From Bacillus cereus (lineage in GTDB: Bacteria; Bacillota; Bacilli; Bacillales; Bacillaceae_G): a stretch of DNA of 60,273 nucleotides. The notes under the pieces are model-generated. The model ran no database searches. It was not told the origin of the DNA and saw only the letters and a list, made by a program, of their open reading frames with translations. The DNA lies in the NCBI RefSeq assembly GCF_002584535.1, contig NZ_NUOT01000040.1:1-60273 (forward strand). The letters run 5' to 3'. Positions within the stretch are counted from its first letter, which is position 1. Each line of letters opens with the position of its first letter. Position numbers and translations under genes: made by a program. Below are positions 1-60,273 of the stretch, in pieces.

Positions 1-122
1 TGACTCGTGCTTTTTTTGTATTACTATGTAATGAAACTGGGAAATTTATCTTGTTATATAAAATGTGAACTCAGTGATTAAAGAACTAAAATTTTGGCTA
101 GGATAGTGAAGAAGCAAAAGAG

Positions 123-150
123 TTGCAAATTTCTTTAATACGTATATAAT
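123..150 (+). promoter_or_regulatory. Sigma-A promoter of the ctsR operon
   Basis: A -35 hexamer TTGCAA (123-128) and a perfect -10 TATAAT (145-150) are separated by 16 bp, directly upstream of the CtsR operator and ctsR. The first 120 bases of the window are AT-rich and hold no gene that I can recognise. Confidence 0.7.
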
Positions 151-153
151 TAA

Positions 154-170
154 AGTCAAAGATAGTCAAA
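154..170 (+). promoter_or_regulatory. CtsR operator (heptad direct repeat)
   Basis: Two AGTCAAA heptads (154-160 and 164-170) are separated by the 3-bp spacer GAT. This matches the known CtsR box (RGTCAAA-NAN-RGTCAAA). A third partial GTCAA follows at 171-175. The position overlaps the expected transcription start just downstream of the -10 box, as expected for autorepression of ctsR-mcsA-mcsB-clpC. Confidence 0.88.
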
Positions 171-191
171 GTCAATAAAGGTGGCGGATAA

Positions 192-653
192 ATGAGAAAT
201 ATATCTGATATCATTGAGCAATATCTAAAGCAAGTTATTGACTTAAGCAATAATAATGTGATTGAGATTAAGAGAAATGAGATTGCGGACCGATTTGATT
301 GTGTCCCATCTCAAATTAATTATGTAATCAATACTCGCTTTACGTTAGAAAGAGGGTTTGTCGTTGAAAGTAAACGAGGCGGCGGTGGTTACATTCGCAT
401 TATCAAAGTCAAATTGCATGACGATGTAGACATTATTGATCAAATGCTTCATATGATTGAGCATAGCATTGCGCAGGGAAATGCGGAAAGTATCATCATA
501 CGATTAGTAGAAGAAGATATTGTGACAAATCGGGAAGCAAAACTTATGCTGAGCGTATTAGATCGATCCGTATTATTAATGGATTTGCCTTCGCGGGATC
601 AACTTAGGGCTCGAATATTATGCGCAATGTTGAGGACACTGAAATATAAATAA
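192..653 (+). CDS. ctsR: Transcriptional repressor CtsR of class III heat-shock genes
   Basis: Dimeric winged-helix repressor that binds heptad repeats in front of clp genes and is released on heat or protein stress. The 153-residue length is the family norm. The N-terminal helix-turn-helix is followed by the glycine-rich wing RGGGGYIRI (residues 62-70), the thermosensing tip known in CtsR. The ATG has the SD AAAGGTGG upstream. It is the first gene of the mcsA-mcsB-clpC operon and has its own operator at 154-170, so autoregulation is expected. In the known system McsB targets CtsR for inactivation or degradation. Confidence 0.96.
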   Translation: MRNISDIIEQYLKQVIDLSNNNVIEIKRNEIADRFDCVPSQINYVINTRFTLERGFVVESKRGGGGYIRIIKVKLHDDVDIIDQMLHMIEHSIAQGNAESIIIRLVEEDIVTNREAKLMLSVLDRSVLLMDLPSRDQLRARILCAMLRTLKYK

Positions 654-800
654 ATACAGCTTTTGTTAAAAATGTTTTTAGCGGTATATCATTTTATCGT
701 GAGGCTTTTTATAGGCGAGATTAAGTGAACAAAATAATCTAGTCACGTATAAAAAGTATCATGAAGTAGATTGTTCCTATTGTGAAGGTGGGGATATAAG
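654..800 (+). other. ctsR-mcsA spacer
   Basis: A 147-bp gap inside the operon with no ORF I can support. A loose promoter-like pair, TTGTTA (663-668) and TATATC (685-690) with 16 bp between, is visible but unproven. An SD (AAGGTGGGG) lies just before mcsA. Confidence 0.3.
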
Positions 801-1349
801 ATGACTTGTCAAAATTGCAATGTAAGACCAGCAGCTTTACATTATACAAAAGTAATAAACGGACAAAAGACGGAAGTTCATCTTTGTGAGCAATGTGCAG
901 AACAAAATGGCTATACGTCTTTCTTTCAATCACCACAACCTAGTTTTTCCTTTCATGACTTACTAGCTGGATTGCTACATGGAGAATCATCAATGTTTGA
1001 AAACCAAGAGGATAATTTTTTAGATACAAGGGTGTTACGGTGTTCAACTTGCAATATGACATATGAACAGTTTGCAAAAGTGGGACGCTTTGGATGCGCT
1101 TCGTGTTATGAGACATTTAAGGAACAACTAAAGCCCATGTTGAAGCGGCTTCATGGTGGTTATACACAACATTGTGGGAAAATTCCAGAGCGTATGGGAG
1201 GAAATATTCATCTAAAGAAAGAATTAGATGAACTAAAATTAAAATTAAAGCAATGTGTACAGAAAGAAGAATTTGAGGAAGCAGCTCAAATTCGTGATCA
1301 AATTCGAAGTATTATAAATCAACTTAGTGGACATAGAAAGGGGGAATAA
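801..1349 (+). CDS. mcsA: McsA, zinc-finger activator of the McsB arginine kinase
   Basis: Cytosolic adaptor that activates McsB and helps deliver substrates to ClpC. Four CXXC motifs are visible (CQNC, CEQC, CSTC, CASC), forming two zinc-binding modules in the first ~110 residues. They are followed by a C-terminal UVR-type coiled segment (about residues 140-178, ending in [13 protein letters not shown]), the same kind of motif as in the middle of ClpC and in UvrB. At 182 residues it is full length. It lies 4 bp upstream of mcsB, consistent with the obligate partnership. Confidence 0.95.
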
Positions 1350-1353
1350 TTCT

Positions 1354-2418
1354 ATGTCACTAGATCGTATTATGAATGAAGCAATTAGTCCATGGATGAA
1401 GGGAGATGGCCCTGATTCTGATATTGTTTTAAGTAGTCGCATTCGCTTGGCTCGTAATTTAAAAGATTATCATTTCCCTACTATGCAGACAAACGAAGAA
1501 GCTAAGCAGATTACTAATTTATTTCAAAAGAAACTGGCAAATCGGAAAGTGAAATCTTTTGGGAGTTTTGAACTGTTAAAGATGAACGAACTAAATCCAC
1601 TTCAGCGAAGAGTTTTAGTAGAAAAACATTTAATCAGTCCTAATCTTGCTGGAACAGAATTTGGTGCTTGTTTACTATCAGAAGATGAACATATAAGTGT
1701 GATGCTTAATGAAGAAGATCATGTGCGAATTCAATGTTTGCTCTCAGGATTGCAATTATCAGAGGCGCTACAATGCGCAAACAAAATGGATAATTGGATT
1801 GAAGAAGCAGTTGAATATGCTTTTGATGAAGCGCTTGGCTATATGACAAGTTGCCCCACAAATGTTGGAACGGGGTTACGGGCTTCGGTGATGATACATT
1901 TACCAGCACTTGTTTTGACGAAACGAATGAGTCGTATTATACAAGCAATTCAACAATTGGGTTTAGTCGTAAGAGGAATATACGGTGAAGGTAGCGAAGC
2001 CTTAGGTAATATATTTCAAATTTCTAATCAAATGACATTAGGAAAATCAGAAGAAGATATTCTAGCAGACTTAGAGAGTGTCGTTCATCAGCTTATACAA
2101 CAAGAAAGAGTAGCTCGAGAATTGATTATGAAAAATTCAAGTATTGAACTTGAAGACCGAGTATATCGTTCTTACGGTATACTGGCCAATAGTCGATTAA
2201 TTCAATCGGCAGAGGCGGCTACTTGTCTGTCAGATATGCGGCTAGGCATTGATCTTGGTTATATAAAAAATATATCAAGAAATATTTTAACCGAGTTGAT
2301 GGTACTAACTCAGCCTGGAATTTTACAGCAATACGCGGGTGGCCCTTTGAGTCCAGAAGAAAGGGATTATCGAAGAGCAACATTAATACGTGAACGACTA
2401 CGAATTGAACAAAATTGA
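1354..2418 (+). CDS. mcsB: Protein arginine kinase McsB
   Basis: Phosphorylates arginine residues of CtsR and of damaged proteins, marking them for ClpCP. It has the phosphagen-kinase fold: the [10 protein letters not shown] motif near the N terminus and the catalytic-loop segment [14 protein letters not shown] around residues 165-180, with the conserved cysteine. The ATG at 1354 is chosen over an in-frame upstream ATG at 1327 because the SD GGGGGAA (about 1340-1346) is correctly spaced and the family begins near MSLDRIM. This gives 354 residues. ClpC follows 22 bp later. Confidence 0.94.
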
Positions 2419-2440
2419 GCGCAAGTAGGAGGCGATTTCT

Positions 2441-4876
2441 ATGATGTTTGGAAGATTTACAGAACGAGCACAGAAAGTATTAGCTTTATCTCAAGAAGAG
2501 GCAATTCGCATTGGGCATAATAATATTGGAACAGAACATATTTTACTTGGGCTTGTACGCGAAGGTGAAGGAATTGCAGCTAAAGCGTTAATCGCCCTTG
2601 GATTAAGCCCAGAGAAGGTACAAAAAGAGGTAGAGGCATTGATTGGTCGTGGAACAGAGATGTCTCAAACGGTTCATTATACACCGCGTGCAAAAAAAGT
2701 AATTGAATTATCAATGGATGAGGCACGTAAACTTGGTCATTCTTATGTCGGAACAGAACATATTTTATTAGGATTGATTCGTGAAGGTGAAGGCGTTGCG
2801 GCGCGAGTATTAAATAACTTAGGCGTAAGTTTAAATAAAGCAAGACAGCAAGTATTACAGCTCCTTGGAAGCAATGAAGCTACATCAGGTCATCAAGGTG
2901 GTGCATCAGCAAATGCAAATACACCAACGCTTGATAGTCTAGCACGTGATTTAACGGTTGTGGCACGTGAAGGGCGCCTAGATCCTGTTATTGGCCGTAG
3001 TAAAGAGATTCAACGTGTTATTGAAGTACTGAGCCGCAGAACTAAGAATAACCCAGTATTGATCGGAGAACCTGGGGTAGGTAAAACGGCAATAGCTGAG
3101 GGCCTAGCACAGCAAATTGTAAATAATGAAGTTCCAGAAACATTACGTGATAAGCGTGTTATGACGTTAGATATGGGTACAGTTGTTGCTGGTACGAAGT
3201 ATCGTGGTGAATTTGAAGACCGCTTAAAGAAAGTGATGGATGAAATTCGACAAGCGGGTAATATTATCTTGTTTATTGACGAACTTCATACATTAATTGG
3301 TGCAGGTGGTGCAGAAGGTGCGATTGACGCATCCAATATTTTAAAACCATCATTAGCACGTGGTGAATTGCAATGCATTGGAGCGACAACGTTAGATGAG
3401 TATCGTAAATACATTGAAAAAGATGCAGCGCTAGAAAGACGTTTCCAACCAATTCATGTTGATGAACCGAGCTTAGAAGAATCGATTCAAATTTTAAAAG
3501 GATTACGTGACCGTTACGAAGCGCATCATCGTGTTTCCATTACGGATGATGCAATTGATGCATCTGTAAAACTTTCAGATCGTTATATTACAGATCGCTT
3601 TTTGCCTGATAAAGCAATTGACTTAATCGATGAAGCAGCTTCAAAAGTACGCTTACGTTCTTATACAACACCACCAAATTTAAAAGAACTTGAAGTGAAG
3701 CTTGAAGAAATTCGAAAAGAAAAAGATGCGGCTGTACAGAGCCAAGAGTTTGAAAAGGCAGCTTCTTTACGCGATATGGAACAACGTTTACGTGAAAAGT
3801 TAGAAGATACAAAACGTCATTGGAAAGAGCAGCAAGGAAAAGAAAACTCTGAAGTAACAGTAGAGGATATTGCAAATGTTGTTTCTACGTGGACGCGTAT
3901 TCCAGTTTCTAAACTTGCACAAACAGAAACAAACAAATTATTGAATCTAGAATCCATTTTACATGACCGTGTAATTGGTCAAGATGAAGCTGTTGTTGCG
4001 GTAGCGAAAGCAGTGCGCCGTGCACGAGCAGGTTTAAAAGATCCAAAACGTCCAATTGGTTCATTTATTTTCTTAGGACCTACTGGGGTAGGTAAAACCG
4101 AATTAGCAAGAGCGCTGGCGGAATCCATGTTTGGTGATGAAGATGCGATGATTCGGATTGATATGTCTGAGTACATGGAGAAACATTCTACTTCTCGCTT
4201 AGTTGGATCTCCTCCAGGGTATGTTGGGTACGAAGAGGGCGGTCAATTGACGGAAAAAGTTCGTCGTAAACCATATTCCGTCGTTCTATTAGATGAAGTA
4301 GAGAAGGCACATCCAGATGTATTTAACATCTTACTGCAGGTGTTAGAAGATGGCCGTTTAACAGATTCTAAAGGACGCACAGTGGATTTCCGTAATACAA
4401 TTGTTATTATGACTTCTAACGTTGGTGCTGAGGCATTAAAACGTAATAAACATCTTGGTTTTAACGTACAAGATGAGAGCCGTGATTATTCGGATATGAA
4501 GGGTAAAGTAATGGATGAATTGAAAAAAGCATTTCGTCCAGAATTCTTAAACCGTATCGATGAAATCATTGTGTTCCATATGCTTGAGAAAAAACATATT
4601 CAGGAAATTGTAACGCTCATGGTGAATCAATTAGTGAGCCGTTTAAAAGAACAAGAAATTGAATTAGAGTTAACAAGCGCAGCGATTGAAGCGATTGCTG
4701 ATCAAGGATTTGATCGTGAGTATGGTGCTCGGCCACTACGCCGAGCAATTCAAAAACATGTGGAAGATCGATTATCAGAAGAGCTTCTAAAAGGAGCAAT
4801 TGAGAAAGGTCAAAAAGTTGTCTTCGATGCTGAAGGAGAATCATTTGTCATTCGTAGTGCAGAAAAGGTAAAATAA
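2441..4876 (+). CDS. clpC: ClpC, AAA+ unfoldase subunit of the ClpCP protease
   Basis: ATP-driven unfoldase that feeds substrates, including arginine-phosphorylated proteins, to ClpP. Layout: two ClpN repeats (about 1-145), D1 AAA+ with Walker A GEPGVGKT (about 209-216), a UVR-bearing middle domain, and D2 AAA+ with GPTGVGKT (about 546-553). The ClpP-docking loop is probably the LGF in the segment after the D2 Walker motifs. The 811 residues match the family. The SD GTAGGAGG precedes an ATGATG start. It ends the operon, with a strong terminator 14 bp downstream. Confidence 0.97.
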
Positions 4877-4890
4877 GTATAGACAAACGA

Positions 4891-4920
4891 AGAGGGCTAA
4901 ATAATAGCCCTCTTTCTTGT
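4891..4920 (+). terminator. Rho-independent terminator after clpC
   Basis: AGAGGGCTA and TAGCCCTCT form a 9-bp perfect stem with a 5-nt loop, followed by TTTCTTGT. It separates the clpC operon from radA. Confidence 0.88.
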
Positions 4921-4971
4921 ACAAGAAGGATATATGTTTACATATGAAAGTGAAGTGAAGTAAAAAACAAG

Positions 4972-6348
4972 ATGGCTAAAAAGAAAACGAAATTTATATG
5001 TCAAGAATGTGGTTATCAGTCACCAAAATATATGGGGAAGTGTCCTGGATGTGGGCAATGGAATACGCTTGTTGAAGAGATGGAACAAGTTGTATCCTCC
5101 CGTCGTATCAACTATGCAAATGCGATTCAAACGGAAGTAACGAAGCCAAGGCGTCTTACAGAGGTAGAAACAAAGTCAGAGGCACGCATTGAAACGAAAT
5201 TTCAAGAATTTAATCGTGTGCTCGGTGGAGGAATTGTTGATGGTTCTCTCGTACTTATTGGAGGAGACCCTGGAATTGGGAAATCAACTTTATTACTACA
5301 AATATCATCGCAATTAGCAGATTCTGCGTATGATGTATTGTATATATCTGGTGAAGAATCAGCAAAACAAATTAAACTTCGTGCAGACCGTCTACATGTA
5401 AATGGAAATAACTTATTTGTTGTTTCAGAAACAGATTTACAGAGAATTGCAGCACATATCGACGAAATGAATCCTTCCTTTGTTGTCATTGATTCCATTC
5501 AAACTATTTATTTACCAGAAGTAACTTCAGCGCCAGGAAGTGTTTCACAAGTACGTGAATGTACAGCAGAACTGATGAAACTTGCAAAAACGAAAGGAAT
5601 CCCGATTTTTATCGTAGGGCATGTGACCAAAGAAGGCGCGATTGCAGGACCACGTATGTTAGAACATATGGTGGATGCGGTTCTTTATTTTGAAGGAGAC
5701 CGTCATCACACATATCGTATATTGCGGGCGGTTAAAAATCGTTTTGGTTCTACAAATGAGATGGGTATATTTGAAATGAAGGAATTAGGTCTTGCAGAAG
5801 TATTAAATCCTTCAGAAATTTTTCTAGAAGAAAGACCAGTTGGAGTTGCTGGTTCTACAGTTGTTGCTTCCATGGAAGGGACAAGGCCAGTTTTAGTAGA
5901 AATACAAGCATTAATTTCTCCTACTAGTTTTGGAAATCCAAGAAGAATGGCTACAGGGATTGATCATAATCGTGTATCGCTTATTATGGCGGTACTAGAA
6001 AAAAGAGTAGGTTTATTATTACAAAACCAAGATGCGTATTTAAAGGTTGCTGGAGGGTTGAGATTGGATGAACCAGCAATTGATTTGGCGGTCGCTTTAA
6101 GTATTGCATCGAGTTTTCGAGATAAGTCAACTGCACCAACCGATGCGGTAATAGGAGAAGTTGGGTTAACTGGCGAAATAAGAAGGGTATCGAGAATTGA
6201 ACAACGAGTACAAGAAGCGGCTAAACTAGGGTTTCAACGTGCCATTATCCCACGAAAAAATTTAGGGGGTTGGACAATTCCGGATGGGATTGAAGTAGTT
6301 GGTGTTTCTAATTTAGGAGAGGCGCTTCGTTTGACATTAGGAGGCTAG
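4972..6348 (+). CDS. radA: DNA repair protein RadA (Sms)
   Basis: RecA-like ATPase that drives branch migration in recombinational repair and transformation. The N-terminal zinc finger has CQECG and CPGCG (about residues 10-27). The Walker A is [10 protein letters not shown], followed by the RadA-specific KNRFG motif and a Lon-protease-like C-terminal domain. At 458 residues it is full length. The SD is weak (a GTGAAG repeat about 20 bp upstream), but the start matches the family. The next gene, disA, begins 3 bp after its stop, and RadA is known to restrain DisA in B. subtilis. Confidence 0.96.
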
Positions 6349-6351
6349 GCT

Positions 6352-7428
6352 ATGGAAGAAAACAAGCAACGTGTCAAAAAAAGTATGATTAATATTTTAC
6401 AGCTTGTTGCACCAGGGACACCTTTGCGAGAAGGTATTGATAATGTACTTCGCGCGCAAACAGGTGGTTTAATTGTCCTTGGATATAATGATCAGATTAA
6501 AAGCATTGTTGATGGAGGATTTCACATTAATTGTGCATTCTCTCCCGCTAGTTTATACGAATTAGCAAAAATGGATGGAGCTCTTATTTTAAATGAGACA
6601 GGAAGTAAAATTTTGATTGCAAATGCACAACTGGTTCCCGAGTCATCTATTGATTCTATTGAAACAGGGATGCGCCATCGTACAGCAGAGCGCGTAGCGA
6701 AGCAAACAGGAAGTCTTGTAGTTGCTATTTCACAAAGACGTAACGTAATTACGCTATATCAGGGAAGTTTACGTTATACATTAAAAGATATAGGTGTTAT
6801 TTTAACAAAGGCAAATCAGGCTATTCAAACTTTAGAAAAATATAAGGCAGTATGGAATGATGGTATTACGAACTTGGGTATTCTAGAATTTGAGGAAGTT
6901 GTTACAATGTCTGAAGTAGTCCATGTCCTACATAGCGTTGAGATGGTACTCCGTATTAAGAATGAAATTCTAAGTTATATTCATGAATTAGGAACAGAAG
7001 GCAGACTTATTCGTTTGCAGCTTACGGAGCTATTGGCAGATTTAGAAGCAGAAGCAGCACTATTAATTAAAGACTATTATCAAGAAAAGACGCAGGATCA
7101 CTATCAAATTTTAAAAAAATTACAGGAACTTGCAAACGCGCAGCTTTTAGAAGATAGTGATTTAGTGAAATTACTTGGTTACCCGGGGCAAATGAGTTTA
7201 GAGGAAAGTGTTACACCGAGAGGATATAGGATTACAAGTAAAATTTCTAGGGTACCACCTCTTATTATTGAAAACTTGATCAATCGATTTAAAACATTGC
7301 AAGGTGTTTGTCGTGCGAGTATTAATGAGTTAGATGATGTAGAAGGAATTGGAGAAGTTCGGGCGAAAAAAATACGAGAAGGTTTAAAACGAATACAAGA
7401 GCATTTGTATATGAGTAGACACAATTAA
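6352..7428 (+). CDS. disA: DNA integrity scanning protein DisA (diadenylate cyclase)
   Basis: Octameric enzyme that makes c-di-AMP from two ATP, scans DNA, and pauses on branched structures. The DAC domain carries the catalytic DGA (residues 75-77) and RHR (108-110) motifs. A helical spine and a C-terminal helix-hairpin-helix DNA-binding domain ([16 protein letters not shown]) follow. Its 358 residues are typical. It is translationally close to radA (3-bp gap, SD inside the radA end), so the pair are probably co-expressed. Confidence 0.96.
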
Positions 7429-7588
7429 GAATATTACATTGATTTCATAATATAACGACACTAACACATTTTTGGTATATGATATGTTATATTGGTAAAT
7501 AAAACAATTTATGAAAAGACACGTCCGCTTTTGCATTCGGCGTTTTGATTAGCAAAACAATGGTTAATAATGAGTAGGAGGTGGTTGG

Positions 7589-8707
7589 ATGTTAAGACGG
7601 ATCGTACAGCTCTTCTTTTTAGTAATTGGAGGGGCGCTCGGGATTTATTTAATCCCGAAAGTTATTAATGTATTGGACATTGGTGCAGTACCTTTGCTTG
7701 AAGGTTCATATGTTCGTGCAATTATTGGTGCAATTATTTTATTTTTAACAACATTTTGGCTCGTAGATTATATTGTTCAGCTTATTAAACATATTGAAGA
7801 AGCCCTTGTAAAGGCGCCTGTAACAGATGTTTTATTTGGTACGCTTGGATTAATTTCGGGTCTTATTGTTGCATATTTAATTTTGATACCAATTCGGGAA
7901 TTTACAATCCCGGTCATTAGCACTGTATTACAAATCTTCTTTACACTTTTACTTGGTTACTTAGGATTCCAAGTAGGATTTAAAAAGAGAAATGAATTGT
8001 TAGGGTTATTTACATTACCACAGCGCGGTGGTAAGAAGAAAAATAACAATAGTGGGAATGAAGAGGCTGAAGCAGAAACAGGAGTCGAAGAATCTTCTTC
8101 TCATTGGAAAATTCTTGATACAAGTGTAATTATCGATGGACGTATTGCGGATATTTGTCAAACAAAGTTTCTAGAAGGAACAATTGTGATTCCTCAATTT
8201 GTATTAGAAGAGTTACAACATATTGCCGATTCTTCTGATGCATTAAAGCGTAATCGAGGACGTAGAGGATTAGATATCTTAAATCGTATTCAAAAAGAGA
8301 TGCCAATTCCAGTAGAGATTTATGAAGGTGATTTCGAAGACATTCAAGAAGTGGATAGCAAACTTGTGAAATTAGCGAAGATAACTGGTGGTACTGTTGT
8401 CACAAATGATTTTAATTTAAATAAAGTTTCTGAACTACAAGGAGTAACCGTTCTGAACATTAATGATTTAGCAAATGCAATCAAACCGGTTGTACTTCCA
8501 GGTGAAGAACTAAGCGTTTATGTTGTTAAAGATGGAAAAGAACAAAATCAAGGTGTTGCTTATTTAGATGATGGTACAATGATTGTAGTAGAAGATGGAC
8601 GAGAATATGTTGGTTCACAACTTGATGTACTCGTTACGAGTGTACTACAAACATCTGCTGGTCGAATGATTTTTGCAAAGCGTAAGTTATTAGAAAAAGC
8701 ATTATAA
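7589..8707 (+). CDS. yacL: YacL, membrane PIN/TRAM-domain protein
   Basis: Four hydrophobic segments in the first ~130 residues anchor the protein. A PIN nuclease-like domain follows ([14 protein letters not shown], with conserved acidic residues including TNDFNLNK), then a TRAM domain at the C terminus (about 310-370), probably binding RNA. The family is widespread in Firmicutes and Actinobacteria. A nuclease function is inferred from the PIN fold, and no substrate can be named. The SD AGGAGGTGG precedes the ATG. The 160-bp gap after disA implies a separate promoter, but I see no convincing one. Confidence 0.85.
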
Positions 8708-8723
8708 GTAGAGGATTATTAGC

Positions 8724-9407
8724 ATGTATACATTAATTATTCCGGCTGCGGGCCAAGGAAAGCGAATGGGTGCTGGTAAAAATAAATTATTTTTGCTTAT
8801 TAATGAAGTGCCTATTATTGTGCATACATTACGTGCCTTTGAAAAAGATGAGGCATGTAAAAATATTATTATGGCAATTAATAAAGAAGAACGCCCTTAT
8901 TTTGAAGAGCTAATGCAGAGATATCCGATTCAGAAACGCGTACAGTTTATTCAAGGCGGGGCTGAAAGACAAGATAGTGTGTATAATGCACTTCAATATG
9001 TAGAAGAGGTCAAATATGTTCTTGTTCATGATGGAGCACGTCCGTTTGTAACAGAACAAATGATTCATGATGTATTGACTGAGGCAAAAGAGAAAGGTGC
9101 TTCCATTTGTGCAGTGCCTGTTAAGGATACAGTAAAGAGAGTAGAACAAGATAGCGTTGTTGAAACGGTTGACCGTTCTCAGCTTAGAGCAGTTCAAACA
9201 CCACAAGGATTTGCTGTTCCACTTTTACTAGAAGCGCATCAAAGTGCAAAGCAAGGATGTTTTCTTGGTACCGACGATGCAAGTCTTGTAGAACGCATAG
9301 GAAAAGAAGTAGGCGTAGTAGAGGGGAGTTATTACAATATTAAAGTGACAACTCCAGAAGATTTATTAATTGCTGAAAGTTTCTTGCGTGTTCAGAAGGA
9401 ACGATAG
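8724..9407 (+). CDS. ispD: IspD, 2-C-methyl-D-erythritol 4-phosphate cytidylyltransferase
   Basis: Third step of the MEP isoprenoid pathway: CTP plus methylerythritol phosphate gives CDP-ME. The nucleotidyltransferase signature [10 protein letters not shown] with downstream K is at residues 8-20. HDGARPF and the VKDTVK region are also present. At 227 residues it is full length. It lies 16 bp after yacL and is followed by a terminator. ispF, two steps later in the same pathway, is the next gene. Confidence 0.96.
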
Positions 9408-9422
9408 TGATGGTATAATATT

Positions 9423-9455
9423 AAGAAAAGCTCGGTAGCTACCGGGCTTTTCTTA
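9423..9455 (+). terminator. Terminator between ispD and ispF
   Basis: AAGAAAAGC and GCTTTTCTT enclose CGGTA/TACCG, forming a long hairpin whose A/T flanks allow action on both strands. It lies 16 bp after the ispD stop. Confidence 0.85.
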
Positions 9456-9513
9456 ATAGATTCATCGACATATGGTCATGAATTTCAGTAGTTTAGTTTG
9501 AGGAGGATGTAAA

Positions 9514-9990
9514 ATGTTTCGAATTGGACAAGGCTTTGATGTACACGAATTTGCAGAAGGTAGACCGTTAATTATCGGTGGAATTACGATTCCTCATGAA
9601 AAAGGATTATTAGGTCACTCAGATGCAGATGTACTTTTACATACAATTGCTGATGCATGTTTAGGAGCAATTGCTGCAGGTGATATTGGGAAACATTTCC
9701 CAGATACAGATCCTGCTTTTAAAGATGCAGATTCAGCTGTGTTATTGCAAAAGGTTTGGGAGTTTGTGCGTGAGCAAGGGTATGAATTAGGTAATTTAGA
9801 TTGTACAATTATCGCTCAGAAGCCAAAAATGGCACCATATATTGAAAGTATGCGGAAGCGTATTAGTGAATTGTTAGAAACTTCTATAGACAATGTTAAT
9901 GTGAAGGCGACAACAACTGAAAAATTAGGATTCACAGGAAGAGAAGAAGGGATTGCTTCTCAAGCAGTTGTACTATTACAGAAAAAATAG
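9514..9990 (+). CDS. ispF: IspF, 2-C-methyl-D-erythritol 2,4-cyclodiphosphate synthase
   Basis: Trimeric metal enzyme that cyclises CDP-ME 2-phosphate and releases CMP in the MEP pathway. The zinc ligands DVH (residues 9-11) and the [10 protein letters not shown] motif (about 34-43) are intact, as is the C-terminal [13 protein letters not shown] signature. At 158 residues it is full length. The SD GAGGAGG precedes the ATG. A terminator upstream separates it from ispD. Confidence 0.97.
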
Positions 9991-10079
9991 TTGTTTTTAA
10001 TTCGTAAGATGGATAATCATATTTTTTTGGTGTACAATTATAGAATGTGTTGACATTAGGAATGGAAGGTGTACCAATT

Positions 10080-11537
10080 ATGGAAAAGCAAGTGAGAGTG
10101 CGCTATGCGCCAAGTCCAACAGGACACTTACATATCGGAAATGCGCGTACGGCATTATTTAATTATTTATTTGCTCGTCATCAAGATGGCAAGTTTATCA
10201 TTCGTATTGAGGATACTGATGTAAAACGTAATGTTGCTGGCGGTGAAGAAAGCCAATTAAAATACTTGAAATGGCTCGGTATGGACTGGGATGAAGGTGT
10301 TGATGTTGGTGGTGAATATGGACCATATCGTCAAACAGAACGTTTAGATATTTATAAAAAGTTATATGAAGATTTACTAGAGCGTGGTTTGGCTTATAAA
10401 TGCTATATGACAGAAGAAGAATTGGAAGCAGAGCGTGAAGGACAAATTGCTCGTGGTGAAACACCTCGTTATGCAGGTAATCACCGTGATTTAACAGAAG
10501 AACAAATTAAACAATTTGAAGCAGAAGGTCGTATTCCAAGTATTCGTTTCCGTGTACCAGCTGACCGCGACTACACATTTAAGGATATCGTAAAAGATGA
10601 AGTTGCTTTCCACTCAAATGACTTTGGTGATTTCGTTATCGTGAAAAAAGATGGAATTCCAACTTATAATTTTGCGGTAGCAGTAGACGATCATTTAATG
10701 GAGATTACACACGTACTTCGTGGTGATGACCATATTTCTAACACACCAAAGCAAATGATGATCTATGAAGCTTTCGGTTGGGATGTCCCTCAGTTCGGTC
10801 ATATGACTTTAATTGTAAATGAAAGTCGTAAAAAGTTAAGTAAACGCGATGAATCTATTATTCAATTTATTGAGCAATATAAAGAGCTGGGATATCTTCC
10901 AGAAGCAATCTTTAACTTTATCGCATTGTTAGGTTGGTCACCAGTTGGTGAAGAGGAAATCTTCTCTAAAGATGAATTTATTGAAATGTTTGATGCAGCT
11001 CGTTTATCAAAATCACCTGCATTATTTGATTCTCAGAAACTAAAATGGATGAACAACCAGTACATGAAAAAGCAAGATTTAGATACTGTTGTTGCATTAA
11101 GTTTACCTCATTTAGTAAAAGCTGGTCGCGTAAGTGAAAACTTAAGTGAGCAAGAGCAAGCTTGGATTCGTGATGTAATTGCTTTATATCATGAGCAAAT
11201 GAGTTTTGGTGCTGAAATTGTAGAGCTGTCTGAGATGTTCTTTAAAGATCATGTAGATTATGAGGAAGAAGGACAAGAAGTGTTGAAAGGCGAACAAGTG
11301 CCTGAAGTACTTCGTGCTTTCGCTGCGGAATTAGAAGCTTTAGATGAAATGGAGCCAGCGGCGATTAAGAAGGCTATTAAAGCGGTCCAAAAAGAAACAG
11401 GACATAAAGGTAAAAACTTATTTATGCCAATTCGTGTTGCGACTACTGGTCAAACACATGGTCCAGAACTTCCAAATGCAATTGCACTTCTTGGGAAAGA
11501 AAAAGTTTTAAACCGTATTCTTAAAGTAATTGGTTAA
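10080..11537 (+). CDS. gltX: Glutamyl-tRNA synthetase
   Basis: Class I synthetase charging tRNA-Glu. In Firmicutes it also misacylates tRNA-Gln for later amidation. HLHIGN (about residues 16-21) and the KLSKR loop (about 252-256) are the two ATP-binding signatures. The ATG at 10080 is chosen over an in-frame start at 10047 because the SD GGAAGGTG (10064-10071) sits 8 bp upstream and homologues begin near [13 protein letters not shown]. This gives 485 residues. A T-box-controlled cys operon follows. Confidence 0.96.
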
Positions 11538-11562
11538 CATTTGACGAATTTAGAAATATAAT
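11534..11562 (+). promoter_or_regulatory. Promoter of the cysE-cysS T-box transcript
   Basis: TTAACA (11534-11539), a 17-bp spacer and TATAAT (11557-11562) overlap the end of gltX and lie just before the T-box leader. Confidence 0.65.
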
Positions 11563-11579
11563 AAGAATACATTAAAACC

Positions 11580-11850
11580 TAATATGGAAAAGCGACGAGA
11601 AGGAGAAGTAGACAATCAGGCTTTTTACAGAGAGAACCACCTTTTGGCTGGAAGTGGTTTATAAGCGGATTTTTGAAATGCCCCTTCGAGTCTTCTGCTG
11701 AACAACGAATAGTTTCGGGAAACGTAAGTAAGCAGGAGCGGTATAAACCGTTATCATGGATGAGTTTGAGGTTATATTTTAGCCTAAACAGAGTGGAACC
11801 GCGCTTATAAGGCGTCTCTGTCAATTTGACAGAGGCGTCTTTTTTATACC
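11580..11850 (+). ncRNA. T-box riboswitch (tRNA-Cys) controlling cysE-cysS
   Basis: The conserved T-box GAGTGGAACCGCG lies at 11791-11803. It is followed by a strong terminator stem (about 11811-11840) with a T tract. In Stem I, GAAGG (about 11597) can pair with CCTTC (11682-11686). The triplet just above this pairing on the 3' side is TGC (11679-11681), a cysteine codon and the probable specifier. Uncharged tRNA-Cys is expected to stabilise the antiterminator and turn on cysE and cysS. The specifier assignment is by eye. Confidence 0.9.
11812..11846 (+). terminator. T-box intrinsic terminator
   Basis: GCGTCTCTGTCAA pairs with TTGACAGAGGCGT, about 12 bp with one G-U, followed by a T tract. 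It competes with the antiterminator that includes the T-box sequence. Confidence 0.88.
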
Positions 11851-11969
11851 ATGTAAATAGGTATGGTATAAGTTTTTGTAGAGATGGATAAAGACTAGAT
11901 AACAAGTAAGGGAATTCGTGGTAAATCGGTTCACTCGGAAAAGTAGCCCATAAAGGGGAGGGGACATCG

Positions 11970-12635
11970 ATGTTTAAGAGGCTTCGAGAAGATATTGAAG
12001 TCGTTTTTGAACAAGATCCAGCGGCACGAAGTTATTTCGAAGTCATTTTAACTTACTCTGGATTACATGCAGTTTGGGCACACCGAATTGCACATGCTTT
12101 TTATAAGCGGAATTTTTTCTTCCTTGCACGTTGGATTTCACAAGTTAGTCGTTTTTTTACTGGGATTGAGATTCATCCAGGAGCCACAATTGGTCGCCGC
12201 TTTTTCATTGATCACGGTATGGGAGTTGTAATTGGGGAGACATGTGAAATTGGAGACAATGTAACAATTTATCAAGGAGTTACATTAGGGGGTACAGGGA
12301 AAGAAAAAGGAAAAAGGCATCCAACAATTCAAGATAATGTACTGATTGCAACTGGTGCAAAAGTACTCGGATCTATTACAGTTGGAGAGAATTCTAAAAT
12401 TGGTGCAGGGTCTGTTGTATTGAAAGAAGTTCCTGCACATTCGACAGTTGTAGGTATACCTGGTCGTGTCGTAATTCAGAATGGAGTAAAGATAGGCCAG
12501 GAATTAAATCATTCAGATCTTCCGGATCCGATTTTCGATAAATTGAAAGTAATGGAAGCTGAACTCGAGAAATTAAAAAAGCAACTTGAAGTGAAAGTGG
12601 AAAGGAAGGATGAAAATGACTATTCACATTTATAA
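11970..12635 (+). CDS. cysE: Serine O-acetyltransferase
   Basis: Acetyl-CoA plus L-serine gives O-acetylserine, the carbon skeleton for cysteine. An N-terminal helical domain precedes the left-handed beta-helix of hexapeptide repeats (about residues 65-165), including the catalytic segment around [15 protein letters not shown] and the [16 protein letters not shown] loop. At 221 residues it is full length for Bacillus. The SD GGGGAGGGG lies before the ATG. It is controlled by the Cys T-box upstream and overlaps cysS by 20 bp, so enzyme and synthetase respond together to uncharged tRNA-Cys. Confidence 0.96.
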
Positions 12636-14013
12636 TACGTTAACGCGTGAGAAAGAAGAGTTTGTTCCTTTAGAAGAAAATAAAGTGAAGATGTATGTAT
12701 GCGGACCGACAGTATACAACTATATTCATATTGGAAATGCAAGACCACCTATGGTATTTGATACAGTGCGCCGCTACTTAGAGTACAAAGGGTATGATGT
12801 ACAATATGTTTCTAACTTTACAGATGTAGATGATAAATTAATTAAAGCAGCAAATGAACTAGGAGAGGACGTTCCAACAATTGCAGATCGCTTTGTTGAA
12901 GCGTACTTTGAAGATGTAACTGCATTAGGTTGCAAACATGCTACGGTTCATCCTCGTGTAACAGAAAATATGGATATCATTATTGAATTTATTGAGGAAC
13001 TTGTGAAAAAAGGATATGCATATGAATCTGAAGGCGATGTTTATTACAAAACGAAAGAATTTGAAGGTTACGGCAAATTGTCTCATCAACCAATTGCAGA
13101 TTTACGTCATGGTGCACGTATTGAAGTTGGAGAAAAGAAACAAGATCCACTTGACTTTGCATTATGGAAAGCTGCGAAAGAAGGAGAAATCTTCTGGGAG
13201 AGCCCTTGGGGGAAAGGTCGTCCGGGATGGCACATTGAATGCTCTGCGATGGCAAGAAAATATTTAGGTGATACAATCGATATTCATGCTGGTGGTCAAG
13301 ATTTAGCGTTCCCACACCATGAAAATGAGATTGCACAATCAGAAGCGTTGACGGGAAAAACATTTGCACGTTACTGGATGCATAATGGATATATTAATAT
13401 TAACAATGAAAAAATGTCTAAATCATTAGGGAACTTCATTTTAGTTCATGACATTATTAAGCAATACGACCCGCAGTTAATTCGTTTCTTTATGCTATCT
13501 GTACATTATCGTCATCCAATCAACTTTAGTGAAGAGTTATTACACAGTACAAATAATGGATTAGAGCGAATTAAAACAGCATATGGTAACTTAAAGCACC
13601 GTATGGAAAGTAGCACAGATTTAACAGACCATAATGAAAAATGGTTAGTTGAAATAGAGAAATTCCAGTTAACGTTTGAAGAAGCAATGAACGATGATTT
13701 TAATACAGCAAATGCAATAACTGAATTGTATAATTTAGCAAATCATGCAAATCAATATCTATTGGAAGAACATACATCAAAAGCTGTAATTGAGGCGTAT
13801 GTAAAACAGTTCGAAACGTTATTTGGTATTTTAGGATTAGAGTTAACAAAAGAAGAATTGCTTGATGAAGAGATTGAAGCATTAATTCAAAAACGTATTG
13901 AGGCTCGTCAAAACCGCGATTTTGCACTGTCTGATCAAATTCGTGATGATTTAAAAGAGCGTAATATTATTTTAGAAGATACCGCTCAAGGTACAAGATG
14001 GAAAAGAGGATAA
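12616..14013 (+). CDS. cysS: Cysteinyl-tRNA synthetase
   Basis: Class I synthetase with a zinc-bound active site. [13 protein letters not shown] places Cys29 and HIGN at 38-41, and KMSKS is at about 266-270. The ATG at 12616 is chosen over the in-frame ATG at 12610 because the SD AAGGAAGG (12602-12609) is better spaced and homologues start MTIHIYN, giving 465 residues. It overlaps the cysE end by 20 bp. mrnC follows with a 2-bp gap. Confidence 0.96.
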
Positions 14014-14015
14014 AC

Positions 14016-14423
14016 ATGATTGATGCAAAGCAATTAAACAGCTTAGCGTTAGCATATATGGGTGATGCGGTATATGAACAATATATCCGCTATCACCTCC
14101 TTCAAAAAGGAACGGTTCGTCCTAACCAATTACATCGTTTAGGGACAAGCTTTGTTTCGGCGAAAGCACAAGCGAAAGTTGTTTATCATTTACTAGAAAC
14201 AGCATTTTTGACAGATGAAGAAGAAGCGGTCTTAAGAAGAGGACGTAATGCAAATTCGGGTTCTGTTCCTAAAAATACAGATGTGCAAACATATCGCTAT
14301 AGCACTGCTTTTGAGGCATTGCTTGGATACCATTACTTATTGAACAATAGCGAAAGATTAGAAGAACTTGTATATAAAGCAATTGATGTTTTAGAAGCGA
14401 AGGAAGGGGGCGCATCAATATGA
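14016..14423 (+). CDS. mrnC: Mini-ribonuclease III
   Basis: RNase III-type catalytic domain without the dsRNA-binding domain. In B. subtilis it matures 23S rRNA ends. [11 protein letters not shown] carries the catalytic acidic cluster near residues 10-20. The ATG at 14016 is preferred over 13998 because AAGAGGA precedes it and homologues start MIDAKQLN, giving 135 residues. Its stop overlaps the rlmB start (ATGA), so the two rRNA-processing genes are translationally coupled. Confidence 0.93.
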
Positions 14424-15163
14424 GTAGTGAATATATTATCGGACGTAACCCTGTAATTGAAGCGTTACGATCAGGAAGAGATATTAATAAGATTTGGATT
14501 GCAGAAGGTGCAGCTAAAGGACAAGTGCAAATTGTATTAGCATTAGCGAAAGAAAATAAAATTATTTTGCAACATGCACCAAAGAAAAAGTTAGACCAAC
14601 TTGTTGAAGGGAATCATCAGGGAGTAATTGCACAAGTAGCGGCATATCAATATGCAGAATTAGAGGATTTATTTGAAGCAGCTGCTAAGCGTAATGAAGA
14701 TCCGTTCTTCTTAATCCTAGATGAAATTGAAGATCCGCATAATTTAGGTTCTATTATGCGTACGGCAGATGCAACAGGTGCTCACGGCATTATTATTCCG
14801 AAAAGAAGAGCTGTTGGGCTTACAGCATCAGTTGCGAAAGCTTCAACAGGAGCAATTGAATATATTCCTGTTGCTCGCGTGACAAACTTATCTCGAACAA
14901 TTGATGATTTAAAAGAGCGCGGTCTTTGGATTGCGGGTACAGATGCAAGAGGGAAAACGGATTATCGTAATTTAGATGGTAATATGCCGATTGGATTGGT
15001 AATTGGTAGTGAAGGAAAAGGGATGAGCCGTATTATTGGTGAGAAATGTGATTTCTTAATCAACTTGCCGATGGTTGGTAAAGTTACATCCTTAAATGCT
15101 TCAGTAGCTGCTAGTCTGTTAATGTACGAGGTATATCGCAAACGTCACCAAATTGGTGAGTAA
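14420..15163 (+). CDS. rlmB: 23S rRNA (guanosine-2'-O)-methyltransferase RlmB-type
   Basis: SPOUT-class methyltransferase using SAM, probably on 23S rRNA. An N-terminal substrate-binding domain (about 1-75) is followed by the SpoU knot with NxGxxxRTA-like [24 protein letters not shown] and [13 protein letters not shown]. At 247 residues it is full length. The start overlaps the mrnC stop. The exact target G2251 is inferred from family homology. Confidence 0.92.
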
Positions 15164-15165
15164 AA

Positions 15166-15678
15166 ATGAACGAGATTTTAATCGTCGATGGATACAACAT
15201 TATTGGGGCTTGGGGAGATTTAAAACAATTACGGGATGTAGATTTGCAAGCATCAAGAGACGCGCTTATCGATAAGATGGCAGACTATCAGGGGTATACA
15301 GGAACAAGAGTGATGATCGTATTTGATGCTTATACGGTTCAAGGTATTGAGAAGAAGATGAAGCAATCACGTGTTGAAGTCATTTTCACAAGAAAAAATC
15401 AAACCGCGGATGAAAAAATCGAACAGCTTGCGATTGAACTTCGCAATATTAATACACAAATTTATGTTGCGACTTCTGATTATACAGAGCAGTGGGTTAT
15501 TTTTGGACAAGGTGCACTGCGGAAATCAGCGCGTGAGCTGGAGTTAGAAGTAAAGATGATGGAACAACAAGTGCGCCATCAAACGCAAAAGGTAAAAGAG
15601 AAACAACCAGCTATGCGAACGATATTTAGTAAGGATATTACAGAAAAGTTAGAAAAATTAAGGCGAGGAGAGCGTTGA
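15166..15678 (+). CDS. rae1: Rae1 (YacP), ribosome A-site NYN endonuclease
   Basis: NYN/PIN-fold RNase known in B. subtilis to cleave mRNA in the ribosomal A site. The N-terminal LIVDGYNIIGAW carries the first catalytic aspartate, FDAY and the TADEKIEQLA and ATSDYTEQW segments supply further acidic residues, and the C-terminal third is basic. At 170 residues it is full length. It begins 2 bp after rlmB, closing a small RNA-metabolism cluster (mrnC-rlmB-rae1). Catalysis is family knowledge and not demonstrable here. Confidence 0.9.
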   Translation: MNEILIVDGYNIIGAWGDLKQLRDVDLQASRDALIDKMADYQGYTGTRVMIVFDAYTVQGIEKKMKQSRVEVIFTRKNQTADEKIEQLAIELRNINTQIYVATSDYTEQWVIFGQGALRKSARELELEVKMMEQQVRHQTQKVKEKQPAMRTIFSKDITEKLEKLRRGER

Positions 15679-15682
15679 AGCA

Positions 15683-15712
15683 TTGACGCTCTTCAAACGC
15701 TTACTGTATAAT
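15683..15712 (+). promoter_or_regulatory. Sigma-A promoter of sigH
   Basis: TTGACG (15683-15688), an 18-bp spacer and TATAAT (15707-15712), between rae1 and sigH. In B. subtilis this promoter is AbrB-repressed. Confidence 0.75.
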
Positions 15713-15745
15713 ATTTCTAAATAAATAGCGGTCGGAGGGATCAGA

Positions 15746-16405
15746 GTGGAAACAGGCTTCGTAAGTACCAACAACGTTACGTTTCGCGATTTAGAGGATG
15801 AGGCAATAGTTGAGTTAGTTCGAAAAGGTAATATTGATGCTCTTGAGTATTTAATTCACAAGTACAAGAACTTTGTTCGTGCAAAATCAAGATCTTATTT
15901 TTTAGTAGGTGCCGATCGGGAAGATATTGTTCAAGAAGGTATGATCGGTTTATTTAAAGCTATTCGTGATTACAAAGAGGACAAGCTATCTTCTTTTAAA
16001 GCATTTGCTGAATTATGTATTACTCGTCAAATTATTACTGCTATTAAGACAGCAACGAGACAAAAGCATATTCCTTTAAATTCGTATGTTTCTTTGGATA
16101 AACCGATTTACGATGAGGAATCTGATCGTACGCTATTAGATGTTATTTCAGAAGCAAAGGTGACTGATCCTGAAGAGATGATTATTAGTCAGGAAGAATA
16201 TACCGACATAGAACTGAAAATATCTGAATTATTAAGCGATTTAGAAAGAAAAGTTCTTTCTTTATACTTAGATGGTCGTTCTTATCAGGAAATTTCAGAG
16301 CAGTTAAATAGGCATGTAAAGTCTATTGATAATGCTCTACAGCGCGTGAAAAGAAAACTTGAACGATATATGGAGATGAGAGAAAATACAACTCTAAATT
16401 CGTAG
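15746..16405 (+). CDS. sigH: RNA polymerase sigma factor SigH
   Basis: Alternative sigma factor for the transition to stationary phase and early sporulation. Region 2 contains the VGADREDIVQEGMIGLFKAI segment (about 51-70). Region 4 holds the helix-turn-helix SYQEISEQLNRHVKSIDNAL near the C terminus. The start codon is GTG with the SD CGGAGGG. At 219 residues it is full length. It has its own promoter upstream and a terminator 9 bp after the stop. Confidence 0.97.
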   Translation: METGFVSTNNVTFRDLEDEAIVELVRKGNIDALEYLIHKYKNFVRAKSRSYFLVGADREDIVQEGMIGLFKAIRDYKEDKLSSFKAFAELCITRQIITAIKTATRQKHIPLNSYVSLDKPIYDEESDRTLLDVISEAKVTDPEEMIISQEEYTDIELKISELLSDLERKVLSLYLDGRSYQEISEQLNRHVKSIDNALQRVKRKLERYMEMRENTTLNS

Positions 16406-16413
16406 TGTATGTT

Positions 16414-16447
16414 GCAGGAGTAAAATCATTCTCCTGCTTTCTTTTTG
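16414..16447 (+). terminator. Terminator after sigH
   Basis: GCAGGAG (16414-16420) and CTCCTGC (16431-16437) with a 10-nt loop, followed by TTTCTTTTTG. Confidence 0.88.
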
Positions 16448-16469
16448 TGAGGTAGTAAGCGGCATGTCA

Positions 16470-16497
16470 TTGACATTGTCTTTTATTGTATGATACA
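16470..16497 (+). promoter_or_regulatory. Probable promoter of rpmGB-secE
   Basis: A perfect -35 TTGACA (16470-16475). The -10 is ambiguous: GATACA at 16492-16497 with a 16-bp spacer is the best fit. It sits between the sigH terminator and rpmGB. Confidence 0.5.
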
Positions 16498-16534
16498 TTT
16501 TTAGGGACATAATGTTACAAGGTTGGTGTAACAA

Positions 16535-16681
16535 ATGAGGAAAAAAGTTGTACTCTCATGTGAAGAGTGTAAGAACCGAAACTACTCTACAATGAAAGAT
16601 ACGAGCTCAGTAGAGCGGCTTGAGATAAAGAAATTTTGTAAAACATGCAATATGCATACAGTTCATAAGGAAACAAAATAA
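16535..16681 (+). CDS. rpmGB: 50S ribosomal protein L33 (zinc-ribbon form)
   Basis: A 48-residue L33 with two CXXC pairs (C9/C12 and C35/C38), the zinc-containing type that is normally replaced under zinc starvation. [17 protein letters not shown] is the family start. The SD is weak. It sits directly upstream of secE, the usual Bacillus position. Confidence 0.94.
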
Positions 16682-16713
16682 ATAATCGAAATAATAAACT
16701 GGAGGTCCCGTAA

Positions 16714-16893
16714 ATGCGTTTGACGAACTTTTTCGGCGATGTAGGTCGCGAAATGAAAAAAGTAAGTTGGCCTAAGAAAGATGAATTACTCCGTTCAACA
16801 GCTACTGTTATTGCGACAGTTGTCTTTTTTGCAGTTTTCTTCGCAGTAGTTGACATGGGTATTTCTTCTTTAATTCGGTTAATTCTTGAATAA
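16714..16893 (+). CDS. secE: Preprotein translocase subunit SecE
   Basis: Small essential component of the SecYEG channel: a short amphipathic cytosolic helix (FFGDVGREMKKVSWPKKDEL) and a single C-terminal transmembrane helix (about residues 30-50). The 59-residue single-span form is typical of Gram-positives. The SD GGAGG lies 8 bp before the ATG. Confidence 0.95.
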   Translation: MRLTNFFGDVGREMKKVSWPKKDELLRSTATVIATVVFFAVFFAVVDMGISSLIRLILE

Positions 16894-16907
16894 GAAGCAC
16901 TTATCCA

Positions 16908-16916
16908 TGATATAAT
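16908..16916 (+). promoter_or_regulatory. Extended -10 promoter upstream of nusG
   Basis: TGATATAAT is a perfect extended -10 (TGn plus TATAAT). The -35 is poor (TTGAAT 19 bp upstream). It lies directly after secE and before a terminator-like hairpin, so nusG may have a promoter separate from secE. Confidence 0.5.
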
Positions 16917-16936
16917 GTTATTTATACGAACTGTGT

Positions 16937-16960
16937 AAAAGCCCGATGAACGGGTTTTTT
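16937..16960 (+). terminator. Terminator or attenuator hairpin between secE and nusG
   Basis: AAAAGCCCG and CGGGTTTTTT with a 5-nt loop ATGAA. It could end secE transcripts. Because it lies downstream of the extended -10 at 16908, it could also attenuate nusG. Confidence 0.75.
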
Positions 16961-16984
16961 CATTTGCGCAAAAAAATGTACGTC

Positions 16985-17016
16985 AGGGAGGGAAGGACGC
17001 TCGTCCTAAATGAATG
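16985..17016 (+). promoter_or_regulatory. nusG ribosome binding site with a hairpin in its spacer
   Basis: The SD core GGAGG (16987-16991) is 22 nt from the ATG at 17014, too far for normal initiation. The spacer contains the perfect hairpin AGGAC-GCTC-GTCCT (16994-17007). Folding out these 14 nt leaves an 8-nt spacing. A decoy ATG at 17010 is out of frame. Confidence 0.7.
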
Positions 17017-17547
17017 GAAAAAAGTTGGTATGTTGTCCATACTTATTCTGGATATGAAAATAAAGTAAAAGCAAACCTAGAAAAACGTGTAGAATCAATG
17101 GGAATGCAGGATAAAATTTTCCGTGTTGTTGTTCCGGAAGAAGTAGAAGTAGAAATGAAAAACGGAAAAGAAAAATTAACAAAACGAAAAGTATTCCCGG
17201 GTTATGTATTAGTTGAACTAATTATGACTGATGATTCTTGGTATGTTGTTCGTAATACGCCAGGTGTAACAGGTTTTGTTGGATCTTCTGGATCAGGTTC
17301 AAAACCATCTCCTTTGTTAGAAGAGGAAGTTGTTACCATTATGAAGCATATGGGAATGGACAATGAAGTGGTTGATTTCGACTTTGAACTTCATGAAACA
17401 GTACGGGTTAATGAAGGACCATTCGCGAATTATACAGGTGCAATCGAAGAGATTGATATGGAAAAACAAAAAGTGAGAGTGCTTGTAGATATGTTTGGTC
17501 GTGAAACACCGGTCGAGCTCGATTTCCATCAAATTGAAAAATTATAA
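17014..17547 (+). CDS. nusG: Transcription elongation/pausing factor NusG
   Basis: Binds RNA polymerase through its NGN domain (about residues 1-110) and contacts ribosome or Rho through the C-terminal KOW domain (about 125-177, VNEGPFANYTGAIEEIDMEKQKV). In B. subtilis it stimulates pausing. At 177 residues it is full length. The ATG is fixed by homology (MEKSWYVVHTYSGYE) despite the unusual SD arrangement. It precedes the L11 operon, with a hairpin terminator in between. Confidence 0.97.
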   Translation: MEKSWYVVHTYSGYENKVKANLEKRVESMGMQDKIFRVVVPEEVEVEMKNGKEKLTKRKVFPGYVLVELIMTDDSWYVVRNTPGVTGFVGSSGSGSKPSPLLEEEVVTIMKHMGMDNEVVDFDFELHETVRVNEGPFANYTGAIEEIDMEKQKVRVLVDMFGRETPVELDFHQIEKL

Positions 17548-17555
17548 AATGAAAC

Positions 17556-17584
17556 TTGAAATGAACTGTAAAAAGTGATAATAT
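17556..17584 (+). promoter_or_regulatory. Possible promoter of rplK-rplA
   Basis: TTGAAA (17556-17561), a 17-bp spacer and TAATAT (17579-17584), just after the nusG stop and just before a hairpin with a T tract. Confidence 0.45.
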
Positions 17585-17598
17585 CTTTTAAGTCAGTA

Positions 17599-17624
17599 CG
17601 TCTTCGGCAACGGAGACGTTTTTT
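17599..17624 (+). terminator. Terminator after nusG
   Basis: CGTCTTC and GGAGACG form a 7-bp stem (with wobble) around GGCAAC, followed by TTTTTTG. Confidence 0.85.
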
Positions 17625-17714
17625 GAAAAGATTTTATCGTTACAGATAAAATAGAAGTGGGAGGGCAAATCACTGCCCAATTGACCACATCACGGACTTA
17701 AGGAGGTGTGTCTC

Positions 17715-18140
17715 GTGGCTAAAAAGGTAATTAAAATGGTAAAACTTCAAATTCCTGCAGGTAAAGCTAACCCAGCTCCACCAGTTGGTCCAGCATTAGG
17801 ACAAGCGGGTGTTAACATCATGGGCTTCTGTAAAGAGTTCAACGCTCGTACAGCAGATCAAGCTGGTCTTATCATTCCTGTTGAAATTACGGTATTCGAA
17901 GACCGTTCATTCACTTTCATTACTAAAACTCCTCCTGCTGCTGTTCTTCTTAAGAAAGTAGCTGGTATTGAGTCTGGTTCTGGTGAACCAAACCGTAATA
18001 AAGTGGCAACTGTTAAGCGTGATAAAGTACGCGAAATCGCTGAAACTAAAATGCCTGACTTAAACGCTGCTAGCGTAGAAGCTGCAATGCGTATGGTTGA
18101 AGGTACTGCACGCAGTATGGGTATCGTTATCGAAGACTAA
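17715..18140 (+). CDS. rplK: 50S ribosomal protein L11
   Basis: Part of the GTPase-associated centre on 23S rRNA and needed for stringent factor activation. The GTG at 17715 is chosen because the excellent SD AGGAGGTGTG (17701-17710) precedes it and the family begins [23 protein letters not shown], giving 141 residues. The proline-rich hinge [13 protein letters not shown] is intact. rplA follows after a structured spacer. Confidence 0.97.
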
Positions 18141-18161
18141 TTCGATTTGTTTTTTTGTAAA

Positions 18162-18200
18162 AAAGGTTGCGGGTCTGGAATTCCAATTCGCAACCTTTAT
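18162..18200 (+). terminator. Hairpin between rplK and rplA (weak terminator or processing site)
   Basis: AAGGTTGCG and CGCAACCTT form the outer stem with an inner TGGAATTCCA palindrome. The T tract after it is poor (TATTATCG), so readthrough or RNA processing is more likely than complete termination. Confidence 0.6.
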
Positions 18201-18322
18201 TATCGTAAATGAGTATCGTTTTTAAATAAATGGATGGGCGCACATCCTCAGGGGATTCCCGAAACGAAGGCGTAAACGTGGGAGGTTATTCCGCTAAAAC
18301 CACATTCAAGGAGGAAATAAAC
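18201..18322 (+). promoter_or_regulatory. rplA leader region
   Basis: A 120-nt spacer. GGATG (18231-18235) followed shortly by CATCC forms a small stem near a GGG/CCC element. An L1-binding autoregulatory site is possible here by analogy with other bacteria, but I cannot match it to a defined motif. Confidence 0.3.
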
Positions 18323-19015
18323 ATGGCTAAAAGAGGTAAAAAGTACGTAGAAGCTGCAAAGCTTGTTGATCGTGCAACTGCTTACTCTGCAACAGAAGCA
18401 GTAGAATTAGTAAAGAAAACAAACACAGCTAAATTTGATGCAACTGTAGAAGCTGCATTCCGTTTAGGTGTTGACCCTAAGAAAGCTGACCAACAAATCC
18501 GTGGCGCAGTTGTTCTTCCACACGGTACTGGTAAAGTACAACGTGTATTAGTATTCGCTAAAGGCGAAAAAGCAAAAGAAGCTGAAGCTGCTGGCGCTGA
18601 CTTCGTAGGCGATACTGATTACATCGGTAAAATCCAACAAGGTTGGTTCGATTTCGATGTAGTAGTAGCAACTCCTGACATGATGGGTGAAGTTGGTAAA
18701 CTTGGTCGCGTATTAGGACCTAAAGGTTTAATGCCAAACCCTAAAACTGGAACAGTTACTTTCGATGTAACTAAAGCTGTTAACGAAATCAAAGCTGGTA
18801 AAGTTGAATACCGCGTTGATAAAGCTGGTAACATCCACGTTCCAATCGGTAAAGTATCTTTCGAAGATGCTAAATTAGTAGAAAACTTCAAAACAATTGC
18901 TGATACGCTAGTAAAAGCTAAACCAGCTGCTGCAAAAGGTACTTACATGAAGAATGCAACTGTTGCTTCTACAATGGGACCTGGCGTACGTGTAGACGTT
19001 TCTACAATCGCGTAA
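18323..19015 (+). CDS. rplA: 50S ribosomal protein L1
   Basis: Forms the L1 stalk that guides deacylated tRNA out of the E site, and often represses its own mRNA. The ATG at 18323 with SD AAGGAGG is chosen over in-frame starts upstream, and homologues begin [16 protein letters not shown], giving 230 residues. The [25 protein letters not shown] segment is the L1 signature. Confidence 0.97.
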
Positions 19016-19025
19016 AAATTGGAAG

Positions 19026-19054
19026 TTGACTTCATAAAGAAGTTTTAATATAAT
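19026..19054 (+). promoter_or_regulatory. Sigma-A promoter of rplJ-rplL
   Basis: TTGACT (19026-19031), an exact 17-bp spacer and TATAAT (19049-19054), immediately after rplA. Confidence 0.8.
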
Positions 19055-19079
19055 CATTTATGTTGTGAATTTAAATAGT

Positions 19080-19247
19080 GTACCGTAGACAGTAGGTGCC
19101 AATTTGGCTTAATTTCCTACCTAGGTGTTAATATACGAAACGGAATTTTTTTCTGTGACTATATGCCTCCATGTCTACAACTGGGCATGGAGGTTTTTAG
19201 TGCACTTTCGGTACATCTTCTATATAATCTACAGGAGGTGTAATAAC
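19080..19247 (+). ncRNA. L10 leader (ribosomal protein autoregulatory RNA)
   Basis: The leader contains the ACCGTAGACAGTAGGTGC-like element typical of Bacillus L10 leaders (about 19081-19100) and ends in a terminator hairpin before rplJ. L10 or the L10-L12 complex is expected to bind and favour termination. Assignment is by remembered family features and position. Confidence 0.75.
19165..19199 (+). terminator. Attenuator hairpin of the L10 leader
   Basis: CCTCCATG (19166-19173) and CATGGAGG (19186-19193) form an 8-bp perfect stem followed by TTTTT, about 50 bp before rplJ. Confidence 0.85.
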
Positions 19248-19748
19248 ATGAGCAAAGCAATCGAAACTAAACAACAAGTTGTAACTGAAATCGCTGATAA
19301 ACTTCGCGAAAGTAAATCTACAATCGTTGTTGACTACCGTGGTTTAACAGTAGCTGAAGCAACTGAATTACGTAAAAACTTACGTGAAGCTGGCGTTGAG
19401 TTCAAAGTTTACAAAAACTCTTTAACTCGTCGTGCTGCAGAATCTGTTGAAATGGCTGAGTTAAACGAATTCTTAACAGGACCAAACGCAATCGCGTTCA
19501 GTAACGAGGATGTAGTTGCTCCTGCAAAAGTATTAAACGACTTCGCTAAAGATCATGAAGCTTTAGAAATTAAAGCGGGTGTAATCGAAGGTAAACTTGT
19601 ATCACTTGATGAGGTTAAAGCTATCGCTACTCTTCCATCACGTGAAGGCTTACTTTCTATGCTTCTTAGCGTTCTTCAAGCTCCAATCCGTAACCTTGCA
19701 CTTGCTACTAAAGCAGTTGCAGATCAAAAGGAAGAGCAAGGCGCTTAA
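19248..19748 (+). CDS. rplJ: 50S ribosomal protein L10
   Basis: Anchors L7/L12 dimers to the ribosome at the factor-binding stalk and autoregulates through its leader. The ATG at 19248 with SD AGGAGGTG is chosen over the longer in-frame ORF, which runs through the leader. Homologues begin [12 protein letters not shown], giving 166 residues. The [16 protein letters not shown] segment is characteristic. Confidence 0.97.
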
Positions 19749-19815
19749 TTTTTTAAAAGATAATTACGTGTTATCGATAAAACAATACAAACCTATTTAA
19801 GGGAGGATATTTACA

Positions 19816-20175
19816 ATGACTAAAGAACAAATCATTGAAGCAGTTAAATCTATGACTGTATTAGAACTTAACGACTTAGTAAAAGCTATCGAGGAAGAAT
19901 TCGGCGTAACTGCTGCTGCTCCTGTAGCTGTTGTTGGTGGCGCTGGTGAAGCTGCTGCTGAGAAAACTGAATTTGACGTAGTACTTGAAAGTGCTGGAGC
20001 TCAAAAAATCAAAGTTATCAAAGTTGTTCGTGAAATCACTGGTCTTGGCTTAAAAGAAGCTAAAGAATTAGTTGACAACACTCCAAAAGCAATCAAAGAA
20101 GGCGCTTCTAAAGAAGAAGCTGAAGAAATGAAAGCTAAACTTGAAGAAGTTGGCGCTGCTGTAGAAGTTAAGTAA
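19816..20175 (+). CDS. rplL: 50S ribosomal protein L7/L12
   Basis: Stalk protein recruiting translational GTPases. It has an N-terminal dimerisation helix, an Ala/Gly-rich hinge (about residues 35-52) and the C-terminal factor-binding domain ([23 protein letters not shown]). At 119 residues it is full length. The SD GGGAGG precedes the ATG. A terminator follows the gene. Confidence 0.97.
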
Positions 20176-20191
20176 TTAACTTTTGAAGCTT

Positions 20192-20226
20192 AAAAAAAGC
20201 TCGCTCTTATGCGGGCTTTTTTTTTA
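20192..20226 (+). terminator. Terminator after rplL
   Basis: AGCTCGC and GCGGGCT with a short loop, flanked by A and T tracts (nine T residues). Confidence 0.88.
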
Positions 20227-20250
20227 ACTGTAAAGAAAAGAGGTGGCCAT

Positions 20251-20850
20251 ATGGCAGACCATTATTTTTCTAACGACCCTTCGAGCAAAAGTGATCGTAA
20301 ACGATGGGAATATACATTGCGAGGATCTCGATTTGTTTTTTTATCTGACCATGGGGTGTTTTCGAAAAACGAGGTAGACTTTGGTTCTCGTCTTTTAATT
20401 GAAGCGTTTCAAATGCCAGATGTTCAAGGTGATGTGTTGGATGTTGGGTGTGGATACGGTCCAATCGGTTTATCATTAGCGAAAGAGTGGCAAGGTCGTA
20501 ACGTTCATATGGTGGATGTGAATGAAAGGGCGCTTGGGCTTGCGGAAGAAAACGCCGCTAATAACAAAATTGAAAATGTTCATATTTTCCAAAGTAGCGT
20601 CTATGAAAATGTGAACGGACAGTATGCTGCTATTCTATCTAATCCTCCGATTCGTGCTGGTAAGCATATCGTGCATGAAATTTTAGAAAAAGCTGTGGAT
20701 CATCTAGTACCAGGTGGGGAGCTTTGGATTGTTATTCAAAAGAAACAAGGAGCACCATCTGCGCTAAAAAAACTAGAAGAATCATTTTCTGAAGTTGAGG
20801 TTGTAGAAAAGAAAAAAGGATATTATATCATAAAATCAAAAAAACGTTGA
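20251..20850 (+). CDS. ybxB: YbxB, RsmC-like class I methyltransferase
   Basis: SAM-dependent methyltransferase, probably acting on rRNA. It has the glycine-rich SAM motif VLDVGCGYGPIG (about residues 61-72) and the catalytic NPPI motif in the SNPPIRAGK segment, typical of RsmC-type base N-methylation. The ATG at 20251 with SD AGAGGTGG gives 199 residues; the in-frame extension lies in the rplL terminator. Its placement between rplL and rpoB is conserved in Bacillus. The exact target is unknown to me. Confidence 0.88.
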   Translation: MADHYFSNDPSSKSDRKRWEYTLRGSRFVFLSDHGVFSKNEVDFGSRLLIEAFQMPDVQGDVLDVGCGYGPIGLSLAKEWQGRNVHMVDVNERALGLAEENAANNKIENVHIFQSSVYENVNGQYAAILSNPPIRAGKHIVHEILEKAVDHLVPGGELWIVIQKKQGAPSALKKLEESFSEVEVVEKKKGYYIIKSKKR

Positions 20851-21140
20851 CGGTTATTTTTGGCTATGTTAACATTATACAATGCCAATATATGATTTTC
20901 TGCGTTGAGAAAAATGTATATTTTTGTTTCTCTTGGAAAAGATAGTAAAATCAGCAGATTATGAAACAGAATGATGGTTTTCTTATAGAAGCCATTTTTC
21001 TTTTTTGAGCAGGTAGAAAGACTCAACGTATCTATCTTTGAGAGAAAAAGCTACGCTAATGGCGTTAGCTGTATTTATTTGTGATTTTGCACAAATTTTT
21101 TTGTGCATTTATAATACTCATGATTTGAGGGGTGAAGCAG
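20851..21140 (+). promoter_or_regulatory. rpoB upstream and leader region
   Basis: A 290-bp gene-free stretch. TTGACG lies at 20847-20852, but no well-spaced -10 follows (TATACA at 20876 is too far). A terminator-like hairpin with a T-rich tail is at about 20974-21006. A further 8-bp hairpin (AGCTA-CGC pairing with GCG-T-TAGCT, 21049-21070) lies closer to rpoB. Promoter and leader functions are likely but not resolved. Confidence 0.45.
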
Positions 21141-24100
21141 TTGACAGGTCAACTAGTTCAATACGGACGCCACCGCCAACGAAGAAGTTATGCCCGTATT
21201 AGTGAAGTATTAGAGTTACCAAATCTTATCGAAATTCAAACCTCTTCTTATCAGTGGTTTCTTGATGAGGGTTTGCGAGAAATGTTCCAAGACATTTCTC
21301 CGATTGAAGACTTTACGGGAAATCTATCGCTTGAATTTATCGACTACAGCTTAGGTGAACCTAAATACTCTGTAGAAGAGTGTAAAGAGCGTGATGTGAC
21401 GTATGCAGCACCACTTCGTGTGAAAGTTCGTCTAATCAATAAGGAAACTGGTGAAGTAAAAGAACAGGATGTGTTCATGGGAGATTTCCCACTCATGACA
21501 GAGACAGGAACATTCGTAATTAACGGTGCAGAACGTGTTATCGTTTCCCAGTTAGTTCGCTCTCCAAGCGTATACTATAGTGGCAAAGTGGATAAAAACG
21601 GAAAACGTGGTTTTACTGCTACTGTAATTCCAAACCGCGGAGCTTGGTTAGAGTATGAAACAGATGCTAAGGATGTTGTATATGTACGTATTGACCGTAC
21701 GCGTAAACTTCCTGTAACTGTTTTGTTACGCGCATTAGGGTTTGGCTCTGATCAAGAAATCACCGAGCTTTTAGGTGATAACGAATACTTAAGCAATACG
21801 CTAGAAAAAGACAACACAGATAGCACAGAAAAAGCATTGCTTGAAATTTATGAGCGTCTACGTCCAGGTGAACCACCGACAGTAGAAAATGCGAAAAGCT
21901 TGCTTGTTTCTCGCTTCTTTGATCCAAAGCGCTACGATTTAGCAAATGTAGGCCGCTACAAGATCAACAAAAAGTTACACATTAAAAATAGATTGTTTAA
22001 CCAACGTTTAGCTGAAACATTAGTGGATCCAGAAACTGGTGAAATTTTAGCGGCTGAAGGAACAATCTTAGATCGTCGTACATTAGATCGCATTTTACCT
22101 TACTTAGAGAAAAACATTGGATTCAAAACAGCGAAACCAATGGGTGGAGTGGTAGAAGGCGATGTTGAGCTGCAATCTATTAAGATTTATGCTCCAGAGT
22201 CAGATGGCGAACGTTCTATCAACGTAATTGGAAATGCAAATATCACTCGTGACGTAAAACATATCACACCAGGTGATATCCTTGCTTCTATTAGCTACTT
22301 CTTTAACCTACTATACAAAGTAGGAGATACAGATGATATTGACCATTTAGGAAATCGTCGTCTGCGTTCTGTAGGGGAGTTATTACAAAACCAATTCCGT
22401 ATCGGTCTTTCTCGTATGGAACGTGTTGTTCGTGAGAGAATGTCGATTCAAGATACAAATGCAATTACACCGCAGGCGTTAATTAACATTCGTCCAGTTA
22501 TTGCATCTATTAAAGAGTTCTTCGGAAGTTCTCAGTTATCTCAGTTCATGGACCAAACAAACCCATTAGCAGAGTTAACGCACAAACGAAGACTATCAGC
22601 ATTAGGACCTGGTGGTTTAACACGTGAGCGTGCAGGCTTTGAAGTACGTGACGTTCACTACTCTCACTATGGTCGTATGTGTCCAATTGAAACACCAGAG
22701 GGACCAAACATCGGTTTGATCAACTCATTATCTTCATTCGCGAAAGTAAATGAGTTTGGTTTCATTGAAACTCCATACCGTCGTGTTGATCCGGAAACTG
22801 GTCGTGTAACGGGTCATGTTGATTACTTAACAGCAGACGAAGAAGATAACTATGTTGTAGCCCAAGCGAATATGAAATTATCTGAAGAAGGGGAATTCCT
22901 TGATGAAGATATCGTAGCTCGTTTCCGTGGTGAAAACATTGTCACAAATAGAGAACGCATCGACTACATGGATGTATCTCCAAAACAAGTAGTGTCGGCA
23001 GCGACAGCTTGTATTCCGTTCTTAGAAAACGATGACTCCAACCGTGCACTTATGGGTGCGAACATGCAACGTCAGGCGGTTCCGTTAATGAATCCGGAAT
23101 CTCCGATTGTAGGTACAGGTATGGAGTACGTATCAGCAAAAGACTCAGGTGCTGCAGTAATCTGTAAACACCCAGGTGTTGTTGAACGCGTAGAAGCACG
23201 TGAAGTTTGGGTACGCCGTTATGTAGAAGTTGACGGTCAAAAGGTAAAAGGCGACTTAGATCGCTACAAAATGTTGAAATTCATTCGTTCTAACCAAGGA
23301 ACTTGCTATAACCAACGTCCAATCGTAAGTGTTGGCGATCAAGTTGTAAAAGGTGAAATCCTTGCGGATGGTCCTTCTATGGAAAAAGGTGAACTAGCAC
23401 TTGGACGTAACGTGCTTGTTGGCTTCATGACATGGGACGGTTATAACTACGAGGATGCGATCATTATGAGTGAGCGCCTTGTAAAAGACGATGTGTACAC
23501 TTCGATCCATATTGAAGAATATGAATCAGAAGCTCGTGATACGAAGCTTGGACCAGAAGAAATTACACGTGATATCCCGAACGTTGGGGAAGATGCGCTT
23601 CGCAACCTTGACGAACGTGGTATTATTCGCATCGGTGCTGAAGTAAAAGACGGAGATCTACTTGTTGGTAAAGTAACACCAAAAGGTGTAACAGAATTAA
23701 CAGCAGAGGAACGCTTATTACATGCAATCTTCGGTGAGAAAGCACGTGAAGTACGTGATACATCACTTCGTGTACCACACGGTGGTGGCGGTATTATCTT
23801 AGACGTAAAAGTATTTAACCGTGAAGATGGCGATGAATTGCCACCAGGTGTAAACCAACTTGTACGTGCATATATCGTTCAAAAACGTAAGATTTCTGAA
23901 GGTGACAAGATGGCCGGCCGTCACGGTAACAAAGGTGTTATCTCCCGTATTTTACCGGAAGAAGATATGCCATATTTACCAGACGGTACACCAATCGATA
24001 TCATGTTGAACCCATTAGGGGTACCATCTCGTATGAATATCGGTCAGGTATTAGAGCTTCATCTTGGTATGGCAGCAAGATACCTTGGTATCCACGTTGC

Positions 24101-24674
24101 AACACCAGTATTCGATGGTGCTCGTGAGGAAGATGTATGGGGTACAATCGAAGAAGCTGGTATGGCAAATGACGCGAAAACAATCCTGTATGACGGACGT
24201 ACTGGTGAACCATTCGACAACCGCGTATCTGTTGGTGTCATGTATATGATTAAACTTGCGCACATGGTTGACGATAAACTTCATGCTCGTTCTACTGGAC
24301 CATACTCACTTGTAACGCAGCAACCTCTTGGAGGTAAAGCTCAGTTCGGTGGACAGCGTTTCGGTGAGATGGAGGTTTGGGCACTTGAAGCTTACGGTGC
24401 TGCTTATACTCTTCAAGAAATCTTAACAGTGAAGTCTGATGATGTTGTCGGCCGCGTTAAGACATATGAAGCAATTGTTAAAGGTGAAAATGTTCCAGAA
24501 CCAGGCGTTCCAGAATCATTCAAAGTATTGATTAAAGAACTGCAAAGTTTAGGTATGGACGTTAAAATGATGTCTAGTGACGATACAGAAATTGAAATGC
24601 GTGATACGGAAGATGATGATGATCATCAATCAGCAGACAAATTGAATATCGAAGTTGAGACAACTAAGGAATAA
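21141..24674 (+). CDS. rpoB: RNA polymerase beta subunit
   Basis: Catalytic-core subunit. The start is TTG at 21141, with SD GAGGGG (21126-21131). Homologues begin [20 protein letters not shown], giving 1177 residues; an upstream in-frame GTG (21132) overlaps the SD. The rifampicin-binding cluster (about residues 460-490: [20 protein letters not shown] and then KRRLSALG) has the wild-type pattern, so no resistance substitution is seen. The acidic C-terminal tail (DTEDDDDHQ) resembles the B. cereus group form. Confidence 0.98.
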
Positions 24675-24711
24675 TTGGGATAACCTGTAGACTAAAAGGG
24701 AGGTAGGCCCC

Positions 24712-27700
24712 TTGATAGATGTAAATAACTTTGAATATATGAAGATTGGACTTGCTTCACCTGACAAGATTCGTTCTTGGTCATACGGTGAAGTTAAGAA
24801 ACCAGAAACAATTAACTATCGTACGTTAAAGCCAGAAAAAGACGGCTTGTTCTGTGAGCGTATTTTCGGACCACAAAAGGACTGGGAATGTCATTGCGGA
24901 AAATATAAGCGTGTACGTTATAAAGGTGTAGTTTGTGATCGATGTGGCGTTGAAGTGACGCGTGCGAAAGTACGTCGTGAACGTATGGGTCATATTGAAT
25001 TGGCTGCTCCTGTATCTCATATTTGGTATTTCAAAGGTATCCCGAGCCGCATGGGACTTGTCTTAGACATGTCCCCTCGCGCGCTTGAAGAAGTAATTTA
25101 TTTCGCTTCTTATGTTGTAACAGAAAGTGGAGATACACCACTTGATAAGAAGCAATTGCTTTCTGAAAAAGAATACCGTGCATATCGTGATCGATATGGC
25201 AGCACATTCCAAGCTGCTATGGGTGCAGAAGCGATTAAGAAGCTATTACAAGACATCGATTTGGATAAAGAAGTAGACTTCTTAAAAGAAGAATTAAAAA
25301 CAGCACAAGGACAACGTCGTACTCGTGCTATTAAACGTCTAGAAGTATTAGAAGCATTCCGTAACTCTGGCAATGAACCTTCTTGGATGATCTTAGATGT
25401 TCTGCCAGTTATCCCACCAGAACTACGCCCAATGGTACAGTTAGATGGTGGACGTTTTGCAACTTCTGACTTAAATGATTTATACCGCCGTGTAATTAAC
25501 CGTAACAACCGTTTAAAACGTCTATTGGACTTAGGTGCACCAAGCATCATCGTTCAAAACGAAAAACGTATGTTACAAGAAGCTGTAGACGCATTAATCG
25601 ATAATGGTCGTCGTGGCCGTCCAGTTACTGGTCCGGGTAACCGTCCATTAAAATCGCTATCTCACATGCTAAAAGGTAAACAAGGACGTTTCCGTCAAAA
25701 CTTATTAGGTAAACGTGTTGATTACTCTGGTCGTTCCGTTATCGTTGTAGGACCGAACTTAAAAATGTATCAATGTGGATTACCGAAAGAGATGGCACTT
25801 GAATTGTTCAAACCTTTCGTTATGAAAGATTTAGTGGAAAAAGGATTAGCACACAACATTAAGAGTGCTAAACGTAAAATCGAGCGTGTACAACCTGAAG
25901 TTTGGGACGTTTTAGAATCTGTGATCAAAGAGCATCCAGTACTTCTAAACCGCGCACCAACACTTCACCGTCTTGGTATCCAGGCGTTTGAACCTACACT
26001 AGTAGAAGGTCGCGCAATCCGTCTTCACCCACTTGTATGTACTGCATACAACGCGGACTTTGACGGTGACCAAATGGCGGTTCACGTTCCGTTATCATCA
26101 GAAGCACAAGCGGAAGCTCGTCTTCTTATGTTAGCGGCACAAAACATCTTGAATCCAAAAGACGGAAAACCAGTTGTTACTCCATCTCAGGATATGGTAT
26201 TAGGTAACTACTACTTAACACTTGAGCGTGAGGGTGCAATCGGTGAAGGTATGGTCTTCAAAGATGCAAACGAAGCAATACTTGCATACCAAAATGGATA
26301 TGTACATCTGCACACACGTGTTGCAGTTGCTGCAAGTTCAGTAAATAACGTAACATTTACTGAAGAGCAAAAAGGTAAGCTTCTATTAACAACAGTTGGT
26401 AAATTAATATTTAACGAAATCTTACCAGAGTCGTTCCCTTATATTAATGAACCAACAAACTCAAACCTTGAAAAAGAAACACCAGCGAAATATTTCGTTG
26501 AAAAAGGTGCGAACATTAAAGAAATTATTGCTAGTCGCGAAGAAGTGGCGCCATTTAGTAAGAAAATCCTTGGTAATATTATTGCGGAAGTGTTCAAACG
26601 TTTCCACATTACGGAAACATCTCGTATGCTTGACCGTATGAAAAACTTAGGATTTAAATACTCTACAAAAGCTGGTATTACAGTTGGGGTATCAGACATT
26701 CTTGTATTAGGCGAAAAAGATGAAATTCTCCATGAAGCACAAGCAAAAGTAGATAATGTAATTAAACAATTCCGTCGCGGTTTAATCACGGAAGAAGAAC
26801 GTTACGATCGCGTTATCTCTATTTGGAGTAATGCGAAAGATGTTATCCAAGGAAAGCTGATGAAATCCTTGAATAAACGCAACCCAATCTTCATGATGAG
26901 TGATTCCGGTGCCCGTGGTAACGCATCGAACTTTACTCAGCTTGCTGGTATGCGTGGTCTGATGGCCAATCCATCTGGTCGTATCATTGAGCTTCCGATC
27001 AAATCAAGTTTCCGTGAAGGTTTAACAGTACTTGAGTACTTCATCTCTACGCATGGTGCGCGTAAAGGTCTTGCCGATACAGCACTTAAAACTGCCGATT
27101 CTGGTTACTTAACACGTCGTCTTGTAGACGTTGCACAAGATGTAATCGTTCGTGAAGATGATTGTGGAACAGATCGTGGTTTATTAATTGGTGCGATTAA
27201 AGAGGGTAATGAAGTTATTGAGTCACTATATGATCGTCTTGTTGGACGTTTTGCAAGAAAAACTGTAAAACATCCTGAAACAGGTGAAGTATTAGTTGGT
27301 GAAAACCAATTAATTACTGAAGATATCGCTCATATCGTTGAAAATTCGGGTGTTGAAACTGTACACATCCGTTCAGCGTTTACGTGTAATACTCGCCACG
27401 GTGTATGTAAGAAGTGTTACGGTCGTAACTTAGCAACTGGTACAGACGTAGAAGTAGGAGAGGCGGTAGGTATTATCGCAGCTCAATCTATCGGTGAGCC
27501 AGGTACACAGTTAACAATGCGTACGTTCCATACAGGTGGGGTTGCCGGAGATGATATCACACAAGGTTTACCTCGTATCCAAGAGATCTTCGAAGCTCGT
27601 AATCCGAAAGGTCAGGCAGTTATCAGTGAAATCGACGGTGTTATCGCAGCGATCAACGATGTTAAAGATCGCCAAGAAGTAGTTGTACAGGGTGAAGTTG

Positions 27701-28323
27701 AAGCTCGTACGTATGCTATTCCTTACGGTGCTCGTCTGAAAGTAGCTCCAGGACAGCCGATTGCTCACGGAAAAGAGTTAACAGAAGGTTCTATTGATCC
27801 GAAAGAATTACTAAAAGTAACGGACATTACGGCAGTTCAAGAATACTTATTACGTGAAGTTCAAAAAGTATACCGTATGCAAGGGGTAGAAATTGGTGAC
27901 AAGCACGTAGAGGTAATGGTTCGCCAAATGCTTCGTAAAGTCCGTGTCATCGATGCGGGTGAAACAGATGTATTACCAGGAACATTACTGGATATCCACC
28001 AGTTTACTGATGCGAATGCAAAAGTGTTGTTAGAAGGTAAACAGCCAGCTACAGCACGACCAGTACTTCTTGGTATTACAAAAGCATCACTTGAAACAGA
28101 TTCATTCTTATCTGCAGCGTCGTTCCAAGAAACAACTCGCGTTCTAACAGATGCAGCAATTAAAGGCAAACGCGATGAACTTCTAGGATTGAAAGAGAAT
28201 GTTATCATCGGTAAACTTGTTCCAGCTGGAACTGGTATGAATCGTTATCGTAAAGTGGATCTTGTTAAAACAACACAAGAAGACATGAATGTAGAAAACG
28301 ATGAAGTTTACGTGGAACAGTAA
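24712..28323 (+). CDS. rpoC: RNA polymerase beta-prime subunit
   Basis: Carries the Mg-binding catalytic loop NADFDGD (about residues 447-453) and the N-terminal zinc ribbon ([20 protein letters not shown], from about residue 60). Also present are the trigger-loop region and the second zinc site with [13 protein letters not shown]. The start is TTG at 24712 with SD GGGAGGT. At 1203 residues it is full length. It lies 37 bp after rpoB. Confidence 0.98.
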
Positions 28324-28365
28324 AATTTTCCGTCGTAAATTTTGTATAAAAACAGATAATCCTAG

Positions 28366-28395
28366 TTGACATTGTATGAGTCAAAATGTTACTAT
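28366..28395 (+). promoter_or_regulatory. Promoter upstream of ybxF and the str operon
   Basis: TTGACA (28366-28371), an 18-bp spacer and TACTAT (28390-28395), after rpoC. It would allow ybxF-rpsL-rpsG-fusA to be transcribed apart from rpoBC. Confidence 0.6.
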
Positions 28396-28436
28396 AAGCA
28401 AGGTTGCTCCTGAACGATGCTTTGGAGGATATGTAT

Positions 28437-28685
28437 ATGTCTTATCAAAAAGTATCAAATGCGGAAAATGTAATCGTTGGTCATAAACGAACATTGGAAG
28501 CAATTAAAAATGGTACAGTTAAAGAAGTTGTTATTGCAGAAGATGCTGACATGCGTTTAACCCATGTTATCGCTCGTACTGCACTGCAACATAACGTGCC
28601 CATAACCAAAGTTGAATCGGTTCGTAAGCTTGGTAAAGCTTCGGGGATTCAAGTGGGAGCTTCAGCAATAGGAATAATAAGTTAA
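28437..28685 (+). CDS. ybxF: YbxF, L7Ae-family K-turn RNA-binding protein
   Basis: Small L7Ae/L30e-fold protein (82 residues) that binds kink-turn [24 protein letters not shown] and the [16 protein letters not shown] end are the family pattern. The ATG at 28437 has the SD GGAGG 8 bp upstream; two upstream in-frame ATGs are too close to or before the SD. It always precedes rpsL in Bacillus. Its physiological RNA targets are not certain. Confidence 0.92.
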
Positions 28686-28689
28686 AACT

Positions 28690-28730
28690 GTTTTTGTGAG
28701 GAGAGAGCATTTGCTCTCCCTTGCAAAAAC
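28690..28730 (+). promoter_or_regulatory. 18-bp hairpin in the rpsL leader
   Basis: GTTTTTGTGAGG plus GAGAGC pairs with GCTCTCCCTTGCAAAAAC around an ATTT loop, with one bulged A (28702) and two wobbles. It starts 5 bp after the ybxF stop. The T tract downstream is poor, so it may be a weak terminator, a processing signal or a protein-binding site. Confidence 0.7.
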
Positions 28731-28800
28731 TTTGTTTTCAACTAATAATGAACCACCTGGATATGTGGTCATACAAACATGCGAAGGGAGGATAAATCAA

Positions 28801-29223
28801 ATGCCTACTATTAACCAATTAGTGAGAAATGGTCGTACTGATAAAGTATGGAAATCTAAATCACCTGCGTTAAACAAAGGTTTCAACTCTTTAAAGAAAA
28901 AATCAACTGATATCTCTGCACCTCAAAAACGTGGTGTATGTACTCGTGTTGGTACAATGACTCCAAAGAAACCGAACTCAGCGTTACGTAAATACGCTCG
29001 TGTACGTTTAACAAACGGTATCGAGGTTACTGCTTACATCCCAGGTATCGGTCATAACCTACAAGAGCATAGCGTAGTATTAATTCGCGGTGGTCGTGTA
29101 AAGGATTTACCGGGGGTACGTTACCACATCGTTCGTGGTGCGCTTGACACAGCTGGTGTTGACAAACGTATGCAAGGACGTTCTAAATATGGTACTAAGA
29201 GACCAAAACCTGCTAAAAAATAA
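28801..29223 (+). CDS. rpsL: 30S ribosomal protein S12
   Basis: Decoding-centre protein governing accuracy and streptomycin sensitivity. The ATG at 28801 with SD GGGAGG is chosen; the longer in-frame ORF runs through the leader hairpin. Homologues begin [12 protein letters not shown], giving 140 residues. The [11 protein letters not shown] and [10 protein letters not shown] loops are the wild-type sequences at the streptomycin site (Lys in TPKKPNS retained). Confidence 0.97.
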
Positions 29224-29237
29224 TAAATTTACAATGA

Positions 29238-29723
<486 letters not shown>

Positions 29724-29782
29724 GATTCAACGTAAAATAAATGTAAGCATAGACCGCTTTATTTGTCGCTTATGGAAGTGTG

Positions 29783-29807
29783 GAGAGGGAGAATGCCTCT
29801 CCCTTTC
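29783..29807 (+). promoter_or_regulatory. Hairpin in the rpsG-fusA spacer
   Basis: GAGAGGGAGA pairs with TCTCCCTTTC (10 bp, one wobble) around ATGCC. It is in the 207-bp spacer before fusA, which holds no gene. It shares a GAGAG/CTCTCCCTT theme with the hairpin before rpsL. Confidence 0.6.
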
Positions 29808-29930
29808 AATGGCGCTCGTTTTACATAATGAGAGCACTGGACATACTGACATGTGTAACAAAATAAAGTGGCTTTTTTTGCTACTTAAAATAAAAAATCC
29901 AATCCATATATGGAAGGAGCAAGACACCAA

Positions 29931-32009
29931 ATGGGAAGAGAGTTCTCTTTAGAAAACACTCGTAATATTGGTATCATGGCTCACATCGATGCTGGTAAAA
30001 CAACAGCAACTGAACGTATCCTGTACTACACAGGTCGTATTCATAAAATCGGTGAAACTCACGAAGGTGCATCTCAGATGGACTGGATGGAGCAAGAGCA
30101 AGAGCGTGGTATCACAATTACTTCTGCTGCAACTACAGCTCAATGGAAAGGTCACCGTGTAAACATCATTGACACTCCAGGACACGTAGACTTCACAGTA
30201 GAAGTAGAACGTTCTTTACGCGTACTTGATGGCGCAGTAGCAGTACTTGATGCACAATCTGGTGTAGAACCACAAACAGAAACTGTTTGGCGTCAGGCTA
30301 CTACTTACGGCGTACCTCGTATCGTATTCGTTAACAAAATGGATAAAATCGGTGCTGATTTCTTATACTCTGTAGGAACAATCCATGATCGTTTACAAGC
30401 AAACGCACATCCAATTCAGTTACCAATCGGTGCTGAAGATGAGTTCAATGGTATCATTGACCTTGTTGAAGAGTGTGCTTACATGTACGGTAACGATTTA
30501 GGAACAGACATTCAACGTGTTGAAATTCCTGAAGAGCACAAAGAATTAGCTGAAGAATACCGCGGAAGACTTATTGAAGCGGTAGCTGAGCTTGATGAAG
30601 AAATGATGATGAAGTACCTAGAAGGTGAAGAAATCACTGTAGAAGAGCTTAAAGCTGGTATCCGTAAGGCTACAACTTCTGTAGAATTCTTCCCAGTAAT
30701 CTGTGGTTCTGCATTCAAAAACAAAGGTGTTCAAATTCTGTTAGACGCAGTTATTGACTACTTACCATCTCCATTAGATGTACCTGCTATTAAAGGTATT
30801 CTTCCGGATACAGATGAAGAAGTAGAACGTAAGTCTAGCGATGAAGAACCATTCGCAGCTCTAGCATTCAAAATCATGACTGACCCTTATGTTGGTAAGT
30901 TAACGTTCTTCCGTGTGTACTCTGGTGTGTTAAACTCTGGATCATACGTGAAAAACTCAACTAAAGGTAAGCGTGAGCGTGTAGGTCGTATCCTACAAAT
31001 GCACGCTAACAGCCGTGAAGAGATCTCAACAGTTTACGCTGGTGACATCGCTGCTGCTGTAGGTTTAAAAGATACTACTACTGGTGATACTCTTTGTGAC
31101 GAGAAGAGCCTTGTTATCCTTGAGTCTATGGAATTCCCAGAGCCAGTTATCTCTGTAGCTATCGAACCAAAATCTAAAGCTGACCAAGATAAAATGGGTA
31201 CAGCATTAGCTAAGCTTTCTGAAGAAGATCCAACATTCCGTGCTCACACTGACCAAGAAACTGGCCAAACAATCATCGCTGGTATGGGTGAACTTCACCT
31301 TGATATCATCGTTGACCGTATGCGCCGTGAATTCAAAGTTGAAGCAAACGTTGGTGCTCCTCAGGTAGCATACCGTGAAACTTTCCGCGCTGCTGCGAAA
31401 GTTGAAGGTAAGTTCGCTCGTCAATCTGGTGGTCGTGGACAATTCGGTCACGTTTGGATTGAGTTTGAACCTAACGAAGAAGGTAAAGGATTCGAATTCG
31501 AAAACAAGATCGTCGGTGGTGTTGTTCCACGTGAATACATCCCAGCTGTAGGAGCAGGTCTTGAAGATGCACTTAAAAATGGTGTACTTGCTGGATATCC
31601 ACTAGTAGACATTAAAGCTGCATTAGTTGACGGATCTTACCATGATGTTGACTCCTCTGAGATGGCGTTCAAAATCGCTGCATCTATGGCACTTAAAGCT
31701 GCGGTTTCTAAATGTAGCCCAGTAATTCTTGAGCCAATGATGAAAGTTGAAGTTGTAATTCCTGAAGAGTACATGGGAGACATCATGGGTGACGTAACAT
31801 CTCGTCGTGGACGTGTAGAAGGTATGGAAGCTCGCGGTAACGCACAAGTTGTTCGCGCTATGGTTCCACTTTCTGAAATGTTCGGTTATGCAACGTCATT
31901 ACGTTCTAACACTCAAGGACGTGGAACATTCTCAATGGTATTTGACCATTATGAAGAAGTGCCAAAGTCTGTTTCAGAAGAAATTATCAAAAAAAATAAA
32001 GGTGAATAA
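29931..32009 (+). CDS. fusA: Elongation factor G
   Basis: GTPase that drives translocation of tRNA and mRNA and, with RRF, recycles ribosomes. G1 is AHIDAGKTT (about residues 17-25), G3 DTPGHVD and G4 NKMD. Domains II-V follow to 692 residues. The ATG at 29931 is chosen over an in-frame ATG at 29910 because GGAAGGAGC (29911-29919) is the SD and homologues start [15 protein letters not shown]. It is followed by tuf after a hairpin-containing gap. Confidence 0.97.
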
Positions 32010-32052
32010 TTGATTTTTATCGATTGTTCAAGTATAACTACTTATGTAAGCT

Positions 32053-32082
32053 TAGAAAGTGGGACGTAAGTTTCACTTTCTA
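32053..32082 (+). promoter_or_regulatory. Hairpin in the fusA-tuf spacer
   Basis: TAGAAAGTG (32053-32061) and CACTTTCTA (32074-32082) form a 9-bp perfect stem with no T tract, about 45 bp before tuf. It is possibly an RNA processing or stability element. Confidence 0.5.
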
Positions 32083-32126
32083 GTCTAAATATAAAATAAC
32101 CTATATAAACTAAGGAGGAATTTAGA

Positions 32127-33317
<1,191 letters not shown>

Positions 33318-33333
33318 TCTTTAAATAGATTCG

Positions 33334-33368
33334 AAAAAACCCGAGGGATTCTCCCTTGGGTTTTTTTT
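33334..33368 (+). terminator. Terminator after tuf
   Basis: ACCCGAGGGA and TCCCTTGGGT form a 10-bp stem (with wobble), flanked by A6 and T8. This closes the str operon. Confidence 0.93.
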
Positions 33369-33486
33369 ATATTATTTATAATAGAAGAAAGAGTGTTTTC
33401 TAGTTTTTGACGAGTTTCTTCTATAGTATATAAATTAGAAAATAAAGAATCCAAAAACTGTAAAAGTATTTACCGCAGATGAAAAC

Positions 33487-33515
33487 TTGAAATTCTTTAA
33501 AGTGCCATGTATAAT
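33487..33515 (+). promoter_or_regulatory. S10 operon promoter P1
   Basis: TTGAAA (33487-33492), an exact 17-bp spacer and TATAAT (33510-33515). Confidence 0.65.
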
Positions 33516-33553
33516 AGCAAAAGTAGAGAAAAGCAGATGCAAACAAAAATATG

Positions 33554-33582
33554 CTTGCATCTAGACGAATAACATTGTATAA
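33554..33582 (+). promoter_or_regulatory. S10 operon promoter P2
   Basis: TTGCAT (33554-33559), an exact 17-bp spacer and TATAAT (33577-33582), 67 bp downstream of P1. It is the nearest strong promoter to rpsJ. Confidence 0.75.
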
Positions 33583-34026
<444 letters not shown>

Positions 34027-34060
34027 TTTATATAACTTAAAAATGTAGGAGGTGTAACTC

Positions 34061-34693
34061 ATGACCAAAGGAATCTTAGGAAGAAAGATCGGTATGACTC
34101 AAGTATTTGCTGAAAACGGTGAGCTAATTCCTGTAACAGTAATCGCTGCGACTCCAAACGTTGTTCTTCAAAAGAAAACAACTGAAACTGATGGCTATAA
34201 CGCAATTCAGTTAGGATTCGACGACAAACGTGAAAAATTAGCTAACAAACCTGAACAAGGTCACGTTGCTAAAGCATCTACTGCTCCTAAGCGCTTCATT
34301 CGCGAAATCCGCGATGCAGACGTGGACGGATTAGAGGTTGGTCAAGAGGTAAAAGTTGAAGTTTTCACTACAGGTGAAATCGTAGACGTAACAGGAATTT
34401 CTAAAGGTAAAGGTTTCCAAGGTGCTATTAAACGCCACGGACAATCTCGCGGACCAATGTCTCACGGTTCTCGTTATCACCGTCGTCCAGGTTCAATGGG
34501 CCCAGTTGCTCCGAACCGTGTATTCAAAGGCAAAAAACTTGCTGGACGTATGGGTGGAGACCAAGTTACGGTTCAAAACTTAGAAATCGTTCAAGTTGAC
34601 GTTGAACGCAACTTATTATTAGTTAAAGGTAACGTTCCAGGTGCTAAGAAATCTCTTGTAGTTGTTCAAGGCGCTGTGAAGGCTAGTAAATAA
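34061..34693 (+). CDS. rplC: 50S ribosomal protein L3
   Basis: Early-assembly 50S protein reaching toward the peptidyl-transferase centre. It starts [16 protein letters not shown], and the long internal loop ([18 protein letters not shown]) is the segment near the PTC. Its 210 residues are typical. The SD AGGAGGTG is ideal. It lies 34 bp after rpsJ and 25 bp before rplD in the operon. Confidence 0.97.
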
Positions 34694-34718
34694 TTCACAA
34701 TAGGAAGGAGGAATTCCA

Positions 34719-35342
34719 ATGCCAAAAGTTACTGTATATAACCAAACTGGTTCACAGGTTGGTGAAATCGAATTAGCAGAAGCTATTTTCGGTATCGAAC
34801 CAAATGAAGCTGTACTTTTCGAAGCTGTAATGATGCAACGTGCATCTTTACGTCAAGGTACACACAAAGTAAAAACTCGCTCTGAAGTACGTGGTGGTGG
34901 TCGTAAACCATGGCGTCAAAAAGGAACTGGACGTGCTCGTCAAGGTTCTATCCGCTCTCCTCAATGGCGCGGTGGTGGTACGGTATTCGGACCTACACCA
35001 AGAAGCTATGCTTACAAACTTCCTAAGAAAGTTCGTCGCTTAGCAATCAAATCTGCATTAGCTACTAAAGTAGTTGAGAACAACATTGTAGTTCTTGAAG
35101 ACCTAGTGTTAAATGCACCGAAAACAAAAGACATGGTAGCAGTACTTAAAGGATTAGCTGTAGAGAAGAAAGCTCTTATCGTAACTGCTGATGCAAACGA
35201 AGCTGTAGAGTTATCTGCTCGCAACATTCCTGGAGTAACAGTAATCACTGCTGATGGCGTAAACGTTTTAGACGTGCTTCATCATGATAAGCTAATCATG
35301 ACAAAAGCGGCAGTGGAAAAAGTAGAGGAGGTGCTTGCATAA
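34719..35342 (+). CDS. rplD: 50S ribosomal protein L4
   Basis: Its extended loop ([19 protein letters not shown], about residues 60-80) lines the nascent peptide tunnel, where macrolide-resistance changes can occur; the loop looks wild type. At 207 residues it is full length. Its stop overlaps the rplW start by one base. L4 is the S10 operon repressor in enterics, but no such leader is recognised here. Confidence 0.97.
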
Positions 35343-35632
35343 TGAGAGATCCTCGTGATATCATTAAGCGCCCAGTTATCACTGAACGTTCTATGGAAAT
35401 GATGGCTGAAAAAAAATACACGTTCGATGTGGACGTTAAATCTAATAAAACAGAAGTTAAAGATGCTGTAGAAGCGATCTTTGGTGTTAAAGTAGAAAAA
35501 GTGAACATCATGAACTACAAGCCGAAAGCAAAACGCGTTGGTCGTCACGCTGGTTTTACTAGCCGTCGTCGTAAAGCAATCGTTAAGCTAACTGCTGACA
35601 GCAAAGAAATCGAAATCTTCCAAGGTGTTTAA
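35342..35632 (+). CDS. rplW: 50S ribosomal protein L23
   Basis: Tunnel-exit protein and docking site for trigger factor and SRP. At 96 residues it is full length. [17 protein letters not shown] at the N terminus is typical. The ATG shares a base with the rplD stop (TAATG), indicating translational coupling, and the SD GAGGAGGTG lies inside the rplD end. Confidence 0.96.
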
Positions 35633-35660
35633 TTCTTACTAAAGAAGGAGGGAAATTGAG

Positions 35661-36491
35661 ATGGCAATTAAAAAGTATAATCCAACTACTAACGGTCGTC
35701 GTAACATGACTACGAATGATTTCGCAGAAATCACGACTGACAGACCGGAAAAGTCTTTACTTGCTCCTTTAAGCAAAAAGGCTGGTCGTAATAACCAAGG
35801 TAAAATTACTGTACGTCACCAAGGTGGCGGACATAAGCGTCAATACCGTATCATCGACTTTAAGCGTAACAAAGATGGAATTCCAGGACGCGTTGCTACG
35901 ATCGAATACGATCCAAACCGCTCTGCGAATATCGCATTAATTAACTACGTTGACGGTGAAAAACGTTACATTCTTGCTCCTAAAAACTTAGAAGTAGGTA
36001 TGGAAATTATGTCTGGCGCTGATGCTGACATTAAAATCGGTAACGCATTACCATTAATCAACATTCCAGTAGGTACTGTTGTTCATAACATCGAGCTTAA
36101 ACCAGGCCGTGGTGGACAATTAGTTCGTTCTGCTGGTACATCTGCACAAGTACTTGGTAAAGAAGGTAAATACGTTCTTGTACGTTTAACTTCTGGTGAA
36201 GTACGCCTAGTATTATCTGCTTGTCGTGCTACTGTAGGTCAAGTAGGTAACGAATCACATGAACTTATCAAAATCGGTAAAGCAGGTCGCTCTCGCTGGT
36301 TAGGTAAGCGCCCAACTGTTCGTGGTTCTGTAATGAACCCAGTTGATCACCCACACGGTGGTGGTGAAGGTCGCTCTCCAATCGGACGTAAGTCTCCAAT
36401 GTCTCCATGGGGTAAACCAACTCTTGGATTCAAGACTCGTAAGAAAAATAAAGCGTCTGATAAATTCATCGTTCGTCGTCGTAAAAAATAA
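35661..36491 (+). CDS. rplB: 50S ribosomal protein L2
   Basis: Essential for subunit association and peptidyl transferase assembly. 276 residues. The C-terminal [18 protein letters not shown] carries the conserved histidine loop. The start [17 protein letters not shown] follows the SD AAGGAGGG. The 60-bp gap to rpsS contains a perfect hairpin. Confidence 0.97.
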
Positions 36492-36501
36492 TGGGGTTGT
36501 A

Positions 36502-36526
36502 GTACGGTTCACTTTTGGAACCGTAC
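36502..36526 (+). promoter_or_regulatory. 9-bp hairpin between rplB and rpsS
   Basis: GTACGGTTC (36502-36510) and GAACCGTAC (36518-36526) form a perfect stem with loop ACTTTTG and no T tract, inside the S10 operon. It looks like a processing or regulatory structure and not a terminator. Confidence 0.65.
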
Positions 36527-36551
36527 GGCAATCACGAAGGGAGGCACCACA

Positions 36552-36830
36552 ATGGCTCGTAGCTTAAAAAAAGGACCATTTGTTGATGATCACTTAATGA
36601 ATAAAGTTGCAAAGTTAAACGAAACTGAGCAAAAGCAAGTTGTTAAAACTTGGTCTCGTCGTTCAACAATCTTCCCTCAGTTCATTGGTCACACAATCGC
36701 TGTATATGACGGTCGCAAACACGTACCTGTATACATCACTGAGGACATGGTTGGCCACAAGTTAGGTGAATTCGCACCAACTCGTACGTACAAAGGTCAT
36801 GATGCTGACGATAAGAAAACTAGAAGATAA
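36552..36830 (+). CDS. rpsS: 30S ribosomal protein S19
   Basis: Head protein in complex with S13, near the A-site finger. 92 residues, beginning [16 protein letters not shown], with [16 protein letters not shown] at the C-terminal end, both family signatures. The SD GGGAGGC precedes the ATG. It is preceded by the hairpin at 36502-36526, and rplV starts 17 bp after its stop. Confidence 0.97.
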
Positions 36831-36847
36831 TGAGAGGAGGCACTTCA

Positions 36848-37189
36848 ATGCAAGCTAAAGCAGTAGCGAGAACAGTTCGTATTGCTCCTCGTAAAGTTCG
36901 TTTAGTAGTAGACTTAATCCGAGGCAAGCAAGTGGGTGAAGCGATCGCTATCCTTAACCACACACCAAAAACTGCTTCTCCAGTTGTAGAGAAAGTTTTA
37001 AAATCTGCAATCGCAAACGCAGAGCATAACTACGAAATGGATGTAAACAACTTAGTTGTTGAAAAAGTTTTCGTTGACGAAGGTCCAACGTTAAAACGTT
37101 TCCGTCCACGTGCAATGGGTCGTGCAAGCCAAATTAACAAACGCACAAGCCACATCACAGTTGTGGTATCAGAAAAGAAGGAGGGATAA
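36848..37189 (+). CDS. rplV: 50S ribosomal protein L22
   Basis: Lines the peptide tunnel with its beta-hairpin ([19 protein letters not shown], near residues 85-105); no insertion or deletion of the macrolide-resistance type is evident. The ATG at 36848 with SD GAGGAGGC is chosen over an in-frame ATG at the rpsS stop, giving 113 residues. Confidence 0.96.
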
Positions 37190-37192
37190 TCG

Positions 37193-38478
<1,286 letters not shown>

Positions 38479-38498
38479 ATTGAGGGGAGGTTTGCAAA

Positions 38499-38762
38499 GT
38501 GAGCGAACGTAACCAACGCAAAGTTTATACTGGTCGTGTTGTATCTGACAAAATGGACAAAACGATTACAGTTTTAGTTGAAACTTACAAAACTCATTCC
38601 TTGTACGGAAAGCGCGTTAAGTATTCTAAGAAGTACAAAGCCCATGATGAGCAAAACCAAGCAAAAGTTGGCGATATCGTTAAAATCATGGAAACTCGCC
38701 CGCTTTCTGCTACTAAGCGTTTCCGTTTAGTTGAAATCGTTGAAGAAGCGGTTATTATCTAA
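38499..38762 (+). CDS. rpsQ: 30S ribosomal protein S17
   Basis: OB-fold primary 16S rRNA binder. The start is GTG at 38499 with SD GGGGAGG. 87 residues, beginning [22 protein letters not shown], with the [21 protein letters not shown] core. Spacing to neighbours is operonic. Confidence 0.96.
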
Positions 38763-38805
38763 ATAGACGAATCGGAATTTTAAGTCCGAAGGGAGGTTTC
38801 ATAAC

Positions 38806-39174
38806 ATGATCCAACAAGAATCTCGTTTGAAAGTTGCTGACAACTCTGGTGCACGTGAACTTTTAACAATTAAGGTATTAGGCGGCTCTGGTCGTAAATA
38901 TGCTAACATCGGTGATATTATCGTTGCTACGGTAAAACAAGCAACACCAGGTGGCGTTGTTAAAAAAGGTGACGTTGTTAAAGCAGTAGTAGTACGTACG
39001 AAGAGCGGTGCTCGTCGTCCAGATGGTTCTTACATCCGTTTTGATGAAAACGCAGCTGTTATCATTAAAGATGACAAGAGCCCACGCGGTACTCGTATCT
39101 TCGGACCAGTAGCTCGTGAACTACGTGATAGCAACTTCATGAAGATCGTTTCTTTAGCTCCAGAAGTTCTATAA
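38806..39174 (+). CDS. rplN: 50S ribosomal protein L14
   Basis: Intersubunit-bridge protein contacting 16S h14. 122 residues, starting [20 protein letters not shown] and containing the [15 protein letters not shown] and [17 protein letters not shown] segments. It is conventionally the first gene of the spc section. The SD GGGAGGT is present. Confidence 0.97.
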
Positions 39175-39212
39175 TTTGAGGTATTGCCTTGCTAAGGAGG
39201 TGCAGAATTAAG

Positions 39213-39524
39213 ATGCATGTAAAAAAAGGTGATAAAGTACAGGTAATCACTGGTAAAGACAAAGGAAAACAAGGTGTTATCCTTGTTGCTTTCCCAAAGC
39301 AAAACCGTGTTATCGTTGAGGGTGTTAACATCGTTAAGAAGCACTCTAAGCCATCTCAATTAAATCCACAAGGTGGAATCATCACGAAAGAAGCACCTAT
39401 TCACGTGTCTAATGTTATGCCATTAGATCCGAAAACAGGTGAACCTACTCGTGTAGGTTACAAAGTGGAAGATGGTAAAAAAGTTCGTATTGCAAAAAAA
39501 TCTGGTGAATTATTAGATAAATAA
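39213..39524 (+). CDS. rplX: 50S ribosomal protein L24
   Basis: Assembly-initiator protein with a KOW motif ([19 protein letters not shown], residues 4-22). The ATG at 39213 follows SD AAGGAGGTG and homologues start MHVKKGDKV, giving 103 residues; an in-frame start at 39189 precedes the SD. The [13 protein letters not shown] and NPQGGI segments are typical. Confidence 0.96.
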
Positions 39525-39550
39525 TTTTCTTAAGAAAGGAGGTCACTTCA

Positions 39551-40090
39551 TTGAATCGCCTTAAAGAGAAGTTCCAAAAGGAAATTACTCCTGCTCTAAT
39601 GAGCAAGTTTAACTATAAATCTGTAATGCAAGTACCGAAGATCGAAAAGATCGTTATCAACACTGGTGTTGGTGATGCGGTAGCAAACTCTAAAGCATTA
39701 GACAATGCTGTAGAAGAATTAACTCAAATCGCAGGTCAAAAGCCTGTAATCACTCGTGCTAAGAAATCTATCGCTGGTTTCCGTCTACGTGAAGGTATGC
39801 CAATCGGAGCGAAAGTTACTTTACGCGGTGAGCAAATGTATGAGTTCTTCGACAAATTAGTATCTGTTTCTTTACCACGTGTACGTGATTTCCGTGGTGT
39901 ATCTAAGAAATCTTTCGATGGTCGTGGTAACTATACATTAGGTGTTAAAGAGCAACTTATTTTCCCTGAGATCGATTATGATAAAGTAAGCAAAGTCCGC
40001 GGTATGGACATCGTAATCGTTACTACAGCGAACACTGACGAAGAAGCTCGTGAACTTTTAACACAATTCGGTATGCCATTCCAAAAATAA
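39551..40090 (+). CDS. rplE: 50S ribosomal protein L5
   Basis: 5S rRNA-binding protein of the central protuberance, contacting P-site tRNA. The start is TTG at 39551 with SD AAAGGAGG. 179 residues, with [33 protein letters not shown] and the C-terminal [17 protein letters not shown]. Confidence 0.97.
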
Positions 40091-40309
<219 letters not shown>

Positions 40310-40338
40310 AACCCACAAATGGGAAGGAGGTAAAACAC

Positions 40339-40737
40339 ATGGTGATGACAGATCCAATTGCAGATATGCTTACTCGCATCCGTAATGCGAACATGGTACG
40401 TCATGAGAAATTAGAGGTTCCTGCTTCTAAAATCAAAAAAGAGATCGCTGAACTTTTAAAACGTGAAGGTTTCATTCGTGATGTAGAATACATCGAGGAT
40501 AACAAACAAGGTATCCTTCGTATTTTCCTGAAATATGGTGCAAACAATGAACGTGTAATCACTGGATTAAAACGTATCAGTAAGCCTGGCTTACGCGTTT
40601 ACGCTAAAGCTGACGAAGTACCACGTGTACTTAACGGATTAGGTATCGCTCTTGTTTCTACATCTAAGGGAGTAATGACGGACAAAGACGCTCGTCAGTT
40701 ACAAACAGGTGGAGAAGTAGTAGCATACGTTTGGTAA
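40339..40737 (+). CDS. rpsH: 30S ribosomal protein S8
   Basis: Central-domain 16S binder and, in enterics, repressor of the spc operon. The ATG at 40339 ([18 protein letters not shown]) has SD GGAAGGAGG, giving 132 residues; the upstream in-frame ATG lies in the spacer before the [15 protein letters not shown] is the family signature. Confidence 0.97.
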
Positions 40738-40768
40738 TTAATATTGAAACGAACGGAGGTGTGACAAC

Positions 40769-41308
40769 ATGTCTCGTATTGGTAAAAAGATTCTTGAAAT
40801 CCCTGCAGGTGTTACTATCACAGTAACAGAAAACAATACTGTAACAGTAAAAGGACCTAAAGGTGAATTAACTCGTACATTCAATGCTGATATGTCTATC
40901 AAAATTGAAGAAAACATCCTAACAGTAGAGCGTCCATCTGAACAGAAGGAACACCGTGCATTACATGGTACAACTCGTGCTTTACTAGGAAACATGGTTG
41001 AAGGTGTAACTACAGGTTTCACTCGTGGACTTGAATTAATCGGGGTTGGTTACCGTGCTCAAAAACAAGGTAACAAACTTGTATTAAGCGTAGGTTACTC
41101 TCATCCAGTTGAAATGACTCCTGAAGCGGGTCTTGAAGTTGAAGTTCCTGCTCCAACTAAGATCGTGATTAAAGGTATCGACAAGCAACGTGTTGGCGAA
41201 TTCGCTGCTAACGTTCGTGCTGTACGTGCTCCAGAACCTTACAAAGGTAAAGGAATTCGTTACGAAGGCGAAGTTGTTCGTCGTAAAGAAGGTAAAACTG
41301 CTAAGTAA
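40769..41308 (+). CDS. rplF: 50S ribosomal protein L6
   Basis: Two-repeat 50S protein near the sarcin-ricin loop. 179 residues, beginning [16 protein letters not shown]. The C-terminal [22 protein letters not shown] is the RNA-binding signature. The SD GGAGGTG precedes the ATG. Confidence 0.97.
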
Positions 41309-41339
41309 GCCCGTTAGGTGAAAGAAAGGAGTGACAAGA

Positions 41340-41702
41340 ATGATCACTAAAGCTGATAAAAATGCGACTCGTAAGAAAAGACATGCACGTGTACGTGCTA
41401 AACTTACTGGTACTGCAGAACGTCCACGTTTAAACGTATTCCGTTCTAATCAACACATTTACGCTCAAGTTATTGATGATGTGAATGGTGTAACATTAGT
41501 AAGTGCATCTACTCTTGATAAAGACCTTGCTCTTAACGGTACAGGCAACACTGAAGCTGCTACGAAAGTTGGCGAATTAGTTGCTAAGCGTGCTGTAGAG
41601 AAGGGTGTTAAAGAAGTAGTATTTGATCGCGGTGGTTATTTATACCATGGCCGTGTTAAAGCTCTAGCTGAAGCTGCTCGTGAGGCTGGATTACAATTTT
41701 AA
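41340..41702 (+). CDS. rplR: 50S ribosomal protein L18
   Basis: 5S rRNA-binding protein. The ATG at 41340 ([22 protein letters not shown]) follows SD AAAGGAGTG, giving 120 residues; an in-frame GTG at 41331 overlaps the [26 protein letters not shown] is the C-terminal signature. Confidence 0.97.
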
Positions 41703-42224
<522 letters not shown>

Positions 42225-42240
42225 GAAGGAGGGAAAACAA

Positions 42241-42423
42241 ATGGCGAAAAAGTTAGAAATTACCCTCACTCGTAGTGTAATTGGTCGTCCGCAAGATCAA
42301 CGTGCGACTGTAGAAGCTTTAGGTCTTAAAAAGTTGAATTCAACTGTAGTTAAGGAAGAAACTCCTGCTATTCTTGGTATGATCAACAAAGTTTCTCACC
42401 TTGTAACTGTAAAAGAAGCTTAA
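42241..42423 (+). CDS. rpmD: 50S ribosomal protein L30
   Basis: Small 60-residue ferredoxin-like 50S protein. [31 protein letters not shown] is diagnostic. The SD GAAGGAGGG is 8 bp before the ATG. It lies 16 bp after rpsE. Confidence 0.96.
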
Positions 42424-42456
42424 GGATAACTCATTAATATAAGGAGGTGCCTGGGA

Positions 42457-42897
42457 ATGAAACTTCATGAATTAAAACCTGCAGAAGGTTCTCGTAAAGT
42501 ACGTAACCGTGTCGGTCGCGGTATCGGTTCTGGTAACGGTAAAACTGCTGGTAAAGGTCATAAAGGACAAAACGCACGTTCTGGCGGCGGTGTTCGTCTT
42601 GGCTTTGAAGGTGGTCAAACTCCATTATTCCGTCGTTTACCAAAACGCGGCTTCACAAACATTAACCGCAAAGAGTTTGCTATCGTAAACTTAGCGACGT
42701 TAAATCGTTTTGAAGATGGTACAGAAGTAACACCTGAATTATTGCTGGAAACTGGCGTTATCAGCAAATTAAACGACGGTGTTAAAGTTCTTGCAAGCGG
42801 AGCAGTTGAGAAAAAACTAACTGTTAAAGCGCACAAGTTCTCTTCAAGTGCTAAAGAAGCAATTGAAGCAGCTGGCGGAACAGTTGAGGTGATCTAA
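42457..42897 (+). CDS. rplO: 50S ribosomal protein L15
   Basis: Late-assembly 50S protein with a long glycine-rich N-terminal extension ([20 protein letters not shown] and [12 protein letters not shown]) that threads into 23S rRNA. 146 residues. Its TAA stop shares one base with the secY ATG, so secY is translationally coupled to it. Confidence 0.97.
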
Positions 42898-44198
42898 TGT
42901 TTCGTACAATCTCCAACTTTATGCGCGTTGCTGAGATAAGACGTAAAATATTATTCACTTTAGCGATGTTAATCGTATTCAGGATTGGCACGTTTATCCC
43001 AGTGCCATTTACAAATGGAGACGTACTGAAAGCACAAGATCAGTTAAATGCATTAGGAATCCTTAATACATTTGGCGGTGGCGCTTTGAAAAACTTCTCC
43101 ATCTTTGCGATGGGAATCATGCCGTATATTACAGCATCCATCATCGTGCAATTATTGCAGATGGATGTTGTTCCTAAATTTTCGGAATGGTCGAAGCAAG
43201 GCGAAATGGGCCGTCGTAAATTAACACAATTCACGCGTTACTTTACAATTGTTCTTGCGTTTATTCAGGGGTTTGGTATGTCAATCGGTTTTAACGGTAT
43301 GGTAGGTGGGCAGTTAATTTTGAATCCAGGTTGGAGCACTTATTTATACATTGCTACGGTACTGACTGCTGGTACTGCATTTTTAATGTGGTTAGGTGAA
43401 CAGATTACAGCTAAAGGTGTAGGGAATGGTATTTCCATCCTCATCTTTGCTGGTATTGCCGCAGCTATCCCAAGTGTAATATCTCAAGTGTATCAACAAC
43501 AGTTTCAAAATGTCGGAGATCAACTGTTCATGAGTATCGTTAAAGTTGTATTGATATTACTAGCTGTGCTAGCAGTTGTTGTTGGAGTTATCTTCATTCA
43601 ACAGGCTGTTAGAAAGATTCCAATTCAATATGCGAAGCGTGTAACAGGAGGAAATGGTAGTTATACTGGAGCACAAAACACACATTTACCTCTTAAGGTA
43701 AATAGTGCGGGTGTTATTCCAGTAATTTTTGCTGTTTCATTCTTGATTACACCTCCAACTATTGCACAGTTCTTCCCGAAACATGATATATCGCAGTGGA
43801 TTATCCAAAACTTTAACTATTCTCATCCAGTGGGAATGATTATATATGTTGCGCTCATTGTAGCCTTCACATATTTCTATGCATTTGTTCAGGTTAATCC
43901 AGAACAAATGTCAGAGAATCTAAACAAACAAGGTGGATATGTTCCTGGTATTCGTCCGGGTAAGAATACAGAGCAATATCTAACAAAAATCTTGTATCGT
44001 TTGACCTTTGTAGGATCTATTTTCCTAGCAGCGATTGCAATTCTACCAGTTATCTTTACGAAGCTGGGAAATCTTCCTCCATCTGCACAGATCGGTGGAA
44101 CGAGTATGTTAATCGTTGTCGGCGTTGCTTTAGAAACAATGAAGCAGCTAGAAAGCCAACTGGTAAAACGCCATTACAAAGGGTTTATCAAGCAGTGA
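42897..44198 (+). CDS. secY: Preprotein translocase subunit SecY
   Basis: Channel-forming subunit of SecYEG. Ten hydrophobic helices are expected over 433 residues. The plug-proximal FGGGALKNFSIFAMGIMPYITASI and the cytosolic loop KQGGYVPGIRPGKNTEQYL are conserved signatures. The ATG overlaps the rplO stop. A hairpin lies in the spacer before adk. Confidence 0.97.
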   Translation: MFRTISNFMRVAEIRRKILFTLAMLIVFRIGTFIPVPFTNGDVLKAQDQLNALGILNTFGGGALKNFSIFAMGIMPYITASIIVQLLQMDVVPKFSEWSKQGEMGRRKLTQFTRYFTIVLAFIQGFGMSIGFNGMVGGQLILNPGWSTYLYIATVLTAGTAFLMWLGEQITAKGVGNGISILIFAGIAAAIPSVISQVYQQQFQNVGDQLFMSIVKVVLILLAVLAVVVGVIFIQQAVRKIPIQYAKRVTGGNGSYTGAQNTHLPLKVNSAGVIPVIFAVSFLITPPTIAQFFPKHDISQWIIQNFNYSHPVGMIIYVALIVAFTYFYAFVQVNPEQMSENLNKQGGYVPGIRPGKNTEQYLTKILYRLTFVGSIFLAAIAILPVIFTKLGNLPPSAQIGGTSMLIVVGVALETMKQLESQLVKRHYKGFIKQ

Positions 44199-44204
44199 GT
44201 AAGT

Positions 44205-44222
44205 GGGAAGATGTGTCTTCCC
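44205..44222 (+). promoter_or_regulatory. Hairpin between secY and adk
   Basis: GGGAAGA-TGTG-TCTTCCC, a perfect 7-bp stem with a tetraloop and no T tract, directly after the secY stop. Confidence 0.6.
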
Positions 44223-44238
44223 TACATGCTCATTATGA

Positions 44239-44900
<662 letters not shown>

Positions 44901-44901
<1 letters not shown>

Positions 44902-45647
44902 TGATCATTTGCAAAACTCCTCGCGAGATAGAAATCATGCGAGAAGCTGGCAGGATCGTTGCTTTAACTCATCAAGAGTTGAAAAAGCATATTACTCCAG
45001 GAATTACAACGAAAGAGCTCGATCAAATAGCGGAAAAGACGATTCGAAAATATGGTGCTACGCCATCTTTTAAAGGATACAATGGATTTCCGGGAAGCAT
45101 CTGTGCTTCTGTAAATGAAGAGCTTGTACATGGGATTCCAGGAAGGCGCAAGCTCCAAGAGGGCGATATCATCAGTATCGATATTGGTGCGAAATACAAT
45201 GGGTACCATGGAGATTCTGCATGGACGTATCCAGTAGGAAACATTTCTGAATCTGTTCAAAAGCTACTTGATGTCACAGAAAAATCGTTGTATCTTGGTC
45301 TAGAACAAATAAAACCAGGCGAGAGATTATCAAATGTCTCACATGCGATTCAAACGTATGTTGAAGATAATGGATTCTCGATCGTTAGGGAGTATGTTGG
45401 TCACGGAATCGGGCAAGACTTACATGAAGACCCTCAAATCCCGCACTATGGTCCACCAAATAAAGGTCCTAGATTAAAGCCGGGCATGGTCATCTGTGTT
45501 GAGCCGATGGTGAACCAAGGAAGACGATATGTAAAAACACTATCTGATGACTGGACAGTGGTAACGGTAGATGGTAAATGGTGTGCCCATTTTGAGCACA
45601 CGATTGCTCTTACAGAAGCAGGATACGAAATCCTTACCACTTTATAA
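44901..45647 (+). CDS. map: Methionine aminopeptidase, type I
   Basis: Removes the initiator methionine co-translationally. Dinuclear metal ligands are in [35 protein letters not shown] and FEHTIALTE. 248 residues, full length. The ATG overlaps the adk stop (TAATG). The KOW-type small gene found here in B. subtilis, as I recall it, is absent; infA follows directly. Confidence 0.96.
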
Positions 45648-45715
45648 GTAGCTGGCTCTCCGGGATTTCAGAGCAGTGTAAAATGTTACTGATTTGAAGA
45701 AGGGAGAACTATTGA

Positions 45716-45934
45716 ATGGCTAAAGATGATGTAATTGAAGTCGAAGGTACCGTTCTTGAAACGTTGCCAAATGCTATGTTCAAAGTAGAATTAGAGAATG
45801 GGCATGTCGTATTGGCTCACGTTTCTGGTAAAATCCGTATGAACTTCATTCGTATTTTACCAGGAGACAAAGTTACGGTAGAATTATCTCCGTACGATTT
45901 AAATCGTGGTCGTATTACGTACCGTTTTAAATAA
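45716..45934 (+). CDS. infA: Translation initiation factor IF-1
   Basis: 72-residue OB-fold protein occupying the A site during initiation. [45 protein letters not shown] and the [12 protein letters not shown] end are diagnostic. The SD AAGGGAG precedes the ATG. Confidence 0.98.
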
Positions 45935-45939
45935 TATAG

Positions 45940-46470
<531 letters not shown>

Positions 46471-46473
46471 TAA

Positions 46474-46884
<411 letters not shown>

Positions 46885-47064
46885 TTTTTCTGTATAGAAT
46901 TTTCCCTTTTGTCTATAATGGATATGATGCATTATCGAGAAATTTCGTACAGAAACATCGCTTGTTGTGCACAATCGGGAACTGCCTAAGGGGGACTTTC
47001 GGTTAGACAGAGGTTTTTCCTTTGTTTAGCCGGGGTTTCGACGTTTTGAAGGAGGGTTTAGTTA
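46885..47064 (+). promoter_or_regulatory. rpsK-rpoA spacer with internal promoter-like site and long hairpin
   Basis: TATAAT (46914-46919) has only a weak -35, so promoter activity is uncertain. Downstream, a 14-bp stem runs CGGTTAGACAGAGG (47000-47013) against CCTTTGTTTAGCCG (47019-47032) with a T5 loop. The three mismatches with a perfect complement are all G-U wobbles. There is no T tract. The SD AAGGAGGG for rpoA lies about 18 bp after the hairpin. Confidence 0.6.
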
Positions 47065-48009
47065 ATGATTGAAATTGAAAAACCGAAAATCGAAACGGTT
47101 GAACTTAACGAAGATGCTAAGTATGGTAAATTCGTGATTGAACCGCTTGAGCGTGGATATGGTACTACTTTGGGTAACTCCCTTCGTCGTATTCTTTTAT
47201 CCTCACTCCCTGGTGCCGCTGTAACTGCTATCCAAATTGATGGCGTATTACACGAATTTTCAACAGTTGAGGGCGTAGTAGAAGACGTTACAACGATCAT
47301 CTTAAACTTGAAAAAGTTAGCTCTTAAAATCTACTCTGAAGAAGAGAAGACGTTGGAAATCGATGTACAGGGCGAAGGTATTGTCACAGCTGCTGATATT
47401 ACTCACGATAGTGATGTTGAAATCTTAAATCCAGATTTATACATTGCGACGTTAGCAAAGGATGCGCATTTCCGCGTGCGTTTAACTGCAAAGCGTGGCC
47501 GTGGGTATACGCCAGCTGATGCAAATAAAAGCGAAGATCAACCAATAGGAGTTATTCCTATTGATTCTATTTATACTCCAGTATCACGTGTGACTTACCA
47601 AGTGGAAAAGACACGTGTCGGACAAGTGGCAAATTATGATAAGCTTACGCTTGATGTATGGACGGATGGAAGCATCGGGCCAAAAGAAGCTATCTCTTTA
47701 GGTGCCAAAATCTTAACTGAGCATTTAAACATCTTCGTTGGTTTAACTGATGAAGCGCAAAATGCTGAGATTATGGTCGAGAAGGAAGAAGATCAAAAAG
47801 AAAAAGTTCTAGAGATGACTATTGAAGAACTTGATCTTTCTGTTCGTTCTTATAATTGCTTAAAACGTGCAGGAATTAATACTGTACAAGAGCTTGCGAA
47901 CAAAACAGAAGAAGATATGATGAAAGTTCGTAACTTAGGACGTAAATCCTTAGAAGAAGTTAAGCATAAGCTTGAGGAATTAGGTTTAGGCTTACGTAAA
48001 GACGACTGA
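47065..48009 (+). CDS. rpoA: RNA polymerase alpha subunit
   Basis: Assembly platform for beta and beta-prime through the N-terminal domain (about 1-230, [20 protein letters not shown]), joined by an acidic linker to the C-terminal domain that contacts UP elements and regulators ([31 protein letters not shown]). 314 residues. The SD AAGGAGGG is strong. It lies between rpsK and rplQ as is typical. Confidence 0.98.
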
Positions 48010-48044
48010 GGATTTAAACTCATCAACAAAGGAGGGAACTACGA

Positions 48045-48407
48045 ATGGCATACAGAAAATTAGGCCGTACAAGTGCGCAACGTAAAGCTATGTTACGTGA
48101 CTTAGCTACTGATTTAATTATCAACGAGCGCATCCAAACGACAGAAACTCGTGCAAAAGAACTTCGTTCTGTAGTGGAAAAAATGATCACTTTAGGTAAA
48201 CGCGGAGATCTTCATGCTCGCCGTCAAGCTGCATCTTTCATCCGCAATGAAGTTGCTAATGCTGAGACTGGTCAAGATGCACTTCAAAAATTATTCGCTG
48301 ATGTAGCTCCACGCTATGCTGAGCGTCAAGGCGGATACACTCGTATTGCAAAAATTGGTCCACGTCGCGGAGACGCAGCACCAATGGTAATTATCGAGTT
48401 AGTATAA
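48045..48407 (+). CDS. rplQ: 50S ribosomal protein L17
   Basis: Tunnel-exit region protein; 120 residues. [25 protein letters not shown] and [19 protein letters not shown] are diagnostic. The SD AAAGGAGGG is present. It is the last gene of the alpha section and is followed by a terminator. Confidence 0.98.
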
Positions 48408-48415
48408 TGATGATT

Positions 48416-48469
48416 AAAAGGGCAGGACAGTTCTTTTCAAGTAACTGGTCATGGCCCTTTTTTTTTAAA
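48416..48469 (+). terminator. Terminator after rplQ
   Basis: AAAAGGGC and GCCCTTTT form the base, with an inner stem around CAGTT/AACTG, followed by nine T residues. It closes the ribosomal superoperon. Confidence 0.9.
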
Positions 48470-48494
48470 TATAGAAAATGGGCTAACTTGGTAA

Positions 48495-50205
<1,711 letters not shown>

Positions 50206-50218
<13 letters not shown>

Positions 50219-51000
50219 TTATTGGGAGATATATTCCAGGCAGGTCGCTCATTCATCAACTTGATCCACGTACGAAGCTGTTGATTGTCTTTTTATATGT
50301 ATTTGTTGTCTTTTTAGCAAATAATGCGATTTCATATGGATTTTTATTTTTATATGCACTCATTGCTTTATTTTTTGCAAAAGTGCCGATTCGTTATGTA
50401 CTTTCGGGCTTAAAACCAATCTTATGGATTTTTCTTTTTACATTTTTTCTGCATATTTTTACAAATAAAGAAGGGGATGTACTGCTTCAGCTTGGTTGGT
50501 TTTCGGTACATGAAAAAGGATTGGAACAAGGGATATACATTTCCATACGCTTTTTCGTCATTATTTTAATGACGACCTTATTGACGTTAACGACAACACC
50601 GATTGAAATTACTGATGGTATGGAGACGTTATTAAAGCCATTAAAGCGTATAAAGGTTCCTGTTCATGAAATCGCATTGATGATGTCTATTTCTCTTCGT
50701 TTTATTCCAACATTAATGGATGAAACGAGTAAAATTATGAAAGCACAAGCATCCCGTGGTATTGATTTTTCTGGTGGGCCGATAAAGGATCGATTAAAGG
50801 CGGTTATTTCTTTGCTTGTACCGCTTTTTATTAGTGCTTTTAAGCGTGCTGAGGACTTAGCGATTGCAATGGAAGCGCGTGGGTATCAAAGTGGTGAGGG
50901 ACGTTCTAAATTTAGGCAGCTACGTTGGAAAACAAGCGATACGTTAACGATAGTAAGTTTACTTTGTTTAGCATGTATTCTAGCATGGGTGCGATCGTAA
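50206..51000 (+). CDS. ecfT: ECF transporter transmembrane subunit EcfT
   Basis: Integral membrane scaffold coupling EcfA1A2 to exchangeable S components. Several hydrophobic helices lie in the first ~125 residues and at the C terminus. Two cytosolic coupling motifs of the type Ala-Arg-Gly are visible: [10 protein letters not shown] and [13 protein letters not shown]. 264 residues. Its stop shares the first bases of an upstream truA ATG. Confidence 0.95.
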
Positions 51001-51014
51001 TGGAGAATAGAGAA

Positions 51015-51758
51015 ATGGAAAGAATAAAATGTACAGTTGCATATGATGGCATCAATTTTTGCGGTTATCAAATTCAACCGCAGCATCGTACTGTTCAACA
51101 AGAAATAGAGAAAGCTCTGCAAAAATTGCATAAAGGAGAGCTTGTTCGTGTTCAGGCATCAGGGCGGACAGATTCTACTGTTCATGCAAGAGGACAAGTG
51201 ATTCATTTTGATACATTATTATCCCTTGAAGAATGGCAATGGATCAATGCTTTAAATACGATGTTGCCAGATGATATTGTGGTCCTGCAGGTAGAGAAAA
51301 AAACAGAAGATTTTCACGCACGATATGGTGTGGAAAGAAAAGAATATCGTTACCGGGTATTATTATCTAAAACAGCTGATGTATTCCGTAGAAATTATGT
51401 ATATCAGTATCCATATCCATTAGAGATAGAATTTATTCAGAAGGCAATTCCTTATTTTATTGGAACGCATGATTTTACTTCATTTTGTTCGGCAAAAACT
51501 GACAAAAAAGATAAAGTGCGAACAATTTATGAAATAGATTTAATTGAACAAGATGATGAATTAATTTTTCGTTTTGTAGGCAATGGATTTTTATATAATA
51601 TGGTGCGAATTATTGTTGGTACGCTACTTAGCGTAGGACAAGGAAAGCTTGATCCTGACAGCATTCCAGAGATTTTAAAAAAACAAGATCGTCGTTTTGC
51701 TGGGAAGATGGTGCCAGGGCATGGACTTTATTTATGGCAGGTAAACTATAACAACTAA
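51015..51758 (+). CDS. truA: tRNA pseudouridine(38-40) synthase TruA
   Basis: Isomerises uridines in the anticodon stem-loop. Catalytic Asp53 is in [10 protein letters not shown]. The ATG at 51015 ([12 protein letters not shown]) is chosen because GGAG (51002-51005) lies 9 bp upstream; the ATG at 51000 that overlaps the ecfT stop has no SD. 247 residues. It precedes rplM-rpsI, as in B. subtilis. Confidence 0.95.
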
Positions 51759-51776
51759 TCCTGGTGTAACATTTGC

Positions 51777-51805
51777 TTGACATTAGAATCTCAAAAGGAT
51801 ATCAT
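51777..51805 (+). promoter_or_regulatory. Promoter of rplM-rpsI
   Basis: TTGACA (51777-51782), an exact 17-bp spacer and TATCAT (51800-51805). Confidence 0.8.
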
Positions 51806-51910
51806 AACATATGGTATTGTTTCTAAAACCACGATTAGCCCCGGAAGGAAATCGTGTTTAAGATAAACAATAGATTTTTTCTATGGAAAAGATAACGAGG
51901 AGGGAAACAC
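51806..51910 (+). ncRNA. L13 leader (ribosomal protein leader RNA)
   Basis: Leader between the promoter and rplM with the stem CACGATT (51830-51836)/AATCGTG (51850-51856) around an AGCCCCGGAAGG loop. This agrees with what I remember of the Firmicute L13 leader family, thought to bind L13 for autoregulation. Confidence 0.7.
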
Positions 51911-52348
51911 ATGCGTACGACTTTTATGGCAAAAGCTAACGAAGTTGAGCGTAAATGGTATGTGGTTGACGCTGAAGGTCAAACTTTAGGTCGCCTTGCT
52001 AGTGAAGTAGCATCCATTTTACGTGGTAAAAACAAACCAACATTTACACCACACGTTGACACGGGTGATCATGTAATTATTATTAACGCTGAGAAAATTC
52101 ATTTAACAGGTAATAAATTAAACGATAAAATTTACTACCGTCACACTAACCACCCAGGTGGTCTTAAACAAAGAACAGCTCTAGAAATGCGTACAAACTA
52201 CCCTGTACAAATGTTAGAGCTTGCAATTAAAGGCATGCTTCCAAAAGGACGTTTAGGACGTCAAGTGTCTAAAAAATTAAATGTGTATGCTGGAGCAGAG
52301 CATCCACACCAAGCACAAAAACCAGAAGTTTACGAACTTCGCGGATAA
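51911..52348 (+). CDS. rplM: 50S ribosomal protein L13
   Basis: Early-assembly 50S protein. 145 residues with [20 protein letters not shown] and the [20 protein letters not shown] segment. The ATG at 51911 has the SD GAGGAGGG 6 bp upstream. It is co-transcribed with rpsI, 22 bp downstream. Confidence 0.97.
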
Positions 52349-52369
52349 TTAATTAAAGGAGGGCTTACT

Positions 52370-52762
52370 TTGGCACAGGTACAATACTATGGTACTGGAC
52401 GTCGTAAGAGTTCAGTAGCGCGCGTACGCCTAGTTCCAGGCGAAGGACGCGTTATCATTAACGGTCGTGATTTTGAAAACTATATCCCATTTGCTGCATT
52501 ACGTGAAGTAGTGAAACAACCTCTAGTTGCAACAGAAACTTTAGGTAACTACGATGTACTTGTAAACGTAAATGGTGGTGGATACACTGGTCAAGCTGGT
52601 GCTATTCGTCACGGTATTTCTCGCGCTTTATTAAAAGCTGACCCAGAATACCGTCTAACATTAAAACGTGCAGGTCTATTAACTCGTGACGCACGTATGA
52701 AAGAGCGTAAAAAATACGGTCTTAAAGGCGCACGTCGTGCACCTCAGTTCTCAAAACGTTAA
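52370..52762 (+). CDS. rpsI: 30S ribosomal protein S9
   Basis: 30S head protein whose C-terminal tail (PQFSKR) reaches the P-site tRNA. The start is TTG at 52370 with SD AAAGGAGGG. 130 residues, [21 protein letters not shown] onward. It is the last conserved gene before the accessory island. Confidence 0.97.
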
Positions 52763-52778
52763 TTATCGACGTTTCAAA

Positions 52779-52813
52779 GGCTCTCAAGCTTTTTGCTTGG
52801 GGGTCTTTTTTTA
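52779..52813 (+). terminator. Terminator after rpsI
   Basis: GGCTCTCAAGC and GCTTGGGGGTC (with wobbles) around TTTTT, followed by seven T residues. Confidence 0.85.
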
Positions 52814-52830
52814 TGTGGAAAAGGGGTTTT

Positions 52831-52876
52831 GGTCACATTTTGATCACGAAAATATTTTTGGGTCACTCCTGGTCAC
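52831..52876. repeat. Cluster of four GGTCAC-type direct repeats
   Basis: GGTCAC at 52831, GATCAC at 52842, GGTCAC at 52861 and GGTCAC at 52871, all in the same orientation with start-to-start spacing 11, 19 and 10 bp, near helical phase. It lies immediately 3' of the recombinase relic. Arm-type integrase sites are one possible explanation. Confidence 0.55.
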
Positions 52877-52882
52877 CACAAA

Positions 52883-53017
52883 TCATAGTTCAATTATTTT
52901 TGGAATTTTTGTGGTCTCCTTTAGGGTATCTGTTACATGTGTATAGATGTTCAACGTCATTTGTATATCAGAGTGACCCAATCGCTCTTGTACCTCCTTT
53001 ATACCTGCGCCAGCTTT
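52883..53017 (-). pseudogene. C-terminal relic of a tyrosine recombinase (phage-type integrase)
   Basis: The minus strand reads 44 codons in one frame: KAGAGIKEVQERLGH, then SDIQMTLNIYTHV, then a basic tail ending in IIEL and a stop. This is the C-terminal box of phage-type integrases: the LGH histidine and the nucleophilic tyrosine in IYTHV are both present. Upstream in frame a stop (TAA, 53018-53020) and unrelated sequence follow, so the N-terminal DNA-binding and Arg/HxxR parts are missing here. It sits between rpsI and the 464-residue ORF and is clearly a degraded mobile-element gene. Confidence 0.82.
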
Positions 53018-53050
53018 TTAGAGAAAAATTTAATTGTAGACCTTTGCTTC

Positions 53051-54445
53051 CTACTCAAGGAACTTAACGACTCCCCACCATGTTCCCCAAAAGTCTTGAC
53101 TAACCACATATTCTTGAACTGTCCAAAATTCCTGATCATTGGAAGGGTCAACGCATGTTGCGCTGTAATCTCCCCATCGGTTCCGTCCCATGCCATCCGT
53201 TAAAAAGTAGGTAGCTTGTCCAGCTTGAAGCAAGGTAACTTGTTCTGTTGTGCCAGGTGCATCGCTTGCACGTCTTCCTGTGAAGAAGGCACTTGCAAAT
53301 AGGTCCGTGGATGATCCGCTAAAACCGATTACCATATGGTTGGAGGAGTTGACGGCGAGAGAAGGATAATAATAGGCGTGTGTGCTGTGTTGAACTCGCC
53401 CTTGTTGAATTGGGGTGCTTATCTCCGGATCAATTTGATACCAGGAAACCTCTGCTCTGCTTCCGTCTTGGCTAGGTACAGTATGGGTTGTCCAAATTGT
53501 TTCATTACGATAAATAGCTTGCAAAAGGCGAGTATCTCCTGTGTCAATCAATTGAGGGGAGTCCTTTTGAAGAGCGCCTGGTATGACAGAGCCGCTAAGT
53601 GAATCGATAGTAATTTGTTGAAGTTGTGTCCAAAAAGGTATCCCGTTAGAAAATGTTATTTGGTTTAGCTGCAAACTGTCCAGACTGGCTAGTGAGATCA
53701 AGTACTGAACTGAAACATTTGGATCAAACACTTGAGTAGGCTGTGTTGTAAAAAATGCACCAGGCGGTTCATAGAACTCATACCAGGTCATGCTATCCAT
53801 CGAGTACAGCTGACTCTTCTCGAACACCCAGATTTTAGTTGCCTGATAACTTCCCTCATTGTTGAACATGTTGGCAGTTACGTAGACATGAGTATTGTCC
53901 AGTCCTAAACTTGGATAGTCAGCCCAAGTATCTAACTGCATATTATTAAATATATCTGCATCAATTGCTCGGAATACCCAGTTAAATGGGTCTTCAGGAT
54001 TCGACACGCCCACGAGCAGCCAGGAATTAGGAGAGCTTTCCCCCGCGAGCGAAATGATGAAGAACCGATTGGATAAATTGTCATAAAGGATTTTTGGGTC
54101 AAAAGCAAAAGTACCTTCTGTAATGACTCCAGTTGGGGTCCAAAAATCATCTAAAGTGGTAGTGGTAAGAACAGCACCATCCTCCTTTTGGTTGATCGAT
54201 ATTCCTCCATTTACAACATTTACAACATGATTAAGACCAACTGCGCCCATTGTATCCGGCGGAAACCACCCGTTATAATCTACTCCTTTAAACTGTTTTA
54301 TGATACTTGGAGCTGTGACATCGTCATTCTGTATAACCTTTTTTGGAAAAGGCGGTGTTTTCTGCCGTGGTAAAAAAGATTGTACACCTGGTGTGGGGAG
54401 GTATACTTTACTTCCCATAATAGAATTTGATTTAATATTTCCCAA
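53051..54445 (-). CDS. Uncharacterised 464-residue beta-propeller-like protein
   Basis: I do not recognise a named family. Visible: PPDTMGAVG (residues 62-70) followed by LNHVVNVVNGG, repeated segments of the type WLLVGVSNPEDPFNW and WADYPSLGLDN, and a C-terminal WGDYSAT...FWTVQEY motif (424-446). In my memory this combination marks secreted beta-propeller-like proteins of diverse bacteria. Here no signal peptide or transmembrane segment is seen; the N-terminal 50 residues are polar and proline-rich. The start is TTG at 54445 with AAAGGA upstream; an ATG at residue 10 has no SD. It is intact, on the opposite strand to its neighbours, and next to an integrase relic, suggesting acquisition. Function unknown. 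Confidence 0.8.
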   Translation of the reverse strand: MGNIKSNSIMGSKVYLPTPGVQSFLPRQKTPPFPKKVIQNDDVTAPSIIKQFKGVDYNGWFPPDTMGAVGLNHVVNVVNGGISINQKEDGAVLTTTTLDDFWTPTGVITEGTFAFDPKILYDNLSNRFFIISLAGESSPNSWLLVGVSNPEDPFNWVFRAIDADIFNNMQLDTWADYPSLGLDNTHVYVTANMFNNEGSYQATKIWVFEKSQLYSMDSMTWYEFYEPPGAFFTTQPTQVFDPNVSVQYLISLASLDSLQLNQITFSNGIPFWTQLQQITIDSLSGSVIPGALQKDSPQLIDTGDTRLLQAIYRNETIWTTHTVPSQDGSRAEVSWYQIDPEISTPIQQGRVQHSTHAYYYPSLAVNSSNHMVIGFSGSSTDLFASAFFTGRRASDAPGTTEQVTLLQAGQATYFLTDGMGRNRWGDYSATCVDPSNDQEFWTVQEYVVSQDFWGTWWGVVKFLE

Positions 54446-54973
54446 TTACAGAACATTCCTTTCATATTTTTTGCAATTTAAAATCGCTAATTTACTTTAT
54501 TCATTCTGCAATCAAGCTGAAACGGCAAATATTCTAGAAACGTGTAAGAGATAAGAAAATATGTGTTTGTCCAATAAGTAAATGGACATTAATTAAGGAG
54601 TTAAGAGTAGTTAAAGGAGGGGGATATGGGGGAAAATCATTAGCATAGACCAGACTGCTTTTTGGCTGGGGTTTTTTATTATGTTTAATGGAGCTATATC
54701 AATCCATTTTGAGTTTTCAACATATAAGGCGCTGCTACGAAGAACAAAAGATAACTTGCACTTGTTTTTTCGCTTTGTTTTAATTCGGCATGGGGCAGAG
54801 GGAGGATCTGATCGCTTCTATGCATAGCTGGACGCGCTCTCTCACTTGAAAGGAAAGGTTTTATACCGGTTTTTTAATGTATTATATCTTGGAATATTTT
54901 AGTGCTACCTTCCTACGTATGCTTCATCTTTAGAAGTTTAGACTAATACGTATTAGGGAGGTTTATAAGTACT
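54446..54973. other. Unexplained 528-bp intergenic region upstream of ybaK
   Basis: AT-rich, with no plus-strand gene I can support. A terminator-like element (CCAG...CTGG then TTTTTT) is at about 54650-54676. On the minus strand two overlapping frames stay open: 54611-54817 (68 codons, no start codon) and 54694-54825 (43 residues from ATG). The first ends in a run resembling a short hypothetical ORF that I recall from B. cereus-group annotations, but neither has an SD. Confidence 0.5.
54943..54956. promoter_or_regulatory. 14-bp perfect palindrome before ybaK
   Basis: CTAATACGTATTAG, directly adjoining the SD of ybaK (AGGGAGG). It could be an operator or a stability hairpin; no regulator is known to me. 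Confidence 0.45.
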
Positions 54974-55402
54974 ATGAATGTCATTGTTAGCTTACAAGAA
55001 AAACAAAAAGAAAAGCAGTTGAAATATGAACGGAAGATGCTTCGTGAATTATCATTAAAAACGCTAAGGTCCAATATTCGTGATGCCTTCGATATGAAAG
55101 AGTTGCACAGGCAGTATGAGGATTATTGTATTGAACTTGGAATTGAATCGTATTTATTAGGAGCGAGATATAGTAAATTTGGCTATTATGGTGAATCTTT
55201 TTTTGATGTGAAATATAGAGCTTTAGAAGAAGAGCAGCAATTAACGGAAATGTTGTTTCAATTTTTAACAAGCATGACCATGCGGGAGATAGAATCGAAC
55301 GCTGAGGATTCGCTGTATGAATCCTGTGAACAATTTATTAGTTCATGGTGGCGTGAAGGCTACGAAAAGGGTGAAAGAAGATATCGTTTAAAGCTGCATT
55401 AA
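54974..55402 (+). CDS. ybaK: YbaK, DUF2521-family protein
   Basis: Conserved Bacillus protein of unknown function, 142 residues, rich in charged residues, with predicted helices (LQEKQKEKQLKYERKMLREL) and a Glu-rich middle; no signal peptide or membrane segment. It lies directly upstream of cwlD, as in B. subtilis. SD AGGGAGG is about 11 bp before the ATG. It is probably co-transcribed with cwlD (69-bp gap). Confidence 0.85.
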   Translation: MNVIVSLQEKQKEKQLKYERKMLRELSLKTLRSNIRDAFDMKELHRQYEDYCIELGIESYLLGARYSKFGYYGESFFDVKYRALEEEQQLTEMLFQFLTSMTMREIESNAEDSLYESCEQFISSWWREGYEKGERRYRLKLH

Positions 55403-55471
55403 GAAGAGAAGCATAAATTTTCCTCTTGTCCCATATAAGTAATTAGAGGGACTAGCTGGAGGAGGAAAGGT

Positions 55472-56185
55472 ATGAAGAGAATTCGAATTATCTCTTTTAT
55501 GCTTGCTGCAGTTGTACTGTTTTTCTTGGTGAAACAAGAATTTCAAATTACAAAATCATGGCGAGCTTGGAACTTACCCCTATCTGGGAAAGTAATTGTA
55601 TTGGATGCCGGGCATGGTGGACCAGATGGAGGGGCGGTTGGTGGAAAAGATATTGTAGAAAAAGACATTACGCTTGAAATTACAAAAATGGTACAAGATT
55701 ATTTACAAGAACAAGGTGCATTAGTTATTTTAACGCGAGAGGGAGATTATGATTTAGCTGACAAAGATACAAAGTCATATAGTAGGCGCAAAGCAGAGGA
55801 TCTCAAAAAACGTGTAGAAATTATTAATAAGCCCGATGTTGACTTTTTTGCGAGCGTTCATTTAAATGCTTTGCCGAGTAGCGGGTCAAAAGGTGCACAA
55901 ACGTTTTACTATCGCTCTTTAATTGAAAATGAACGAGCAGCGAAGTTTATACAGGCTGAATTAAGAACGAGTCTAGAAAATACAAACCGTTCAGCTAAAA
56001 CAATTTCTCATGTTTATTTGCTTAAGTATGCGAAAACACCGGGAGCTTTAATTGAGGCTGGATTTTTATCAAATGTGAATGAAAGATATATGTTGAATTC
56101 GGAGAAATATCAGCAAAAAGTGGCAGCTGCAATATACCGTGGAATACTACGTTATTTTACGGAAAAAGGAAATCCTCCTGAATAA
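55472..56185 (+). CDS. cwlD: CwlD, spore-cortex N-acetylmuramoyl-L-alanine amidase
   Basis: With PdaA it makes muramic delta-lactam in spore cortex, which is needed for germination. An N-terminal signal or anchor helix (residues 4-21) exports it to the forespore membrane region. The Amidase_3 zinc site is intact: DAGHGG with His48, the following acidic residue, SVHLNA and the catalytic Glu in LIEAGFLSN. 237 residues. SD GGAGGAGG. Its terminator stem overlaps the stop codon. Confidence 0.95.
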   Translation: MKRIRIISFMLAAVVLFFLVKQEFQITKSWRAWNLPLSGKVIVLDAGHGGPDGGAVGGKDIVEKDITLEITKMVQDYLQEQGALVILTREGDYDLADKDTKSYSRRKAEDLKKRVEIINKPDVDFFASVHLNALPSSGSKGAQTFYYRSLIENERAAKFIQAELRTSLENTNRSAKTISHVYLLKYAKTPGALIEAGFLSNVNERYMLNSEKYQQKVAAAIYRGILRYFTEKGNPPE

Positions 56186-56198
56186 GGAGGATTTTTTG
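56171..56198 (+). terminator. Terminator overlapping the cwlD stop
   Basis: AATCCTCC and GGAGGATT with a 7-nt loop, followed by TTTTT. The 5' arm lies within the last codons of cwlD. Confidence 0.88.
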
Positions 56199-56231
56199 AA
56201 TCGCTCTTGTTAACGAAGTTTTCGGAAAATA

Positions 56232-56240
56232 TGTTATACT
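56232..56240 (+). promoter_or_regulatory. Extended -10 promoter upstream of salA
   Basis: TGTTATACT is an extended -10 (TGn plus TATACT). No good -35 is visible at the usual distance. Confidence 0.45.
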
Positions 56241-56334
56241 GGAAATGTAAACGCATTTATTTTGAAAATGAAAATAAACAAACCCAATTTATGTAACATT
56301 ACTTTATTTTTTCATACAGGGGGCTGGGCTGATT

Positions 56335-57402
56335 ATGGTAACGAAAGAGCAGGTAGTGGAGGCGCTTGAAGGGATTGCGGATCCATTTCTACATAAAACG
56401 TTAAAAGAAACAAATGCAATTAAAGAGGTAACTGTAAAGCCTGAGAAAGAGCATGTCAGTGTTAAAATTGCAATTGTAAAAACAGGAACTGCTGAACAAA
56501 TGCAATTGCAGGCTACTATTGTGAAGCTTGTGAAAGAGCTTGGAGCAGCAACGGTTGGCTTACGTTTTGCCGAATTTACAGAGGACGAATTGGCACAGTT
56601 TGCGCCGCCAGTGGAAGAGCAAGAAAGCCAATCTTTATTATCACCGCATTCTAAAACGACATTTTTAGCAGTTGCAAGTGGAAAAGGTGGAGTTGGTAAA
56701 TCCACAGTTTCTGTAAACTTGGCCATTTCATTAGCTCGTTTAGGAAAGAAAGTTGGTATTATTGACGCTGATATATATGGCTTTAGTGTGCCTGATATGA
56801 TGGGAATCGAAAAACGTCCAATCGTAAGAGGGGATAAAATTATTCCTGTGGAGCGTTTAGGGGTAAAAGTAATTTCGATGGGCTTCTTTGTAGAAGACAA
56901 TGCTCCTGTTATTTGGAGAGGACCAATGCTTGGTAAAATGTTAAATCATTTTTTCACAGAGGTGGAATGGGGCGACTTAGACTATTTAGTGTTAGATTTG
57001 CCACCAGGTACAGGGGATGTAGCTTTAGATGTTCATTCAATGCTACCATCTTGTAAAGAAATTATTGTAACAACGCCTCATCCAACAGCGGCCTTTGTAG
57101 CAGCTCGTGCAGGTGCTATGGCGCTCCGTACGGAACATAGTATTCTTGGGGTTGTTGAAAATATGGCTTACTTCGAAAGTAAAGCAACCGGTGAGAAAGA
57201 GTATGTGTTTGGAAAAGGCGGAGGAGATAAATTAGCCGCAGAATTACAAACAGATGTATTAGGACGAATTCCACTTCAACAACCAGATTGGAATAAAGAA
57301 GATTTTGCACCATCTGTATACGAGGACACACATAAAACAGGTGTCATCTATCGGACGATAGCTGAGCAAGTTATTGATAGAACATCAGTTAAACAAAAAT
57401 AA
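56335..57402 (+). CDS. salA: SalA, Mrp/NBP35-family P-loop ATPase
   Basis: An N-terminal DUF59/MIP18-like domain (about 1-85) is joined to a deviant Walker A ATPase domain, SGKGGVGKST (about 114-123). The family includes Fe-S carrier Mrp proteins, but the CXXC usually found after the ATPase core is absent here (NMAYFESKATGEKEY), which fits SalA, the B. subtilis regulator that represses scoC. 355 residues. The SD is GGGGGCTGGG. It ends convergent to gerD. Confidence 0.9.
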   Translation: MVTKEQVVEALEGIADPFLHKTLKETNAIKEVTVKPEKEHVSVKIAIVKTGTAEQMQLQATIVKLVKELGAATVGLRFAEFTEDELAQFAPPVEEQESQSLLSPHSKTTFLAVASGKGGVGKSTVSVNLAISLARLGKKVGIIDADIYGFSVPDMMGIEKRPIVRGDKIIPVERLGVKVISMGFFVEDNAPVIWRGPMLGKMLNHFFTEVEWGDLDYLVLDLPPGTGDVALDVHSMLPSCKEIIVTTPHPTAAFVAARAGAMALRTEHSILGVVENMAYFESKATGEKEYVFGKGGGDKLAAELQTDVLGRIPLQQPDWNKEDFAPSVYEDTHKTGVIYRTIAEQVIDRTSVKQK

Positions 57403-57418
57403 ACCTCTACGAGTAGAG

Positions 57419-57451
57419 AATTTCCCCGCCAAATATAGAGGTGGGGAAATT
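57419..57451. terminator. Bidirectional terminator between salA and gerD
   Basis: AATTTCCCCGCC and GGTGGGGAAATT pair over 12 bp (one G-U) around a 9-nt loop, between two convergent genes. Confidence 0.75.
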
Positions 57452-57471
57452 ATTATGTGTAGAGATTTGTT

Positions 57472-58089
57472 TTATTTTTGTTCTTTTGATCCGCCTTTTC
57501 CGCCTTCTCCACCACCTTCTTTTTTCTCGGCTCCTCCACCTTTTTCGGCTTTTTCAATGCCTTTACTAATGATGTCAATCATCTTAGCTTGGAAGAGTGG
57601 GCTTTCAGCAGTTTCTGTTAATACTTGTTGCAAATATTGACGATACTCTTTGCTTTTCATTGTTTGTAGCATCATTTTCTCTACTTCGGGGTTTTTCATA
57701 ATTTCTATAACGCCTGCTTGGTATTCTGGGTCTTTTAATAGGGTCTTCATTAAGGCTGTTTGTTCTTTTTCAATGCCTTTAGCAAATTTTGATGAAAACT
57801 CAGGATCTTTAAATAGCTTTTCCCAAAGCTGTTGCCCTTTTTCGGATACCATTGCATCTTCAATCGTTTTTTTGACCACAGTTTCATCTAATATAAGTGC
57901 TTGTTTCATTTTCTCATCTGTTAATACATCTTGAATTGCTTTCTTCCCTTGATCGGTTTTTAAAATATCGACAATCATTTTTTTGGTTTGGTCGTAATCT
58001 AATTCAGATTTCGCTTCTTTTCCTTGTGCACATGCAACAAGTACAGTAAAAAGAAGGGAAGAAACTAAAACGAGCAGCATCCGTTTCAT
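57472..58089 (-). CDS. gerD: Spore germination lipoprotein GerD
   Basis: Inner-membrane scaffold protein that clusters nutrient germinant receptors into the germinosome. The lipoprotein signal ends at LVAC with Cys20 as the lipidation site. The mature part is alpha-helical and charged, with a Gly/Lys-rich low-complexity C terminus (GGGAEKKEGGGEGG). 205 residues. SD AAAGGAGCT is upstream. Expected forespore (sigma-G) expression fits the promoter at 58124-58153. Confidence 0.95.
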   Translation of the reverse strand: MKRMLLVLVSSLLFTVLVACAQGKEAKSELDYDQTKKMIVDILKTDQGKKAIQDVLTDEKMKQALILDETVVKKTIEDAMVSEKGQQLWEKLFKDPEFSSKFAKGIEKEQTALMKTLLKDPEYQAGVIEIMKNPEVEKMMLQTMKSKEYRQYLQQVLTETAESPLFQAKMIDIISKGIEKAEKGGGAEKKEGGGEGGKGGSKEQK

Positions 58090-58123
58090 TAGCTGGAGCT
58101 CCTTTCAACACAGTTCTCTTTTT

Positions 58124-58153
58124 TAATATAAATATCTTAGAGGAATTTATACA
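58124..58153 (-). promoter_or_regulatory. Possible sigma-G promoter of gerD
   Basis: On the minus strand TGTATA, a 17-bp spacer and TATATTA resemble the forespore sigma-G pattern (TGAATA and CATACTA). It is about 35 bp upstream of gerD. Match is imperfect. Confidence 0.35.
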
Positions 58154-58227
58154 TGTTCATGGCTAGCTTTTTGAAATTGTCATTGATACAATTTAAGTAG
58201 AAATATATCAATAATGGGGGATGGGTT

Positions 58228-58842
58228 GTGAATAGCCGAAAATGGGTACGACTATTTTTAACGACGTTGCTGCTTGGAGGAATCAGTACAATCCTGATTG
58301 GTTTTATTCTAGGATGGGACAAGTACGCAAAATTTTTTCAAAATTTTGACGTTAAAGAAATTTTAATGATTTCTTTTTGGTTACTTGGTGTAGGTTTTAT
58401 TTTTAGTGTAATTAGTCAAATGGGGTTTTTTGCGTATTTAACGGTTCATCGTTTTGGACTAGGAATGTTCCGATCATCTTCTCTTTGGAATGCAGTTCAG
58501 CTCATTTTTATTGCATTTGTACTGTTTGATTTTGTGTACTTAAGATCAGTACTCGTCGCAAATGGGGATGTTTCGTTAGGGAATAATATTCTGGTAGCTG
58601 GAATATTATTTATATTCGGAGCGATTGTAGCTTATATAAAGAGTAAAGAGACGAATAAAAAAGCGTTTATACCTGCTTTATTCTTTATGGTCGTCGTAAC
58701 AATTCTTGAATGGGTACCGGCGCTTCGTATTAATGATACTGATTGGTTATATTTAATGGTTATCCCACTTTTACTGTGTAATGCATATCAGTTACTCATA
58801 TTACATCGTTTAATAGGACAAAGAAGTAAGTCAGCTAGTTAA
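58228..58842 (+). CDS. kbaA: KinB signalling pathway activation protein KbaA
   Basis: Membrane protein needed for activation of the sporulation kinase KinB in B. subtilis. Six hydrophobic segments span the 204 residues, with short basic loops and a basic C-terminal tail (IGQRSKSAS). The start is GTG at 58228 with a GGGGATGGG SD. It lies between gerD and pdaB as in B. subtilis. Confidence 0.9.
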   Translation: MNSRKWVRLFLTTLLLGGISTILIGFILGWDKYAKFFQNFDVKEILMISFWLLGVGFIFSVISQMGFFAYLTVHRFGLGMFRSSSLWNAVQLIFIAFVLFDFVYLRSVLVANGDVSLGNNILVAGILFIFGAIVAYIKSKETNKKAFIPALFFMVVVTILEWVPALRINDTDWLYLMVIPLLLCNAYQLLILHRLIGQRSKSAS

Positions 58843-58855
58843 GAGGATAAGCGTG

Positions 58856-58899
58856 AAAAATGGTACAACATCTTTTGAGTGAGGTGTTGTACCATTTTT
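58856..58899. terminator. Strong bidirectional terminator between kbaA and pdaB
   Basis: AAAAATGGTACAACA and TGTTGTACCATTTTT pair perfectly over 15 bp, with 3-4 more pairs inward, around a short loop. The A and T flanks serve both converging genes. Confidence 0.92.
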
Positions 58900-58988
58900 G
58901 ATAGGGGGGATGTTTATTTCGTTATTTGTAAGCAATAAGAATCTGATTCGAAATTTAGGGAAACGAAAGAAAGTAGAAGATAGAGATT

Positions 58989-59753
58989 TTATTTTATGTC
59001 TTTACTTTTTGCGTTTGTGTTAGAAATAAGTTGTGATACAGATACTTGCCCATAGCCATCACTTTTTAATTTCTGCAGGAGCAGCGGTAGAGATCTATTT
59101 GTTTGAAGTGCCGAATCCGAAGCATGTAATAAAATGATATCTCCACCTCGTAAATTGTTAGAAACCGTAGATACAATTTTATTTACACCAGGATTTTTCC
59201 AGTCGTTTGAATTATTACTCCAGTGTACAACAGTATATCCAAGAGAATCTGCTACTTTGAGAACTGTTTTATTAAATTCCCCGCTAGGAGGACGCAAGAG
59301 CTTGATTTGTTTTATTCCAAGTTTTGCAAAAACACCTTGTGAGCGTAAAAGATCTCTTCGTATCTCGTTCGCTTCCAAAGAAGTATAAGAGGTATAGTTA
59401 TATCCCATACTTCCAATTTCGTGACCATCCTGTATAATTCGTTCAACAATATCGGGATGTCTTTCTGCCCATGCTGCAGAGAGGAAGAAAGTCGCATTTT
59501 TAATGTTTCTTTCTTTTAAAGTATCAAGAATAGGAATTGCCTTTTTATCTCCCCAACTAATATCGAATGTTAACGCAACCTGTTTTTTGGCGGTATCACC
59601 TTTGTAAATGACTTTTGGACCAGTAGCAGTTGAAAAAGCAGACTGATGAGAATATGTCTTTAAAAAGAGAAGCCATGCTGTAAATAAGGATAGTACAATA
59701 ATTAAACTAATGTGCTTAAATTTACGTTTACTTGTTATAAAAAAGAAAAACAT
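58989..59753 (-). CDS. pdaB: PdaB, polysaccharide-deacetylase-family sporulation protein
   Basis: NodB-fold protein needed for spore maintenance in B. subtilis. 254 residues, with an N-terminal anchor (about 13-31) and a NodB domain from about 55. The first motif is TFDISWGD (62-69), not TFDDG. At the position of the two zinc histidines the sequence is [11 protein letters not shown] (110-120), where Met and Tyr replace the expected His residues. RPPSGEF (154-160) and LLH (His210) remain. It may therefore be catalytically impaired or act differently. SD GGGGCGGAG. Transcribed away from the rRNA promoters. Confidence 0.93.
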
Positions 59754-59909
59754 AATACTCCGCCCCTTTGTCCAATCCTTTTCAGTTACTTATATGCTTA
59801 AAAAGTTGAAAAGAGAACTGAAAGATTAACATTATAGGAAATGGATATAATGGACGATATAGTATGAGTTTCGATTTTAGTGGTTATGAGTAATTGTTGA
59901 GGTGATAGT

Positions 59910-60128
59910 TTGTTTGGGATTATGATTACAAAAGAAGAACAGAAAGAAATAGAATATTTATTGAAGAGGGAACTAGATGAGCTTTTATTTGATTTTGCAG
60001 ACGAGAGAATACATGATGTCGTAAAAAAAACAATGGAAGAAAGATATAAAATTATCTTTTGTTTGTTTCGAAGAGTAGCAAATGCGGAAGAGTGCACACG
60101 TTATGTAAGAAAAAGAATTTTTTATTAA
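59910..60128 (+). CDS. Hypothetical protein, 72 residues
   Basis: Not recognised. Start TTG at 59910 with SD GAGGTGATAG; an in-frame ATG is at 59922. The sequence is strongly charged, with Glu/Lys/Arg-rich amphipathic helices (KEEQKEIEYLLKRELDELL) and a basic C-terminal end (RRVANAEECTRYVRKRIFY) containing two cysteines overall. There is no signal peptide. It lies just before the rRNA promoters. Confidence 0.6.
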   Translation: MFGIMITKEEQKEIEYLLKRELDELLFDFADERIHDVVKKTMEERYKIIFCLFRRVANAEECTRYVRKRIFY

Positions 60129-60134
60129 AAAGTG

Positions 60135-60164
60135 TTGACGATATGATTTAATATATGGTAAATT
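60135..60164 (+). promoter_or_regulatory. rRNA operon promoter P1
   Basis: TTGACG (60135-60140), an 18-bp spacer and TAAATT (60159-60164). Confidence 0.65.
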
Positions 60165-60223
60165 AATAACCGTCGCTGATGCGAGAAACGCAGAAAGCGA
60201 AAAAAAGAAATTGAAAAACTTAG

Positions 60224-60252
60224 TTGACATTGAAATATGAAAGTGTTAACAT
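60224..60252 (+). promoter_or_regulatory. rRNA operon promoter P2
   Basis: TTGACA (60224-60229), an exact 17-bp spacer and TAACAT (60247-60252), 89 bp from P1, followed by a GTCGCAAATGAGCGA leader at the window end. The tandem arrangement and position after pdaB match the start of an rrn operon. Confidence 0.8.
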
Positions 60253-60273
60253 AAGGAAGTCGCAAATGAGCGA

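Follow-up and report, generated by a model that had tools for sequence, protein, structure and literature searches.

An intact minus-strand open reading frame (ORF) between rpsI and ybaK in the 60,273-nucleotide stretch of Bacillus cereus DNA analysed here (the window) raises the question of what it encodes and how it came to lie there. The window reads rpsI, an integrase stump (minus strand), the ORF (minus strand), ybaK and a cwlD-like amidase gene, whereas a B. subtilis record labelled as a plasmid reads rpsI-ybaJ-ybaK-cwlD-salA-gerD. The conserved Bacillus order thus differs here, as a preliminary description of this DNA had claimed, with ybaJ occupying the place of the ORF in B. subtilis; a ybaJ remnant was sought in the window and no trace of it was found. 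That description had also placed the ORF in an all-plus block, which is accurate from rplM to salA but not further right, where the ORFs at 57472–58089 and 58989–59753 (presumably gerD and a deacetylase-like gene, names suggested by gene order) lie on the minus strand. The reading that we favour, and consider probable, is that an intact, acquired propeller gene stands in a decayed element of the rpsI 3′ end and that its product would be a ligand-binding disc acting inside the cell or after lysis. The main features of the locus are as follows.

52370–52762, plus strand: rpsI (ribosomal protein S9), the presumed target gene.
52883–53017, minus strand: tyrosine integrase stump, consisting of the last 44 codons and the stop codon, preceded by an in-frame stop.
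53051–54445, minus strand: the intact ORF (464 aa, TTG start), encoding a predicted single-domain β-propeller of the PPDTMGAVG/RWGDYS family with residues 1–40 predicted to be disordered.
54457–54462, minus strand: AAAGGA, a Shine–Dalgarno-like sequence 11 nt before the TTG codon, read by eye.
54974–55402, plus strand: ybaK (DUF2521; PF10730, E 7.7e-55), the right flank, ordered as in B. subtilis.

The ORF runs for 464 codons without a stop or frameshift, and its frame cannot begin further upstream because an in-frame TAA (54448–54446) lies immediately 5′ of the TTG codon. The coordinates first given for this minus-strand ORF were exact, the TTG start and AAAGGA were found as described, and the motifs attributed to it (PPDTMGAVG, WGDYSAT, here within RWGDYSAT, and QEY) are all present in the encoded protein. 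Residues 59–461 match a relative, L009, in an unbroken frame (36% identity; tblastn E 3e-83), showing that the ORF is more than a chance reading frame. A sigma-70 scan, which returned 7 sites in total against 6.0 expected by chance, placed no minus-strand site between the start codon of the ORF and position 55000, and inspection by eye revealed no convincing sporulation promoter upstream of the ORF. The protein had no match in Pfam, NCBIfam or PHROGs, its comparison with the PDB by sequence gave nothing convincing (best E 0.42 alone and 0.84 with the family profile), and no mention of the peptide PPDTMGAVG was found in the literature searched by text.

Relatives of the ORF, none of them above about 41% identity, occur in Planctomycetota, Verrucomicrobiota, Cyanobacteriota, Pseudomonadota and haloarchaea, and these limited searches revealed none in Firmicutes, phages or viral contigs. 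By tblastn, the ORF matched 12 of 72,556 plasmid records at 24–31% identity (Streptomyces, Halocatena, Deinococcus, Polymorphobacter, Halalkalicoccus, Bradyrhizobium, Hymenobacter and Gemmatirosa, with no Firmicute among them) and none of 50,697 phage records. The preliminary description had named universal presence of the ORF at this site as something that would refute its acquisition as cargo. So far this is not what is seen: six 8-residue peptides from the ORF matched no relative among 84,980 species, each represented by one genome, a negative that extends to whichever Bacillus species the collection includes. Similarly, neither the ORF's own peptides nor patterns drawn from a two-sequence alignment found a relative among the viral contigs. 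Two patterns from such an alignment recovered 48 loci from the genome collection, and their titles name Planctomycetota, Verrucomicrobiota, Armatimonadota, Cyanobacteriota, Acidobacteriota and Pseudomonadota but no Firmicute (one, L019, names no phylum); these scans detect only those relatives in which the chosen patterns are retained, and they do not amount to a census. Whole-genome sampling gave matches in 35 of 294 genomes from the phylum of L009, 3 of 292 from that of L013 and 9 of 288 from that of L010, the seed being included in each count. Genome G756 carries family matches in four separate reading frames and contig 13 of G295 has two adjacent copies, indicating expansion of the family in some genomes.

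Full-length identity to the ORF protein reached at most 39% by BLAST, and L009 reached 40–41% on multiple alignments; shorter stretches were higher (G001, 52% over 189 residues; L030, 45% over about 157). The ORF protein and L009 form a pair (100/97), on long branches, in a tree of 50 rows. Alignment of 58 domains, the window protein included, identified 43 positions that are at least 85% conserved, with PPDTMG and RWGDYS among the most conserved of the family, and the window protein keeps 38 of these 43, which places it within the PPDTMGAVG/RWGDYS family. The RWGDYS propeller proteins of Planctomycetota and other phyla, such as L009, L079, L092 and L013 (Microseira wollei), share the same core, corresponding to window residues of about 50–461, with 36–39% identity by BLAST and 40–41% on multiple alignments. 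Most such relatives look exported, and many are fused to sorting tails or to large additional regions, whereas the window protein is the bare domain.

Export was scored as an 11-residue mean hydropathy of at least 1.8 within the first 90 residues, with start codons chosen mechanically. N-termini could be assessed in 45 of the 48 loci (L009, L024 and L044 were dropped as cut), and 39 of the 45 relatives have a hydrophobic stretch that reaches this value, so that most look exported, in agreement with the statement of the preliminary description that relatives tend to be secreted. The window protein peaks at 0.46 within its first 60 residues and at 1.56 within its first 90, the latter at residues 74–84 inside the core and below 1.8. 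By this hydropathy test the protein has no signal peptide, unlike the exported family members and just as the preliminary description had it, which on sequence grounds speaks against its export by Sec. The analysis brought up nothing in favour of the spore-related or surface role that the preliminary description had suggested. A Pfam search of the 22 proteins in alignment A3 (the window protein and 21 relatives from the 48 loci) matched PEP-CTERM in 13 and dockerin in 1, while the window protein matched no Pfam family and so lacks a C-terminal sorting or anchoring domain. It consists of the bare domain and about 40 low-confidence N-terminal residues.

The signal peptide and sorting tail that most relatives have and this protein lacks could mean that the ORF is the core of a larger exported propeller that lost both on joining the stump and is now functionless, and the upstream region, in which no promoter-like site was found, and the adjoining broken integrase gene would fit such an end. 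We consider this unlikely, although it is the alternative to be taken most seriously: the 464-codon frame is unbroken, 38 of 43 conserved positions are retained, the start codon with its AAAGGA is plausible, and an N-terminal tail of about 50 residues lies outside the core. An intact acquired gene remains our preferred reading; its product, having no Sec signal, would function within the cell, or else only once the cell has lysed, in contrast to the exported relatives.

The AlphaFold2 model of the protein (pLDDT 84.1, pTM 0.85) has an all-strand core, with residues 1–40 at a pLDDT below 50 and about 46 residues preceding the first strand. This confident model fits a circular array of four-stranded blades, and propellers occupy the top of the list in a fold comparison by VIA-align; the fold matches come from this comparison and apply to the families in the compared fold list. 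By our own count from the strand list, the predicted propeller has seven blades, within the five to eight that had been anticipated. Internal blade repeats, sought by comparing segments of the protein, were no more than hinted at, with probabilities under 10%. Propellers of this kind most commonly serve to bind ligands, and the most likely mode of action would be that of a rigid ligand-binding disc, in which the conserved, putative loop motifs PPDTMG, DYPxLxxD and RWGDYS would hold a ligand or calcium. That a normally exported family has here yielded a signal-less intracellular or lysis-released protein in a spore-forming Firmicute, spread via rpsI sites and the first in its phylum, seems to us rather unlikely.

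The propeller domain of CylK (PDB 7ron), a cyanobacterial alkylating enzyme, leads the other propellers in the VIA-align list by only about 2 Z units and has 6% identity to the window protein. An enzyme working through its top face or central channel, like CylK or the Vgb-type lyases, is distinctly unlikely given this low identity and small lead. The profile of 22 family members also misses CylK, retrieving no chain of it from the PDB at E values up to 10, a search that distant kinship could escape. In addition, CylK has an N-terminal calcium-binding domain, which it requires according to PMC8916777; the window protein has no such domain, with about 46 residues before its first strand and a pLDDT below 50 for residues 1–40. 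A ligand-binding disc is the role that we prefer for the product of the acquired gene.

Four further features bear on the arrival of the ORF.

52701–52768, plus strand: rpsI 3′ tail, the likely att core region, 84% over 68 nt to the tail beside the integrase of viral contig L101.
52776–52808, plus strand: rpsI intrinsic terminator.
52831–52876, plus strand: four GGTCAC/GATCAC repeats, arm-site-like, in the same alignment columns as the TGACCA repeats of L101.
54657–54680, plus strand: 24-nt stretch, 79% like the rpsI terminator, possibly a displaced terminator and possibly chance.

The stump matches Pfam Phage_integrase (E 4.6e-7) and residues 336–370 of a 380-residue streptococcal satellite-phage integrase (71%, E 6e-11). 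It is the one significant piece of that integrase in the window, from which the complete gene is absent (next best piece, E 0.11), and stump-like sequence occurs in 232 of 50,697 phage records, mostly at less than 60% identity. Four repeats like GGTCAC/GATCAC within 60 bp occurred in none of 30 simulated 60-kb sequences, for a motif chosen after it had been seen. Among 20 viral contigs with an rpsI piece, a stump-related integrase lies beside the rpsI tail in L073 (56% identity over 27 residues), L074 and the Listeria phage vB_LmoS_188 (both 50% over 26), and other contigs have more distant integrases. Of 38 viral contigs that carry the motif IKEVQERLGH, L101 alone has the rpsI tail next to its integrase, which shares 78% identity with the stump over 36 residues; the missing tail in the others says little because many of these loci stop at the integrase. 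The integrase with the highest identity to the stump, that of L132 (86% over 28 residues), had no rpsI tail in the DNA examined. An alignment of the window with L101 extends from the rpsI tail into the integrase and places the repeats of the two opposite each other. Directly after the rpsI stop codon, the window (TATCGACGTTTCAAAG) resembles the Listeria phage more than B. subtilis, whereas the terminator further on is B. subtilis-like, which makes the likeness beyond rpsI mixed evidence.

Islands inserted in the 3′ end of rpsI, with a 61-bp att core, are described in PMC5341023, as are rpsI-associated integrases in Bacillus, and PMC4701971 lists rpsI among the targets of streptococcal ICEs. 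The Macrococcus McRI islands (PMC5341023), vB_LmoS_188 and L101 all have an rpsI 3′ tail with the integrase pointing back, as in the window, and the repeats of L101 lie at matching positions. In contrast to the window, which retains the last 44 residues and lacks a right end, these three have a complete integrase, and the propeller gene was found in none of the phages or viral contigs searched. The integrase converges on the rpsI 3′ tail in the layout seen in L101, and the presence of the left end of an rpsI-integrated element in the window is well supported.

For the right end, a direct repeat of the rpsI tail was looked for at 54300–55000 and an arm-site cluster at 54446–54973; neither was found, apart from a single loose arm-site match at 54635. 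A gap of 33 bp separates the end of the ORF from the cut edge of the stump, and the ORF stands where the integrase body would be expected; because it abuts this edge and no right attachment site was found, a later insertion or deletion appears to have joined the two. The codon-usage score of the ORF (−0.25) is the lowest of the 39 window genes, ybaK following with −0.18, and its G+C content (43%) lies within the range of the window genes (34–44%). Since the codon score is the lowest and close relatives are lacking, acquisition of the ORF by horizontal transfer is probable and well supported at the level of sequence. The integrase of the stump is no more than a possible carrier, because the ORF stands in the place of its missing body; the integrase-mediated acquisition first proposed thus stands as to the rpsI-type integrase relic and the foreign origin, but not as to the carrier.

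We suggest that an integrative element entered the rpsI 3′ end and then decayed, that the ORF may have come as cargo of this element or of a later one at the same hotspot, and that a deletion or insertion would then have eliminated the right end together with the greater part of the integrase. Several observations count against this course of events, namely the lack of an attR or rpsI-tail repeat on the right (54300–55000), the position of the ORF in place of the integrase body, the rpsI tail in just one of the 38 contigs with a like integrase (though many end at the integrase), a B. subtilis-like rpsI terminator that needs no element, the modest codon gap from the ORF to the next gene and the lack of a sigma-70-like promoter site upstream.

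A long-standing resident gene of the host lineage, which would need no acquisition, could account for the unremarkable G+C content but is very unlikely, given the failure of the ORF peptides to find a relative in the 84,980-species collection, ybaJ at the equivalent place in B. subtilis, the position of the ORF as strongest codon outlier and its location in the remains of an element. Foreign DNA misjoined into the contig during assembly, to which the sharp junction at 53018–53050 and the absence of close relatives wherever searched might point, is extremely unlikely, with both flanks collinear with the conserved order, the attL-like left end forming a natural junction and a codon use just moderately unlike that of the host.

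To return to the acquired gene in a decayed element, the locus is unusual: the ORF is a real and intact gene of foreign origin that belongs to an unmodelled propeller family and stands in a decayed rpsI island. The propeller domain merits attention for being well defined and spread across several phyla, its core having no Pfam match among the 22 scanned members, and so does the odd copy here, a bare domain encoded in a Bacillus-like chromosome. When an rpsI-hotspot island decays, a single intact foreign gene can be left standing between two core genes, and annotation by gene order would mislead at such a site.

DUF2521 was also searched against the viral contigs, and none was found. L073 and L075 belong to one viral contig, IMGVR_UViG_3300042923_000961 (51,408 bp), whose two rpsI tails lie some 49 kb apart, spaced as in an integrated prophage with both attachment sites. 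NZ_AP028965.1 (L078), a circular B. subtilis record of 128,740 bp labelled as a plasmid, carries the core block with rpsK and rpoA to kbaA, placing essential, chromosomal-looking genes on a separate circle. Elsewhere in the window, positions 33600–33703 match the S10-Clostridia ribosomal leader with 35.4 bits, against a gathering score of 35.1 bits.
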